The notes under the pieces are model-generated. The model searched no databases, was not told the origin of the DNA, and saw only the letters and a program-made list of their open reading frames with translations. A stretch of 64,000 bases of DNA from Chryseobacterium sp. JJR-5R (GTDB taxonomy: Bacteria > Bacteroidota > Bacteroidia > Flavobacteriales > Weeksellaceae): NCBI RefSeq assembly GCF_034047335.1, contig NZ_CP139137.1, forward strand, positions 1,798,001-1,862,000, given 5' to 3'. Below, piece after piece: positions 1 to 64,000 of this stretch; the first letter of the stretch is position 1, and every line of letters begins with the position of its first letter. The position numbers were made by a program, and so were the translations under genes.

Positions 1-451
1 CTTCCTGGGCATAATAAAAATTAGGATACTCCAGGCGCGGCTGTGCTTCCCGTAAAGGTGTTTCGGGAAGTGATCCGGCACTGGCGTATGCTTCAAACGG
101 CCCCAGATAATGTTTTAAACCGGTTACCAAAGCAACATGCTTCACTGATTTTTTCGGAGACAAAGCCTGCAGGAGGTTCCTTACCAGGGCACTGTTAACC
201 CGGATATTTTCTTCCTCTGTATCATTCCGCATCCAGGTAGTGAAAAAAATATGGGTGGGAGTGATGTCCTCCAAAGCATCCGTCAGGCTTTTTTCATCCA
301 GAAGGTCAGCTTTTACAGGATTCAGTCCTGGGACAGAGCGGTTGGGGTTCCGGGCCAGGCCATACGTGGTCCAGCCCTGTGAGATCAGTTCCTGGGCAAG
401 GTTGCTGCCCGTGATTCCTGTGGAACCCACGACTAATGCAATATTTTCCAT
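1..451 (-). CDS. PRISE-like SDR/NAD-dependent epimerase, 3' part cut by window edge
   Basis: Translation from the ATG at 451-449 on the minus strand gives about 150 residues and runs off the window edge. The start has a Rossmann nucleotide-binding motif, VVGSTGITGSNLA (residues 6-18). Later come TGLKHYLGPF and, at the cut end, YPNFYYAQE. These match the PRISE branch (progesterone 5-beta-reductase/iridoid synthase-like) of extended short-chain dehydrogenases, which are NAD(P)H-dependent enone reductases. The bacterial substrate cannot be read from sequence. The Tyr in the NFYY motif is the family's catalytic-region tyrosine. The gene is read in the same direction as the Crp-like regulator upstream (gap about 115 bp), so the two may be linked, but that is inference. 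Confidence 0.75.
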   Translation of the reverse strand, partial: MENIALVVGSTGITGSNLAQELISQGWTTYGLARNPNRSVPGLNPVKADLLDEKSLTDALEDITPTHIFFTTWMRNDTEEENIRVNSALVRNLLQALSPKKSVKHVALVTGLKHYLGPFEAYASAGSLPETPLREAQPRLEYPNFYYAQE

Positions 452-565
452 ACTGTAAATTTTAAATGTTTATCTGATCTGAAAAAGGTCAGAGAACAAA
501 GATAGAGACAGTTCAGGGCAAAAACACTTGATACAGATCATGAGTTTTCCGCTATTCAGGACAGA

Positions 566-1144
566 TCAGCGAAGCAGTATTTTTTTCCGGATCCTGCTGA
601 CAGTTTCAGGGCTCAGCCCAAGGTATGAAGCGATTAAACGGTGGGAGAGCTTCTGTATCATTTCAGGGTTGTTCTTCACCAGCTGAAGGTATTTTTCCTC
701 TGCTGTAAAGCTGTTGGAAACCATCAGCCTGCGGTCTTTGGTGACCAGGCTGTTCTGGTACAGGATCCTGAAATAACGGTCCATCACGGGAATCTGTAAG
801 GTCAGTTTTTCATAATCTTCGTAGCTGATCAGTAAGAGTTCAGCATCTTCAATGGCATCAATATTCAATACTGCTTTCTCCTGATTGATAAAACTGTTGA
901 AATCTGAGATCCACCAGCCTTCAAAAGCAAATAGACTGATCCGCTGCTGGCCTTTTTCATCCATGATATACGATTTAAGAATGCCTCTGCTTACAAAAGA
1001 TAGATACCTGCACAGTTCACCCTCCTTTAATAGAAACTGCTTTTTACGGAGCTTTTTCTCAATAAAGAATGATTTTAAAAGTTCATGCTGACCATTGTTG
1101 AGGTCAACTTTTTTACTGATATGAGAAATTAGAACATCAAACAT
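566..1144 (-). CDS. Crp/Fnr-family transcriptional regulator
   Basis: The frame is open from 1315, but I place the start at the ATG at 1144-1142. That gives 192 residues (MFDVLISHISKKV...), close to the usual Crp/Fnr length, and the 57 residues further upstream do not look like the family. The N-terminal half is a cyclic-nucleotide-binding-like jelly roll (FLLKEGELCRYLSFVSRGILKSY region). The C-terminus carries a helix-turn-helix (LSHRLIASYLGLSPETVSRI) that reads DNA. The Arg and Glu that bind cAMP in E. coli Crp are not obvious, as usual in Bacteroidetes members. It lies upstream of the PRISE-like reductase on the same strand and may control it. The target is unknown. Confidence 0.82.
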   Translation of the reverse strand: MFDVLISHISKKVDLNNGQHELLKSFFIEKKLRKKQFLLKEGELCRYLSFVSRGILKSYIMDEKGQQRISLFAFEGWWISDFNSFINQEKAVLNIDAIEDAELLLISYEDYEKLTLQIPVMDRYFRILYQNSLVTKDRRLMVSNSFTAEEKYLQLVKNNPEMIQKLSHRLIASYLGLSPETVSRIRKKILLR

Positions 1145-1403
1145 ATGGTAGTAATCCTGGGATAAAGAAAATACTAATTTACCATTATTAATTATAAAGG
1201 CAATTGTATCCGGGTGGATTAAATATTCAGAAAAATAATATCTGTTAATGGCTGTCAGTTCTATATCCATTAACAATACACACTGCGCAGAAGGATATAG
1301 CTCACAAACGGGCATAACTACTATTCCGGGTTTACATAATGTGAGAGAAGACAGTCTGTTTCTATTTATTCATTGAGACGAAGACCAAGTATTGTACTTT
1401 TAA

Positions 1404-2576
1404 AATTCTCCTGAATGTATTGTGCTGTACCGGTCTTATCCTACAGTAATAGATGAACTGACTGAAATGATTATTGTTTTGGAATACAATTATAAAAAAG
1501 ACAGCCTCAACTATACATATACCTTTGAATCCATCCAGTCAGAAATCTTTAACCATCTTCTGAAGCTGTGCGAAAATAATATACGTGAATTTTATGAGAT
1601 AAAACGCAGAGTCAATACAGATTTTAAATACACAAATCCGGAAATCTCAGATAAGTTTTCTAAAAAGATCGTATCAAAAGCGGAATCCTTTCTTGAAAAT
1701 CACAAACATCAGATTCTGGATGCCGATTACAGGACTAATCTGATTCTGAATGAAACCCATACCAACAGGTGGAAAACCAAATTTGAACTCATTAAGGCTG
1801 ATTACACCAATGCAGTATCCTTTGAAAGGGAAATCGAAAGGCTGGCAGAAGTAAATGTCAGGAATCCTTCGGTAGACAGCCTGTATTTTGAAGCTTCAAA
1901 ATTTATTTCCGTTTATGATAAGAATGCTTCATTACGTCTGTATATTTATTATTTAGATAAAGATCTGGACTCACAAAAGTTTGATAAAAGGCAGCTTAAT
2001 AAAACCATCCAGAAAAGCTTATTCACTAATGCTGAACAGTTTGCAGAGTTTGAATCTATTGTCAGTGCATTCGTTCAAGACAGGGATATGCATGCATGTC
2101 TCGAAAAGCTGGAAAAAATATATCTTCCCAAAAGAAAAAAGATTGTTATTGACACCCGTGCCATAGAGCAGGTCAAAAGGCTGGACTCTGAGATTGCTTA
2201 GAAATTAGGTGAAATTTTAAGCGATGAGGAAGAAAACGGCGTATCAGGGATTCATTCCGAAAAGAATGAAACTGCAGATGACCTGGCCTTTTGCATTATC
2301 AATACAACTGCTGATGAAATTATCAAATATCAGCCGGAATTAAATTTGAATGATATTCAAAAGGATGTGCTGGATCTGTTTGAAAAGAACAGCTATACCA
2401 TTCTGCAGTCGGAGTTTTCAGATTATATGAGAGCCCGGCAGTTATTTGCAGGAGCGGCAGTTGAGTCCGTGAACGAAATCTGTTTTGATCTGCTGGATGA
2501 TGTACTCATTGAAGAGGAAGACGAATACTTAACCATAAACCAGGAATATTTTAAAAAACTACTTACTCATGATTAA
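1404..2576 (+). pseudogene. TerB_C-domain protein, 5'-truncated and interrupted by an amber stop
   Basis: One reading frame runs from just after a TAA at 1401-1403 to the TAA at 2574-2576. It is broken once, by TAG at 2199-2201; the next codons continue in the same frame. The upstream piece (GTG at 1422) gives 259 residues and the piece after the stop gives about 125. The second piece (EFSDYMRARQLFAGAAV, then a conserved VNEICFDLLDD and acidic tail) looks like the end of a TerB_C domain. The part before the stop (IVIDTRAIEQVKRLDSEIA) looks like its beginning. Full TerB_N/TerB_C proteins are much longer, so the N-terminal part is probably missing too. The last codons overlap the next gene by 8 nt, as in an intact operon. 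A sequencing error at 2199 would mimic this; TAG is one base away from a Gln, Lys or Glu codon. Confidence 0.72.
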
Positions 2577-3885
2577 TAATATCAAACCAAAAGAAGCCAC
2601 TTCAATCATTAATTCTTTAACCGGAGGGGTTGTCCCTAAAATTGGAGTTCAGCACATCACGGTCGGACGTTCTGAAGAAGTTAATGCAGCAATCACTACT
2701 CTGGAAGAAGTTAAAAACGGGCACAGCGCAGTCAAATTTTGGATAGGAGACTTTGGAAGCGGCAAATCTTTTATGCTGCATTTGTTAAATACAGTAGCAA
2801 TGAAACAGAAATTTATTATCGCTAACGCAGATTTCACTCCGGACAACAGGCTGTACTCCAATGATGGAAAAAGTGTTATTCTTTATGCTGCTATTATGGA
2901 CAATATAGCCATCCAGACCAAACCTGAAGGAGGCGCACTGCCTGTTTTATTGGAAAAATGGATGGAGCAGGTGATCTCCAGGACAGCAGAAGATAACAGG
3001 ATTTCACTAACAGACATCCGCAGTGCTGAATATGGAAGCCTTATCAGGAACTCAATTATGAAAACTGTGAATGAGATTACTGAAGTCGGAGGCTTTGATT
3101 TCGGGTCAGCCATTGTAAAATACTATGACGGTTACATTAATCATGATGAAGCGCTCCGCAGAAATGCCCTGAAATGGTTAAAAGGCGAATACAAAACCAA
3201 AACAGAGGCCAGGCAGGATCTGGGAATACGCGAGATCATTAATGATTCCAACTATTATGATATGCTGAAAAACTTCTGTAAGCTATTTGTGAGCATGGGA
3301 TACAGCGGATTTATGATCAATCTGGATGAAGCGGTCAACCTCTATAAAATTTCCACTTCTGCTGTACGGGAGAAAAATTATGAGAAGATCTTATCCATTT
3401 ACAACGACTGCTTTCAGGGCAAAGTATCCAATTTCTTTATCAATTTCGCGGGGACCAAAGATTTTCTGGAGAATGAAAGAAGAGGCCTTTTCAGTTATCA
3501 GGCTTTGAAATCCAGGCTCCAGGGCAATAAATTTGAAACCCTTGAAATCAGGGATTATGCACAGCCGGTTATCAAACTGTATCCGTTGGACCACAATGAA
3601 ATTTTTGTGTTGCTCAAAAAATTAAAACTGATTTTTGATTTCAATTATCAGGTTGAACTTAATATCACGGATGAAGAGATTTATGCATTTATGGAAGAGA
3701 TGTTCAACAAGCCGGGAGCATCAGAATTCCTTACGCCGAGGGAAGTCATCAGAGACTTTCTGAATATACTGAACATCATCAGGCAAAATCCTGAAGCGGA
3801 TAAAAAACGTCTTTTCGGAGAAATAGAAATTTCTGATGAGCGGCCCAATGACCTTGTTCTTCTTGATAATATTGAGGAATTATGA
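2569..3885 (+). CDS. BrxD-like (DUF2791) P-loop ATPase
   Basis: 438 residues. The Walker A motif GDFGSGKS lies at residues 60-67 and a Walker B-like stretch, FMINLDEA, ends in D253/E254. The spacing and the GDFGSGKS form match the ATP-binding proteins called DUF2791/BrxD, known from type 2 BREX phage-defence operons, where they sit beside a BrxHI Lhr-type helicase. The same partner follows here, overlapping by 4 nt (ATGA). No other BREX component (PglX, PglZ, BrxC) is in the window, so this is not a complete BREX system. The TerB_C neighbour suggests a Ter-associated variant. The cellular role (DNA surveillance with the helicase) is inference. Confidence 0.78.
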   Translation: MINNIKPKEATSIINSLTGGVVPKIGVQHITVGRSEEVNAAITTLEEVKNGHSAVKFWIGDFGSGKSFMLHLLNTVAMKQKFIIANADFTPDNRLYSNDGKSVILYAAIMDNIAIQTKPEGGALPVLLEKWMEQVISRTAEDNRISLTDIRSAEYGSLIRNSIMKTVNEITEVGGFDFGSAIVKYYDGYINHDEALRRNALKWLKGEYKTKTEARQDLGIREIINDSNYYDMLKNFCKLFVSMGYSGFMINLDEAVNLYKISTSAVREKNYEKILSIYNDCFQGKVSNFFINFAGTKDFLENERRGLFSYQALKSRLQGNKFETLEIRDYAQPVIKLYPLDHNEIFVLLKKLKLIFDFNYQVELNITDEEIYAFMEEMFNKPGASEFLTPREVIRDFLNILNIIRQNPEADKKRLFGEIEISDERPNDLVLLDNIEEL

Positions 3886-6032
3886 CCGCATTCAGCCTTC
3901 TCTCGGAACCGATCAGGAAATACATCAGGGATCAGCGTTGGGAAAGTCTCCGTAAAATTCAGGAGGCATCAATACCCCGTATCTTACAAACGGAAAACAA
4001 TTACGTGATCATCTCGAAAACAGCATCAGGTAAAACAGAAGCTGCATTCCTTCCTATCCTTTCAAAAGTAAATTTTAAGGAAAAAGGAGTTAAAGTACTG
4101 TATATTTCCCCACTCATTGCATTAATCAATGATCAGTTTGTCAGGGTTGAAAAACTGTGCGATTACCTTGATGTGAAAGTTACCAAATGGCATGGCGAGG
4201 CATCAAAAGCTCAAAAAAACCATCTTCTTAAAAACCCTGAAGGAATTGTTTTAATTACGCCGGAATCTCTGGAAGCTATGTTTGTCAACAGGCCTTACCA
4301 TATTCATCATTTATTCTCAAAGCTTGACTATATTGTTATTGATGAAATCCATTCTTTTCTGGGATCGGAACGCGGAATACACCTGAAATCACTCTTAAGC
4401 CGCCTACAGCAGGTTAATGAAAATAAGTTTAAAGTGGTTGCGCTTTCTGCAACCGTAAGCGATGTCAATGGATATGCGGAACTCAAAGACTTTTTAGGGA
4501 ATTCTGAAAACACAAAAATCATTCGTGATACAACCCCTAAACCGATTAACGCGGTCTTCAGATATTTTCCCGGATCTTTTACAGAATTGCCGCTTGGTCT
4601 CCTAAAAGATTTATATGTCAGGACACGTGATTCCAGGGTTTTGGTTTTTCCCAATGCAAGAGGAAGGGTAGAGGAAGTCGCTGTAAAGCTGAAGACGATC
4701 TCTGAACGGGTAGGAGGCCATAAAAATTATTTTTCCCATCACTCATCCGTTGATAAAGAAGTCCGTGAATATGTAGAGTTTTTCGCAAAAAATGCAAGCT
4801 CACAGAACTTTTGCATTTCCTGCACCTCGACTTTAGAACTGGGGATCGATATCGGAAATGTAGACGAAGTGGTACAGATTGATGCAACAAACAGTATCGC
4901 ATCTCTTATACAGCGGGTAGGAAGGAGGCAAGGCAGAGCCAGCAACCTCTGTCTCTATTCAACCTATAAATGGAGCCTTTTACAGTCCCTTGCCTGCTGG
5001 CTTCTTTATACAGAAAAGTATATCGAACCGATTAAAGTAATTGAAAAGCCGTATGATGTACTGCTCCATCAGATTTTATCCGTTATAAAAGGAAGCTCAG
5101 GGCTGTACCTCACTGAACTTCTCCGTGAAATAGCCCAAAACCCCACCTTTAGTCTTATTCCTGAAGGCGAAGTAAACAATATAATTGATCACCTTCTGCA
5201 GATTGATTTCCTTGAAAAATCAGGCAATGAATATATCATCGGGGTTGAAGGCGAAAAAATGGTTAATACCAAAGATTTCTACAGTTTGTTTCATACACCC
5301 ACTTTCTTTAAGGTTTCAAGCCAGGGTGTCAAAATAGGAGAACTGCCCCTGACTTCACAGGTCAGAGAAGATGAAAATGTTTATTTGTCTGCAAGAATCT
5401 GGAAAATTAAATACATTGATTTTGAATTTAAAAAAATCGAAGTTATTCCGGCGAAAGATGGTAAAAAACCCCTTTTTTTCGGAGATGCAGCTGATACGGC
5501 ACATCTGATAAGAAAAAAAATGCTGGAAATTCTTTTTTCTGAAGAAAATTATGAGTTTTTAGACCAGGCAGGGCAGGATATTCTTCAGGATCTTCGTGCA
5601 GAATTTTCAATATTCGGTATTCATGATGTAGAAACCCAACGGCCGGTATTAAACAGCAATGATAACCTGTTCTTTTATTCATTTGCCGGATCACAAATCA
5701 ATAAAACAATCTGCTTACTGCTTGATCAGATTGGAATTGAGTATACACATGACGACAGCAGTTCAGTATTTAAAATTTTGCATCCGGAATCAGATCCAAT
5801 GGAAAAACTGAAAGCAACAGAATTAAACGGCGATCAGATCAATGAAATTTTAACTAAGCAGCTGGAGATAAATCCGGGCCTTATCAATATCTCAAAATGG
5901 GGTGCGTATTTACCCATGGAACTTCAGGTTGAATTATTGAAAAATAAGCTGTATGATTTTGAAAACTGTTTTTGCTTTTTAAACCATACCGAATACGTAT
6001 TGAATATTCATGATGCAGAAATACCAGATTAG
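3882..6032 (+). CDS. DEAD/DEAH-box Lhr-like helicase (BrxHI-like)
   Basis: 716 residues with a full superfamily 2 motif set: Walker A TASGKTEA (47-54), motif Ia YISPLIALINDQ, Walker B DEIH (154-157), SAT (189-191), and motif VI QRVGRRQGR (344-352). The C-terminal ~300 residues are family-specific and not recognised. It resembles Lhr-like helicases such as the BrxHI partner of BrxD. It starts inside the stop codon of the ATPase gene (ATGA), so the pair is translationally coupled and the proteins probably act together on nucleic acid using ATP. Both genes are open and uninterrupted, unlike the TerB_C gene upstream. Confidence 0.85.
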   Translation: MTAFSLLSEPIRKYIRDQRWESLRKIQEASIPRILQTENNYVIISKTASGKTEAAFLPILSKVNFKEKGVKVLYISPLIALINDQFVRVEKLCDYLDVKVTKWHGEASKAQKNHLLKNPEGIVLITPESLEAMFVNRPYHIHHLFSKLDYIVIDEIHSFLGSERGIHLKSLLSRLQQVNENKFKVVALSATVSDVNGYAELKDFLGNSENTKIIRDTTPKPINAVFRYFPGSFTELPLGLLKDLYVRTRDSRVLVFPNARGRVEEVAVKLKTISERVGGHKNYFSHHSSVDKEVREYVEFFAKNASSQNFCISCTSTLELGIDIGNVDEVVQIDATNSIASLIQRVGRRQGRASNLCLYSTYKWSLLQSLACWLLYTEKYIEPIKVIEKPYDVLLHQILSVIKGSSGLYLTELLREIAQNPTFSLIPEGEVNNIIDHLLQIDFLEKSGNEYIIGVEGEKMVNTKDFYSLFHTPTFFKVSSQGVKIGELPLTSQVREDENVYLSARIWKIKYIDFEFKKIEVIPAKDGKKPLFFGDAADTAHLIRKKMLEILFSEENYEFLDQAGQDILQDLRAEFSIFGIHDVETQRPVLNSNDNLFFYSFAGSQINKTICLLLDQIGIEYTHDDSSSVFKILHPESDPMEKLKATELNGDQINEILTKQLEINPGLINISKWGAYLPMELQVELLKNKLYDFENCFCFLNHTEYVLNIHDAEIPD

Positions 6033-6060
6033 TATATTACCAGTCCGTTATAAACAGGGT

Positions 6061-6161
6061 TAATTCAGATCATCCGGCGGCAGGCGGATATCAAAAAGGA
6101 AGCTGAATATTTTATTTCAGATAACAATATTTTTGATAAGTTGATTAAAATATTGGGGTAG
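6061..6161 (+). pseudogene. Possible C-terminal remnant of a protein gene
   Basis: A short open stretch reads ...ADIKKEAEYFISDNNIF, then DKLIKILG and the stop TAG at 6159-6161. The amino-acid make-up looks protein-like, but there is no start and a stop lies just upstream. It may be the tail of a lost gene of the helicase operon. I do not recognise the family. Confidence 0.2.
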
Positions 6162-6201
6162 TGTTGAAATCTCACAATAACGCTGGTGGTAATTATGAAA
6201 A

Positions 6202-6235
6202 AAAACAGCAGATAACTAATGCTATCTGCTGTTGT
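6202..6235 (-). terminator. Intrinsic terminator of the cold-shock gene
   Basis: An 11-bp inverted repeat (AACAGCAGATA, 6204-6214, with its complement at 6223-6233) is followed on the minus strand by a run of eight T. It lies about 35 nt past the stop of the cold-shock gene. Confidence 0.8.
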
Positions 6236-6268
6236 AATAAATAAAGAAAGTTTAACCTTTCTCCAAAA

Positions 6269-6460
6269 TTATGCTATACGCACGTTAACTGCGTTAACGC
6301 CTTTTGTACCGTTCTGTAGTTCGTAAGTTACGACATCATTTTCACGGATGTTATCTACTAAACCTGAGGTATGTACGAAAACATCCTGTCCACCTGTTGA
6401 TGGTGTAATAAAACCAAATCCTTTGGCATCGTTAAAGAATTTTACTGTTCCTTGTTGCAT
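6269..6460 (-). CDS. Cold-shock domain protein (CspA family)
   Basis: 63 residues, the full length of the family. It carries both RNA-binding signatures: RNP1 KGFGFI (residues 14-19) and the RNP2-like DVFVHTS. CspA-type proteins are five-stranded OB-fold RNA/ssDNA chaperones that melt mRNA structure in the cytoplasm. The gene stands alone, with a terminator behind it and a very long 5' leader from a good promoter at 6723-6752. That layout matches the temperature-responsive leaders of known csp mRNAs. Cold induction of this copy is inferred. Confidence 0.95.
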   Translation of the reverse strand: MQQGTVKFFNDAKGFGFITPSTGGQDVFVHTSGLVDNIRENDVVTYELQNGTKGVNAVNVRIA

Positions 6461-6752
6461 TGTAATGTATTATAAAATTATTGTATTAAAATTTTGGCTT
6501 TTGCCTTTACGGACTGATTTTACACCAGGACCGTAATAAATCGATTTGTTAACAAAAATGATGTGGATATTTTTTAGAATCTTGAATATATTCAAGTTGG
6601 AAAAAAGATGCTGCACCTGTTCTTATGATGACAAAAATTGGCGGCTGAAAAAGCAAAGACTGAGAAAAAAGAGTAAACTCAAAAGTTTCAGAATAAGCAT
6701 TGGCAGTAGCCTGATTATTCTACAAATGTACACATAATTTATTGAAAAGCAA
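6461..6752 (-). promoter_or_regulatory. Promoter and ~250-nt 5' leader of the cold-shock gene
   Basis: On the minus strand a TTG (6752-6750) is followed after exactly 19 nt by TACATTTG (6730-6723). This is a full match to the Bacteroidetes TTG-N19-TAnnTTTG promoter. Transcription from about 6717 leaves roughly 255 nt of untranslated leader before the start codon at 6460, typical of cspA-type thermosensing leaders. An apparent plus-strand ORF at 6546-6737 lies inside this leader and is not believed. Confidence 0.7.
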
Positions 6753-6871
6753 ATGTTTTTTAAGTTTTATTTCTTTTTCGGTAATAATTAATATTGTGTT
6801 CACATGAAAAATCAGTACAAAATAACAGTATAAATAGAAACCTTACGATATAATAATTCACTTTTCTGATT

Positions 6872-6879
6872 TATCTTTG
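6872..6879 (+). promoter_or_regulatory. Candidate -7 box of the EamA transporter gene
   Basis: TATCTTTG fits the Bacteroidetes TAnnTTTG consensus and lies 89 nt before the proposed TTG start at 6969. No TTG sits 19 nt upstream, so the call rests on the -7 box alone. Confidence 0.4.
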
Positions 6880-6968
6880 CCATGCCATCCGGAATCCTGT
6901 AAGTTTCATCAGCAATGCAGGTTCATATGCATATGCATGATGTTTTATATAATTCCCATATTTAAAAA

Positions 6969-7904
6969 TTGAATACCCTGAAATATTATCTTGCCGCTGT
7001 ACTTGCTTTTTCTATCTGGGGCACTTTCAGCCTGGTACTTAAACCGCTGCATTCCTATACCTCCTTGGATATTCTTTTTTACCGTGTGTTCAGCTGTGCA
7101 TTGGTTATGTCCGTTACTACGGTCCTGTTTAAGAGAAAGGCGCTGAAGGAGAGCATACGTTATTTCAAGTCCCTGCCCCGAAAAAGAAGATGGAGTATTG
7201 CCGGCTTAAACATCGGGAGCAGCTTTTTTTTAACGGCCAACTGGTTTTCTTTTATCTATGTCATGAATCACGTAAGCGTTAAGGCAACTTCCGTGGCTTA
7301 TCTGGTCTGCCCGATTATCACTACCATTCTGGCCTTCTTTTTACTAAAAGAAAGACTCACGAAAATTCAGTGGCTTTCCGTACTGCTGAGCGGTACCGGA
7401 TGCGTCTTGCTGTCCTATGCCAATATGGTGGATATGCTGTACAGCAGCCTGGTAGGGTTTACCTATGCCTGTTACCTGGTGGGCCAGAATAAAAACAGCG
7501 GGTTTGATAAATTTGTGGTTCTCAATTTCCATATCCTTTTGTCAGCACTCATCCTGCTTCCGTTTTTTCCTGCATATTCAGGGCCTGTGCCTACAGATTT
7601 TAAGTTTTACTTTTTCGTAGAGATTATTGCGGTAGTGTATACCATTGTTCCCCTGTTTTTAAATCTGTACGCACTTTCAGGCATCAGTTCATCAAAAATA
7701 GGGATGATTCTGAATATCAACCCGATTATTGCTTTTATTCTTGCAGGCGCAGTCTACCATGAAGCGTCAGGAACATTGCAGCTGGTTGCTTATGCCCTTA
7801 TTTTTATTGCCGTTCTTATTTTTAATACCGGTGGTGTTTTCAGGCCTGATACAGAAAAAAGAAGTATAGTAACTGATAATGGAAATCCGGGTACGCCAAC
7901 TTAA
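6969..7904 (+). CDS. EamA/DMT-superfamily permease (RarD-like)
   Basis: 311 residues with about ten hydrophobic segments, the usual two-times-five-helix EamA layout of inner-membrane metabolite exporters. The N-terminus (FSIWGTFSLVLKPL, then DILFYRVFSC) resembles the RarD branch. The second EamA half is around residues 150-290 (SGISSSKIGMILNINPIIAF). The substrate is unknown; small metabolites or amino acids are usual in this superfamily. The only start that keeps the first membrane helix is TTG at 6969; no ATG lies upstream in frame. A candidate promoter is at 6872. Confidence 0.82.
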   Translation: MNTLKYYLAAVLAFSIWGTFSLVLKPLHSYTSLDILFYRVFSCALVMSVTTVLFKRKALKESIRYFKSLPRKRRWSIAGLNIGSSFFLTANWFSFIYVMNHVSVKATSVAYLVCPIITTILAFFLLKERLTKIQWLSVLLSGTGCVLLSYANMVDMLYSSLVGFTYACYLVGQNKNSGFDKFVVLNFHILLSALILLPFFPAYSGPVPTDFKFYFFVEIIAVVYTIVPLFLNLYALSGISSSKIGMILNINPIIAFILAGAVYHEASGTLQLVAYALIFIAVLIFNTGGVFRPDTEKRSIVTDNGNPGTPT

Positions 7905-8016
7905 AAAACCCTGTCCTTGTTCCTCCCTGAAGATACTCCATAAAAGCGGCAAGGCATTTTCCATTGACGGATATACAAGCATGGCAGCATAATTGTATCC
8001 CATCCTTTAAAAAACT

Positions 8017-8352
8017 ATGGAAACTTTAAACCTCTCTGTTTTCAGCATTATTTCTCTGGCGATTCCTTTAATAATGCTGGTCATCAGTACTTTTTATGCA
8101 TCCAGGCAACTCAATACGGAAGCCGTCCTTCTGGTTTCGGGTTCGGGCATTGTTTTTATTGTCGCTGTATTTTTTATTTTTATGCCTTACCTGATGCAGA
8201 GCCGGAATATGGCCGTTGAAATTGTAAACGTGTATTATGGGATAGCAGGAGCCGTTAATTTTATAGGAGGGCTCCTTTTTGCAATAGGTTTCCTTATGCT
8301 TGTACTTACTGTTATCAGGCAAAATAAGGTGTCTAATGCAGAAAAACTGTGA
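8017..8352 (+). CDS. Small four-helix membrane protein, unknown function
   Basis: 111 residues dominated by hydrophobic segments: roughly 8-27, 36-58, 68-93 (interrupted by a polar NVYYG stretch) and 80-103. It is probably an integral inner-membrane protein with four helices. I do not recognise a family. It follows the EamA permease by about 110 bp on the same strand with no clear terminator between, so it may be cotranscribed. Start ATG at 8017; the frame has no other plausible start. Confidence 0.6.
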   Translation: METLNLSVFSIISLAIPLIMLVISTFYASRQLNTEAVLLVSGSGIVFIVAVFFIFMPYLMQSRNMAVEIVNVYYGIAGAVNFIGGLLFAIGFLMLVLTVIRQNKVSNAEKL

Positions 8353-8401
8353 ATTAATTTAAATTAGTGATGATTGAATTTAAAACTTAGTCAAAGGCTA
8401 A

Positions 8402-8486
8402 TACCCTGTTTAAGAATGATAACTTTACATTTTTAAAACAGATCTGAATCTTATTCTGAAACGTACACCCGCAGATTCAGCAGATT
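8402..8486 (-). repeat. Dispersed intergenic repeat, copy 1 of 3
   Basis: Read on the minus strand, this stretch shares its order of short blocks with plus-strand copies at 37236-37316 and 44121-44205: GCTGAATCTGCG-like start, GAATAAGATT, CAGATCTG, AAAAATGTAAAGTTAT and ATTCTTAAAC. It is non-coding in all three places. Confidence 0.6.
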
Positions 8487-8576
8487 TTTTATTGATATTC
8501 AGATCTGCGTAATTGTCTTGGTCTGCGGGAGATTATATTTTCGTCTAAATTTAAACGGACTCTAAAATAAAAACTT

Positions 8577-8840
8577 TTAAATGGCTGTAAAAAAGGCGAA
8601 GAGCCCGAATACGATACCCGGTGAATTGGCCAAGATAATCGGCATATCCCGTTCAGGCTTTTTCATGAATCCGTATACTACCCATAAGGTACAGTTCACG
8701 GCGGCAACCAGCGGCTGCAGCCATTCCCCTTTGTTTCCGGCCAGGTTGCTGCGGATCTGAGGGATATATGAGACATACATTGCCATAGCCGTTACGGTAG
8801 CCACCCATCCCAATATTTTGAAAAATTTTTTGTTGTCCAT
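8577..8840 (-). CDS. SemiSWEET sugar transporter (PQ-loop)
   Basis: 87 residues forming one three-helix bundle, the bacterial half-size version of SWEET transporters that dimerises to make a sugar uniporter in the inner membrane. The features seen are MYVSYIPQI in the first helix (the PQ motif), QPLVAAVNCTLWVVYG in the second and ILANSPGIVFGLFAF in the third. The conserved Asn (AVNC) and Trp line the sugar pocket in structures of the family. The gene stands alone; its substrate is inferred to be a mono- or disaccharide. Confidence 0.9.
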   Translation of the reverse strand: MDNKKFFKILGWVATVTAMAMYVSYIPQIRSNLAGNKGEWLQPLVAAVNCTLWVVYGFMKKPERDMPIILANSPGIVFGLFAFFTAI

Positions 8841-8979
8841 TATTTGTGGTTTTAAAATTAATATCAGATATAAGTCATAGTAGTTTGCAACTTACATGCC
8901 CAAATGAATCTGCAGGGAAACAGCCGAAACGTTTATCGGGGATCATCTACAGTTCCATTTTGATGAAACCTGTAAAATA

Positions 8980-9010
8980 GCCTGATGTAAAATATCAGGC
9001 CTGTTTTTTT
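8980..9010 (+). terminator. Orphan intrinsic terminator
   Basis: GCCTGAT (8980-8986) and ATCAGGC (8994-9000) form a stem followed by an eight-T run. The nearest plus-strand gene ends 630 nt upstream at 8352, so it may end a small RNA in 8841-9010. I see nothing else in the 8841-9185 gap except the -7 box below. Confidence 0.6.
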
Positions 9011-9169
9011 CTGCCAGGAAAATAAAATCTCAGGATTGGCTTATGAAATAAAATAATTTTTACGCATTTCTTAATCCCGAACCCAGACTGTATGATTAGA
9101 ATATCTCCTGTTCCTTTTAAAAAGTGATGTATGTCATTTTTCCTTAATACCAGATTAAAAAATATATTG

Positions 9170-9177
9170 TATTTTTG
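9170..9177 (+). promoter_or_regulatory. -7 box directly before the 9186 gene
   Basis: TATTTTTG matches TAnnTTTG. It ends 8 nt before the ATG at 9186, so the transcript would start almost at the start codon (near-leaderless). Confidence 0.45.
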
Positions 9178-9185
9178 ACGCTTAC

Positions 9186-9542
9186 ATGATGCATACGTCT
9201 TTCAGGAACTTTTTCGTTTTCTCTTTACTGCTGGTGTTTCTTTTTAACGTCAGCGGAATCGGTACGTGCATGGATCATATGCGTCACAGCAAAAATATTT
9301 CTGAAAAGGCACAACATTCAAAGACAGAAAAAGGACCTTCCATTTCCCAGGATGATGAATGCCAGTGTGCACTTCATATGCAGATGAACCAGGTTCTGAT
9401 GCCTGAAATGCTTGCCCTGGAATTGCCTGACAATGCCATTTCTGATCATGAGTTACCTCAGACGAAGGCCATGACCTGCCGCTGCCTGCTGGATTATTTC
9501 AGTTCCCGTGCCCCGCCCGTTTCCGCATATTCCGCAGCCTGA
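9186..9542 (+). CDS. Small secreted Cys/His/Met-rich protein
   Basis: 118 residues with an N-terminal hydrophobic signal segment (FFVFSLLLVFLFNVSGIG, about residues 9-26). The exported part is rich in metal ligands: MDHMRHSK, CQCALHMQMNQ and CRCLLDYF. Such small proteins precede metal or siderophore transport genes in Flavobacteria; the 110-residue gene at 44270 before the CzcA-like pump is similar in plan. It precedes the TonB receptor by about 150 bp and may share its regulation. A metal-binding periplasmic role is inference; no named family is certain. Confidence 0.6.
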   Translation: MMHTSFRNFFVFSLLLVFLFNVSGIGTCMDHMRHSKNISEKAQHSKTEKGPSISQDDECQCALHMQMNQVLMPEMLALELPDNAISDHELPQTKAMTCRCLLDYFSSRAPPVSAYSAA

Positions 9543-9695
9543 TTCCCTTTACACGCTGCCAATTACTATTACTGCAGGTTTTCCGCCTGTATACCATTTA
9601 TGTGGATTTCTGTGTTACCGTACTGTTTCAGTAACGTGATGAATTCCTTTTTACCAACAGAGGCATCCCGTTATGCCTGTATTATTCTGTAATTA

Positions 9696-12017
9696 ATGCA
9701 TACCCAAAATTTTTATCATCCAGAGGTACTTTCCCGTACTCCCGGCAAAACATATAAGCTTTCCGTACTCAGCTTTATGCTCGCATTATCTGCTTTCAAC
9801 GCGCAACAGACCCGAAAAGATTCAGCCGGATCGGCCACCATTCAGACAGTGGAAATTACCGGCCGGAAATCCAAAGATTATATTTCAGACTATTCTTTTG
9901 CGGCTACAAAAACAGCCATGAAGAACAAAGACCTGCCCTTGACGCTGAACACCGTAACCAAGGAACTGATCAATGACCGGCAGGCTTTCCAGCTGGGCGA
10001 TGTGATGAAAAACGTAAGCGGCGTATCCCCTTCAAGCTATTATAACCAATACAATATCCGCGGAATCAGCCAGAATGAAGAAGGCCAGATCATCAACGGA
10101 ATGCGTACCCGCCAGTATTATTTTCTGCAGCCCATGACTTCCAATATTGAACGCGTGGAGGTTTTTAAAGGCCCTGCGAGCATCACCATGTCCAGCGCAG
10201 ACCCGGGCGGAACCATCAATATGGTCACCAAAAAGCCTTTGGAAATACCCCGGCATCAGGTCAGTCTTTCCGGAGGCAGTTTTGATACCTACCGCATTAC
10301 TACTGATCTTACCGGTCCGCTGAATAAAAGCAAAAACTTACGGTACCGTTTCAACGGGGCCTATCAGAATGCAGGGTCTTTCAGGGACCATGTTAAGAAC
10401 ACCGGGATTCTGGTCTCGCCGTCCATTACTTTTATTCCCAATGAAAAAACTTCTTTAAATGTTGAAATGATTTTTAATGACCTCCATGGGAATCTCGACA
10501 GGGGCCAGCCTGTTTTCGGAGCCGTGCCCGGAAAAACCGATCTCAACAGTACCCCGAGAAGCCTGAACCTGGGCGCACCGGATGATTATTTCAAAACCCG
10601 GGAATTTGTTATCATGGGGAGCTTTGCGCATCATTTCAACCGGCATGTCAGCTTTAACGCTTCCTACATGAAGCAGTTCTGGAATGAAAACCTTCAGGAA
10701 CACAGGACTACCAATTCTTTTGTACCCGATATAAACAACAATCCTGTTTTCAGCCTTGCCATGATGCAGTTTGTTCAGCGGAAGCAGAAATGGGGAACAG
10801 ATAATATCAATGCGTATTTTAATTTCAGCTACAGGACAGGAGAGGTTGAGCATCAGACCCTGTTAGGTTATGACAGCCAGGTCTGGGAAAAACGCGATGG
10901 CGGTGAACAGAATGCAGCCAGAGGCTTTCTGCTGAAAGACGGTTCGGTAGCCTCATCCTACAATCCTGCGAATGCGGCAAATTACCAGACCGTCAGTTAT
11001 CAGGGGATTATCATTCCTAAAACCAATGTCGCTCCGTTTGACTTGACGCCCGGTGCACAGAACCACCAGGGAACGGATTTTTATATTATGAATGTAAATA
11101 CGGTATTGCCGTCGGCGCTTACCACCACGCATGCCGCCTACCTCCAGCATCTATTTACCTGGCGGAAGTTTAAGGTATTGTCCGGGATCCGTCATGAATG
11201 GTTCCAGGATATTACCCAATTCAAAACGGATAATGAAAGCTCTTTCCGGAATGCCAAGCTTCTGTACAGGGTAGGGGTTACCTACAGCCTTACGGACCAC
11301 ATCAACCTGTACGGAACCTACCTTACCGGGTATCAGCCGCAATCCAATACCGTAAGCTTAATGCCGAATACCGCAGGCTTTACCGGCTCGCAATCTGCCG
11401 CAAGGTTCAGGCCGCTGACTTCCGATTTAAAAGAGCTCGGCATCAAAGCAAGACTGTTCGGTAAGTTTTCGGTCAGCCTTTCGGCCTATGAAATCAACCA
11501 GAAAAACATCCTGATCAATGCCAATAACCCTGCAGAACCAGATGAACTGGTACAGCGAGGAGCTGACAGGAGCCGTGGTTTTGAAGCTGAATTCACCGGA
11601 TATATCCTTCCCCAATGGCACATTTACGGAGGATACAGCTATATTGATGCTGTCATACGCAATGATGCCGATCCGGGCCTCATCGGAAAACGGAAAGAAA
11701 ATACATCTAAAAACGGGGTTAACCTGTGGACCCGGTACAACTTTACAAAGATTCCTGCACTGAGAGATTTCGGAGCAGGACTGGGAATGCTTTACCAGAG
11801 TTCAAAAATACCATGGTTTACAAGGAGTTTTGAGCTTCCTGCCTATACCACTTTAGATGCTGCTTTGTATTATGCTCCCACAGATACCAAACTACAGCTG
11901 GCACTGAATGTCAATAACCTTAACGGTACCACCTACTGGCTGGGTGCCCAGAACTATCTGAGGCTGTTTCCCGGAGCACCCAGGAATTATTCAATAACAG
12001 CTACCTATATATTTTAA
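9696..12017 (+). CDS. TonB-dependent siderophore-type outer-membrane receptor
   Basis: 773 residues. A signal-peptide hydrophobic core (LSVLSFMLALSAFNAQ) ends near residue 38. The TonB-box region (IQTVEITGRK) is near residue 50, followed by a plug domain (NVSGVSPSSYYNQYNIRGI; RVEVFKGPAS) and a long beta-barrel ending in the aromatic Y-I-F. The plug style is that of FhuA/FecA-like siderophore receptors, which import ferric complexes using TonB energy. It starts an operon: the first permease gene begins 2 nt after its stop. Siderophore identity is unknown. The long N-terminus before the signal core (MHTQNFYHPEVL...) is unusual, so a later start cannot be excluded. Confidence 0.88.
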   Translation: MHTQNFYHPEVLSRTPGKTYKLSVLSFMLALSAFNAQQTRKDSAGSATIQTVEITGRKSKDYISDYSFAATKTAMKNKDLPLTLNTVTKELINDRQAFQLGDVMKNVSGVSPSSYYNQYNIRGISQNEEGQIINGMRTRQYYFLQPMTSNIERVEVFKGPASITMSSADPGGTINMVTKKPLEIPRHQVSLSGGSFDTYRITTDLTGPLNKSKNLRYRFNGAYQNAGSFRDHVKNTGILVSPSITFIPNEKTSLNVEMIFNDLHGNLDRGQPVFGAVPGKTDLNSTPRSLNLGAPDDYFKTREFVIMGSFAHHFNRHVSFNASYMKQFWNENLQEHRTTNSFVPDINNNPVFSLAMMQFVQRKQKWGTDNINAYFNFSYRTGEVEHQTLLGYDSQVWEKRDGGEQNAARGFLLKDGSVASSYNPANAANYQTVSYQGIIIPKTNVAPFDLTPGAQNHQGTDFYIMNVNTVLPSALTTTHAAYLQHLFTWRKFKVLSGIRHEWFQDITQFKTDNESSFRNAKLLYRVGVTYSLTDHINLYGTYLTGYQPQSNTVSLMPNTAGFTGSQSAARFRPLTSDLKELGIKARLFGKFSVSLSAYEINQKNILINANNPAEPDELVQRGADRSRGFEAEFTGYILPQWHIYGGYSYIDAVIRNDADPGLIGKRKENTSKNGVNLWTRYNFTKIPALRDFGAGLGMLYQSSKIPWFTRSFELPAYTTLDAALYYAPTDTKLQLALNVNNLNGTTYWLGAQNYLRLFPGAPRNYSITATYIF

Positions 12018-12019
12018 TT

Positions 12020-13465
12020 ATGGCAAAATCAATTTTAAAACTGATCATTAGGAAAACCAGGCAGGACCTTCTGAAAGAAAAGCAGAACCTGCTGATTGCC
12101 GTCACCGTACTGCTGTTCTGTATGCTGAGTATGGGAGTAAGATTTATGAAATATAAAGAAACCGGTACGCAGATACAGGAATACCGGAAAGAAGTCCGGG
12201 AACACTGGGAAGACCGGCCGGCGAAACATCCGCACCGGATGGCACATTATGGCTACCTGGTGTTCCGTACCGCGCATCCTTTAAGTATTTTTGATAACGG
12301 ACTGGATGATTACCTCGGGAATGTTATCTTCCTGGAGGCCCACAAGCAGAATACCGCCAATCTGTCAGAAGCCGGAAGTTCAGGGATCCTGGTGCGTTTC
12401 GGTGCGTTTACCGGTGCCTTTATCCTGCAGTGCATCGTCCCGCTGATTATTTTGTTCATCGGTTTCGGGCTGATTGCCCGGGAGCGTGAGAATGCCACCC
12501 TGAAGATACTCAGTACGCAGGGAGCTTCAGGGAGGGATATGGTCTGGGGCAAGATCCTGGGGCTCTGGCAGTTTTCTCTGTTGTTTTTACTGCCGGTCCT
12601 GCCTGTGGTATTCTTAATTACCCTAACTTCAGGTGCGGTGCCATGGGCGGATATCGGTATACGATTACTGATGCTGATGCCTGCTTATATGGCCTATTAC
12701 TTTTTTATCTCTGCTCTTACAGTACTGGCCTCTGCCTGCAGCAAAAGTTCTTCACTGGCTTTGGTAGGGCTGATCGGCTGCTGGCTGCTGCTGGTCATAT
12801 TCGTGCCGAAGGGTGTTCAGTTTGCAGCCCAGAATCTTTACCCTGCGCCATCCCGTATTGCATTTGAGACGAGGCTGGAACAGGATGTCATGAAAGCAGG
12901 GGACAGCCATAACCCGGATGACCCTCATTTTAAAAAGATAAAAGATTCTCTGCTTGCCCGCTATCATGTAAGCAATACCAATGATCTGCCCTTTAATTAC
13001 AGTGGCTTTGTGATGAAGGAAGGCGAAAAGATCAGCTCGCAAATTTACATCAGGCATCAGGAAGAGCTACAGGAAACCTATAACCGGCAGCAGCGGTTTT
13101 CGGATATCTGTTCATTCCTGGATCCTGTAATTGCCGTTAAAAACTTTTCAATGACGGCTGCGGGAACTGATTTTTATGCATATATCCGTTTCCGGGAACA
13201 GGCAGAAGCATACCGGTATGACATGGCACAGAGGCTTAATGACCTGCAGATTGAAAATATCAGCAATATCAAGCCTGAAAAAGGCGGCCCGCCAGCCCTT
13301 GTATCCCGTAACAACTGGAAAAAATTCCCTGATTTCAATTACCGGTATACTCAGGTTTCCGAGAGCATCAGGGTAAATTGGATACCCGCAGCAGCCCTTT
13401 TATTCTGGCTGGCAGTGTGTGTGTTCCTTATTGAAGCAGGAGGCAGAACCTTAAAATTAATTTAA
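12020..13465 (+). CDS. ABC transporter permease, DUF3526-type (first of two)
   Basis: 481 residues. There is a membrane helix near residues 22-42, a large extracytoplasmic loop, then a membrane core at about 130-265 containing GLIARERENATLKIL (the coupling-helix-like segment of ABC-2 permeases), and a last helix near 455-475. This is the ABC-2/DUF3526 plan. It is paralogous in layout to the next gene, and together with the ATPase at 14806 would form a complete ABC complex in the inner membrane. There is no periplasmic binding protein and no FecCD-type importer, so it is more likely an exporter or a cell-envelope complex than the inner-membrane step of siderophore uptake. Confidence 0.8.
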   Translation: MAKSILKLIIRKTRQDLLKEKQNLLIAVTVLLFCMLSMGVRFMKYKETGTQIQEYRKEVREHWEDRPAKHPHRMAHYGYLVFRTAHPLSIFDNGLDDYLGNVIFLEAHKQNTANLSEAGSSGILVRFGAFTGAFILQCIVPLIILFIGFGLIARERENATLKILSTQGASGRDMVWGKILGLWQFSLLFLLPVLPVVFLITLTSGAVPWADIGIRLLMLMPAYMAYYFFISALTVLASACSKSSSLALVGLIGCWLLLVIFVPKGVQFAAQNLYPAPSRIAFETRLEQDVMKAGDSHNPDDPHFKKIKDSLLARYHVSNTNDLPFNYSGFVMKEGEKISSQIYIRHQEELQETYNRQQRFSDICSFLDPVIAVKNFSMTAAGTDFYAYIRFREQAEAYRYDMAQRLNDLQIENISNIKPEKGGPPALVSRNNWKKFPDFNYRYTQVSESIRVNWIPAAALLFWLAVCVFLIEAGGRTLKLI

Positions 13466-14812
13466 ATGAACCATTATTTAATAAAACAGTTTTACCGCAA
13501 CAAAGCATACGTAATTGCATTGCTGGTATTGTTAATGGCGGGATTAACCGCACTCTATACAGGGAAAAAATTCCTGGACCGGAATCATGAGATCATCGCT
13601 AAAAGCGGGCAGTACCAGAAAGAGAGCATCGGGAAGAATGTGAAGTTCCATCAGGATGACCTGGGCCTCATTCTTTATTATGTTAAATTTAACCTGGTGA
13701 ATGAAACGCCAAGGCTTGCAGCCCTCAGTATCGGGATGCGGGACCTCAACCCATCAATACAGGGCGTGACGATACGGAACCTTGAAGAGCAGCGCTACAA
13801 TTCAGATTTTTATAATCCTGCCAATGCAGCAGCCGGGAATTTCGATTTCAGTTTTGTCCTGGTATTTCTTTTTCCGCTGATCATTATCGCGTTCTGCTAT
13901 AACCTGATTTCAGAAGAAGAGGAGAGCGGCCGCTGGAAACTGCTTTCCGTGCAGAGCGCCGGTTTGGGGAAACTGCTGGATGCCCGTCTGCTGGTCCGGT
14001 TCTGTGCAGTGAGTGCCGTATATCTGATTCTGATTGCAACAGCTGCTTTCTGGATCGGGATTGCGGCAGACCGGTTTTTTACAGCTTTTATTCTTTCAGG
14101 CTGGCTCTATATCCTGTTCTGGTTTGTGCTGTGCCGCTGGGTGATCCTGTTCAGGAAGCCTTCTGCTCAAAATGCACTGGTTCTGCTGATGGTATGGGTA
14201 GGCATGAATTTTATCATCCCGATGAGTAGCAATATGATCATCCAGAAATATTACCCGGTACAGGAATCCCTGAAAGCCGTAATGGAACAGCGGGAGGGCT
14301 ATCACAATAAATGGGATGAGGCAAAGCAGCCTACCATGGAGAAGTTTTACAACGTATATCCGCAATACCGCCGTTTTACGGTTGAAGAAAACGATGCATT
14401 TACATGGACGTGGTATTATGCGATGCAGCATATGGGCGACCTGGAAGCTTCAACTTCTTCAGAATTGTATAACGAAAAAATGAATAAACGCAGCCGGGCC
14501 GCTGAATTCCTGGGGTATTTTTTACCTAATATCCATACACAGCTCACCGAAAGCCGGCTGGCAGAAACGGGAATGGAAAACCGGTTGCTGTATGCTGCCG
14601 CCCTGCGAAAATTCCATGAAGATAAGCGCCTGTTTTTCTATCCGCTTATTTTTTCAGGTAAAAATGCAGACGCTGTACAATGGGACCGGCAGACCGTATC
14701 CGTCTTTAAAGAATCCGGAAACCTGAATCTGTCAGAGATCTTTCTGCCGTATTTCGCGCTTATTGCAGCCATCATTATCCTTTCACAAAACAAATTCAGA
14801 AAACTATGTTAA
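13466..14812 (+). CDS. ABC transporter permease, DUF3526-type (second)
   Basis: 448 residues; starts immediately after the stop of the first permease. Same plan: helix near residues 12-32, extracytoplasmic loop, membrane core from about 125 to 260 with NLISEEEESGRWKLL (coupling-helix-like, matching ARERENATLKIL of its neighbour), and a C-terminal helix (YFALIAAIIILSQNK). The two probably form a heterodimeric channel. Its last codons overlap the ATPase gene by 7 nt. Substrate unknown. Confidence 0.8.
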   Translation: MNHYLIKQFYRNKAYVIALLVLLMAGLTALYTGKKFLDRNHEIIAKSGQYQKESIGKNVKFHQDDLGLILYYVKFNLVNETPRLAALSIGMRDLNPSIQGVTIRNLEEQRYNSDFYNPANAAAGNFDFSFVLVFLFPLIIIAFCYNLISEEEESGRWKLLSVQSAGLGKLLDARLLVRFCAVSAVYLILIATAAFWIGIAADRFFTAFILSGWLYILFWFVLCRWVILFRKPSAQNALVLLMVWVGMNFIIPMSSNMIIQKYYPVQESLKAVMEQREGYHNKWDEAKQPTMEKFYNVYPQYRRFTVEENDAFTWTWYYAMQHMGDLEASTSSELYNEKMNKRSRAAEFLGYFLPNIHTQLTESRLAETGMENRLLYAAALRKFHEDKRLFFYPLIFSGKNADAVQWDRQTVSVFKESGNLNLSEIFLPYFALIAAIIILSQNKFRKLC

Positions 14813-15501
14813 AAACAGTTGATCTCCATAAAAAATACAATGGTTTTACGGCTCTGCAATCTCTTAACCTTGAAGTGGGGAAGGGTGAGGTTTTTGCCCT
14901 GCTGGGGCAGAACGGTGCCGGAAAAAGCACGACCATCAACATCCTGCTAGGGCTTATAAAAGCAACTTCAGGCGATGCATTTATCAATAAGATTTCAGTG
15001 CGGGAACATCCGCAGGAAATAAAAAAACACATGGCTTACATTCCTGAAACCGTGTTACTGTATCCCGGCCTTACCGGCCTGGAAAACCTGGATTTTTTCT
15101 CCAGGATTGCCGGATTTACCTACAGCAGGGAAGAACTGTCAGCGTTCCTGAAACGTACCGGGCTTCAGGAAACGGCTCATCAGAAACCTTTGGGGGGATA
15201 TTCCAAGGGGATGCGCCAGAAAGTGGGGATTGCAATTGCTCTGGCCAAAGATGCAAAGGTGCTCCTGCTGGATGAACCTACCAGCGGGCTGGATCCTATT
15301 GCCACTGCGGAATTCACTGAGATTGTACGGCAGCTGGGAAAAGAGGGGAGAACCGTATTTATGGCAACCCACGATATTTTTAACGCAGTAAGCGTAGCTA
15401 CCAACATCGGGATCATGAAGCAGGGCGAGCTGGTCCAGAATGTACCCTCAAAAACATTTACTGCCGGAGAATTGCAGGAACTTTATCTTAAAACGATTTG
15501 A
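14806..15501 (+). CDS. ABC transporter ATP-binding protein
   Basis: 231 residues, a single nucleotide-binding domain of standard length. Walker A LLGQNGAGKST (about 33-43), signature YSKGMRQK in place of LSGGQ, Walker B LLLDEPTSGLDP and the switch His in MATHD are all present, so it should hydrolyse ATP. It is cytoplasmic and pairs with the two DUF3526 permeases, with whose gene it overlaps. The YSKGM form of the signature is common in ABC-2 type systems such as NosF and CcmA relatives. Confidence 0.92.
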   Translation: MLKTVDLHKKYNGFTALQSLNLEVGKGEVFALLGQNGAGKSTTINILLGLIKATSGDAFINKISVREHPQEIKKHMAYIPETVLLYPGLTGLENLDFFSRIAGFTYSREELSAFLKRTGLQETAHQKPLGGYSKGMRQKVGIAIALAKDAKVLLLDEPTSGLDPIATAEFTEIVRQLGKEGRTVFMATHDIFNAVSVATNIGIMKQGELVQNVPSKTFTAGELQELYLKTI

Positions 15502-15615
15502 TGCCTACCTATTGTCCTCAGCATGTTAAGTTTTATCTAAAAACAGTTAAGCTGCTTATGATTATATTAAATCCTTATCCTCCGGTAAAATAAAAAGGTA
15601 AACAGTTTTATTATA

Positions 15616-15666
15616 AAACAGCCGTTGATTTTGTCACATTTATGACAAAGTCAGCGGCTGTTCTTT
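15616..15666 (+). terminator. Terminator of the TonB-receptor/ABC operon
   Basis: A long imperfect inverted repeat (AACAGCCG at the left, CGGCTGTT at the right, with an inner TTTGTCA/TGACAAA stem) is followed by TCTTTTGATT. It lies 115 nt past the ATPase stop. Confidence 0.7.
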
Positions 15667-16368
15667 TGATTATGATATTCAAACCTGCCTGTTTCGGTTT
15701 TATTTTTTCAGTACTGCAAAGCTCTGTCTGCAAATAAGTCATATTCATTATTCCGGTAAGATATTCAGTCTTTATTTATCCGGGGATGACTTCCTGTCAA
15801 CATTTGAATGCCCTGACGGATTTCCGTTAATCAATGTTAGGAATAGTCAAAAATACCGATCTGTTTTTTACACGATGTTAATTCAAAAATAACTTTTTTC
15901 AAGAATTTTCACCTTCCTTCATAAGATATAATTAACAATAATTTTACAAACACTTAATATATGTCCCATATCCGGGATATCATATTCGCATTTTCGTATC
16001 CATTGCTTCTTACATCAACAATTAACCTAACTATAGAATTTATTCTATATTTTTAACTAAAATACCATATTTGTATAAATAAATATTTTTTTTATCGCTT
16101 TTTTTATAAAAAGATACATTTTATTTTATTTTGGCATCTTTATTGAATGTTGTGTGCCAACATAAAATATTTTATGCATACCATAACTAAAACTATGAAA
16201 ACCGATACATTCCATAATATTTTCAAACACCCTTTATAACTTCAGTATCCAGTAATGAATTGAATTAATATTTGTTGATTCAATTCTTTTATCATTCTTT
16301 GATTTACAGTTGCACAGCGTGACTGTGACCATACTCCTTATGCCTTATAAAACCTATAATATATTATT
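15667..16368 (+). other. AT-rich intergenic region before the first surface-protein cassette
   Basis: About 700 bp, very AT-rich between 15890 and 16140. I see no ORF of substance and no perfect promoter; CATATTTG at 16066 is one mismatch from the -7 consensus. Confidence 0.5.
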
Positions 16369-17823
16369 ATGAAGATTTTTAATCAGTTTTTTTCAAATGT
16401 AAAGTTTGCGGTATCCGGGATACCTGTCATATTAGGTGTTGCCCTTGTAGCACCGCAATATGGCTTTGCACAGACCAGAATTATCGTTAACCCGGGCCTT
16501 GAATTCGGTGTAGCGCCGGGAGCGGTATCACAGCTCGATACCAATTTCGGTTCAGGCCCTACGTTTGACGCGGGGGCTGAAGTTACGTCCCCGTGGTATA
16601 CCACTCTTCCCGCACAGGTAGGTATGTGTGCTACCGGCTCTTCCGCTGCCTGCCATCCTATGGAAGTCTGGGGAACAGGCTTTAACGGAGTACCTGCCGC
16701 ACAGGGGACTAATTTTGTAGAGCTTAATGGCAACAACAGTTCCATGATCTACCAGAATATGTATCTTAACAACGGGGATACAATCAATTACTATTTCAGA
16801 CACCGGGCAGGAGGAGATACCGCCGGGCAGTCTGCTATGGTTATCGAAGATGAAAATGATGTCAATATTGCCACTGTGCATACCACTTCGCTGCCTTCCA
16901 GCACAGCAGCCTGGTCAATAAACCAGGGAAACTATACATTTACAGGAACTACAGGTGTGTATAGGATCGGCTTCAGGGGAATCAGCTCTGCGGATCCGGG
17001 TGTTGGGAATCTGCTTGATGACATCAGGGTATCGCTGAACCCTATGATAGACTTAAAGTTTTCCAATGCCCTTGCATCCTGTGAAGGCTCAAGCAACGGA
17101 TATGTCTTCATGAGGATCAGCGGAGCGGTGATCGGGGCAACTACAGTAGCTATTGAACTGGTAGACCCGGCTAACGGGAATGCTTTTGTGAGTGATAATG
17201 ATATTGTTCTCAGCGGCGTTTCTACTTCTAACGGCACGCCCTCGGTTTCCCATGTTGCAGGCACCGGCATCTATCTCGTTACCATTCCGCCGGGGAACTA
17301 TGACGGAGGTATTACCCCGGGATTTTCCAGCCCCAACAATGATATAGACGGGATTGCCATTAATATTGTTTCTGTAAACGATGGGGTTGATGAACCTACC
17401 GAAACGTTCAGATTTGAAATTAAAGAGCAGGGGACCAACGGTTCTACCGATAACTTTATGAGTACGTCATCCCCTGTATTCGGTGATACGTATTACCCGG
17501 CTACCAACGATTATTTTGTACAGCGATGCATATGCTATGATGATGCCAATACTTCAGCTCCCGGTATTGACTCAAAGATGGGTATTACCCTTCTCGGAAG
17601 AGCGGGCAATGAAAAAGACAACTGGCCGATGCTCAGGAAATCAGCTTATACGGTACTGGAATCCAATACCAAAGGATTTGTTATTACAAGAATGACCACG
17701 CTTCAGGTAAATGCCATTACAGATCCTCAGGACGGAATGATGGTGTATGATACAACGGCAAAATGCCTGAAAATCTACGACGGCTATGCATGGTACTGCT
17801 TTAATACACCCACATGCCCATAA
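16369..17823 (+). CDS. Secreted surface protein with C-terminal NKG-type module (cassette 1, large)
   Basis: 484 residues. The signal segment (VILGVALVAPQYGFAQ) ends near residue 35. Residues 40-220 look like a beta-sandwich with an early N-P-G-L-E-F motif (DUF642-like style). Residues 225-370 resemble a Calx-beta-type domain (DNDIVLSG; NDGVDEPTETFRFEI). The last ~100 residues are a module shared with the 53420 protein: SKMGITL, then ESNTKGFVITRM, PQDGMMVYDTTAKCLKIY and a Cys-rich end (CFNTPTCP). No type IX sorting domain is evident. The small gene that follows (gap 67 bp) is paired with it, as at 53420-56494. Function unknown; cell-surface or adhesin-like by architecture. Confidence 0.72.
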   Translation: MKIFNQFFSNVKFAVSGIPVILGVALVAPQYGFAQTRIIVNPGLEFGVAPGAVSQLDTNFGSGPTFDAGAEVTSPWYTTLPAQVGMCATGSSAACHPMEVWGTGFNGVPAAQGTNFVELNGNNSSMIYQNMYLNNGDTINYYFRHRAGGDTAGQSAMVIEDENDVNIATVHTTSLPSSTAAWSINQGNYTFTGTTGVYRIGFRGISSADPGVGNLLDDIRVSLNPMIDLKFSNALASCEGSSNGYVFMRISGAVIGATTVAIELVDPANGNAFVSDNDIVLSGVSTSNGTPSVSHVAGTGIYLVTIPPGNYDGGITPGFSSPNNDIDGIAINIVSVNDGVDEPTETFRFEIKEQGTNGSTDNFMSTSSPVFGDTYYPATNDYFVQRCICYDDANTSAPGIDSKMGITLLGRAGNEKDNWPMLRKSAYTVLESNTKGFVITRMTTLQVNAITDPQDGMMVYDTTAKCLKIYDGYAWYCFNTPTCP

Positions 17824-17890
17824 TACGGTGCAGCATCATATGACTTCAATAACCTATTTTATGACCATTTACATTAATAAATAAATCAAC

Positions 17891-18430
17891 ATGAAAAAAA
17901 TAATATCTACCGTTTTATTAGCCATGATCTCGGGCGCCCATGCACAGGTGATTATCGGTGATGCAATCGGTACCGCAGATACCAAGACTTCGGTTTTGCT
18001 GGAGTTTGCCTCCAACCAGAACAAAGGAATTATCCTGCCTTACGTAAGAACAATGCCAGCCAGTCCTGCAGAAGGTACACTGGTGCTGGATGCCAGCGAC
18101 CCGACCAGGGCCCGTGTGAAATATTTCAACGGCAACTGGATAGACCTGAGTGCACAGGATGCGGATATTACCGCTGCAATGGTAAACCAGCCGGCTGCAA
18201 TACTGGCTGCTGAGGCACCGGGAGCCAGAACGATTATCGGAGCGCTGTCAAGCCCTGCAGACGGTGTGCTGGTACTGGAATCTACCACCAAAGCAATGGT
18301 GCTCCCCGCTGTGGAAGATGTACAGAATATCATCAATCCCTCTCCGGGAATGATGGTGTACATCAATAAAAGCGGTACCAAACGCCTGGCGATCTTCAAC
18401 GGCAGCAAGTGGTCTTACTGGAGGCCGTAA
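17891..18430 (+). CDS. Small secreted companion protein, two NKG-type modules (cassette 1, small)
   Basis: 179 residues with a signal peptide ending near HAQ (residue 19). The mature part has two related stretches: NKGIILPYVRTMPASPAEG ending in FNGNWIDL, and TKAMVLPAVEDV ending in FNGSKWSYW. So it is an internal duplication of the module seen at the C-terminus of its large neighbour. It is closely similar along its length to the protein at 55952-56494 (shared VIxGDAIGTA, SVLLEFA, KRLA). Function unknown. The constant pairing suggests that the large and small proteins assemble together on the surface (inference). Confidence 0.72.
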   Translation: MKKIISTVLLAMISGAHAQVIIGDAIGTADTKTSVLLEFASNQNKGIILPYVRTMPASPAEGTLVLDASDPTRARVKYFNGNWIDLSAQDADITAAMVNQPAAILAAEAPGARTIIGALSSPADGVLVLESTTKAMVLPAVEDVQNIINPSPGMMVYINKSGTKRLAIFNGSKWSYWRP

Positions 18431-18528
18431 CCCAACGCAATACATTATTAATACATTTATAAACAAACAAATTCAATTACTTAAAAAAAAGAATTAATCT
18501 TTAACCCGTGTTATTACAATCTCAACCT

Positions 18529-18560
18529 GAAAGGCTTTTGCAAAGAGCCTTTCTTTTTTT
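18529..18560 (+). terminator. Terminator of surface cassette 1
   Basis: GAAAGGCT (18529-18536) pairs with AGCCTTTC (18546-18553) and is followed by a T-run, about 100 nt after the small gene. Confidence 0.8.
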
Positions 18561-18700
18561 ATTGCCTTTATCAAAGGCCTCTGCGCCATACATGCTTCAA
18601 AATACTTCCGGAAATCCATAAAAACTTTAAAAATCAGATTAATTTTATGGAAATACTGTATTTTTTTTCTTCACTGTTAGGCTGGAACCACCATAAAACC

Positions 18701-18708
18701 TATATTTG
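18701..18708 (+). promoter_or_regulatory. -7 box of the histone H1-like gene
   Basis: TATATTTG matches TAnnTTTG and ends 21 nt before the ATG at 18730, giving a short leader. The upstream element is only a weak TTA. Confidence 0.55.
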
Positions 18709-18729
18709 CAGCCTAAATTTTAAAAAACA

Positions 18730-18906
18730 ATGAAAGAACTCATCGAAAAAATCAACGCGGAATTTGAAGCTTTCACCAACGAAGCAAACCAACAGACAGA
18801 AAAAGGAAACAAGGCAGCAGGGACAAGAGCCCGTAAATCAGCTTTAGAACTGAGCAAGCTGTTCAAGGATTTCAGAAAAGTTTCTGTTGAAGAATCTAAA
18901 AAATAA
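18730..18906 (+). CDS. Histone H1-like protein (Hc1 type), 58 residues
   Basis: ATG at 18730 to TAA at 18904-18906 encodes 58 residues: an acidic/helical start (ELIEKINAEFEAF), a basic middle (KGNKAAGTRARKSALEL) and a lysine-rich end. This is the short histone H1-like DNA-binding protein widespread in Flavobacteria, a nucleoid protein. The gene is isolated, with its own promoter and a clean terminator 10 nt downstream, which suggests strong independent expression. An apparent minus-strand ORF over the same bases is a shadow. Confidence 0.88.
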   Translation: MKELIEKINAEFEAFTNEANQQTEKGNKAAGTRARKSALELSKLFKDFRKVSVEESKK

Positions 18907-18914
18907 TTATTCTC

Positions 18915-18947
18915 AAAACCGGCTTTCTTAGCTGGTTTTTTTATTTT
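18915..18947 (+). terminator. Terminator of the histone H1-like gene
   Basis: AAAACCGGCT (18915-18924) pairs with AGCTGGTTTT (18930-18939) and runs into TTTATTTTC. Confidence 0.85.
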
Positions 18948-19109
18948 CATTATCACGTAATATAAGGAAGTATAAAAAGTCCGGGAACCTCCTTCAGTGT
19001 CCGGGAATGTATGGCAATCTGAAAACGGAAATCAGGTAATAATCTCACAGATCTGTTACGACATTACATATTGATAAAAAGATTTTACATACACAACGTC
19101 CAGCCTGGC

Positions 19110-19688
19110 TCACTCAATAAGCTGCTCATTGTTTTCAGGCTGTTGCGTATCAAGTAAACTTCTGATTTCATTTATTTTGCTTTCTTTTACAATATAGGTT
19201 TTGCAGATTTTGTTATTCAGGTGCATGCTGAAATTCATCTGCGGCCCTTTTCTCCAGCCCATGGTAACCGTTCTTGAGGTATATTCTGAAAAGACAGGGT
19301 CGAAATTAGCCAGGCATAATACGTTTCTTGCGAGTGATTTATAAAAACCCGGATCTTTGCCTTCTTCATCAATCACCTTCATCCTGAATATTTTCTTCCC
19401 CAAAGTGGTTCCGAAATAAAATTCGGTCACTGCTCCGGAAATAATAACAGCCGGAACCGAAAATAAAATACTTACAATGAGAACTTTATTGAATATAAAA
19501 TGGAAAATTAAAACAAACACGGCCATATCAATCCATTTTGCGAAAAGCCTCTGGGTTTCATTGCCTTTAAAACCCGGATTATAAGGTAGGTAATATTCAT
19601 AGGCATGATAGATCCTCTTTCCGTACCCGTCAAAATGAAGCGTCGGCCTGTGAATGATTTTCCGTTCTTTAATTTCTGATATTTTCAC
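19110..19688 (-). CDS. RDD-family membrane protein
   Basis: 192 residues. The RDD domain lies at about 45-130, with the family Arg/Asp pattern (QRLFAKWIDMAVF), two hydrophobic segments, and TTLGKKIFRMKVIDEEG with its conserved G-K. RDD proteins are small inner-membrane proteins of largely unknown role, some linked to ion exchange. The start is 10 nt after the tex stop on the same strand, so it is probably cotranscribed with tex. The C-terminal tail (ESKINEIRSLLDTQQP) is polar. Confidence 0.8.
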   Translation of the reverse strand: MKISEIKERKIIHRPTLHFDGYGKRIYHAYEYYLPYNPGFKGNETQRLFAKWIDMAVFVLIFHFIFNKVLIVSILFSVPAVIISGAVTEFYFGTTLGKKIFRMKVIDEEGKDPGFYKSLARNVLCLANFDPVFSEYTSRTVTMGWRKGPQMNFSMHLNNKICKTYIVKESKINEIRSLLDTQQPENNEQLIE

Positions 19689-19698
19689 GGTGAAATTT

Positions 19699-21825
19699 TT
19701 ATAAGATCATGCTCAGCTGTATTCTTTTTCTCGCTTCGTCTACCTCCGTTACTTTTACCCGGACATGCTGATGCAGCTTCACCACCTCATTGACGTCGGA
19801 AACAAAGCCTTCCTTCAGCTGGGAAATGTGCACCAGTCCGCTTTCCTTGATGCCCAGGTCTACAAAGCACCCAAAAGCCGTAATATTGTTCACGATCCCC
19901 GCAAGTACCATTCCGGTTTTCAGGTCCGTAATCTTTTTTACGTTCGAATCAAATTCGAATACCTTTGCGGATTTCCTTGGATCCAGGCCCGGCTTTTCCA
20001 GCTCTTTCACAATATCCTGGATGCTTAAGATCCCGATGGTTTCGGTCACATACTTTTCCGGACGGATCATGGCAATTTTTTCTCTGCTGGCAATCAGTTC
20101 ACGGGTTTTGATGCCGAGGTCTTCTGCCATCTTTTCTACAATGCCGTACGCTTCGGGATGGACGGCAGAATTGTCCAGGGGGTTTGCAGGATTACTGATT
20201 CGTACAAAGGCAGCAGCCTGCTGAAAGGCCTTTTCACCCAGCCTCGGGACTTTTTTCAGCTGTTTCCGGTCTTCAAAAGCACCGTTTTCCGTACGGTAGT
20301 TTACAATATTTTCCGCCATTTTCTCACCGATCCCGGACACATAGCTTAACAGGGATTTGCTGGCGGTGTTCAGGTTGATGCCGACCGCATTGACACACTT
20401 CATCACGGCAGCATCCAGTTCGTTTTTTAACTGTGTCTGGTCCACATCATGCTGGTACTGTCCGACCCCGATTGATTTGGCATCGATCTTCACCAGTTCC
20501 GCCAGCGGATCCGCCAGCCTTCTTCCGATGGAGACTGCACCGCGGACGGTTACATCATAATTCGGAAATTCGTCCCTGGCAATTTTACTGGCAGAATATA
20601 CCGAAGCTCCGGCTTCCGATACCACGAATACCTGCAGCGGCTTGTCAAACGCAATTTTTTTAATGAAAAACTCGGTTTCACGGCTTGCGGTCCCGTTCCC
20701 GATGGAAATGGCTTCAATATGGTAGGCATTTATCATGGAGCGGATTTTCTTCATGGCCATCCCGCTTTCGTTTTGCGGGGCATGCGGGTAAATGGTTTCA
20801 TTATGGAGCAGGTCTCCTTTTTCATCCAGGCATACCACTTTGCATCCGCTCCGGTAGCCGGGATCAATCGCAAGGATCCTTTTTTCGCCCAAAGGCGGCG
20901 CGAGCAGCAGCTGGGACAGGTTGTCGGAGAAAATTTCAATGGCCTTCTTATCCGCTTTTTCTTTTGCTTCCTGCAGGGTTTCATTGGCGATGGCAGGCTC
21001 CAGCAATCTTTTGTAACTGTCTTTTATGGCTGAGGCAATCTGCCCGGCGGTCTCATTATGCCCGGTCTTAATGACTGCCTGTTCTATAAATGCTATGGCT
21101 TCCTCTTTACTGATGCCGGTATTCACTTTTACAAAACCTTCCGCTTCCGCCCTCAGCAGCGCCAGCAGCCGGTGGGAGGGTATTCTGCCGAGGTTTTCTT
21201 CCCATTCGAAATACTGGGCATATTTCTGTGCTTCCTCTTCATCCTTTCTGGCCTTTACTGCTTTTGACGTAATCACGGCATTCCGTTGGAACATCCGCCG
21301 GAGGTTTTTCCTGACATACATATTTTCATTGATCCATTCTGCCATAATATCCCGGGCGCCCTGCAATGCCTCTTCTTCGGACGCGACCTGATCATTTATG
21401 TATTTCGCAGCCAGAAACGTAAGATCCCGGGCTTTCTGGCTCATGATAATTCTGGCCAGCGGCTCCAGTCCTTTCTCTTTGGCAGCATCCGCTTTGGTTT
21501 TCTTCCTTTTCTTATAAGGCAGGTAGAGGTCTTCAATTTCCCGGATGTCAAAACTTTCTTCAATCCGCTGCCTGAGTTCAGGGTTCAGCGCATCCTGTTC
21601 TTCTACCGACTTCAGGATGGCTTCTTTCCGTTTCACCATATCTTCAAACTGCCTGCTTATTTTGGCAACCTGCTCAATCTGTACTTCATCCAGGTTTCCT
21701 GTGGCATCCTTCCGGTACCGGGAAATAAAGGGGATGGTGCAGTCTTCGGCCAGCAGCTTAAGCGTGGCATTGATGCTTTTTTCGGAAATACCGAGGGCCT
21801 GTCTGATATAGAGGGTAGCGTTCAT
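19699..21825 (-). CDS. tex: Tex-family RNA-binding protein
   Basis: 708 residues, the usual Tex length. The N-terminal helical domain (residues 1-190) is followed by a YqgF/RuvC-like fold (LAIDPGYRSGCKVVCLD), helix-hairpin-helix repeats (NLNTASKSLLSYVSGIG, near residue 495) and a C-terminal S1 RNA-binding domain (about 630-705, GMVLAGIVNNITAFGCFVDLG). Tex binds nucleic acid and influences transcription and translation; it is conserved and cytoplasmic. The long plus-strand ORFs within it are shadows. It is the first gene of an operon with the RDD gene. Confidence 0.96.
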   Translation of the reverse strand: MNATLYIRQALGISEKSINATLKLLAEDCTIPFISRYRKDATGNLDEVQIEQVAKISRQFEDMVKRKEAILKSVEEQDALNPELRQRIEESFDIREIEDLYLPYKKRKKTKADAAKEKGLEPLARIIMSQKARDLTFLAAKYINDQVASEEEALQGARDIMAEWINENMYVRKNLRRMFQRNAVITSKAVKARKDEEEAQKYAQYFEWEENLGRIPSHRLLALLRAEAEGFVKVNTGISKEEAIAFIEQAVIKTGHNETAGQIASAIKDSYKRLLEPAIANETLQEAKEKADKKAIEIFSDNLSQLLLAPPLGEKRILAIDPGYRSGCKVVCLDEKGDLLHNETIYPHAPQNESGMAMKKIRSMINAYHIEAISIGNGTASRETEFFIKKIAFDKPLQVFVVSEAGASVYSASKIARDEFPNYDVTVRGAVSIGRRLADPLAELVKIDAKSIGVGQYQHDVDQTQLKNELDAAVMKCVNAVGINLNTASKSLLSYVSGIGEKMAENIVNYRTENGAFEDRKQLKKVPRLGEKAFQQAAAFVRISNPANPLDNSAVHPEAYGIVEKMAEDLGIKTRELIASREKIAMIRPEKYVTETIGILSIQDIVKELEKPGLDPRKSAKVFEFDSNVKKITDLKTGMVLAGIVNNITAFGCFVDLGIKESGLVHISQLKEGFVSDVNEVVKLHQHVRVKVTEVDEARKRIQLSMIL

Positions 21826-21976
21826 TTTAGAATTTAAACCGCTAAAATAATCAAATTTTAACGGAGCTTATGCCTGAATGTACCATCTTTTTGTTATTTT
21901 AGCTATTGGTTTTCAGGATCCGGGAATCTCATTTATTTCTTGATGTATGGTAATGCCGGCAGGGAATAAAGTTTCC

Positions 21977-21984
21977 TATTTTTG
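21977..21984 (+). promoter_or_regulatory. Candidate -7 box of the yceI-like gene
   Basis: TATTTTTG matches TAnnTTTG, 75 nt before the ATG at 22059; no TTG at the usual distance. Confidence 0.4.
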
Positions 21985-22058
21985 GAACCCGGCAGAAACC
22001 TTGTAAAGGTTCCCGCAAAGTTCAATATAAAAAATAAACTTTTAAACAATTATATCAT

Positions 22059-22736
22059 ATGAAAAAATTAAGTGTTATGGCATTGGTAGCTGTCGGTATG
22101 CTGGCAGCATCTTGTAACAAGGATAAATCTGCAGACAATGCAAAAACGGCTCAGGAGCAAACTGTAGCAGAAAGTAAAGGTGAAAAACTGATGGTGGATG
22201 CAGCTGCTTCTGTAGTAAACTGGAAGGCATTCCACAAAGGAGGAATGGCACCGCGTTGGGGAACGTTGACCGTACAGTCCGGAGACCTGAGCGTTGAAGG
22301 CGGACAAGTTACTGCCGGAAACTTTGTGATCGATATGAACTCCCTGAAAGTAGATCCGGCTTCCGTAACAGAAAAAGATAAAAAGCCTGCTGACCTTGAA
22401 GCACACTTAAAAAACCCTGATTTCTTCGATACTACAAAAAACCCGACTTCAGATTTCAAGATTACCAGCGTAACGGATCTTACCGGAGCCCCTGCAGATG
22501 CAGTAGCCGGAGCTAACAAGACCGTAAGCGGAAACCTTACATTATCAGGAAAAACAATGAACGTAACATTCCCTGCAAAAGTAGAAGTTGCTGAAGGGGC
22601 AGCCTCTATCCAGGCCAAGTTCACGGTAAACAGAGCCGACTGGGGAATCAAGTTCGGGACTTCCGAAGCGGATCCTGCCGAATGGATGATCAGCAAAGAC
22701 ATCGAAATTGCTGTAGATGTAAAAGCCAAGAAATAA
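22059..22736 (+). CDS. YceI-family lipoprotein
   Basis: 225 residues. The lipobox LAASC makes C19 the lipidated residue, so the protein should be membrane-anchored in the periplasm. After a short Lys/Gln-rich linker comes a YceI lipocalin-like barrel: VVNWKAFHKGG, then FVIDMNSLKV, LKNPDFFDTTKNP and a C-terminal FTVNRADWGIKFG. YceI proteins bind isoprenoid-like or other lipids; the ligand here is unknown. The gene stands alone with its own terminator at 22771. Confidence 0.9.
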   Translation: MKKLSVMALVAVGMLAASCNKDKSADNAKTAQEQTVAESKGEKLMVDAAASVVNWKAFHKGGMAPRWGTLTVQSGDLSVEGGQVTAGNFVIDMNSLKVDPASVTEKDKKPADLEAHLKNPDFFDTTKNPTSDFKITSVTDLTGAPADAVAGANKTVSGNLTLSGKTMNVTFPAKVEVAEGAASIQAKFTVNRADWGIKFGTSEADPAEWMISKDIEIAVDVKAKK

Positions 22737-22770
22737 TATAATATATTATTGTTAGATAAATCTTCAATGG

Positions 22771-22799
22771 AGCCGCCTTATTCGTAAGGTGGCTTTTTT
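22771..22799 (+). terminator. Terminator of the yceI-like gene
   Basis: AGCCGCCTTA (22771-22780) pairs with TAAGGTGGCT (22785-22794, one G-T pair), followed by a T-run. Confidence 0.85.
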
Positions 22800-22943
22800 G
22801 CAAATAGGTGCGGATTTACAGTACAGGATTCAAAGCCGGTTTCTGTAAAAAAGAAATTCAGGGAAACAAAATAAGATGATATTTTTACCTGAAGATGCTT
22901 ATCGGAAAAGAGAAACAGTTTTTACCGGCAGCAGTTACCTGAT

Positions 22944-22996
22944 ATGATAATAAAAGATAATGCGACAGATCATGTCGCATTATCTTTTATTATCAT
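22944..22996. repeat. 24-bp perfect inverted repeat between convergent genes
   Basis: Arms at 22944-22967 and 22973-22996 are exact complements around a 5-nt loop. It lies between the yceI-like gene and the end of the 23061 gene. It may stop transcription from both sides, although only the plus side has a T-rich tail (CTTTTTAT). Confidence 0.7.
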
Positions 22997-23060
22997 AATT
23001 CTTTTTATATTCAGTTTTTATTAATGCTTATCGCGGCAGAATTAATGTTACCGGCTTTCA

Positions 23061-23921
23061 TTAATTATTATAGATACGCCTGATTCTTAAGTATTTTGTG
23101 AAATCTTCGTTCGCCTTCTTTAATATTCCGGCATTGGTACCGTAATCAGGCGTAGCTGATCCGGGTTGGGTGATCACCACTTTTATACGGTCATTACTGT
23201 TAAAGCGCAGGATGGTACGCGGCAATATAACGGTTTGTAACTGATTGGAGACACCGATATCATAGGGCGTTGCCGTTCCTGACACCGGCGTCCAGGTAGT
23301 CCCGTTATCTGCAGACTTCATCACGGTAAACGCAGTATAGGTATAATTTGAATTATCGGCTGTCACACTCCGTAACGGATTGAAACTGAAATTGGCAACG
23401 ACTACATAATCGCCCGTTATTTTGAGCCTGAATTCATTGCCCCCGGATAGCATCTCGATATCAGCCGGATTGTCAACCGTTACCTCATTGGCTGCCCATA
23501 CTACGGGGACTTCAAAATTTTCATCCGTGTTGATATTGTTAAGCTGGGTGGCAGTAAGCGGCTGTGTAGCCGTAGACCTTATGACATACTGCCCGGACTG
23601 TGTAAAAGAAGTAACTTCCGTAAGCGTTGTGAATTTCTGCCAGACTGAACCCTGCCAGAAATAAATGGAATTAGGAATTACGGCATTGCCGGCAGTCCCG
23701 CTTGCCGTAAGGTTTACAACCATCAGGCCGGCAGCAGGGCTGGGTATGGTGGAAATGTCATTCCTGCCTGTTAAGTTCACCCTTGGTAAAAGGAAGCCTT
23801 TGTTGGAGGCAGAGATATGAAGCGCTGCAGATGAGTTGGGAGTTGCTGTTCCTATTCCCACCTGTCCGTACAACACGGCAGATAATAAAAACACCAGGCT
23901 TGTCTTGATTTTGATAATCAT
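23061..23921 (-). CDS. Secreted module-plus-jelly-roll-like protein, paralog 3
   Basis: 286 residues with a signal peptide ending near YGQ. The mature N-terminus is the module GIGTATPNSSAALHI, NKGFLLPRV, IPSPAAGLMVVN. Then comes a beta-rich domain with a Gly-Asp-Tyr strand (LKITGDYVVVANFSFNPL) and ILRFNSNDRIKVVI, reminiscent of a C1q/TNF-like jelly roll (inference). It is the third of three tandem paralogs, 23 nt after the second. Function unknown; an exposed binding protein is likely from the architecture. Confidence 0.7.
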   Translation of the reverse strand: MIIKIKTSLVFLLSAVLYGQVGIGTATPNSSAALHISASNKGFLLPRVNLTGRNDISTIPSPAAGLMVVNLTASGTAGNAVIPNSIYFWQGSVWQKFTTLTEVTSFTQSGQYVIRSTATQPLTATQLNNINTDENFEVPVVWAANEVTVDNPADIEMLSGGNEFRLKITGDYVVVANFSFNPLRSVTADNSNYTYTAFTVMKSADNGTTWTPVSGTATPYDIGVSNQLQTVILPRTILRFNSNDRIKVVITQPGSATPDYGTNAGILKKANEDFTKYLRIRRIYNN

Positions 23922-23944
23922 AGTGTGATTTATATATTTGAGCT

Positions 23945-24859
23945 TTAGTTAATTTTCTGGAAACGCAGCAGCCGCGAGTAGGCCAGGCCGGTTCCCGATT
24001 CGATGTTAAGGACACTGCCTGAGGGCGATGTACCGTGGTTTATGGCAGACCCTTTGGCGATAACGGTCCTTACCAGGCTGTTTTCTGCCAGATTTACAAC
24101 GAAGGGGGCGATAATGACCGAACGGTTCCTGTCTCCTGTGCCCACTCCCCAGATAGAACTGGATTTGGAAATATTCGTCCAGTTTACCCCGTTATCCGTA
24201 GAAACCTGTACAATAAGGTCCAGCGCCGCAATACAGGTGCTTTCGGTAGCCTGTGTGGTACATGTGGTGGAAACCCAAGGATTATATCCCACATAACCTG
24301 TGATTTCATAATTTCCGCCGGACAGTATCCTGAAATTGTTATTGGACAGAGAGACCCTGTTCCCCACATCTACAGACATGGCACCGGTGCCGGCCGGATC
24401 AAAGGTAACCACTGCGCTTGCTCCGTTGTTGAAATCGGTTTTATTAAGCTCCTGATTTCCTCTGTTGGCCACAATAAATACCTGGGGATATAATTCTGTT
24501 TCAAAAGTCTTTGAAGTGGCAATATCCACCCAGCTTGTTCCCGTCCAATAATAGAATACATCCGCTCTGATCTGTGTATCCGTGGCAGAATTTACCGTGT
24601 TATAGACAAACAGCCCTACGGCAGGGTTGGGAATGGTGGTGGTATCCATACGGTTCTGTAATGCTATCCGTGGGAACAGCATCCCTTTTTTCTGGTTCGC
24701 CGGCAGGGAACTCACGTCTACATCCAGCAGGGCTGAAGGATGGGGGCTGAGTGTCCCGATGCCTATTCCCTGTGAAAAGGCATAATTTCCAACTAATAAG
24801 AGACCTGTAAGAATGGTGTTACGAAGTTTTTTGCGGTATAATTTATTGCTGGATATCAT
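23945..24859 (-). CDS. Secreted module-plus-jelly-roll-like protein, paralog 2
   Basis: 304 residues. The signal segment (TILTGLLLVGNYAFSQ) is followed by GIGIGTLSPHPSALLDVDVSSL, shortened here as the module start, then KKGMLFPRIAL and IPNPAVGLFVYN. The C-terminal half is beta-rich (GGNYEITGYVGYNPW; VQVSTDNGVNWTNI; NSLVRTVIAKGS), parallel to its neighbours. Its start overlaps the end of paralog 1 by 17 nt, so the two are translationally coupled. Cysteines in TTCTTQATESTCIAA could form a disulfide. Function unknown. Confidence 0.7.
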   Translation of the reverse strand: MISSNKLYRKKLRNTILTGLLLVGNYAFSQGIGIGTLSPHPSALLDVDVSSLPANQKKGMLFPRIALQNRMDTTTIPNPAVGLFVYNTVNSATDTQIRADVFYYWTGTSWVDIATSKTFETELYPQVFIVANRGNQELNKTDFNNGASAVVTFDPAGTGAMSVDVGNRVSLSNNNFRILSGGNYEITGYVGYNPWVSTTCTTQATESTCIAALDLIVQVSTDNGVNWTNISKSSSIWGVGTGDRNRSVIIAPFVVNLAENSLVRTVIAKGSAINHGTSPSGSVLNIESGTGLAYSRLLRFQKIN

Positions 24860-25754
24860 AATCTAATAAGGTAAGCGTTAAACTTTTTGATATAGGCGTC
24901 TTTGAGGATGCGGTAATGGAGGGAAGGGGAGCGGCAGGCGCTGTGGAAGGGTTTTCCCCGTGGAGGCTTGAAGTATCGGTAATCGCAAAGGGGTTCTGAA
25001 CCACAAGCCTGATCAGCTGCCCGGCCGTTAAATTGATAGGGGTGGAAATCAGCATGGTGGTTTTCAGCAGATTACTGGTCCTGGCTCCCCAGGCCGTACG
25101 GTTTCCGATAACGTCATTCCATGTCGAGCCGTTATCACTGGAAAGCTGAAGCTTCAGGTTAAGGAAGCATCCCCTTTGCGGGGTGCCGATGGTAGTACGG
25201 TTCGGATTGTAATTGATATAGGAGGAAACTTCATACAGCCCGGTGATATTAATCTTGAAATTATTGCCGGATTTTGAAGCTATACCTCCTGAATTGATGG
25301 CAATGTCAGAATCGGCAAACGTTATCGGTATGCCTCCGTTGGCAGCACTCGTAGCATTAATTGCAGCATAGGTAAAAGACTGGGCTGAATTGGCATTCAG
25401 GCTGATCACCCTGTTATTGATAAAGGTCTGCAGTACCGTGGTCAGCCCGAAATCGATCCATTCTGTCCCGTTCCAGTGGTAAAATCGGTTGCTGAATACC
25501 TGATTGGGGAAAGTTCCGGCGTTTGCCAGGTTAAACACCAGCAGCCCGATGGCCGGTGAAGGAATTGTCTGTACATCACGCGAACCCAAGAGGTTTACTC
25601 TCGGGCCCAGGAAGCCTTTTTTATTGCCGGAAGGCAGGCTGGATGCGTCTATGTCCAGTACAGCTGACGGATGGGGCTTAGAGGTTTGTATCCCTACCTG
25701 GGATTTGCAGCAGTACGACGCAAGAAATAAGATAGATAAAAATAACTTACTCAT
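24843..25754 (-). CDS. Secreted module-plus-jelly-roll-like protein, paralog 1
   Basis: 303 residues, first gene of the minus-strand trio. A signal segment (LFLSILFLASYCCKSQ) precedes VGIQTSKPHPSAVLDID, KKGFLGPRVNLL and IPSPAIGLLVFN. The second half repeats the beta-rich plan of its paralogs (INITGLYEVSSYINYNP; LQLSSDNGSTWNDV; LIRLVVQNPF). It is divergent from cas9 with the tracrRNA gene between them, but I see no functional link to CRISPR. Sequence divergence among the three suggests old duplication rather than recent. Confidence 0.7.
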   Translation of the reverse strand: MSKLFLSILFLASYCCKSQVGIQTSKPHPSAVLDIDASSLPSGNKKGFLGPRVNLLGSRDVQTIPSPAIGLLVFNLANAGTFPNQVFSNRFYHWNGTEWIDFGLTTVLQTFINNRVISLNANSAQSFTYAAINATSAANGGIPITFADSDIAINSGGIASKSGNNFKINITGLYEVSSYINYNPNRTTIGTPQRGCFLNLKLQLSSDNGSTWNDVIGNRTAWGARTSNLLKTTMLISTPINLTAGQLIRLVVQNPFAITDTSSLHGENPSTAPAAPLPSITASSKTPISKSLTLTLLDYDIQQ

Positions 25755-25974
25755 GGAAGAAAATTGTATGCATTAAAATCTTTGCGAAAATACAATTATT
25801 TATGCAGATGACCCCTCACTTTTAATAAAGCGGGGTGAAAATCATATCATTTTTAATAAGATGCTATACCACATATAATCAAGGGTAATCTATTGGCTTG
25901 ATGTGGAATTGGATTGAGTGTGTTGTAAATCAGTTATTTGTAATTTATTACATAGCTGCTTATCAGCGTGCTTA

Positions 25975-26061
25975 AAACAAAAATCCCCCGTATGGTAAGA
26001 CGAGGGGGCTTAAATGTTTTCACAACGGAATAATCCTTATTGTGAATTGCTTTCAAAATTA
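25975..26061 (-). ncRNA. tracrRNA
   Basis: Read on the minus strand, a ~24-nt anti-repeat (26064-26040, containing TTTTGAAAGCAATTCACAA) is complementary to the 5' end of the CRISPR repeat as transcribed leftwards. It is followed by a short hairpin (AAGGATTATTCC) and then a strong terminator hairpin, CCCCC (26008-26004) with GGGGG (25989-25985), with a T-rich tail ending near 25975. This is the II-C tracrRNA layout: anti-repeat, small nexus-like stem, terminator. A consensus promoter sits immediately upstream. The RNA guides RNase III processing of crRNA and binds Cas9. Exact ends are estimates. Confidence 0.88.
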
Positions 26062-26066
26062 TAATT

Positions 26067-26096
26067 CAAATATAGGATAATTTTTTATTCTGTCAA
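26067..26096 (-). promoter_or_regulatory. tracrRNA promoter
   Basis: On the minus strand TTG (26096-26094), a 19-nt spacer and TATATTTG (26074-26067) match the Bacteroidetes promoter exactly. Transcription would begin around 26061, right at the anti-repeat. Confidence 0.85.
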
Positions 26097-26163
26097 CTGT
26101 GGTTTCCCGTAATTTTTATAATAAAGAATTTTTATACATTTAAGAATTAAAAAAACTGAAATT

Positions 26164-29100
26164 ATGAAAACGATATTAGGACTGGACCTGGGAACCAATT
26201 CTATTGGCTGGGCACTCGTTGAAATAGACCAAGACAGTAAAACCTTGAGAATAATAGCGCTAGGCTCTCGTATTATTCCGATGGACGGACAAGAGTTTTC
26301 AAAATTTAATGCAGGACAAAAAATAGAAAGTGCTGCTGGTAATAGAACAACTTTGCGTCGTGCAAGAATTACTAAAGAACGTTATCTGCTTAGAAGAGAT
26401 CGTTTACACTTAGTATTAAATTTATTAGAAGCATTACCTGGACATTATAAAATTGAAATTGATTTTGAAAAGGATGGTAAAAAATGTGGGCAGTTCAAAG
26501 ATGGAAAAGAACCTAAAATAGCATATTTGCCGACCAGAAATTTAGAGAATAGATATGATTTCTATTTTGAAGAAGCTTTTAATGAAATGATTAAAGATTT
26601 ACAAAAAGTGAATCCTGAAATTAAAAATGAAAAGAAAAAGCGTGTTCCTAAAGACTGGACAATCTATTTTCTGAGAAATAAAGCAATGTCTGAACGAATT
26701 TCATTAGAAGAATTGGCTTGGGTTTTATTAAGTTATAATCAGAAAAGAGGAACAGATTTAGACGAAATAGAAAATGAGGATGAAAAATCTGATGAAATAA
26801 AAGAACAGCTCGACTTAAAAGTTATAAAAGTTGAACAGAATAATGATGTAAATGGAGATTTCTTTGAAATTATATTAAATGATGCTGAGAATTTTAAATA
26901 CAAAGAATACACAACTGAACAATTGACTTTTAAGGACGATGTTAAAGAGGTTACGAAAATCTTAAAATTAGATGACGCAGGTAATATAATTAATGAAAAA
27001 ACAACTTACCATATAAGTGATTTATATAATTTGACGCTTGCTAACATCAAGCATACTGATATTGATGATAAAAAAGCTAAGCACAAATACGACTTTATCT
27101 ACACAAATGGTTGGAAGACCGAAAAGAAAAAAGAAAAGTTTGATGTAACGTATCAGAAATTAGAAAAGCAAATTAAGGAAGAATCCAAAGTTATTACAGA
27201 ATTATTTGTTATTTCAAATAAATACGATTTCACTGGAAAACCAGAATCCATCGTTCCTAATATAAAATTACCGGATTTCAATAGTGAAGGAAGTAAAGAC
27301 TGGACTTTGCTTAAAAAGAAAACAGAGAAAGATGTCATTTCTTATAATATTGCAAATGGGTTTCTCAATAAGGATGGAAGTGCAAAGCATTTCATATCGC
27401 CGAAGATTTATGATGTATTAAAAAATGATGCAAAAACAGGAGAAAGAACCAGAATCATCGGAGGCCTTTTTCAAACGATTGACAGAAAGTTTTATCGGGA
27501 AGAATTGTATCAAATAATTAATACGCAAAGAAAATTCCATACATCAACTTTAGATAACAAAGATACTTTTGAAAAATGCGTAAAACTGCTTTATCCACAC
27601 AATGAAGAGCATTCCAAAGCTTTGATGGAAAATAAACAAGCGTTAACCAATTTATTGGTTGAAGATATTTTATTATATCAACGACCGTTAAAATCAAAAA
27701 GGTCTGAAGTTTCTGATTGTAAATATGAAATTGATTATTGGAAAGAAGACGTGAATATTTCAACAGGCGAGATTATCGAAATTCCTGTTTATAAAAAAGC
27801 TGTTTCAGCTTCACATCCTTTGTTTCAGGAGTTTAGAATTTGGGATAAAATACACAATATCAGATTGATTCAATTGGAATCTGAAGATGCTCAAGGGAAT
27901 TCTAAAACGAACGTAGATATTACTTCTCAGTATTTTAAACCTGAAAACTATCAAGCTTTATTCAATCATTTCAATAGTAGGTCAACAGTGGGTATAGATG
28001 ATTTTTTAACATTTTGCAAGGAACAGTTTAAGCTAGATATTGGTAAAAGAGGAGAAAGAAAAATTCTATGGAATTATCCGGTAGAAGAAGAGTTTAAAGG
28101 AAACGAAACGAGAAAAAATTTTGAAATTAGATTTAAACGATGCGGATTTGAAGATTTTAATAGGTTTATGACTCAGCAAAAAGAAATTGAGTTATGGCAT
28201 TATTTATATTCTGTAACTTTTGCTGAAAGGAAAAAAGTCAGTCAGGTCAAAGATGATTCCAATCCAAAATTTGGAAAAACAGGTATCTGCAACTTTTTTA
28301 ATAAATATTTTAAAAATGAAAATATTGCACCAGAAGTTTTAGAAAAATTATGTCGGGATTTTGAAAACTATCCAAAGTTTGCGTCTAAATATGCTTCTTA
28401 TTCTATAAAAGCGTTAAATAAAATCCTGTCCGTGATGCGTGTTGGAGAAAATTTCTTGACTTCTAGGGCAATGAGTGAAAAATGGCAAGAAAAGTATATC
28501 GATAGAGCTGATACAATTCTCAAAAAAAATAAAGAAATAGATTGGTCTGCAGAAGATATTGATTTAAGAAATGTTGTATTAAATGATGTAAATATGAGAA
28601 CCGGAGAAATTCCTTTTCCTAAAGGTCTTTTTAATACGTTTAAAAACTTTGAATCAGTTGATAATTTTCAATTTTTGAATTTAACACAGGCTTCTTATTT
28701 TGTTTACGGAAGACATTCTGAATTGGCACAAGCAAAATATTGGAACAGTCCCGATAAAATAAGAGAGGAAATAACGAAAGAATTGAAACATCATTCTTTA
28801 AATAATCCAACTGCCGAAAAAGTATTGAAAGAAACCCTGAAAGTTGTTGCTGATATTTGGGAAATCCATGGAAATTCAGAAGAAAAATTCTTTAATGAAA
28901 TTCATTTGGAAGTCGCAAGAGAATTACAGAAATCCAATCAGGAAAAGAAAGATATTGTAGAGCGTCAAAAAAATAGCAGAGCTGAAAATAACAGGCTGAG
29001 GAATATTTTGGAAGAATTTTTAAGTAGTTCTTCCTACAAGGCAAAAAGAGGAAACCAAGATCATTTTGAACGATTAAAAATTGTAGAAGATGGAGCTAAA

Positions 29101-31580
29101 ATAAGAAGTTATTTGGAGAAAGATTTTTATTTAAATAACAAAGATAAGTTCAGTAAAACCGATATTGAAACAATTCTCAAAAAGACAAAAATAACAAAAA
29201 CCGATTTTGAAAAATACAAACTTTGGATTGAACAAGGATACAAATCGCCCTATACTGGTAATTTAATCAATTTGACTGATTTGTTTGACGGCAACAAATA
29301 TAATATTGACCATATATTTTCCAGAGCTGCTATTACGAACGATTCGCTAAACAATAAAGTGGTTTGTGAAGCTGTAATTAATAGGTTTAAATCGCATAGA
29401 ACAGGAAGGGAGTTTATTGCGCAATTTGGTGGAAAGGCACATACTGTTTTTGACGAAAAATTAAATAAAAATGTAATGTTTAATCTTATTGATGAAGATG
29501 CTTACGTGAGTTTGGTAAAATCTCAATTTAAAGATTCTAAAAAATTAATTCTTCTCTCAAAAGATGTTCCGAAAGGATTTACCGAAAGCCAGCTTAACAA
29601 TACTAAATATATTGCCAGAAAAGCAATGGAGCTATTAAGTCATATTGTAAGAGAAGATGGCGAAGTAGAATTTAGGTCAAGGAATGTACTTCCTGTATCC
29701 GGTGCTGTTACCGATAGACTTAAAAAAGAATGGAAAATAAATCAAATCTGGACAGAACTCTTAAAACCAAGATTTGAAAGGCTTAATAAAATCCATAACT
29801 CACAAGATTTTGGAAACTACAGCATTTCTAAAAGCGGACACCAATATTTCGATATTAATATCAAGAATATTTTAGAGAAAAATGACAAGTTTGATTTAAA
29901 GAGATTAGACCATCGCCATCACGCTTTAGATGCTTTAATTATTGCTTTGTGTACTGAAAATCACGTTCAGTATTTCAACAACATCAATTCTGGAATTACA
30001 AATAAGAAGAAAGAAAAGATGGAGGCGATAAAAAAGCAAAGGGCAGGAATCAAAAGGCAAATAATGTACAGCGAAAAAGACAAAGAAAACCCGAATGAAA
30101 AAGTTTGGAGATATATGTTGCCTGGTTCATTTAGGAAAAAAGAAGCCTTGAATAACGAAAAGGATTCTGTAGTTGATATTTTATGGACAAATAATTATTC
30201 TGCTAATGAAAGTAAAGATTATAAAAATATAATTCTGGAATCCTTAGAAAACTGCATTGCTTCATTTAAAAATGACTTTAAAATAGTTTCAAAATCTTCA
30301 AACAAATATGAAAGCTATTATGATGAAAAAGGGGATTTGAGGTTAAATAAAGCGGGCAAACCTCAAAAGGAACTTATCAGTCAGAATAATAAAAATAACA
30401 AGCACTGGAGTGTTAGAAAACCTTTGCACAAAGACAATCCTTCAAGTAGGATAGAGACGGGTATTCTGGCTAAAGTTTGGTATAGCTCAATGGATTCTTT
30501 GGAAGACATCGTTGATGAAGGTTTACGTAATAAAGCAATAAGTATTTTTCAGAATATTGATGAAAATGAAGATGTTCTAACTTTTCAAAAAACTAAATAT
30601 AAGGAAGCTAAAGAACTGTTGAAAATGATCGAAAAGAAAGAACAACAGCTTAAAAAAGAAAAGCAATTATCATCAAGAGAAGATATAATTAAAAGTATTG
30701 AAAAACTAAAGTCAGATTATGAAAATGAATATTTTCCATTTTTAATTTTCGAAAATGAAAAATTAGTTGAAAAGCTAAATTTTAATGAAATTAAATATCG
30801 AAAATACCAACCACTTATGGACTTAGCAGAGCGTAAAAGTCAAGCGAAAAAGATAGTTACGCTTGATGCAATGAAAAAAAAGCTTGAAAAGATTTCAGAT
30901 GCAGAAATTAAGAATGAGCTATTGGATCATTTAGAACAATCAGACAATGACATAGATATTGCTTTCAGTGTTGAAGGAATTGAGAATTTTAATAATAAAA
31001 GAAAAGAAGCTGGTAAAAATATTTTAAAGAAAATTCCAATTTCGGAAAGTGGTTCTGGAAAATATACAGTAGGAAATAAATTTTCAAATAGGCACAAATG
31101 GGTCGAAGCTGAACAAGGTACTAATCTATATTTTGCAATCTACGAAGATAAAAATAAAATTAGAAATTTTGAAAAAATACCTCTTAGAACTGCAATAAAC
31201 AGAGTTATCAATCACGAGGAAATTGTTCCTAAATTCAATAAAAAAGGGTGTGAGTTATTATTCGTTCTTTCTCCTAATGATTTAATTTACTTGCCAACAA
31301 TGGAAGAATTTACAAGTCCCAATCCTATGCCTATTTCAAATTTGAATAAGTATAGATTTTTTACTGTTAACGACTTTTCAAAAACAATTTACTTTTCACC
31401 AGTAAATATCTCAAATAGTATAATTTCCAAAGAAATTGATATGAATTATGATAATAAAAAAGATAAAATTACTGGCTCCTTTGATACAAAAACAGCAAGT
31501 TTTGACGGTGTTCAAATAAAAGATTTTTGTTGGAAAGTTGAAACTAACAGATTAGGGGAAATAATAGAAATAATCAACCA

Positions 31581-31584
<4 letters not shown>
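26164..31584 (+). CDS. cas9: Cas9, type II-C, unusually large
   Basis: 1806 residues, RNA-guided DNA endonuclease. RuvC-I LGLDLGTNSIGWA (D8), Arg-rich bridge helix (about 61-80), recognition lobe to about 890, RuvC-II IHLEVAREL (E916), HNH YNIDHIF (D1049, H1050; N1073), RuvC-III RLDHRHHALDAL (H1253, D1256). All nuclease residues are present, so both strands should be cut. About 550 residues follow RuvC-III, with a Lys/Glu-rich coiled-coil-like stretch near 1480-1540 and a WED/PAM-interacting-like end. The known II-C range is about 1000-1500 residues, and even Francisella Cas9 has 1629. The gene is much AT-richer (AAA, TTA, AAT codons) than cas1 and cas2. A weak promoter-like TACATTTA is at 26135. 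The stop overlaps cas1 (ATGA). Confidence 0.97.
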
Positions 31585-32809
<1,225 letters not shown>

Positions 32810-32833
32810 ATTTTAAATCCTGAAAACAAAAAT

Positions 32834-32863
32834 AAACTACTGGAATCCAGTAGTTTATTTTTT
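32834..32863. terminator. Bidirectional terminator between cas2 and the array
   Basis: AAACTACTGGA (32834-32844) and its complement TCCAGTAGTTT (32846-32856) form a perfect stem. T-rich tails lie on both strands (TTTATTTTTT to the right; TATTTTTGTTTT on the minus strand). It can end the cas operon and also the leftward array transcript. Confidence 0.85.
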
Positions 32864-32866
32864 GAG

Positions 32867-35800
32867 GCTGTGACTAATCACGAAGATAGTAAATTTTGAA
32901 AGCAATTCACAACTAGATTTAGTCGATTTTCATAGCAACGCCTGCTGTGACTAATCACGAAGATAGTAAATTTTGAAAGCAATTCACAACAGTTCTGAAC
33001 TCGTTAAAGCTGAAGGAATTGCTGTGACTAATCACGAAGATAGTAAATTTTGAAAGCAATTCACAACCTTTCTGAGCTTCTACCGTTCGTTTTGCTTGCT
33101 GTGACTAATCACGAAGATAGTAAATTTTGAAAGCAATTCACAACTAAATTGTCTTCGCAAATTAAAACGTCTCCGCTGTGACTAATCACGAAGATAGTAA
33201 ATTTTGAAAGCAATTCACAACTCCAATCAAGCGGGTTTCTGCACCGGTTTTGCTGTGACTAATCACGAAGATAGTAAATTTTGAAAGCAATTCACAACAA
33301 TCCGTTGTAATCTACCAGAGCCAAAGTAGCTGTGACTAATCACGAAGATAGTAAATTTTGAAAGCAATTCACAACCGCATGGTTGATCTACTGTGATCAT
33401 GAGATGCTGTGACTAATCACGAAGATAGTAAATTTTGAAAGCAATTCACAACCACATTGGTCATGGCCTCCGCAATTTCCAGGCTGTGACTAATCACGAA
33501 GATAGTAAATTTTGAAAGCAATTCACAACTACCATACCTTTGAGTATAATTAAAAAGATGCTGTGACTAATCACGAAGATAGTAAATTTTGAAAGCAATT
33601 CACAACTATCTCATTATCCATTAATCATTAATAAACGCTGTGACTAATCACGAAGATAGTAAATTTTGAAAGCAATTCACAACACCTCATGACTTCAGAC
33701 CCAGGATGGCAGAGCTGTGACTAATCACGAAGATAGTAAATTTTGAAAGCAATTCACAACCCGATGCAACCACAGCAGTTACAGGAGAAGGCTGTGACTA
33801 ATCACGAAGATAGTAAATTTTGAAAGCAATTCACAACTCAGTGGAATATCAAAACTCCAGCATCAGAGCTGTGACTAATCACGAAGATAGTAAATTTTGA
33901 AAGCAATTCACAACCAAAGATACTGACATATTGACAAAGATACTGCTGTGACTAATCACGAAGATAGTAAATTTTGAAAGCAATTCACAACGACAATAGA
34001 AATTCTATTGAAAGCACAGCAGCTGTGACTAATCACGAAGATAGTAAATTTTGAAAGCAATTCACAACTGTGCTCAGAATTTTCCAGTTTCAATGTTGGC
34101 TGTGACTAATCACGAAGATAGTAAATTTTGAAAGCAATTCACAACAACCTGATACGCTTCTGATTGAAGCATTTTGCTGTGACTAATCACGAAGATAGTA
34201 AATTTTGAAAGCAATTCACAACCAACCTGATACGCTTCTGATTGAAGCATTTGCTGTGACTAATCACGAAGATAGTAAATTTTGAAAGCAATTCACAACA
34301 AGTTCAGCTCTCTCACTTTCTCTGTGGTGGCTGTGACTAATCACGAAGATAGTAAATTTTGAAAGCAATTCACAACAAACAGGTTTCAGTGTAATGAGGA
34401 CCAGAAGCTGTGACTAATCACGAAGATAGTAAATTTTGAAAGCAATTCACAACCTGGGTAATCAGTTTGTTGAAAAGATTTGTGCTGTGACTAATCACGA
34501 AGATAGTAAATTTTGAAAGCAATTCACAACCCGTTTGCCCGGAGGGAGCCTGCTTACTGGGCTGTGACTAATCACGAAGATAGTAAATTTTGAAAGCAAT
34601 TCACAACCCATCCGCTGAAGAGCAGCATCCAGGAGCAGCTGTGACTAATCACGAAGATAGTAAATTTTGAAAGCAATTCACAACGCAGCAAACTGGGTTT
34701 CAATCTCCAACATTGCTGTGACTAATCACGAAGATAGTAAATTTTGAAAGCAATTCACAACTGCGATTCGGACATTCTAAAATCAAGTTCAGCTGTGACT
34801 AATCACGAAGATAGTAAATTTTGAAAGCAATTCACAACGAAAATGCCGTCATAATTGGAATAAGGAATGCTGTGACTAATCACGAAGATAGTAAATTTTG
34901 AAAGCAATTCACAACCTTTCGAGATCTGCCGGCTCCAGTTTATGTGCTGTGACTAATCACGAAGATAGTAAATTTTGAAAGCAATTCACAACAATATGAG
35001 GTCCTTTTACTAACTTTTGCAAGCTGTGACTAATCACGAAGATAGTAAATTTTGAAAGCAATTCACAACGAGGCAATCTATCAATTGATGACCTTGTAAG
35101 CTGTGACTAATCACGAAGATAGTAAATTTTGAAAGCAATTCACAACCAGGCTATTGAGCAACTTAATAAAAATGAAGCTGTGACTAATCACGAAGATAGT
35201 AAATTTTGAAAGCAATTCACAACCATATTGCTCAACTTCATCAACATCCCCATGCTGTGACTAATCACGAAGATAGTAAATTTTGAAAGCAATTCACAAC
35301 CGCTGTGTTCGGCTCCCAGATATTCTGTAAGCTGTGACTAATCACGAAGATAGTAAATTTTGAAAGCAATTCACAACATTCTTCTATGAACTCCTTTACC
35401 TTAGCAAGCTGTGACTAATCACGAAGATAGTAAATTTTGAAAGCAATTCACAACTTAAATACACTCAGGTTTATAATATTGTACGCTGTGACTAATCACG
35501 AAGATAGTAAATTTTGAAAGCAATTCACAACAAAATCAAAACACGGCATTCATATTTACTCGCTGTGACTAATCACGAAGATAGTAAATTTTGAAAGCAA
35601 TTCACAACAATATCAGTAATGCAATATGTTATAAAATTGCTGTGACTAATCACGAAGATAGTAAATTTTGAAAGCAATTCACAACTAAGATTTGCTGTTC
35701 CAAATTTTCAATTCTGCTGTGACTAATCACGAAGATAGTAAATTTTGAAAGCAATTCACAACTTGAATAGACTGCTCTAATATTGCTAGGAAGCTGTGAC

Positions 35801-36442
35801 TAATCACGAAGATAGTAAATTTTGAAAGCAATTCACAACGATGAAGGAAATCGCCTCTTTAGTTGTTCCGCTGTGACTAATCACGAAGATAATAAATTTT
35901 GAAAGCAATTCACAACTAGACCGATCATGGGAAGATACTCAAGAACGCTGTGACCAATCACGAAGATAATAAATTTTGAAAGCAATTCACAACAAAAGAA
36001 GAATGCCAACCGACAGATGGATAGCTGTGACCAATCACGAAGATAATAAATTTTGAAAGCAATTCACAACTAAACTTCTCCAGATCAGCATGCGTAAACT
36101 GCTGTGACCAATCACGAAGATAATAAATTTTGAAAGCAATTCACAACGGTTTATAGATATGCGGTCACGTGTGGCAAGCTGTGACCAATCACGAAGATAA
36201 TAAATTTTGAAAGCAATTCACAACGGATATTGACACTGAGACACAAAGTACACTGCTGTGACCAATCACGAAGATAATAAATTTTGAAAGCAATTCACAA
36301 CACACTGGAAAAGGTGAATGGTTAGGAATAAGCTGTGACCAATCACGAAGATAATAAATTTTGAAAGCAATTCACAACCGCCTCGGAGATGCATTCGATT
36401 ATGTTATAGTTGTGACTAATCACGAAGATAGTAATTTTGAAA
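32867..36442 (-). CRISPR. Type II-C CRISPR array: 46 full repeats, 46 spacers, degenerate terminal repeat
   Basis: Repeats of 47 bp start every 77 bp from 32867 to 36332, so every spacer I measured is 30 bp. A degenerate 47th repeat (36409-36442) keeps only one side of the unit. On the plus strand the repeat begins GCTGTGACTAATCACG and ends AGCAATTCACAAC. The tracrRNA anti-repeat shows that crRNA is read from the minus strand, each repeat starting GTTGTGAATTGC. Repeats 1-39 are identical. Repeat 40 (35870) has G23A. Repeats 41-46 have T9C and G23A. Spacers 17 and 18 (34146-34175 and 34223-34252) are the same target shifted by one base. Confidence 0.98.
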
Positions 36443-36530
36443 TCTTATCAGGGTATAAAATGAAAGTTTCAATGCAGCTGAAGTGATTAAACTCCGCATC
36501 TTTACATTGGGATTTCATAATGCTTAAAAA

Positions 36531-36554
36531 ATAAATCCCCGGCAGCTGCCGGGG
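36531..36554 (-). terminator. Terminator of the GG-peptide gene
   Basis: The perfect palindrome CCCCGGCAGCTGCCGGGG (36537-36554) is followed on the minus strand by ATTTATTTTTTAAG, 38 nt after the peptide stop. Confidence 0.85.
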
Positions 36555-36591
36555 AAGTAATTTGAAAATATAAAGGATCGATTATCCGGGT

Positions 36592-36783
36592 TTAACTTAC
36601 AGGATCTACGATAGCCATACACAGATGGCCCGGTCCTGCCTGTGAAATAGGCCGGCATGCCCCGTTGATGCAGCACCAGTCATTTCCACACTGTAAATCT
36701 TCCGGACACATGGGGTATCCTCCTAAAATGTTTTTCAGCTGTTTTTTGTCTAATGATCTTAGACCTTTAAGATTGGTTTTCAT
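36592..36783 (-). CDS. Double-glycine-leader Cys-rich peptide (bacteriocin-like, knottin pattern)
   Basis: 63 residues. The N-terminal leader ends LKNILGG (GG at 21-22), the cleavage site used by peptidase-containing ABC exporters. The predicted 41-residue mature peptide has six cysteines at 26, 32, 37, 38, 43 and 55: C-x5-C-x4-CC-x4-C-x11-C. That is the spacing of an inhibitor-cystine-knot (knottin). Flavobacteria carry many GG-leader bacteriocin-like peptides; three disulfides here are inferred. No exporter, immunity or modification gene is adjacent, so export would rely on a transporter elsewhere. It has its own strong terminator. Confidence 0.8.
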   Translation of the reverse strand: MKTNLKGLRSLDKKQLKNILGGYPMCPEDLQCGNDWCCINGACRPISQAGPGHLCMAIVDPVS

Positions 36784-37235
36784 ATGATTGAATATTTGGT
36801 TGTTACAATATTACAAATATTTTCATAAATCACAACGAGGGGAATGTAATTTAATTTTTATACCTGATTTATGGTATAGGCTTGTAATTATAGAAGTGCA
36901 ATCAGACATTCTAACTGAGCAGATTCTATTCATTATGAAGATAATAATTTTAAAACCGGGAAAGTCAGGACATACAGGATTTTATGTAGCCAACTTGGCT
37001 GCGCATAGCATTTCCAGACTCAAAAATCATCAGGGCATAACCATAGCAGGGAATTATGGGATTGCCTCTGTTGCCTGTTTTACCGAATATCAAAAATATC
37101 CAACTCACATTACTAATCTGTCTTCTTAGGCTGATTTTTAAAGAAACAGATAACCGTCTCATATAAAACGAAACACTTGAAGCCTGTTTGATTTTAGCTG
37201 AAAATATATGCATTTGCAGATCAAGGCCATTACGC
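36784..37235. other. Intergenic region without a credible gene
   Basis: An ORF at 36788-37129 on the plus strand has no family resemblance and no start signal. A near -7 box for the peptide gene (AATATTTG on the minus strand, 36821-36814) is one mismatch from consensus. Nothing else seen. Confidence 0.5.
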
Positions 37236-37316
37236 AGATCGGATCTGCGAGCGTATATTCCGGAATAAGATTACATCTGCTTTAAAAATGTAAAGTTATG
37301 ATTCTTAAACCTGCTC
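37236..37316 (+). repeat. Dispersed intergenic repeat, copy 2 of 3
   Basis: Shares with the copies at 8402 and 44121 the blocks CTGCGAGCGT, CCGGAATAAGATT, ATCTGCTTT, AAAAATGTAAAGTTAT and ATTCTTAAAC. It abuts the stop codon of the Crp-like gene. Confidence 0.65.
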
Positions 37317-37928
37317 TTAGTAATATACCCTTCCCTTTACGATCTTAACGATATCTTCACTTTCCAGTTTCTTTAAAATCCTGATCACCGTTTCAATCCT
37401 GAGGCCCGTTAAAGAAGAAAGTTCTTTTCTGGTATAAGGAACTTTATAGGAAAAGGGCTCTTTCTGGCCTTGTTTTTCTTTAAGATGGTCCAGCACGGTC
37501 AGCAGCTGATGGGCGGCATCCTCTGAAGTCAGGCTGTTTAAGAAAATATAACTGTAATAGGTTCGTTCCGCACAGTTCCGGAGAAACTGCAGCTGGAGTT
37601 CAAAATCAGATTCCAATAATTTTAACAGTTTGGCCCGCTCCAACCGTAAGATCGTACAGTCTTCTGTGGCCAAAGCACTCACGGCGTACCTGTTGTGCCT
37701 GCAAAAAAGGAATACCTCTCCTACAGATTCGCCCTTACAATGCAGGCTCTGGATAAATTCTCCGCCTCTGCCTCCTGGTCCTGGCTTGAAATTAGCAAGC
37801 TTTATTTTACCTTTTTTAATCTGAAAATAATACGCCGGCGCAGCATTTTCTTCAAAAAGCAATCCGGATTGCTTTATATGAATAATTTCTGCTCCATAAG
37901 TAATAAGCAAGTCTTCTTGTATGGCCAT
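37317..37928 (-). CDS. Crp/Fnr-family transcriptional regulator
   Basis: 203 residues. The N-terminal jelly-roll sensor domain (residues about 15-110, with GESVGEVFLF) joins a dimer helix and a C-terminal winged helix-turn-helix, YTRKELSSLTGLRIETVIRI. No Cys cluster of the Fnr type is present, so iron-sulfur sensing is unlikely. No target is visible. A decayed relative lies at 39192-39640, ending in nearly the same HTH, so this locus once held two such genes. The start ATG at 37928 gives normal family length. Confidence 0.88.
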   Translation of the reverse strand: MAIQEDLLITYGAEIIHIKQSGLLFEENAAPAYYFQIKKGKIKLANFKPGPGGRGGEFIQSLHCKGESVGEVFLFCRHNRYAVSALATEDCTILRLERAKLLKLLESDFELQLQFLRNCAERTYYSYIFLNSLTSEDAAHQLLTVLDHLKEKQGQKEPFSYKVPYTRKELSSLTGLRIETVIRILKKLESEDIVKIVKGRVYY

Positions 37929-38759
37929 AACATATAATTAAACTGATCTCACAATGGATGATATGACTTCGAAACACCCGTACCTATCGAATAGATTCTA
38001 AACCAATACCAAATATACAATGTAAATATCCATTCAATTATGATTTGAATAAGACGGGATATTTAAGAACGGAATAATTGCATGCGATGCTGGACAATCA
38101 TTGCCATTACATCCTGACTCCACAAAACCCATCAGGATGATATGTTTATAACTGCTGAACTGCACAGACAGAGGTTCAACAATGGTGTATAATAATCCGG
38201 AGAGAAGCCCTTGACAGGCCGGCAGTTTTACATGATCCGGAAAAGTGATATTGGATGCTGTAAAAAATCCATATGAATATGATATCGCTGAACAGGTTAT
38301 AGAGTATGATCTATGTCATAATTACAATTATGTATTATATCTATCTTTGACAAGCTGGACCGGGAAAATAAAGTGATATCAGAAATTTACATTATATCTG
38401 TCACGGAAAATCTTTTGCATACGGCAGAAGCAATTGAAAAGCATTGCAATGCCTGCGATTACCTGTTTCGGAAACATGCTGTGCCTCAGTTTTATTATCT
38501 GATCTTTAATTATCAGTTTAAATTTTAGCCCTGAAACTTTATAAAAATTTTCAAAGTTTATTTTTAATGTTTGTTCCTGATGATTTTACGTCCGGCAGAT
38601 TAAAAAATGAGCTAAAAAAATGTTTTCATCACCATCTGAGAAAATTATGCTGTTGCGACAGAGCTGAACGGACTAATAATTAAATGTCAATCATGTTAAG
38701 GATAAAGCTGCCTGCTGGGATTATCCGCCATCTGGTGTAATTATTGATTGACAGACACC
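37929..38759. other. Long intergenic region, possible small ORF
   Basis: About 830 bp. A TATCTTTG -7-like box at 38342-38349 precedes a 51-codon frame with GTG at 38373 and TAG at 38526-38528 (SEIYIISVTENLLHTAEAI...). It has no recognised family and could be chance. I see no other gene. Confidence 0.3.
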
Positions 38760-39116
38760 ATGAGAAAGATTTTTTTAGTAGAAGACAATGAAGCGATTAG
38801 GGAAATTCTTGAAATATTTCTGACCTCTGAAAATTATAATGTAAAATCCTTTGCTACTGTAGAAGAGTTTGCAGCACGGGATGTCTGTGAAACCCCGGAC
38901 TTATATCTGTTCGATGTCATGCTTCGTGACGGGTCCGGAATTGATCTGTGCCGCCAGATCAAAGAGGATCATGACAATAAAAATATTCCCGTTATTATCA
39001 TGAGTGCACATGCAGGCCTTGGCCACTTTGAAAATCTGTGCGAACCTGAAGACTTTATTGCCAAACCGTTTGATATTGATCATGTACTGGAAAAAATCCG
39101 GAATCTGCTCAACTAA
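38760..39116 (+). CDS. Single-domain response regulator (CheY-like receiver)
   Basis: 118 residues, a lone receiver domain. The acidic pair E8/D9 (LVEDN), phospho-acceptor D52 (YLFDVMLRDG), the Ser of MSAH and the Lys of IAKPFD are all present, so it should accept a phosphoryl group. No output domain and no neighbouring histidine kinase. I prefer the ATG at 38760 to a TTG 12 nt upstream, because the receiver fold begins right at MRKIFLVEDN. It may act in a phosphorelay or by protein contact. Confidence 0.9.
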   Translation: MRKIFLVEDNEAIREILEIFLTSENYNVKSFATVEEFAARDVCETPDLYLFDVMLRDGSGIDLCRQIKEDHDNKNIPVIIMSAHAGLGHFENLCEPEDFIAKPFDIDHVLEKIRNLLN

Positions 39117-39191
39117 AAGCAGGATTACTTGATAAAATATAATTCCTCTAAATAACAGCGGAATGCAGTTACCCGCCGGAAAACTCTATTA

Positions 39192-39640
39192 TCAATAGAA
39201 AATTTTTCTGTTCATAAATTTCAGCACTTTATTTTCTTCCATCTTTCTAATGGTGAGGATAGCAGTTTCAATGTACAGGCCTGTAAGTGATGCCCGCTGC
39301 TGCCTCATATATGGAATTTAATTAAAAGGAAAATTTATCCTTGATCTGCTGTAGCTATTTCATCCTGTTCATCACTTCCGTAAGCATTCCGATGATGCTT
39401 TTGCTTAAAATCTTGCGCATCATTACACATATTGTATATTTTTCAGACAGTGCCGTACACTTTAAACGAAGTATGCGGATAAATGTCATGCAGTGTCAGG
39501 AATTTATCCCTGCAGATTTTAATCACTTTACAGCCGGCAGGCGCACCGGTATTTACACAAGAAGGCTTCCTCAGGACCAGGAGCCGGACGGAAGTATATT
39601 CAGGATCAGTTTTTTGCCGTCTTCACTGTAGCTATTGAGC
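39192..39640 (-). pseudogene. Decayed Crp/Fnr-family regulator
   Basis: The last 40 codons on the minus strand read YMRQQRASLTGLYIETAIL and then IRKMEENKVLKFM, ending at TGA (39194-39192). They align with the C-terminal HTH of the regulator at 37317 (YTRKELSSLTGLRIETVIRI). Further upstream, pieces such as IIGMLTEVMNRMK and GKKLILNILPSG fit the same protein but are separated by stops and frame changes. It is therefore a fossil paralog. A plus-strand ORF at 39341-39631 is its shadow. Confidence 0.65.
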
Positions 39641-39864
39641 TTTACGTTTTCTTCAGATTAGAGTTATGGGTTAATTTTTACAGTGAAATGCAATCCTAAC
39701 TGAACTTTGTCCGTAACCTTCATAAAAACTTCTTTATTAAGTGTATATCTATATGATTGGCATCAGTTATAATAGACTTGGATTTTTCAAGTTAATGCAT
39801 CACTGAATCTGATACAAAATAAATAGTCTCCGAATATTTAAAGATATCTTTATCCTCAAAAATA

Positions 39865-39900
39865 AACAAGAGCAGGGATTATCTGCTCTTGTTGTATTTT
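39865..39900. terminator. Bidirectional terminator
   Basis: AACAAGAGCAG (39865-39875) pairs with CTGCTCTTGTT (39883-39893). T-rich sequence follows on both strands (GTATTTTAAA; TATTTTTGAGG). It lies downstream of the 40029 gene. Confidence 0.75.
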
Positions 39901-40028
39901 AAATTTAGTGATTTTTAATAGACTGATGGCTTGAAGTCAAATCGTTGTTACCAACTTTGTTAAATGACAGAGCGATGTTGATATAATTAACAGCCAGGTA
40001 ATAAATCGTTTGCTGCTAATTTTTCTGA

Positions 40029-40709
40029 CTAAAAATTAGCAACAGTATAATTCAGTTTCAGAAAGGGCATGCCAAACCCTGATGTGTAATCATCAAAGTT
40101 ATGTTTTTCTACTATATAAGTACCTATTACGGCTTCAAATCTTTTATATTTGTAACCTACACCTATTTTATATGCCTGGAATTGAAAATCGACTTCACTT
40201 GACCTGCTGAATATGATTTGTCCATCTGCATTTCTCTCATAGACTTCCGTTACGTGGAATAATGTATTGTTATTCATAAATCCATATCCGATATTGGCAA
40301 TAAGATACTGGTTATTGTTTTTTAAAGGGATATAATGTTTTAACTGTATTTCTGTGTCTGCGATAAGCCGCATATGCTGGTCGGCAGATGAAAAATCATT
40401 GGGATTATTCAGATTATAATCTGAATAGAGCTGATCATATCTGAAACTTTGGCTGATGCCAATGGTCGTGTTTTTAAGAAAGAAGTATTCAATTCCCATA
40501 TTGATGCTGTTTCCGGATAAATGCTTGTCGCGATTATAAAGAAAGAACTGATTGGAAGTGGATAATCCTTCCGCATTTCTGAAGTTGAAAGGAACTATTC
40601 TGAATTCAATGCCTGCGTCTATTTTAAACTTTTTGCCTGGCTCTGTTTGAGCCAGACAAAAGTTTACAAATCCTAAAAAGGAAAATAATATAAATTGTTT
40701 TATTTTCAT
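40029..40709 (-). CDS. Predicted outer-membrane beta-barrel protein
   Basis: 226 residues from the ATG at 40709. I reject the longer frame start at 40754 because MKIKQFILFSFLGFVNFCLAQ is a complete signal peptide. The mature protein has alternating amphipathic strands (FKIDAGIEFRIVPF; NSINMGIEYFFLKNTTIGIS; YKIGVGYKYKRFEAVIGTY), as in small outer-membrane barrels of Bacteroidetes. It begins 2 nt after the stop of the lipoprotein gene upstream, so the two form an operon. Function unknown. Confidence 0.7.
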   Translation of the reverse strand: MKIKQFILFSFLGFVNFCLAQTEPGKKFKIDAGIEFRIVPFNFRNAEGLSTSNQFFLYNRDKHLSGNSINMGIEYFFLKNTTIGISQSFRYDQLYSDYNLNNPNDFSSADQHMRLIADTEIQLKHYIPLKNNNQYLIANIGYGFMNNNTLFHVTEVYERNADGQIIFSRSSEVDFQFQAYKIGVGYKYKRFEAVIGTYIVEKHNFDDYTSGFGMPFLKLNYTVANF

Positions 40710-40710
40710 C

Positions 40711-41907
40711 TTACTGTAAGAACGGAGAAAATCTGATCGCTCCATTATCTGCATATGTAGTCATCAACAATGAGTGCTGGTTACTTGAGTAATAATATCC
40801 GTCCGAAGATCCGTACTTAATGTTGGAGTTCTGGCCGTTAACGTTAAAATAATCATATCTGGTCTGTACAGGCCAGTTGTCTGCTTCATAAATGGTATAT
40901 AAAAGTCTGGTATTCGGGTAAATATTTGAAGCAGTATTGATCATGCCCCCAAGCGTAGCGCCAATATAACGCTGGTTTTGCTGTCTTACATCTTTCCGCT
41001 TGAACTCGGCAAATATAAATTCAGATTGTCCTACTGTATTACTGTTGATATAACTTATTTTCTGGGATACCCCATTTTCATACCTGAACATTTGTACAGT
41101 GATTTCGGAAGCACCGGCAACATAAGATTCCTTATGGTCTTTTATGGTCATATTCCCAACCTTATACTGTTTACTCGGATTAGGGGAAGGTGGGTTGCTG
41201 GGTGGTGAATAAACAGGGTTTCCTCCTTTTTGAGGGAAGTTCGGGTTTGGATCTAAAGAAACGTCCTGTATATCAAATACTAAAAGAGCTCTTCCGCCTG
41301 TTGCAAAAGCCTCGGCATCATTCTCGGTAACAAAATTATTTGCCGGGGTGAAGTTCTGTTTAGTTTCGTCCCATAAATTGTAAAAAAACTTATTTTGTGA
41401 ACTGTCGTCCAGCTGAGCAAAATAATACGTATCGCTGCTGTTATTTTCATTGTAATGGCTGGTTAATAGTTCAGCTTCCGGAATATACAGTGCTATATTA
41501 TAGTTTTTGCCGTCATCAATGTCTTTAAATGCATCCTTAAGGCTTAAATATTCAGCTTCAAGTTCTTCACTGTAATTGCCCTGATCTTTAGAAAGTTCCA
41601 CAATATCCCTTAAGATAACTGTATTTTCCTGCCCTTCTGATGCATGGCATAGATTAATTAGGTCTTTAGTGGTTAAGTTCAGCTTTTTAACAAATGCTGC
41701 AGCTTCTCTCAGATAGAAATCTTTGTATTCCAACTGATCCTGCAGGGGAGCGGTTTTTATTAAACTTTTGTCATATCCACCTGTTCTGGATGACAGCTGG
41801 GTGTTGTGTTGTGCAGCAAGAGAATCATTATTAGATAATTCATCTGCTTGTGAACAGGAAGTTAATGCTATTGCAATAGCAAAAACAGGTAAAACGAATT
41901 TTTTCAT
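40711..41907 (-). CDS. Secreted lipoprotein of unknown function
   Basis: 398 residues. The lipobox IALTSC places the lipidated Cys at 18. The N-terminal region (residues 60-170) is helical and acidic, including ELEAEYLSLKDAF. A Pro/Asn/Ser-rich linker lies near 225-245 (NPVYSPPSNPPSPNPS). The C-terminal ~150 residues are beta-rich (KVGNMTIKDHKESYVAGASE). I recognise no family. It is cotranscribed with the predicted barrel protein that follows, suggesting a surface-exposed lipoprotein and outer-membrane partner (inference). Confidence 0.65.
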   Translation of the reverse strand: MKKFVLPVFAIAIALTSCSQADELSNNDSLAAQHNTQLSSRTGGYDKSLIKTAPLQDQLEYKDFYLREAAAFVKKLNLTTKDLINLCHASEGQENTVILRDIVELSKDQGNYSEELEAEYLSLKDAFKDIDDGKNYNIALYIPEAELLTSHYNENNSSDTYYFAQLDDSSQNKFFYNLWDETKQNFTPANNFVTENDAEAFATGGRALLVFDIQDVSLDPNPNFPQKGGNPVYSPPSNPPSPNPSKQYKVGNMTIKDHKESYVAGASEITVQMFRYENGVSQKISYINSNTVGQSEFIFAEFKRKDVRQQNQRYIGATLGGMINTASNIYPNTRLLYTIYEADNWPVQTRYDYFNVNGQNSNIKYGSSDGYYYSSNQHSLLMTTYADNGAIRFSPFLQ

Positions 41908-42171
41908 GAGTTATTAATTTTTTTAACGAGGTAAAGCTAAACAAAAAAATGAAATAAACAAGAAAAAATAAAGTTGTTTATAAATAGCTAAATATCAGCA
42001 AATTAATATACATTATTTTTGAATATGCTTATTTTTATACTGTCGGATAAGTTCCGAATTCTAATTTTCTCAGTTCCGGCGATGTCTCCAGGCTGCCATA
42101 TTTAAAGAGTTTTATTAGATATTCCTCAAAGTTATTGGCCGTCTGTCATATAATTTTCTTTACAGGATAAA
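41908..42171. other. Intergenic region, nothing recognised
   Basis: AT-rich gap between the lipoprotein start and the lipase terminator. No consensus -7 box found on the minus strand. Confidence 0.4.
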
Positions 42172-42206
42172 AAAACCACCTGACACAATTTCGCTGCCAA
42201 AGGTGG
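42172..42206 (-). terminator. Terminator of the lipase-like gene
   Basis: ACCACCT (42175-42181) pairs with AGGTGGT (42201-42207); on the minus strand the stem runs into a seven-T tail. Confidence 0.75.
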
Positions 42207-42235
42207 TTGTTTATATTTATTTGTAAAATATCAGC

Positions 42236-43573
42236 CTACAGTGCCATCATTTCCTTCACTTCTGAATCAACATGCGCTGCAATCCAGGCGATAATCTGGT
42301 CGATGGTCTTTTTGATGATTTCGGCTTTTAATATAGGGACCACACCCGGTACCAATCCGGCTAATGTGGACTTAGGCAGAGGCTCAGGAAGGATCAGTCC
42401 GGCAACTCCGGAGGGATCATTCGGGGTGGGTTTGATGCCGGAATACAGGTTAATATGCTGCAGGGCCAGTTGGTTTACATAATCATCCATTGATTGCGGA
42501 GGCACATTAACCGCAGTAGATCCGTTCCAGTACTGAATTGTTCCCGGCAATGAGCTGTTCCGGATCCTCGTATAAGTCGCTCCTGATTTCGAAGCATCAT
42601 AAATGGCAATAGCCTGCAGGGCAGATAAGTTAAAAGCTGTGGATTTTGACAGCGAATGACCGTAAATAGCGGCAATCATCTGCAGGTCTTCCTTCTGCCA
42701 GGCGTGGGGCACCACATCCAGTTTATTCCAGTGCATGGTATTCCAGCTCTGGTACGGAAGCGTCTGTGGCTCCCATCCGGAAGGAAGAGCAGGAAATGTA
42801 TTGTTGAACAGGTTGGCGAAATTAATTTCTCCCGGTGTCGGTCCTGCGGTAGGATAAACCAGGGTCATTTCAAAAGCACCCAGTTTTTTCTGTGTCTGCA
42901 GGTATAGGGCGAGGGTCGGAGACAGGGCTCCGGCCAGGCTGTGTCCGCAGAAGATCAAGGCTGTACCCGGGTCGGTTTTAGCACCGGAAAGAAACTGCTC
43001 AAGGCTGGTTCCGGGGGCCGCCGCCGTGTCCGGTGAAATAAGCCCGAGAAGATTGCTTACGCCCACGGCGGTACCGCCTGATATAAAAGGTTCGCTGCCG
43101 TCATAAGGGGAAGGCGTAAAGTCAGAAGGGTTATACGTGTTCCAGTTTACGACTTTCGATACGGCAAAGTCTTCATCTTTCCAGTCGAATACAGAATCAG
43201 GATTGGTTCCTGAAATAGCAACTGCATAAACGGGCATTTCAGGGCCTCCCGGAAACTGCACGGCATTGCACTGCGCTACGAACAGGGCATTATCAGCAAC
43301 CCCTGTAGGGAGCCCGTCCACCTTTTCTTCAAGCACTGCCGGTCCCCAAACGAGACTCCAGCTGCCCAGTACCGTTGTTACGGAAGGATCAGCGGTAGAT
43401 GGGGCGGTCTGTTTCATGCAGGCTACGGGCGGGACATTGTTCAGGTAAAAGGACAGGTCATACTGAAGCTGAAGCTGCAGATTATCCTGCGTACCGGTGT
43501 AACCTGCGGCACGCCCTACGATACATGCCATACCAAATATCTGTTGGTAAGCGTCTAAAGATGGATTTGTCAT
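42236..43573 (-). CDS. Class 3 lipase-like alpha/beta hydrolase
   Basis: 445 residues. The nucleophile elbow FCGHSLAGALSP puts the catalytic Ser at 212 within GxSxG. A preceding VAISGTNPDSVFDW resembles the oxyanion-side strand of fungal lipase-type (Lipase_3) enzymes. Candidate Asp and His lie further on (LVYPTAGPTPGE; MHWNKLDVVPHAW). There is no signal peptide, so it may be cytoplasmic or exported otherwise. The substrate is not known; esters of lipids are usual. It stands alone with its own terminator. Confidence 0.78.
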   Translation of the reverse strand: MTNPSLDAYQQIFGMACIVGRAAGYTGTQDNLQLQLQYDLSFYLNNVPPVACMKQTAPSTADPSVTTVLGSWSLVWGPAVLEEKVDGLPTGVADNALFVAQCNAVQFPGGPEMPVYAVAISGTNPDSVFDWKDEDFAVSKVVNWNTYNPSDFTPSPYDGSEPFISGGTAVGVSNLLGLISPDTAAAPGTSLEQFLSGAKTDPGTALIFCGHSLAGALSPTLALYLQTQKKLGAFEMTLVYPTAGPTPGEINFANLFNNTFPALPSGWEPQTLPYQSWNTMHWNKLDVVPHAWQKEDLQMIAAIYGHSLSKSTAFNLSALQAIAIYDASKSGATYTRIRNSSLPGTIQYWNGSTAVNVPPQSMDDYVNQLALQHINLYSGIKPTPNDPSGVAGLILPEPLPKSTLAGLVPGVVPILKAEIIKKTIDQIIAWIAAHVDSEVKEMMAL

Positions 43574-44120
43574 GAGTAAAAGTTTAAATTAAAGTAAATG
43601 ATTAAGGTTGAAAAAATATTTTGTCCTTTTTATTTTATCTGCTGACGGACCGCAGGTTAACGGTAAGTTCTGCCAGATCCGTAACAGCCGGGCTTCTGCT
43701 ATTCAGAATTTTAATAGAGCTGCTGATAAAACCGGGCTAAAAGAACACAGTAAAGTAAATGATAAAAAACAGTGCACCTGTACGTGAAAATAACCAAAAT
43801 ACCGTGTAGGTATTTGTACTTAGTTTTAAAATATTCAGAATTCGGAATTGCCGTCCGGGATGAGATCAAAAACTGCCGCATGATGTTTCCGGCATGTACG
43901 GGGTCCGGCCGGAGAGGTTAATCATGCTCCGGCTATCCGGTTGATTGCTTCTGTATTTTCAGTATTGATCCCTCAACCGGTCTTCAGCTTTCCCAATGTT
44001 TTGTTTCATAATTTTCAGGCTGGATTCAGGATAACCTGAGTCCCGGGGCGTTTATCAATTCTGCTCCTTATATTAAAAAAGCGTCCGGGTTTTCCATTTC
44101 AATTGTTTATGTTTCGCAAA
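43574..44120. other. Intergenic region, nothing recognised
   Basis: About 550 bp with no credible ORF or promoter match; followed by the dispersed repeat. Confidence 0.4.
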
Positions 44121-44205
44121 GCCTGCTGAATCTTTGAGCGTTGTTCCGGAATAAGATTCAGATCTGCTTTGAAAATGTAAAGTCATAATTCTCAGACAGG
44201 CTCTG
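44121..44205 (+). repeat. Dispersed intergenic repeat, copy 3 of 3
   Basis: Carries GCTGAATCTTTGAGCGT, CCGGAATAAGATTCAGATCTG split over two blocks, AAAATGTAAAGTCAT and ATTCTCAGACAGG, matching the copies at 8402 and 37236. In this copy AGATTCAGA and TCTGAATCT can also pair. Confidence 0.65.
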
Positions 44206-44235
44206 AATCTTACTGTTCATTCTCATTCTTTTTCT

Positions 44236-44265
44236 GTTTTTATCTTAATAAAATGTATACATTTG
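44236..44265 (+). promoter_or_regulatory. Promoter of the metal-efflux locus
   Basis: TACATTTG (44258-44265) matches TAnnTTTG, with a TTT at 44237 in the -33 zone. It ends only 4 nt before the ATG at 44270, so the transcript would be leaderless or nearly so. Confidence 0.55.
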
Positions 44266-44269
44266 CCAA

Positions 44270-44602
44270 ATGAATTTTCTGAAACTGCTGTTAACAATCT
44301 ATTTCATGGTGCTCTCTGTGGTTCCATGCAATGATGTCAATGCGCAGTCACAAAATAATGTAAAACTGCCTTACGGAAATTTACAGAACCAAGAAGATTC
44401 ACATTCAAAAGATCATGGCGACATCTGTTCTCCTTTTTGCTGCTGCAACTGCTGCCAGATGCCGGCTGCATCATGCCGGTTTGAGCCTTTAAGCATTTTG
44501 CCCGATAGAATCACGGAATATTTTTCAAAGAAAATTCATTTCCGGAAAAATAATTTTGCCTATTCGGTGTACCACCATATCTGGCAGCCTCCCAAAATTT
44601 AA
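44270..44602 (+). CDS. Small secreted Cys-rich protein (DUF6660-like) before CzcA
   Basis: 110 residues. The signal peptide ends near NAQ (residue 26). The mature part has a His/Asp stretch (HSKDHGDICSPFCCCNCCQMP) with six closely spaced cysteines in CSPFCCCNCCQM, suited to binding soft metals. Proteins of this plan often precede CzcA-type pumps in Flavobacteria, so a metal-sensing or metal-carrying role in the periplasm is likely (inference). About 160 nt separate it from the pump gene. Confidence 0.68.
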   Translation: MNFLKLLLTIYFMVLSVVPCNDVNAQSQNNVKLPYGNLQNQEDSHSKDHGDICSPFCCCNCCQMPAASCRFEPLSILPDRITEYFSKKIHFRKNNFAYSVYHHIWQPPKI

Positions 44603-44760
44603 TTTTAGCGATTAAGCAGAAAATGTAAATATATGTTTTCTGTCTGCTTCTGATGAAACCTGCAATACCTCTGCAGGGTATTTCTGTTCATCTTTAACGT
44701 GTGTTCTCCTTCATTTTTACTGATGGGAGACCAATTTTCAATAAAATTAAATTCAGTTTA

Positions 44761-47700
44761 ATGTTAGATAATATCATAAGATTCAGCATCAGGAACAAGC
44801 CCGTTATAGGTGTCATGACCTTATTGCTGATTATATGGGGTTTGTGGAGTGCATCCCGATTACCCGTAGATGCCGTACCAGACATTACCAACAACCAGGT
44901 ACAGATTATTACGGTCTGCCCGACACTGGCAGGACAGGAAGTAGAGCAGCTGGTTACATTTCCTATTGAGCAGAGCATCGCCAATATTCCTGATATTGAG
45001 GAAACCCGGAGTATATCAAGATTCGGGCTGTCCGTAATTACTGTTGTTTTCAAAGATGATGTTGACGTGTATTTTGCCCGTCAACTGATCAGTGAAAAAC
45101 TCAAGGAAGCTTCCGGAGAAATTCCGAAAGGTGCAGGAACTCCGGAAATGGCTCCTGTAAGCACCGGCCTGGGAGAGGTATACCAATATATCCTCCATCC
45201 AAAAAAAGGAAGCGAGAAAAAATATTCTTCAGAAGAACTGCGTACAATGCAGGACTGGATCGTAAGAAGGCAGCTGAACGGAACGCCCGGGGTAGCAGAG
45301 GTCAACAGTTTTGGCGGTGCGCTGAAACAATATGAAGTAGCGGTGGATCCCAACCGTCTCAGGGCAATGGGGGTCAGTATAACGGATCTTTTCACAGCAT
45401 TGGAAAAGAATAACCAGAATACAGGAGGCGCGTACATTGATAAAAAACCAAATGCCTATTTCATACGCGGAATCGGGATTGTAACCTCTTTAGAAGATAT
45501 AAAAAACATTGCCGTTCCTAATAAAACAGGAAGTGTCCCGATTTTTATAAAAGATGTTGCAGATGTTCGTCTGGGAAGCGCTGTACGTTACGGAGCAATG
45601 ACGTACAACGGCAGAGTGGATGCTGTGGGTGGTATCGTGATGATGCTGAAAGGCGCTAACAGCAATGAGGTAGTCAATTCAATTAAAAATAAAATTCCGA
45701 CAATCCAGAAATCGCTTCCCGATGATGTTGTTATTGAACCGTTTTTAGACAGGACGGAGCTGGTTGGAAGAGCCATCAGCACAGTAGAAAAAAACCTGAT
45801 TGAAGGTGCCCTGATTGTTATTTTTGTACTGGTTATATTCCTGGGGAATTTAAGAGCAGGATTGATTGTTGCTTCAGCGATTCCTTTGGCGTTGCTTTTT
45901 GCATTGGGAATGATGAATGTTTTCGGGGTTAGTGCCAATCTGATGAGCCTGGGGGCAATTGATTTCGGTTTGATTGTTGACGGAGCGGTAATCATCGTGG
46001 AAGCGGTCCTTCACCATCTGGGACTTAGAAAATCCACTCAAAAACTGACACAGACCGAGATGGATGAGGAAGTTTTCCTTTCTGCTTCCAAAATAAGGAA
46101 CAGCGCGGCATTCGGTGAAATCATCATTCTGATCGTATATATTCCGATTTTAACTTTGGCCGGTATTGAAGGGAAAATGTTTACGCCAATGGCAAAAACC
46201 GTAGGATTTGCCATTTTAGGTGCCCTGGTTCTTTCACTGACCTATATTCCAATGATGAGCGCCCTGGTTTTATCAAAAAATATTTCTGCAAAAAAATCTT
46301 TTTCTGACAGGCTGATGGATAAACTTCAAGGTATATATCAGCCCATATTAAAAAAAGCAGTTCAGATTAAAGGGCTGATTGTCTCTGTAACCGTTGCCCT
46401 GTTTGCGTTGAGCATAATAATATTCAGCAGGATGGGGGGCGAGTTTATCCCTCAGCTGCAGGAAGGGGATTTTGCGTTCCACTGCATCCTGCCGCAGGGA
46501 AGCTCACTTTCGCAGAGTATCGAAACGTCAATGCAGGCATCCCGAATTATAAAAGGCTTTGATGAGGTGAAAATGGTGGTGGGAAAAACAGGGGCTGCCG
46601 AAGTTCCCACTGATCCTATGCCTCCCGAAGCTTCTGACCTGATCATTGTTTTAAAGCCGCAGAAGGAGTGGAAGACCAAAAAATCTTATGATGAGCTGGC
46701 AGACGAAATATCAGAAAGGCTAAAATTGATTCCCGGGGTATTCTTTGAGAAAAACCAACCGATACAGATGCGCTTTAATGAACTGATGACAGGCGTCCGG
46801 CAGGATGTCGCGGTGAAAATTTTTGGTGAAAACCTGGATTCTCTTGCGGTTTATGCCGATAAAGCGGGCAAAGTAATTCAATCTGTTGATGGGGTTACTG
46901 CTCCACAAATTGAACGTACCGGAGGACTGCCGCAGATCAATGTGGAGTATGACCGTACAAGAATGGCCAACTACGGACTGAATGTTGAGGATGTCAACAA
47001 TACGTTAAGTACGGCTTTCGCCGGGAAATCTGCCGGTCAGGTTTTTGAGAACGAAAGACGTTTTGATCTGGTCGTCAGACTCGACAGTCTTCACCGGACC
47101 AATATTGATGATGTCAACAGCCTGATGATCCCAACGGGTTCTGGAAACCAGATCCCGCTTTCACAAGTAGCGAATATCAGCTACAAACTCGGCCCGTCAC
47201 AGATCAGCCGGGATGAAGGGAAACGCAGGATTGTCATTGGATTCAACGTGAAAGACAGGGATGTGGAAAGTGTAGTAAAAGATATTCAAACTAAGCTGGA
47301 TAAGCAAGTGAAATTGCCTCCAGGGTACTACTTTACCTATGGCGGTCAGTTTGAAAATCTCCGGGCCGCAAGCAAAAGACTGATGATTGCGGTTCCGGTT
47401 TCGTTACTACTGATATTTTTCTTGTTATATTTCACATTCCGTTCTTTTAAGCAGGCTGCGTTAATCTTTACCGCAATTCCCATGAGTGCAATCGGCGGTA
47501 TTTTTGCACTGCAGATCAGGGATATGCCGTTCAGTATCAGTGCGGGGATTGGTTTTATCGCCTTGTTTGGCGTTGCAGTTCTGAACGGGATTGTTCTCAT
47601 AGGCACATTCAATCAATTGGAAAAGGATGGCGAAACAGATATTCTAAAGCGGGTTTTTGAAGGAACAAAAACCAGACTGAGACCGGTTCTGATGACGGCA

Positions 47701-49125
47701 GCCGTAGCTTCGCTGGGATTCCTTCCGATGGCCATTTCCACAGGAGCCGGAGCGGAAGTTCAGAAACCTTTGGCAACAGTGGTTATAGGTGGCCTGATCA
47801 CTGCGACTTTCCTTACGCTATTTGTTCTCCCGATGCTGTATATTATTTTCAGCAGCCGGTTCAACCGGAAGAAAATGAAGATGAAACCTTTGACAGCGAT
47901 TATTGTATTAGGATTTTTATTTTCCGGACAAACTTTAAATGCTCAAAATATAAAAACATTATCGGTGGAGCAGGCGACAGAAATAGCTTTGAGTAATAAT
48001 TATTCAGTAAAAACGAAAGATCTGGACATTAAAGTTTCTGGAGCTTTGAAACCCACAGCCCATGAACTTCCAAAAATGAATTTCAGTGCGCAGCTTGGAC
48101 AATACAACAGTCCGAAGTTTGACCAGTCGTTTTCCATTTCTCAAAGTATTCCTTTCCCGACTTTGTTTAAGGCAAGAAAGGAACTTATTGCTCAGGAAAT
48201 AAAAGGAAAAGAGATCAATAGAGAAATTACTGTTAATGAGCTTGCAAAACAGGTCAGAACGTATTTTTATCAGATTGAATATCTACATTACAATCAGAAG
48301 AAACTAATGAAACTTGATAGTCTGTATCAGGATTTTATCAGGATTGCAACCGTCAGATTTAATGCAGGTGACATCAAGAAAATAGAAATCAGTACAGCAG
48401 AAACACAGAAAGGTGAGATTAATCTATTGTTAAATCAGAATAAAATCTATCTTGATAATGCTTACAGAAATTTGAAAACGCTTTTAAACACAGATGATCA
48501 GATTGAGATTCCGCTTAGTGAAAATTATCATCCACTGAAAGCAGAGTATGTGTTGGACAGCACTACAATTGCCAATCATCCAACTGTCAAAGCATTTTAT
48601 CAGGAAATGGAAATTGCCGAGAGAAATAAAAATGTGGAGAAATCGCAGGGCTTACCTGAATTCAGTTTGGGTTATACGAATCAGTCAATAATTGGTTTTC
48701 ATACCGTGAATGGACAGGAAAAATATTATAATGCAGGGAACCGTTTTAATGTTGCCAACATTGGTATATCAATACCGTTGACGTTTGGAGCAACCAAAGC
48801 AAGAATTCAGTCATTGGATTATCAGAAACAAATGGCAGAAACCAATGCAAAACTCCAGCAAAAGCAATTGACGGTTCAACTTGAAAATGTATTGAACCAA
48901 TACAAACAGGACATTCTGCAATATGAATATTACGTTGGTCAGGCTTTGCCAAATGCCGAAAAAATTGTGAAAGCTGGTCAGCTCGGTTATAAAACAGGAG
49001 AAATCTCCTACGTAGAATATCTTTTTGCATTGCAGACCGCAACCAATATTCAGCTCAAATATCTGGAATCCATTCAGCAGGTCAATCAGTCTGTGATCAA
49101 CATTAACTCTTTAATCAATAAATAA
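44761..49125 (+). CDS. CzcA/CusA-family heavy-metal RND pump fused to a TolC-like domain
   Basis: 1454 residues from the ATG at 44761 (MLDNIIRFSIRNKP); the frame is open 60 nt further but that part is not family-like. Residues 1-1035 are a complete heavy-metal RND pump: TM1, periplasmic porter domain, GAIDFGLIVDGAVII in TM4 with its acidic proton-relay residue, and GIGFIALFGVAVLNG late. From about 1039 a hydrophobic, signal-peptide-like segment (KPLTAIIVLGFLFSGQTLNAQ) leads into a ~400-residue TolC/CzcC-type helical domain (VEQATEIALSNNYSV... LFALQTATNIQLKYLE). The fusion is known in Bacteroidetes. It exports divalent or monovalent heavy metals across both membranes with the adaptor encoded 2 nt downstream. 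Confidence 0.93.
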   Translation: MLDNIIRFSIRNKPVIGVMTLLLIIWGLWSASRLPVDAVPDITNNQVQIITVCPTLAGQEVEQLVTFPIEQSIANIPDIEETRSISRFGLSVITVVFKDDVDVYFARQLISEKLKEASGEIPKGAGTPEMAPVSTGLGEVYQYILHPKKGSEKKYSSEELRTMQDWIVRRQLNGTPGVAEVNSFGGALKQYEVAVDPNRLRAMGVSITDLFTALEKNNQNTGGAYIDKKPNAYFIRGIGIVTSLEDIKNIAVPNKTGSVPIFIKDVADVRLGSAVRYGAMTYNGRVDAVGGIVMMLKGANSNEVVNSIKNKIPTIQKSLPDDVVIEPFLDRTELVGRAISTVEKNLIEGALIVIFVLVIFLGNLRAGLIVASAIPLALLFALGMMNVFGVSANLMSLGAIDFGLIVDGAVIIVEAVLHHLGLRKSTQKLTQTEMDEEVFLSASKIRNSAAFGEIIILIVYIPILTLAGIEGKMFTPMAKTVGFAILGALVLSLTYIPMMSALVLSKNISAKKSFSDRLMDKLQGIYQPILKKAVQIKGLIVSVTVALFALSIIIFSRMGGEFIPQLQEGDFAFHCILPQGSSLSQSIETSMQASRIIKGFDEVKMVVGKTGAAEVPTDPMPPEASDLIIVLKPQKEWKTKKSYDELADEISERLKLIPGVFFEKNQPIQMRFNELMTGVRQDVAVKIFGENLDSLAVYADKAGKVIQSVDGVTAPQIERTGGLPQINVEYDRTRMANYGLNVEDVNNTLSTAFAGKSAGQVFENERRFDLVVRLDSLHRTNIDDVNSLMIPTGSGNQIPLSQVANISYKLGPSQISRDEGKRRIVIGFNVKDRDVESVVKDIQTKLDKQVKLPPGYYFTYGGQFENLRAASKRLMIAVPVSLLLIFFLLYFTFRSFKQAALIFTAIPMSAIGGIFALQIRDMPFSISAGIGFIALFGVAVLNGIVLIGTFNQLEKDGETDILKRVFEGTKTRLRPVLMTAAVASLGFLPMAISTGAGAEVQKPLATVVIGGLITATFLTLFVLPMLYIIFSSRFNRKKMKMKPLTAIIVLGFLFSGQTLNAQNIKTLSVEQATEIALSNNYSVKTKDLDIKVSGALKPTAHELPKMNFSAQLGQYNSPKFDQSFSISQSIPFPTLFKARKELIAQEIKGKEINREITVNELAKQVRTYFYQIEYLHYNQKKLMKLDSLYQDFIRIATVRFNAGDIKKIEISTAETQKGEINLLLNQNKIYLDNAYRNLKTLLNTDDQIEIPLSENYHPLKAEYVLDSTTIANHPTVKAFYQEMEIAERNKNVEKSQGLPEFSLGYTNQSIIGFHTVNGQEKYYNAGNRFNVANIGISIPLTFGATKARIQSLDYQKQMAETNAKLQQKQLTVQLENVLNQYKQDILQYEYYVGQALPNAEKIVKAGQLGYKTGEISYVEYLFALQTATNIQLKYLESIQQVNQSVININSLINK

Positions 49126-49126
49126 T

Positions 49127-50380
49127 ATGAAACAACATATCATCTGCATCGCCTTTGTCTTGATTTTTCTCGTAGGCTGTGGAAAAAAGGATGCTTCAAC
49201 TGAAGTGGAAGGCGAAGTGAAAACCGAACAAACCGAAGAGCACGGCGAAGAAGCCCCGCAGACTATCGCAAGCCTGACCGAAGAGCAAATGAAAGCGGTG
49301 GGCATAACTCTGGGCAAAATCGAGATGAAAGAACTGACTTCTACCATCAAAACCAATGGAGTACTTAGAGTTCCCAATAATAATAAAGCGACTGTCACGT
49401 CGATGTATGGCGGAATTATTAAAACTTTGAATGTACAGATTGGGGATTTTGTAAGAAAAGGACAGGTAATTGCCTCCATTTCAAATCCGCAATACATTCA
49501 GTTGCAAGAGCAATACCTGACCGTTAAAAGCAGGATTGCATTTGCAGAACAGGAATACAGAAGACAGAAGGAATTATTTGATCATGATGCCGGCGCAAAA
49601 AAGAACCTTCAAAGTTCAGATGCTGAACTGAAAACCCTGAGAACACAAAGATCATCTTTACAGAAACAGCTTCAGATGATGGGAATCAATCCCGCCAATG
49701 TCAATAATGGAAATCTGCGATCCGGTTTAGTGATCACATCTCCCATCAGTGGAACAATCAGTACTATTTCTGCACAAATTGGAAGTTACATTGATATCTC
49801 ATCGCCCGTTGCAGAAGTAATAGATAACGGTTCCCTGCATTTGGATTTGCAGGTTTTTGAAAAAGACCTCCCAAAAATGAAGGTGGGACAAATTGTTCAT
49901 TTTAAATTGACGAACAACCCGGAAACCGAGTACGATGCCAAGATCTACAGCATCGGATCTTCATTTGAAAATGAAAGCAAGACCATCTCAGTACATTGTT
50001 CAGTAACCGGAAACAAGACGGGCCTGATCGATGGGATGAATATTACCGGAATCGTGAGCCTTGATAAGAGTACAACGCCTGCAGTACCTAATGAAGCGAT
50101 TGTAGAAGCGGACAGTAAATATTATATTTTTATCAGAACAGACAAAAAACAGGAAGGCCGCCACAGAGAGGAAAGCGGGCATCCGGACGGAAAGAAAAGA
50201 TCTGCAAAAGAACCTGAACTGACTGATTTTGAAAAGACAGAGGTGGTAAAAGGTTCTTCTGATATGGGTTACACGGCAATTACTGCAATCAATGAAATTT
50301 CAGCAGATGCGGATGTGGTTGTAAAAGGCGCATTTTTTGTCAATGCAAAACTGAGCGATCCGGGCGGGCACGAACATTAA
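49127..50380 (+). CDS. RND efflux periplasmic adaptor (CzcB/CusB type), lipoprotein
   Basis: 417 residues. Lipobox FLVGC makes C18 the lipid anchor. An acidic/His linker (EEHGEEAPQ) precedes the barrel-sandwich hybrid: GGIIKTLNVQIGDFVRKGQVIA and VITSPISGTISTISAQIGSYID are the two lipoyl-like halves, with a helical hairpin between (YLTVKSRIAFAEQEYRR). It bridges the pump and the outer-membrane channel. It starts 2 nt after the pump stop, so it is cotranscribed. A His/Lys/Glu-rich stretch near residues 340-360 may bind metal. Confidence 0.92.
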   Translation: MKQHIICIAFVLIFLVGCGKKDASTEVEGEVKTEQTEEHGEEAPQTIASLTEEQMKAVGITLGKIEMKELTSTIKTNGVLRVPNNNKATVTSMYGGIIKTLNVQIGDFVRKGQVIASISNPQYIQLQEQYLTVKSRIAFAEQEYRRQKELFDHDAGAKKNLQSSDAELKTLRTQRSSLQKQLQMMGINPANVNNGNLRSGLVITSPISGTISTISAQIGSYIDISSPVAEVIDNGSLHLDLQVFEKDLPKMKVGQIVHFKLTNNPETEYDAKIYSIGSSFENESKTISVHCSVTGNKTGLIDGMNITGIVSLDKSTTPAVPNEAIVEADSKYYIFIRTDKKQEGRHREESGHPDGKKRSAKEPELTDFEKTEVVKGSSDMGYTAITAINEISADADVVVKGAFFVNAKLSDPGGHEH

Positions 50381-50545
50381 TTTTAAGATGCCGGCAATGG
50401 AGCTTAAACATATTTAAGGCCATGAGGAGAACCGGCTTTGTGATGCAGCACGCAAGGGTAGCGGTATCTGTCCGCTTACCTACCGGCGCCGGGAAAAGCC
50501 TTGTGAAATTGAGTTTTTTTAAGATTTGTAACCATAACCAAATAA
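50381..50545. other. Intergenic stretch before the pentamer repeat
   Basis: GC-rich patches (50430-50505) with several partial inverted repeats; no gene recognised. Confidence 0.4.
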
Positions 50546-50605
50546 GTGAAGTGAAGTGAAGTGAAGTGAAGTGAAGTGAAGTGAAGTGAAGTGAAGTGAA
50601 GTGAA
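50546..50605 (+). repeat. Tandem pentamer (GTGAA)12
   Basis: Twelve perfect head-to-tail GTGAA units fill 60 bp between the adaptor gene and the OYE gene. It does not lie in any credible ORF. Confidence 0.97.
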
Positions 50606-50711
50606 ATAAAATGAGCAGTCTTATTATGGCCTGAAATAGATGCAGATACTGTTTAAATATAAAATCAACCGGTAACTATCTATGCAGAAATACGCTCTCT
50701 GCCGCTTATGT

Positions 50712-50741
50712 AAAAGCCATCTTCCTTGAGATGGCTTTTTT
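50712..50741 (+). terminator. Terminator of the metal-efflux operon
   Basis: AAAGCCATCT (50713-50722) pairs with AGATGGCTTT (50729-50738), followed by a T-run. Confidence 0.85.
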
Positions 50742-50799
50742 CATTGTATAAATCAGATCTGGTTTTTTCGGAAAGCGTTCAGATCAGGAAATTTAATAA

Positions 50800-51933
50800 T
50801 TATTCCGTTACCTGAAAAAATCCTGTGGCCACCTTTATGAATTCCTGAAGTTTTTTAGGAACATCAAGTTCGTCAGCTTTAGACATGCTTAGAACTTCCG
50901 CAGCTTTTTTCCCATCGGCTACAAGCTCAACCCAATGTGGATTAATGATAAGGCCGTGTCCCACAGCAGCCAGTGACAATCCCGTTTTAATGGCTTCCAC
51001 TGCATCACTGCCTTGTGTGATGCCTCCTGCAGAGATTACCGGAATTCTCTGATCTACGTGATCCAGGATCAGTTTTAAAATCGTTGCCTCTCCGTTTTCA
51101 TCATCCACCGGCTTTTGAGTCAGCAGATCAGCCAGTGAAACATGCAGGTAATCAATTCCTGATGCAATCAGTTTATCAATCAGAGGAAATGTATCTTTCA
51201 CGCCGTAGCTTTCCGGTTCTTCAGGTGAGATCCTGAAACCAATCAGGAACGGTCGGTCTGCATACTTGTTGATCACATCCTGGATCTCCTTGATTACTTC
51301 TACCGCAAAGTTCATTCGTTTTTCCGGAGACCCACCCCAATGGTCAATCCTTTGGTTATAATATGGCGAAAAGAAATTCTGTAACAAAAATCCGTGAGCG
51401 CCATGGAGCTCTATGCCGTCAAAACCTGCTTTTATGGCCCTGTGAGTGGTTTCCCCGAATGCTTTTACCATTTTCAGGATTTCTTCATGCGTCAGTTCAT
51501 GCGATACGGTTCCGCCCGCATAAAAAGCTGACGGCGTCAAGGCTACGGGACTCGCACTTACCGGGATGCCGTCAGGGATCAGTTCTGGAACAGCTTTGTT
51601 TCCTGCGTGATAGATTTGAAGTATTGCAGGGGCTCCGCCGCGTTTGGCCGCGTTCGCCAGTTTTTCAAGACCCGGTAAAAAAGAATCATCACAGGAGGCA
51701 TATTCATTGGGGAAGCCAATTCCGTTTGCCATTACTCGGGTACAGCCTGTAATAACCAAACCAACGTTTCCGCTTCGGGCTTCATAATGCCGGATTTCAT
51801 CATCTGCCACGGTATAGTCATCATTGCTTGCCCAGGTTGTCATGGGAGCCATTGCAATTCTGTTTTTGGTTGTGATTCCGTTTTTAAAGGTAAAGTTTTC
51901 AAATAATTGTTGGGTTTCCGTATTCATTGTCAA
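50800..51933 (-). CDS. Old Yellow Enzyme-family NADH:flavin oxidoreductase (YqjM-like)
   Basis: 377 residues, a TIM-barrel FMN enzyme. It has KNRIAMAPMTTW near the start, IELHGAHGFLLQNFFSP with the substrate-binding His pair region, and YNQRIDHWGGSPEKRM, all typical. A C-terminal phosphate-binding strand is VISAGGITQGSDAVEAI. OYEs reduce activated alkenes using NAD(P)H; the physiological substrate is unknown. The AraC regulator encoded just upstream on the same strand (gap about 110 bp) may control it. ATG at 51933; a second ATG two codons later is equally possible. Confidence 0.92.
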   Translation of the reverse strand: MTMNTETQQLFENFTFKNGITTKNRIAMAPMTTWASNDDYTVADDEIRHYEARSGNVGLVITGCTRVMANGIGFPNEYASCDDSFLPGLEKLANAAKRGGAPAILQIYHAGNKAVPELIPDGIPVSASPVALTPSAFYAGGTVSHELTHEEILKMVKAFGETTHRAIKAGFDGIELHGAHGFLLQNFFSPYYNQRIDHWGGSPEKRMNFAVEVIKEIQDVINKYADRPFLIGFRISPEEPESYGVKDTFPLIDKLIASGIDYLHVSLADLLTQKPVDDENGEATILKLILDHVDQRIPVISAGGITQGSDAVEAIKTGLSLAAVGHGLIINPHWVELVADGKKAAEVLSMSKADELDVPKKLQEFIKVATGFFQVTE

Positions 51934-52043
51934 TTTTATTTTAAGTTGAAAAAGCGGGTATTATTGATTGTCTTTTTTGATTTTAATGCAAAAGCACAGC
52001 CGGGCCAGGTTGCCTGCAGGTACAGAAATGCCGGAAAAAAAAT

Positions 52044-52937
52044 TTAATTCAGATTATTCTCCCTGAAAGCATTGGGAGCAACTCCAACTACTTTTTTAAA
52101 AAGTCTCGCAAAATAATTTGCATTTTCAAATCCGAGCAGAAAAGAGATTTCCGAAATATTCATTTTGCCTTCTGACAATAGATTTTTAGCCTCTTTTATC
52201 AGATGGAGATGTATCAGTTCGAGTGCCGTTTTACCGGTTTCCTGTTTAAGAAGATCGCTAAGGTAGCGGGAAGATACATTCATTTTATCTGCCATATACG
52301 TAACAGTCGGCAGACCGTATTGCCTGACTGTATTTTCATTGTAATATGCATCAAGCAGCTGTTGGAATCTTCCGGCACATACTCCGATTGTTTCGATGTG
52401 GTTGATAAACTGCCTTTTATAAAATCTTTGCGAATAGGTAAGCAGGGTTCCTAGATGTGCCAGAAGGATCGCCTTGCTGTAATCATCGGTGTTGTTATGT
52501 GACTCTTTGTGCATAGTCCGGGCCAGGTTCCAGACGGTTTCCTCTTCACTGGGAGACAGATACAGGGCTTCATTGGTTTCATAATCGAAATAGCCGTAAT
52601 TTTTCATCTCTTTGAACAAGGCGGTACCTGATAGAAAATCTTCTTTAATGGTTATTAAAAAACAGCCATCCTCTGATTTTACATTTTTAAAAGTAACGGT
52701 CTGATTTGGCCTGAAGAAAATCATTTTGCCCCGCTCATGGTCAAACTTTCTTTTGCCGTAAGTAATGTCCCCCGAAACAAAAGTCTGAAAAGAAATGATA
52801 TAAAAATCCGCAGTGAATACAATATCCTCGATGCTTCCATCGCTTTTATGTCCAAAAGTGACGCTGAAAAAAGGATGTTCGGGGGGGTGCACCCCAATGT
52901 CTCTGTTGAAACTGCCGATGTCTTTATAATATTTCAT
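52044..52937 (-). CDS. AraC-family transcriptional regulator
   Basis: 297 residues. An N-terminal cupin-like sensor (residues 1-160; IIFFRPNQTV-like loop, here MIFFRPNQTVTF) is joined to a C-terminal double HTH of AraC/XylS type: VTYMADKMNVSSRYLSDLLK and ISEISFLLGFENANYFARLF followed by the signature PNAFR. It likely senses a small molecule and controls the OYE gene downstream (inference from adjacency). Confidence 0.9.
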   Translation of the reverse strand: MKYYKDIGSFNRDIGVHPPEHPFFSVTFGHKSDGSIEDIVFTADFYIISFQTFVSGDITYGKRKFDHERGKMIFFRPNQTVTFKNVKSEDGCFLITIKEDFLSGTALFKEMKNYGYFDYETNEALYLSPSEEETVWNLARTMHKESHNNTDDYSKAILLAHLGTLLTYSQRFYKRQFINHIETIGVCAGRFQQLLDAYYNENTVRQYGLPTVTYMADKMNVSSRYLSDLLKQETGKTALELIHLHLIKEAKNLLSEGKMNISEISFLLGFENANYFARLFKKVVGVAPNAFRENNLN

Positions 52938-53226
52938 AGCCGAAGAATATACTGTTATTTATATTGCAAATGTCGGATTTTTAATGATGTGATGTGGATA
53001 CAAAAGTAGGAGGTTGCAGCACATTTTTACGAAAAACAATTTTGTTACAGCGCAGTCTGTTTGTTGATAAATTACCATTTTTTTAGATTGGTTTATTTCT
53101 AAAACAAGCCTTTCTTTAACGGCTTTCCCAAAACAGCGTCATTTAAAAATACAGAACTTAAGATGATAAAATAGGGTATGAAAGTATATTCATTTTCAGA
53201 TTAAAGGCTGATTTTTATACATTATT
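52938..53226. other. Divergent intergenic region
   Basis: Between the AraC gene and the promoter of surface cassette 2; no other element recognised. Confidence 0.4.
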
Positions 53227-53256
53227 TTGGCTTTATTTAAAAAAATATTATCTTTG
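53227..53256 (+). promoter_or_regulatory. Promoter of surface cassette 2
   Basis: TTG (53227-53229), a 19-nt spacer and TATCTTTG (53249-53256) match the Bacteroidetes consensus exactly. The leader is about 155 nt and very AT-rich. Confidence 0.85.
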
Positions 53257-53419
53257 CACAGCTCTTAGGATGTGTATATTTTTAATATTAAATACATAAT
53301 ACAAATTTTTTTTTATCCAATTTCATCTTAATGTATTAAATTATTTAATTATAATTTCACTTATATTTAATATAACATAATACAGTTATGGGTATTTTCG
53401 TAAAATAATTCACCGTCAT

Positions 53420-55936
53420 ATGAAAAGATTTAATTTTTTATTATTCCTTATTGTTTTTTTTATTAAACCCCATGAGTTTTATTCGCAGCAAATTGACAGA
53501 CTGTATTTATCTTTTGCTGCAACAGGACGCGTCTATGACATAACGGGCATTACCGGTACCGTTTCACTGCCGGCTCCGCTGGCTTCACCGGCCCCTGCTA
53601 ATTTAGGCGATCTCAGTAACCTGGGAGTAGGTTATGATAATCCCGGAGGAAATCCCAATTCAGTAGTGTTTATCCATTCGGATATCGCGGCTAACAGCGT
53701 GGTTTATAAAAACGGCGCGCCGGTTACCCCGGCCACTACGCTTCCCAATGCCAGCATAGGGGGAATCGGGACCAACAATGTACCGGGAAATTACTTCGGA
53801 AGGGTATACGGTTTCCAGTCCAATACCAAAACCCTGTACCCGATCTATCCTTCTGGGGCAACCGTGCCCATTACCGCCGCTACAGGCGATACCGACTGGA
53901 ATACAGGAACCACGTTTGGAACTGATACGTTCTTTGATTATGAGAATAATATCTATACATTCCTGAATAATTCCGCGAATACGGCAAGATATTTATACAA
54001 AATATCCATTGCCACAGGAATTGCTACAAAAGCTTCCCAGATTACCGGCCCTGTTGCCACCATTTCCGGCATCCGGGGAATGGCTTACCTGAACGGCCTC
54101 GTATATACGGCTTCCCTTCTCGGGGCTTCCGGCGGAACAACAAATACGATCCAGATCAATACCATCAATATTTCTACAGGTGTTTCCAATACCGTGGCCA
54201 CCATTAATGTCGGAAGCAATTTTGCCAACCTCGATTTGGCATCAGTCCCTTATTACGTCCCGTTTACCTTTACCTGTAACGGAGCGGCATTTCAGGGAAA
54301 TTCCACATTTTCTACAGGATATGCGTCTACAAGGACCGTAAGGATTCCGGTGAGTAATGTGTACGGTCCCGGTACTTACACCATTAATGTGTCAGGTACA
54401 GATTTTGCCACCACTTCCCAGAATGTTACGATTAATACAGGCACTACCTTTATCGATGTGCCCGTTACTTACAACGGAACCGGTGCCGCAGGCCAGAAAA
54501 CGGTGACCATAAGGCTGGGGAACTCTTCAACCGTCTGTTCGGTTACTGCAACCGCTGAAGCATCGTTCGGATGTAATGCCAATATGTACCTCTCACAGAG
54601 CAATACGCTGTACAGGGTCAATACCGCATCAAACCCCTTCACGTATCCTGTCGTAGGATCTTATACCAGTAATATCAACTCAATCGGAATCAACCCTGTG
54701 GACGGGCTTATGTACGGAACTGTGGAAAATACCAATACGATTGTAAGAATCAATGCTTCCGGTACGTTCACTTTGCTGGGTGCCGTATCCGGATTGCCAA
54801 CCGGTGTTAATTTTAATGCCGGCGAGTTTGACCCGACAGGAAACTACTATGTGAAACAAACAGGATCCAATAATATTCTGTACCGCATTAATATTGCAGC
54901 CATGACTGCCACTTCATTAACACTCTCACAGGCTGTGAATGTTTCAGATTTTGCCTACAGAACGACAGATGCAAGACTTTATTCGGTATCTACGGATACG
55001 GACGGACGGCTTTTGTCAATTGACCTTTCAACTTCACCTGCAACCGTTGCGTTTATCGGGTCCAACAGTACAGTAACCCCTTTCGGAGCCATGTTTGCCT
55101 CATCTACCGGCGAGGTTTATGGTTCCCTCAATACCGGAGGTTTTTACCAGTTCAACCTTATCAACGGACAGAGAACACTGATCTCGTCATCTCCTGCCAG
55201 CACATCGAATGACGGCGCCCATTGTATTACTGCGCCGATTGCTTTCAGTGCAGATCTTTATACAACGATAACGGACGGCGTATCTACCTATGCACCGGGA
55301 ACGTCTTTAACCTATACGGTTGTTGTCGGAAACAGCGGACCTTTCGGGGTTCAGGGGGCAACGGTTTCCGTACCTGTGCCTGCAGGAATTCCGGCAGCTA
55401 ATATGACGTATACTGCTACAGGTGCCGGCGGTGCCGCCAGTCCGGTTACCGGGACACAGACCGGTGCCATTAATGATGTGGCCAATTTACCGCTGAACAG
55501 TACGGTTACTTATACCATTACGGTAAATATTCCGGTGACGTATACCGGAAATCTGACCAATACGGCTGCCGTAACCTCTCCGGTAAACAGCACGGACCCG
55601 AATACCGCCAACAATACGGCAACGGATACCAACGTGCAATCCGTTTGTTATAATCCGGTGACCAACACCGCTGCGGGAACCGATACCCGGCTTGGAATAA
55701 CATTACAGAAAAACGCCAGTGTAGGGATTGGGAACTGGCCGTTTACCCGTAAGTCTGCGCATATGGCAATAGAATCCAATACACAGGGATTTGTGGTTAC
55801 CCGTCTTGCAACAGCTAATTTATCAAACATCACAACACCCCAGGAAGGAATGTTGGTTTTTGATACCACAGCAAAATGTTTAAAAATCTATTCGGATGGT
55901 GTCTGGAGATGTTTCTCGGTTCCATCATGCCCTTAA
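53420..55936 (+). CDS. Large secreted surface protein with beta-propeller-like repeats, DUF11 and NKG-type module (cassette 2, large)
   Basis: 838 residues; signal peptide to about residue 22 (YSQQ). Residues 25-290 and 385-610 have recurring short strands of the DUF6923/beta-propeller kind (LYKISIATGIATK; LYRINIAAMTATS; LLSIDLSTSPAT). Residues about 615-735 form a DUF11-type repeat domain (YAPGTSLTYTVVVGNSGP; DPNTANNTATDT). The last ~95 residues are the module shared with the 16369 protein: DTRLGITL, ESNTQGFVVTRL, PQEGMLVFDTTAKCLKIY and CFSVPSCP. There is no obvious type IX sorting tail. It is followed 15 nt later by its small companion. Probably a cell-surface or adhesin-like protein. Confidence 0.75.
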   Translation: MKRFNFLLFLIVFFIKPHEFYSQQIDRLYLSFAATGRVYDITGITGTVSLPAPLASPAPANLGDLSNLGVGYDNPGGNPNSVVFIHSDIAANSVVYKNGAPVTPATTLPNASIGGIGTNNVPGNYFGRVYGFQSNTKTLYPIYPSGATVPITAATGDTDWNTGTTFGTDTFFDYENNIYTFLNNSANTARYLYKISIATGIATKASQITGPVATISGIRGMAYLNGLVYTASLLGASGGTTNTIQINTINISTGVSNTVATINVGSNFANLDLASVPYYVPFTFTCNGAAFQGNSTFSTGYASTRTVRIPVSNVYGPGTYTINVSGTDFATTSQNVTINTGTTFIDVPVTYNGTGAAGQKTVTIRLGNSSTVCSVTATAEASFGCNANMYLSQSNTLYRVNTASNPFTYPVVGSYTSNINSIGINPVDGLMYGTVENTNTIVRINASGTFTLLGAVSGLPTGVNFNAGEFDPTGNYYVKQTGSNNILYRINIAAMTATSLTLSQAVNVSDFAYRTTDARLYSVSTDTDGRLLSIDLSTSPATVAFIGSNSTVTPFGAMFASSTGEVYGSLNTGGFYQFNLINGQRTLISSSPASTSNDGAHCITAPIAFSADLYTTITDGVSTYAPGTSLTYTVVVGNSGPFGVQGATVSVPVPAGIPAANMTYTATGAGGAASPVTGTQTGAINDVANLPLNSTVTYTITVNIPVTYTGNLTNTAAVTSPVNSTDPNTANNTATDTNVQSVCYNPVTNTAAGTDTRLGITLQKNASVGIGNWPFTRKSAHMAIESNTQGFVVTRLATANLSNITTPQEGMLVFDTTAKCLKIYSDGVWRCFSVPSCP

Positions 55937-55951
55937 TAAAAAATATCAGCA

Positions 55952-56494
55952 ATGAAAAAAGGAAAAATTTTCACAATCGCTTTACTTGCTTTTTCAGCTT
56001 CTGCATTTTCACAGGTTATTATGGGAGATGCTATAGGTACAGCAGCAAACAAAACCAGTGTATTGCTGGAATTCGCAAATACCAATAACAAAGGAATTAT
56101 CCTGCCTTACGTCAGAACATTGCCTGCAGCTCCCGCACAGGGAACTTTATTGCTGGATGCCGTTAATGCGGCACAGGCGCGGGTACGGTACTATGACGGT
56201 ACCTCATGGATCGATATGAGCGGACAGAACGGAAATATCACTTCCGTTATGGCCACACAGCCTGCTTTAGCGGAAACTGCCAGTGAAAAATTCATCATCG
56301 GCGCTGCCTCTTCTTCCGCAAACGGCGCCGTAGTGCTGGAGTCTGCCAATAAAGCCATGGTACTGCCCACGGTTACGGATGTCAATAACATCCCAAGCCC
56401 GTCCCCGGGGATGATGGTATACGTCAATAAAACCGGTGCTAAAAGATTGGCCGTTTATAATGGCGAAAGATGGTCATTCTGGGCGGCACAGTAA
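55952..56494 (+). CDS. Small secreted companion protein, two NKG-type modules (cassette 2, small)
   Basis: 180 residues with a signal peptide ending at FSQ (about residue 21). It is a clear paralog of the 17891 protein: VIMGDAIGTAANKTSVLLEF, NKGIILPYVRTLPAAPAQG, and the second module NKAMVLPTVTDV ending in VNKTGAKRLAVYNG. The two modules look like an internal duplication. The 15-nt gap to the large gene and the shared terminator at 56520 make a two-gene operon. Function unknown; co-assembly with the large partner is inferred from the repeated pairing. Confidence 0.75.
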   Translation: MKKGKIFTIALLAFSASAFSQVIMGDAIGTAANKTSVLLEFANTNNKGIILPYVRTLPAAPAQGTLLLDAVNAAQARVRYYDGTSWIDMSGQNGNITSVMATQPALAETASEKFIIGAASSSANGAVVLESANKAMVLPTVTDVNNIPSPSPGMMVYVNKTGAKRLAVYNGERWSFWAAQ

Positions 56495-56519
56495 ATATAA
56501 AAGAACATGAATTAACAGG

Positions 56520-56555
56520 GGAGTCCGGCTCAATATGAGCCGGACTCCTTTAATT
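56520..56555 (+). terminator. Terminator of surface cassette 2
   Basis: GGAGTCCGGCTCA (56520-56532) pairs with TGAGCCGGACTCC (56536-56548), followed by TTTAATTTA. Confidence 0.85.
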
Positions 56556-56786
56556 TAGTCGTCAGCCGTTTAAACTTTTTGCCCTTGTATTGTATGATCG
56601 TCTTTTAGGATTTATTTTGAAGATTGTTGAAGTCACAAAGTTTTCATCTCAAAGGATATGATGGAATAAAAAAATATAAAATACCGTGATGCTTTTACTA
56701 TAATTTGTATTATTCTTGCTTAGGCCTTTGTCCCGTGCCAGACCATAAAGGGAACCGGCTCTGATCATATAAAAATAAAATACGGT

Positions 56787-57611
56787 ATGAACTTATATAA
56801 TACAAAAGAGGTTGTTGATGAAATTTATTACATTGAAAAAAACATCAGGCCACTGTCACCTGAACCGACAAAAAGAATTTTAATCACCGGATCTACAGCA
56901 GGAATCGGGTTTCTTACTGCAAAAACTTTGATCATGAAGGGCTATAAGGTTGTTGTGCACGCAAGGAATGAAGAAAGGGCAAAAGATGCCAGAAGAGATC
57001 TTCCTGAAGCGGAAGCAGTTGTAACCGGCGATCTGTCGGACTTAAAGGAAGTTAAAAAGTTAGCAGGCGATATCAATGCACTGGGTACTTTCGATGTCAT
57101 TATCCATAACGCAGGTGTATATGATGCCCGGAGCTCCGGCAATGCAATTCTGAATGTCAATGCTTTGGCCCCGTATATTCTAACGAGTCTGTTGAAAAAA
57201 CCCAGGCAGCTTATATATCTCTGCTCAGATTTGCATCTCGGAGGAAATTTAAAGCTGCAGTCTATGCAGGATAAATCTTCTGATATCAATTATTCAGACT
57301 CAAAATTACAGGTGCTGGTTATGTCTAAAGCGGTAAGCAGAAAGTGGAGAGACGTAAAAGTTAATGCTGTTAACCCCGGCTGGGTAGCAACAAAGATGGG
57401 TAAATCAGGGGCACCTGATGATTTGCGCCTTAGCTACGGAACCTTAGTATGGCTGGCAGAAGGAACAGAGGAAGGAAGTAATGTGACCGGTCAGTTATTA
57501 TTTCAAAAGAAAATTGAGAAAAATTATAACCTGGCAGCAAATGATCCGGCTACGCAAGATGCTTTACTGGAAACATATGCCAAGGTTACCGGCGTGTCTT
57601 TCCCAAACTGA
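56787..57611 (+). CDS. Short-chain dehydrogenase/reductase
   Basis: 274 residues, classical SDR. Cofactor motif TGSTAGIG (34-41), IIHNAGVY (the NAG motif), and a YSDSK active-site Y-x3-K; the PGWVATKMG loop follows. The first 28 residues are an extra N-terminal extension before the Rossmann fold. The GSTAGIG plus HARN pattern suggests NADP preference (inference). Oxidoreductase acting on an alcohol or ketone; substrate unknown. Monocistronic, with a terminator at 57628. Confidence 0.88.
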   Translation: MNLYNTKEVVDEIYYIEKNIRPLSPEPTKRILITGSTAGIGFLTAKTLIMKGYKVVVHARNEERAKDARRDLPEAEAVVTGDLSDLKEVKKLAGDINALGTFDVIIHNAGVYDARSSGNAILNVNALAPYILTSLLKKPRQLIYLCSDLHLGGNLKLQSMQDKSSDINYSDSKLQVLVMSKAVSRKWRDVKVNAVNPGWVATKMGKSGAPDDLRLSYGTLVWLAEGTEEGSNVTGQLLFQKKIEKNYNLAANDPATQDALLETYAKVTGVSFPN

Positions 57612-57627
57612 TAAAAATACTGTAAGA

Positions 57628-57660
57628 TTTCCTGAGCAGAAACTCAGGAAATTTTATTTT
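57628..57660 (+). terminator. Terminator of the SDR gene
   Basis: TTTCCTGAG (57628-57636) pairs with CTCAGGAAA (57643-57651), followed by TTTTATTTTC. Confidence 0.85.
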
Positions 57661-58091
57661 CAATACATTCTTTCTATTTAAATGTATTAATGCCCGGATA
57701 GATCATGTTCAGTCCTGCAATAATATATTACTTCAAACCTCTGAAATTGACTTTGTTTTTAATGTCAGGATAGAGAGAAGCATCTGTTTTAAATCCGGTG
57801 AAAGTCAATACCCTGATTATATAGGTTACAAAGAAGAGTAATATCCGGAAAGTAATTTCATGGGCAAACCGAAGTTTAAAAAAATCAGAAAATCAGAATG
57901 CTCAACAGAAACTTTCATCCGTAAAAAAATGCAATCTGTACGCATTGATTATATTCATAACCCTTTTCCGGCAGCAGATTATCTGCAGGATTTTAATGAT
58001 AAAACAAATATTAATACAGGCTTAATACGGTTAAAACATTATTTGGGTACTTTTGTGCAACAGCGCTTCTAACTCTTTACAACCGTAAAAA
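57661..58091 (+). promoter_or_regulatory. Intergenic region with candidate sigma-gene -7 box
   Basis: TACTTTTG (58048-58055) matches TAnnTTTG, 36 nt before the sigma-factor ATG; no TTG at the usual distance. A 70-codon ORF at 57860-58072 overlaps it and is not believed. Confidence 0.4.
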
Positions 58092-58583
58092 ATGGATAGT
58101 TTTAACGAAATATATTCCGCATATAAGCACAGGGTGTTCTTTTTTGTGGCTAAATATGTTTCAGACGAAGAAGATATTGAAGAACTGGTGCAGGATATTT
58201 TTATGCATGTCTGGAAATATGCATCCCAAACAGGTTCTGCATCCCAAACTGAGGCAATTATCTTTAAATCTGCCAAACAGGAAATTTCCAATTTTTACCG
58301 AAAAAGAAAAATGATTTTCGTTCCGCTGGAAAATTCTAAACATACCTGTTCCGAAGAAGGCCCTGAAATTGAAACTGAAATACAGCAGGAAGACCAGCTG
58401 AAAAAAATAGAAAATCTTCTTGAACAGGTTCCCGAAAGAAGCCGTGAATTCTTTATCAAAAACAAAATCCAGAACCTGAGCTTATTTACCATTGCACAGG
58501 AAAATGACATTTCCAAAACTGCCGTTGAAAAGCATGTGAATAAAGTTCTGAAGTTCTTAAGGACGAATCTGAAGTTTTTCTGA
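58092..58583 (+). CDS. ECF RNA polymerase sigma factor (FecI-like)
   Basis: 163 residues. Region 2 (YSAYKHRVFFFVAKYVSDEEDIEELVQ, cut here to its start; DIFMHVWKY) binds core polymerase and the -10. Region 4 (LFTIAQENDISKTAVEKHVNKVL) is the -35 reader. The length is typical of Bacteroidetes ECF factors. It heads the signalling set sigma, FecR, STN-containing SusC, in which a substrate-bound receptor releases the sigma through FecR. A weak terminator-like stem overlaps its stop codon. Confidence 0.92.
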   Translation: MDSFNEIYSAYKHRVFFFVAKYVSDEEDIEELVQDIFMHVWKYASQTGSASQTEAIIFKSAKQEISNFYRKRKMIFVPLENSKHTCSEEGPEIETEIQQEDQLKKIENLLEQVPERSREFFIKNKIQNLSLFTIAQENDISKTAVEKHVNKVLKFLRTNLKFF

Positions 58584-58753
58584 AAAATCATTTTTCAGGT
58601 TTTTTAAATATTTCCTGATATAATAACCTGTGTTTTTTACTTTCTTAATTTGAATGTAATATTAACGTGTATGAACAAATCATTAAATGAAAAAAATACA
58701 GGTTGACGATTTCAATGCTCCTGCGTATTCTCTTATAAAGACCAAAGAATACA

Positions 58754-59563
58754 ATGGATTTTGAAAACCAGTGGAAAGCGGTAAGCAGAGAAAACCGTAC
58801 AATGGCGCACGCAGCAGACCAAAGAATCCGGAAAGGCCTGGAGCGGAGAATTCAGCTTAGAAGAAACAGGGGGAAATTCCTGGCCGTTGCAGCGGTACTT
58901 GTGCCGCTATTCATCATTACAGGGTTATATTTTCCTGGAAATGAAAAGTCCTCTCCGGTACGGAAAGAAATTGTTTTTCACACTTCAAACGAAAAGAAAA
59001 ACTTTGTTTTACCGGACGGGACAACCATTATTCTTGAACCTCAAAGCGAACTGAAGCTCGCACAAGATTTCGGGTCAAAAACCAGAAGGGTCTCCTTTAC
59101 GGGAAAGGCGTTTTTCAGCGTGGCAAAAAATAAAAACCTGCCCTTTATTGTTGATGCCAAAGGTTTTAAAGTTCAGGTGTTAGGCACCCGGTTTACGCTG
59201 GATCAAAAGGAAAATAACAGAGTTTATCTGCAGGAAGGAAAGGTAAAGGTAGAATACAAAGGCCATACAACCTATCTTTTGCCTAAAGAAACTTGGTTTG
59301 CCGGCAAAGACGGAATTGAAAAGCATTTCTATGACCTGGATGTGGAAAGGAAGTTTGACTTTAATGATGTGAAATTTAGTGAAGCGGTATCAAAACTGGA
59401 AAAAACATATCATATTACCATAGATTATCCGGCAGAATTCAAAAATAATATCATTGACGGAGACATTACCGGAAACCTGGATAAGGTGCTTCAGACCGTG
59501 AGTTTCCCATTTAATCTGAGAACCGTAAAAAAATCTGAAAACAGGATCATCCTGAAAAAATAA
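58754..59563 (+). CDS. FecR-family anti-sigma factor
   Basis: 269 residues. A cytoplasmic N-terminus of about 40 residues, one membrane helix (FLAVAAVLVPLFIITGLYFPG, about 42-62), then a periplasmic FecR domain (VLPDGTTIILEPQSELKL; VSFTGKAFFSVAKN; FKVQVLGTRFTL) and a C-terminal STN-like FecR extension (FNDVKFSEAVSKLEKTYHITI). It holds the sigma factor at the membrane until the SusC transducer signals. The N-terminus is shorter than the usual ~85-residue sigma-binding region. Confidence 0.92.
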   Translation: MDFENQWKAVSRENRTMAHAADQRIRKGLERRIQLRRNRGKFLAVAAVLVPLFIITGLYFPGNEKSSPVRKEIVFHTSNEKKNFVLPDGTTIILEPQSELKLAQDFGSKTRRVSFTGKAFFSVAKNKNLPFIVDAKGFKVQVLGTRFTLDQKENNRVYLQEGKVKVEYKGHTTYLLPKETWFAGKDGIEKHFYDLDVERKFDFNDVKFSEAVSKLEKTYHITIDYPAEFKNNIIDGDITGNLDKVLQTVSFPFNLRTVKKSENRIILKK

Positions 59564-59635
59564 TGCAACGGTAATGGGGGTTACCGATGCATTGGATAAA
59601 AACCAGTCAAATAACAACTAATTTTAAGCAAAGCT

Positions 59636-62600
59636 ATGAAAAAAACAACAATTAGCATGATGTTGTTGGGGCTTTTGTGTGCACCACAATTGTCCTTCGC
59701 AGAGGCTAACAAATGTTTTCAACAATCCGTGAATCAACGGAAAACATCTTTAATCAAAGTTTTCGAGAAACTTTCAAGGACGCACGGCGTGAAATTCTTT
59801 TATTCTGTTTCAGACCTTAAAGATATCCAGGTGGATGATTCCGCTGTTAATTATCAGTCGCTAACAGCTTCTTTGGATTACCTGAAAAAAAATGCGGGTC
59901 TTGATTTTAACGTAAACCAGAAAACAGTAACCGTCCGTCTCAATCCGGGAATGGCTGCCAGAATCGGGCGTGAGAAAGCAATTCAGTCGCTGGGTGACGC
60001 AGCTATGGTAAAAGACACCGCAAAATCCAGAGAAAAGACAATTGACGAGGTGGTATTGGTTGGCTACGGAAAACAGAGCAGGAAAAACAATTCGGGGTCT
60101 ATTTCTTCCATTGATGAAAAGCAGATGAAAGGAATTGCTTCCGGCAACTTTGGTGACATAATCGCGGGAAAAGTAACCGGAGTACAGATTACCCAGGCAA
60201 ATGCAAATCCGGGAGGCGCAACATCGATCCGGATAAGAGGAATCGGAACTTTAACGGCAGGCTCGAATCCTTTAATCGTGGTAGATGGACTTCCTTTGAC
60301 GGAAGGTTCAAATTTAAATGCCATCGATCCTAATTCTATTGCAAAAATTGATATTCTGAAAGATGCGGCTTCTGCCGCAATCTACGGTTCAAGAGGAGCA
60401 AACGGCGTCATCATTATTGAAACCAAGCAGGGACAAAAAGGAAGAATGAATGTTTCCTTCGATTCTTATTACGGAATGCAGATGAGAAGCGATAACGTAA
60501 AACTGGTCAATGCCTATGATATGGCCACTTTTCTGAAAGAAGCCCGGGACAACAATTATCTTTCTAAAGGAGCCAACAGAAGCATTGATGATGATACGGC
60601 CGTAAGAAAGAGTAAAGGAGCGTCTTTAAGAGAATTAATCCCTGATTACTTAGCGCCGTATCTGGCAAAACAACCGGGTTTAACCGATACCGACTGGTTG
60701 AATACCGTGATGAAACCCGCACCCATCAGCCAGACTTCTCTGAATATTACCGGAGGAAGCGATAAAAGCAAATATGCGTTCACCACCAGTTATTTTAACC
60801 AAAAAGGGCTGGTAATCGGTACCGGTTACGAAAAATTTTCTACCAGCATCAACTTATCAACGGATCTTACCGAAAAATGGAAAGTCGGGGTCACCATGAC
60901 GCCGTCTTATGCAACAGGAACCATCAATGCAGGGAATTCAAGAAGCTATAATCCGGTGCAGATGGCTACAACCATGTATCCTTTTTTCAAAGTCTATAAT
61001 GATGACGGAAGTTTAGCCATTTCCCAGCAGATTTTAGGAAACACTGCAACAGACGGAGCTTTGGTAGAAAATCCGGTTGCTGTACAGGAAATGACGAACC
61101 GGAAGTATACTTTATTTAAAACCTTCGGAAATATTTTTACGGAACTTGAAGTACTGAAAGGCCTGAAATACAGATTTTCCGCAGGTGGCGACTATTCAAG
61201 CTACGAATATAATTTTTTCGACCCCTCTACGGTAGGCGCATACAGGGCTGCTGCACCGGATGTTACCTTTGCCAACAGGACACAGTATACCCGTAAAAAT
61301 TATTTGATTGAAAACCTGCTTTCTTACGACAGAAAATGGGGTGCCCACAGAATAGACGCGATTGGCGGACAGTCTTTTCAGCAGGAAGACAATACGCAGC
61401 TTTTTACGGAGGCAACGGCATTTCCGGACAACAGCATCAGGAACATTGCGGGCGGGACGGCTTTTAAAAATACACTTACACAGTACAAATGGCGATTGCT
61501 ATCCTATTTCAGCAGGGTAAACTATACCTATGACAATAAATACAATCTGATGGCTTCCTACCGCAGAGACGGCTCTTCACGCTTTGGGAAAAACTCAAAA
61601 TGGGGGGATTTCTATGCCTTTTCTGCAGGCTGGACGGTAAGCAATGAAAATTTCTTTCCTGAAAACGATCTGGTGACCGATCTGAAGCTGAGATACAGCC
61701 TGGGAAGCAACGGAAACAACCAGATCCCGAATTTCGGGGCGCTTTCTTTAATGAATCAGGAGAATTATTCTTTTGGAGGGATCTTAGCACCGGGCTATGC
61801 CACGGCTACTGCTCCCAATCCGAACATCTCATGGGAAAAATCAAGATCAAATAACTTCGGAATCGATTTTTCCCTGTTTAAAAATACGTTGAATATCTCT
61901 GCGGATTATTACATCCTGAACAGGGACGGTTTATTACTGGATGTCCCCGTTCCACAACAATCGGGCTTCAGCACCTCGCTTCAGAATATCGGGAAAATAA
62001 AAAATTCCGGTTTTGAACTGCAGATTGCTTCAAAAACCTTTACTATCGCTAAAGATTTTACCTATTCGGGAAGTTTCAATTTTTCAGCCAATAAAAATGA
62101 AGTTTTAGCCCTGGCCAACGGCCAGAACCAGATTATTACCGGAGAAAATAATTTCTCCATTACCAAAGTCGGCGGTTCCATTGGAGAAATGTATGGATAC
62201 AACATCATCGGAATCTATAAAAACCAGGCAGAGATCAGCAGTTCGCCTCATATCACCGGAACATTGGTGGGAGATTACATTATGGAAGATTTAAATAATG
62301 ACGGCAGAATTGATGTGAATGATAAAAGAAGTTTCGGAAGCGGAGTTCCAAAATATATCATTGGATTTAATAACAATTTCAGGTACGGAAATTTTGAATT
62401 AAGCTTCTCTTTATACAGCGAAATCGGGAAGAAAATCTACAATGCAGATGCAGTCACTACTTTAGAATCCGGTGAAGGATTTGGAATGGCGTCACAGTAT
62501 TATTTTGACAACAGATACAATGCGGTAAGCAATCCGGAAGGTTTTTTCGGAATGCCCAATATGAATTTTTCAAACAATAGAAAAGAAGCAAGAACATCCA

Positions 62601-62857
62601 ATCTTTATTTCAAAAATGCCGATTATGTGAGATTGAGATCGCTTCGTCTGGCATTCAACTTATCACAGTCAATGCTTAAAAACATCGGTATCGAAAACGC
62701 ACAGATATACCTTGTGGGAAACAATATTATCACCCTCTCAAAATATAAAGGAATGAACATCGATGCGACCTCTGACAATGTTCTTACACAGGGTTTCGAT
62801 CAGGCGTATTATCCGGTGGCTAAAATTTATTCTATGGGCTTTAATCTTAAATTTTAA
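59636..62857 (+). CDS. SusC/RagA-family TonB-linked receptor with STN signalling domain
   Basis: 1073 residues. Signal peptide to about residue 22, STN domain 33-101 (FEKLSRTHGVKFFYSV), TonB-box-like TIDEVVLVGYG (135-145), plug (GKVTGVQIT; RIRGIGTL; NPLIVVDGLP; IYGSRGANGVIIIET) and a large beta-barrel. The STN contacts FecR, making this a transducer as well as a porter for an oligomeric nutrient. The carboxypeptidase-regulatory-like domain that usually lies between STN and plug is absent; only about 34 residues separate them. Partner of the SusD gene that starts 4 nt later. Confidence 0.95.
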   Translation: MKKTTISMMLLGLLCAPQLSFAEANKCFQQSVNQRKTSLIKVFEKLSRTHGVKFFYSVSDLKDIQVDDSAVNYQSLTASLDYLKKNAGLDFNVNQKTVTVRLNPGMAARIGREKAIQSLGDAAMVKDTAKSREKTIDEVVLVGYGKQSRKNNSGSISSIDEKQMKGIASGNFGDIIAGKVTGVQITQANANPGGATSIRIRGIGTLTAGSNPLIVVDGLPLTEGSNLNAIDPNSIAKIDILKDAASAAIYGSRGANGVIIIETKQGQKGRMNVSFDSYYGMQMRSDNVKLVNAYDMATFLKEARDNNYLSKGANRSIDDDTAVRKSKGASLRELIPDYLAPYLAKQPGLTDTDWLNTVMKPAPISQTSLNITGGSDKSKYAFTTSYFNQKGLVIGTGYEKFSTSINLSTDLTEKWKVGVTMTPSYATGTINAGNSRSYNPVQMATTMYPFFKVYNDDGSLAISQQILGNTATDGALVENPVAVQEMTNRKYTLFKTFGNIFTELEVLKGLKYRFSAGGDYSSYEYNFFDPSTVGAYRAAAPDVTFANRTQYTRKNYLIENLLSYDRKWGAHRIDAIGGQSFQQEDNTQLFTEATAFPDNSIRNIAGGTAFKNTLTQYKWRLLSYFSRVNYTYDNKYNLMASYRRDGSSRFGKNSKWGDFYAFSAGWTVSNENFFPENDLVTDLKLRYSLGSNGNNQIPNFGALSLMNQENYSFGGILAPGYATATAPNPNISWEKSRSNNFGIDFSLFKNTLNISADYYILNRDGLLLDVPVPQQSGFSTSLQNIGKIKNSGFELQIASKTFTIAKDFTYSGSFNFSANKNEVLALANGQNQIITGENNFSITKVGGSIGEMYGYNIIGIYKNQAEISSSPHITGTLVGDYIMEDLNNDGRIDVNDKRSFGSGVPKYIIGFNNNFRYGNFELSFSLYSEIGKKIYNADAVTTLESGEGFGMASQYYFDNRYNAVSNPEGFFGMPNMNFSNNRKEARTSNLYFKNADYVRLRSLRLAFNLSQSMLKNIGIENAQIYLVGNNIITLSKYKGMNIDATSDNVLTQGFDQAYYPVAKIYSMGFNLKF

Positions 62858-62861
62858 AATC

Positions 62862-64000
62862 ATGAAAAAAATATTCATTACAGTATTCAGTCTTTCAATC
62901 ATCTGTTCCTGCTCATCTGACCTTTTGGATGTGAACCCTGAAGCGCAGAAAGTTTCTTCACAATTCTATACCAATTCCACAGAAATTGAGCAGGGTATCA
63001 TTTCCGTGTATGGCGCTCTTCAGTATACAGGCCAATATCAGTTGGGGATGCCTGCTTTGGGAGAATTGCCTTCAGATAATACCTATGATGAGGTTCCCGC
63101 CAATGATGCCTTTACATACGGTGAGCTGGATTTTTTCACCATTCAGCCGAATAACAGCCTGATTGCCAGTGCCTGGAAGGATAATTATATCGGAATCCAG
63201 CAGGCAAATATTATTCTGACAAGAATTAAGGGAATTCCTGACATGACAGACGCACTGAGGAATACAAGAATTGGTGAAATGAAGTTTCTTAGGGCACTGA
63301 TGTATTTTAATCTGGTCAGGACATTTGGCGATATTCCGTTGGTTTTGAAGGAGACGACCAATGTCAACGAATATTTTGGTCAGCCGCGAACTCCCGTTGC
63401 AGAAGTATATTCAGCGATAGAAGCCGATTTGAAGGAATCCATTGATCTTTTACCGGCAGCTGCAACGCAGAAGGGCAGGGTAACGAAAGGGGCCGCTCTG
63501 GGGATTTTGGGCAAAGTACTGTTGACCCAGAAGAAATTTACGGAATCTTTAACCTATTTAAATCAGGTGGAATCTTTAGGGTATCAGCTTTTAACGGATG
63601 TTACCAAAATCTTTGACGTTGCCAACAAAAACAATAATGAAATTATTTTCGATGTGCAGTTTGCCTCAGGATTAAACGGAAATTCGGAAGGAAGCACGGC
63701 CTTCCAGATGTTCAGCCCTTCCGGATCGGTTTCCGGGGCAAAAGGGCACAATCTGCCGACTAAAGAAGTATATAATCTTTACACAGCGGGAGACACAAGG
63801 CGTCCGGCGTACATAGGGCTCACTTCGAGCGGAATCCCTTACAGTAAAAAACTGGTAAAAACATCCAATACCATTGCGGATGGCGGAAGCAATTTCGTGG
63901 TCCTGAGATTAGCCGATATTTTTCTGATGAAGGCAGAATGCTATGCTGAACAGAATGATTACCCCAATGCCAATTTATATTTGAATAAAATAAAAACCAG
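62862..64000 (+). CDS. SusD/RagB-family nutrient-binding lipoprotein, 3' part cut by window edge
   Basis: About 379 residues to the window edge. The lipobox region SIICSC gives a lipid-anchored Cys at 15 or 17. SusD features are visible: DLLDVNPEAQ near the start, MKFLRALMYFNLVRTFGDIPLV (TPR core; quoted in part), and RLADIFLMKAECYAEQ. It caps the SusC barrel at the cell surface and binds the substrate. No enzyme gene is yet visible, so the nutrient cannot be named. Confidence 0.93.
   Translation, partial: MKKIFITVFSLSIICSCSSDLLDVNPEAQKVSSQFYTNSTEIEQGIISVYGALQYTGQYQLGMPALGELPSDNTYDEVPANDAFTYGELDFFTIQPNNSLIASAWKDNYIGIQQANIILTRIKGIPDMTDALRNTRIGEMKFLRALMYFNLVRTFGDIPLVLKETTNVNEYFGQPRTPVAEVYSAIEADLKESIDLLPAAATQKGRVTKGAALGILGKVLLTQKKFTESLTYLNQVESLGYQLLTDVTKIFDVANKNNNEIIFDVQFASGLNGNSEGSTAFQMFSPSGSVSGAKGHNLPTKEVYNLYTAGDTRRPAYIGLTSSGIPYSKKLVKTSNTIADGGSNFVVLRLADIFLMKAECYAEQNDYPNANLYLNKIKT

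What the first reader, a model, noticed from the sequence alone, without database searches (positions are those of the whole stretch)
26164..31584. Giant type II-C Cas9 of 1806 residues with all catalytic residues kept
Sequence shows RuvC and HNH residues D8, E916, H1050, N1073, H1253 and D1256 intact. There are about 820 residues between bridge helix and RuvC-II and about 550 after RuvC-III. Family knowledge: II-C Cas9s are usually 1000-1500 residues and Francisella Cas9 is 1629, so this is an extreme member. The post-RuvC-III part holds a Lys/Glu-rich coiled-coil-like insert (about 1480-1540) that may be a new domain or an added PAM/guide-binding element (inference).
Basis: partly seen in the sequence, partly recalled or inferred. 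Interest (0 to 1): 0.75.

Follow-up and report, generated by a model that had tools for sequence, protein, structure and literature searches.

The report
Giant Cas9 with doubled recognition domain
This is a real, intact and unusually large Cas9 enzyme from a Chryseobacterium; it belongs to a known family but to a widespread giant branch in which one unit of the guide-binding lobe is duplicated, and its target-tag-reading tail looks like an exchanged cassette.

Summary
In detail: window 26164-31584 (+) is one intact 1806-aa ORF with RuvC and HNH residues D8, E916, H1050, N1073, H1253 and D1256, followed by cas1, cas2 and an array of 46 repeats. It is a type II-C Cas9; the nearest solved structure is CbCas9 (1442 aa).

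It is not a lone extreme. It sits in a supported clade of Cas9s, 1658-1893 aa where complete, scattered over Bacteroidota.

The size has three main sources. (1) A beta-strand unit inserted in the REC lobe is present twice: that region is 88-105 aa in 64 ordinary relatives and 165-205 aa in 25 doubled ones, and profiles detect the two copies. A doubling arose at least once more, beside CbCas9-type enzymes. (2) The rest of the REC lobe is enlarged.

Identity to that relative (Pedobacter MAG) is about 87% up to ~1425 and 35-43% beyond: an exchanged or fast-diverging PAM cassette. Cas1, Cas2, repeat and tracrRNA are native to the genus, so cas9 was apparently replaced in situ, a known process. PAM, activity and the doubled unit's role are untested.

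The parts
26164..31584 (+). cas9, type II-C, 1806 aa, intact
26164..26448 (+). RuvC-I (D8) and bridge helix, residues 1-95
26800..27030 (+). beta-REC copy 1, residues about 213-289 (strands 211-269 in the model)
27031..27300 (+). beta-REC copy 2, residues about 290-379 (strands 281-354 in the model); closer to the single copy of ordinary relatives
28864..28938 (+). RuvC-II around E916
29248..29406 (+). HNH_4 match, residues 1029-1081 (H1050, N1073)
29566..30111 (+). RuvC_III match, residues 1135-1316 (H1253, D1256)
30451..31581 (+). WED/PAM-interacting tail, residues about 1430-1806; identity to the nearest relative collapses at its border
31581..32474 (+). cas1, type II (TIGR03639)
32471..32809 (+). 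cas2
32867..36378 (.). CRISPR array: 46 repeats of 47 nt, 45 spacers of 30 nt; a further spacer and a degenerate repeat follow to about 36450; pre-crRNA inferred from the - strand
25976..26060 (-). tracrRNA: anti-repeat 26060-26040, nexus, terminator-like hairpin; core of about 46 nt conserved in the family

Best explanation
It is a full-length type II-C Cas9 under purifying selection, from a clade of giant Cas9s in Bacteroidota, encoded in a complete cas9-cas1-cas2-array locus with a tracrRNA. It most likely works as other II-C Cas9s do (inferred from family knowledge): a minus-strand crRNA pairs with the minus-strand tracrRNA, the C-terminal tail reads a PAM, and HNH and RuvC each cut one DNA strand. 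Its extra length is mainly three things: a tandem duplication of the beta unit inserted in the REC lobe (shown at profile and predicted-structure level), an enlarged remainder of the REC lobe (shown), and a helical hairpin in the WED part of the tail (predicted). The tail from about residue 1430 behaves as a cassette that differs sharply between otherwise close enzymes (shown), which most likely resets PAM preference (inferred). The cas9 gene was apparently swapped into a resident Chryseobacterium locus while cas1, cas2, repeat and tracrRNA stayed (shown by discordant identities; direction inferred). The doubled beta unit probably enlarges the part of the REC lobe that contacts the guide or heteroduplex or times nuclease activation; this last step is a guess.
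For: Family and residues. Nearest solved relative CbCas9, phmmer E 6e-193; N-model Z 28.7 (650 residues, rmsd 7.2) and C-model Z 13.8 (254 residues, rmsd 4.5) against CbCas9 chains. Doubling: region 198-379 is 88-105 aa in 64 ordinary relatives and 165-205 in 25 doubled ones, no overlap; copy 1 against copy 2 profiles 94.5%, E 8e-8; copy 1 against the single copy 97.3%, E 2e-11; copy 2 against the single copy 99.1%, E 4e-19; column-shuffled controls never above 8%; in L058 the two copies are 49% identical over 82 aa, E 4e-22; two successive beta units in a confident model. Clade: 21 giants together at SH-aLRT 100, doubling needs two changes, one origin disfavoured, AU p 0.03. Tail: 76-96% identity per 50-residue block to L065 up to 1400, then 33-53%; 40 of 188 pairs with core identity of at least 75% have tails under 55%; dN/dS 0.07 before the break. 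In situ swap: Cas1 87-91% and Cas2 96-98% to genus loci whose Cas9 cores are 31-38% identical, but Cas1 47% to L065 whose Cas9 core is 87%; nearly the same repeat occurs with 1444-aa and 1674-1688-aa Cas9s in the genus. Guide RNA: 22-bp repeat:anti-repeat duplex in a joined test molecule, z -7.9.
Against: Within the window protein the two beta copies are not recognisable by pairwise BLAST, only by profiles. The C-terminal model is moderate (mean pLDDT 71.9) and the hairpin lies in its weaker part. No protospacer was found, so the PAM and activity are unknown. No donor for the tail was found; the best matches are 37-48%, so fast divergence rather than recombination of the tail is not excluded.
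Confidence: 0.82

Rival explanations
1. The length is an artefact: a read or assembly error joins two ORFs.
For: None found beyond the unusual size.
Against: Same frame in a Pedobacter MAG over 4275 nt at 84% DNA identity, relatives of 1749-1893 aa, dN/dS 0.07 through the core, domains in order across the whole protein.
Confidence: 0.01
2. Residues 198-379 are one beta domain that grew by insertion, not a tandem duplication.
For: The two copies in the window protein share no significant pairwise similarity; beta strands are easy to align by chance.
Against: Profile matches of copy 1 to copy 2 and to the single-copy region, with 0 of 100 shuffled controls above 50% in either test, bimodal lengths with no intermediates, clear copies in L042 and L058 (43-49% identity), two beta units in the model.
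Confidence: 0.12
3. The Lys/Glu-rich insert at 1480-1540 is a newly acquired functional domain that binds guide RNA or PAM DNA.
For: Charged helices beside the WED part; a related stretch may exist in L062 (tail 34% identical over 410 aa).
Against: No significant Pfam or PDB match, much shorter in the relative L065 whose core is 87% identical, length of this region varies from 25 to 140 aa in the family, predicted simple hairpin.
Confidence: 0.1
4. The tail differs from the Pedobacter enzyme because it evolved fast in place, not by exchange of a cassette.
For: No donor with high identity found; PAM-reading domains are expected to evolve fast under phage pressure.
Against: The drop is abrupt, between about residues 1415 and 1445, and the same pattern occurs in 40 of 188 close pairs.
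Confidence: 0.35

Closest known systems
CbCas9 (PDB 8iyq, 8wmm, 8wr4), PcrIIC1-associated II-C Cas9, 1442 aa
   Same: Same domain order; best sequence and structure match over both halves.
   Different: One beta-REC unit instead of two, shorter REC remainder, no WED hairpin; the window locus has no gene beside cas9, cas1 and cas2, so no PcrIIC1-like partner is seen there.
Fp2Cas9 of Flavobacterium psychrophilum (PMC12609912), 1548 aa, PAM SNAAAG
   Same: Large Flavobacteriales II-C Cas9 with REC, HNH and PI domains.
   Different: 1548 aa against 1806; its own sequence was not aligned here. A 1548-aa relative from Flavobacterium cupreum (L098) has a single beta-REC.
In situ Cas9 shuffling in Flavobacteriales II-C loci (PMC12669027, Extended Data Fig. 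9)
   Same: Closely related cas1 with distantly related cas9, as seen here.
   Different: That paper shows the process in general; whether it includes this locus was not checked.
PI-domain exchange between close II-C Cas9s (PMC9433092 and works cited there)
   Same: Close cores with different PAM-reading domains; swapped PIs change the PAM.
   Different: Shown there in relatives of the smaller Nme1Cas9; here inferred from sequence only.

Membership tests
Cas9 | Split RuvC plus HNH nuclease with catalytic residues | tested here: met
Cas9 | Arginine-rich bridge helix and REC lobe | tested here: met
   Helix 57-87 and REC lobe aligned with CbCas9 and SaCas9; PF16593 itself only E 0.022, under its cut-off
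Type II-C system | cas9, cas1 and cas2 only, no csn2 and no cas4 in the locus | tested here: met
Type II-C system | tracrRNA complementary to the repeat | tested here: met
Type II-C system | Cas9 groups with II-C Cas9s in a tree against II-A, II-B and II-D | not tested
   The tree holds only relatives; the nearest solved enzyme is the II-C CbCas9
Cas9d / II-D | Score over the NF049971 cut-off | tested here: not met
   61.7 bits against a cut-off of 375
PcrIIC1-associated Cas9 | pcrIIC1 gene in the locus | tested here: not met
   No further gene between cas9, cas1, cas2 and the array; the genome outside the locus was not searched for it
Giant doubled beta-REC clade (named here) | Region 198-379 of doubled length and place in the 21-row clade | tested here: met
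Active Cas9 | PAM-dependent cleavage of DNA | not testable with these tools
   Needs biochemistry

The most novel reading that the evidence does not exclude
The doubled beta-REC unit is a functional innovation, gained at least twice, that gives giant Cas9s a property ordinary II-C Cas9s lack, such as tighter target checking or dimerisation without a partner like PcrIIC1.
Probability: 0.2. Interest if true: 0.65.

Novelty: new variant of a known kind. Interest (0 to 1): 0.45.

Why it matters
It shows that much of the size spread of these II-C Cas9s comes from duplicating one recognition-lobe unit and from changing the PAM-reading tail, not from unknown add-on domains. The pair window/Pedobacter MAG, about 87% identical over the first 1400 residues with different tails, is a natural swap experiment for PAM reading. 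The two separate doublings give a comparative test of what the beta unit does.

Tried and rejected
PAM from spacers: the array searched against phage and plasmid records gave only matches of the repeats and chance-level spacer matches, and seven spacer cores gave no exact match in viral contigs. Relatives in viral contigs: none with the patterns used. Rfam: only CRISPR repeat families below their gathering scores. A first copy-against-single profile test was contaminated by giants left in the single-copy set and was repeated with a clean set. The CbCas9 paper itself is not held, so its own domain names were not checked. Literature searches found no description of a doubled beta-REC (one search failed on a search term), which does not prove there is none.

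Full report
Observation. Window 26164-31584 (+) is a single ORF of 1806 aa. The named catalytic residues are at the stated positions and invariant among the first giants aligned. Cas9, RuvC_III and HNH_4 models match over their cut-offs. cas1 and cas2 follow with small overlaps, then 46 repeats of 47 nt with 45 spacers of 30 nt, one more spacer and a degenerate last repeat. The repeat occurs as an array nowhere else in the genome. The organism is a Chryseobacterium in the broad sense: a same-genus genome (G007) carries the contig that is named Chryseobacterium artocarpi in L080 (inference from contig length and place).

Not an artefact. A Pedobacter MAG (L065) encodes a 1749-aa homologue, 84% identical in DNA over 4275 nt in the same frame. 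dN/dS over residues 1-1400 is 0.07 (synonymous changes are near saturation, so the value is rough).

Size among relatives. In the genus, the closest matching frames are mostly about 1410-1490 aa, with five proteins of 1669-1688 aa besides the window. Among the 80 best-ranked loci from 84,980 species genomes, the window's own clade holds nine relatives, the eight complete ones 1749-1893 aa; further giants of 1658-1755 aa occur in Flavobacteriaceae, Dysgonomonas, Prevotella and others. The window is the sixth longest. The 80 are the best matches to this query, so the share of giants is not a census.

Where the extra length lies. Region 198-379 is 88-105 aa in 64 rows and 165-205 aa in 25. The doubled region holds two units of similar pattern, roughly L-K-V-x-x-V, then Y-x-x-x-L-x-N-G, then D-x-x-G. 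Profile comparisons link copy 1 to copy 2 (94.5%), copy 1 to the single unit (97.3%) and copy 2 to the single unit (99.1%); 100 column shuffles of copy 1 against the single unit and against copy 2 gave at most 1.4% and 7.9%. In the separate pair L042 and L058 the copies are still 43% and 49% identical. The AlphaFold model of residues 1-860 (mean pLDDT 81.8) shows two successive beta units at 211-269 and 281-354 between the REC helices 181-193 and 380-397. The rest of REC (561-843) is 275-315 aa in the window's clade against 215-263 aa in most others.

Tree. On core columns without the beta unit and the tail, 21 giants form one group with SH-aLRT 100; L042 and L129 are doubled inside the CbCas9-like side. 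Holding all doubled rows together is disfavoured (AU p 0.03; a quick tree, and the group was named after the lengths were seen). Copy 1 of L058 resembles its own copy 2 far more than copy 1 of the giants, which also speaks for a separate doubling.

Tail. Identity to L065 is 76-96% in every 50-residue block to 1400, then 33-53%; the drop is sharp between about 1415 and 1445. The tail aligns with CbCas9 1121-1428 (Z 13.8, 254 residues, rmsd 4.5), so it is an ordinary WED and PAM-interacting region with a hairpin of two helices added (1471-1499, 1505-1523, moderate confidence). In 40 of 188 pairs of relatives with cores at least 75% identical, tails are under 55% identical. Exchange of a cassette is the simplest reading; fast divergence is not excluded. 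Swapping PI domains is known to change the PAM in other II-C Cas9s (PMC9433092).

Replacement of cas9 in the locus. Cas1 is 87-91% and Cas2 96-98% identical to loci of the genus whose Cas9 cores are 31-38% identical, while Cas1 is only 47% identical to L065, whose Cas9 core is 87% identical. Several genus loci lie beside the same Tex and YceI genes. Repeats almost identical to the window's accompany Cas9s of 1444, 1674 and 1688 aa. The tracrRNA core of about 46 nt is 84-100% identical across the family, which may let a resident guide RNA serve an incoming Cas9 (inference). In situ cas9 shuffling in Flavobacteriales is already described (PMC12669027).

Guide RNAs. The anti-repeat 26040-26060 and the typical order anti-repeat, nexus, terminator-like hairpin lie on the minus strand, so crRNA and tracrRNA are inferred to be minus-strand transcripts. 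This was not tested by expression data.

Judgement. A real and intact new variant of a known kind. The length is ordinary for its clade; the doubled beta-REC is the part worth a specialist's time. What the doubling does is unknown, and no activity or PAM data exist.

Noticed in passing
L145 1497-1601 (Riemerella phage RAP44, HQ396194.1 about 31637-31741) and 11 more phage records: Unannotated intergenic mini-CRISPR in Riemerella phages: one repeat about 92% like the window's, one 30-nt spacer identical in the phages, and a degenerate repeat. The spacer matches at 90% a tape measure gene of another Riemerella phage record, PP067980, so it may act against rival phages.
   Followed up: partly
window 34146-34175 and 34223-34252: Adjacent spacers 17 and 18 are the same target shifted by one base, as if acquired twice with a slipped PAM position.
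   Followed up: no
window 23061-25754 (-): Three neighbouring minus-strand ORFs of 286-304 aa with similar beginnings and no Pfam match lie between the YceI gene and the tracrRNA.
   Followed up: no
L067 6200-6820, L075 13313-13960, L077 13076-13705, L079 13860-14519, L062 10868-11458: Genes that look like REP-associated transposases (HIYN ... CLMPNHFH motif) sit between cas9 and cas1 in several relatives; L065 has DUF6155 and pRiA4 ORF-3-like genes there.
   Followed up: partly
window 29308-29310 (D1049): Next to the catalytic H1050 the window has Asp where the majority of the first giants aligned have Glu (IEHIFPQ).
   Followed up: no
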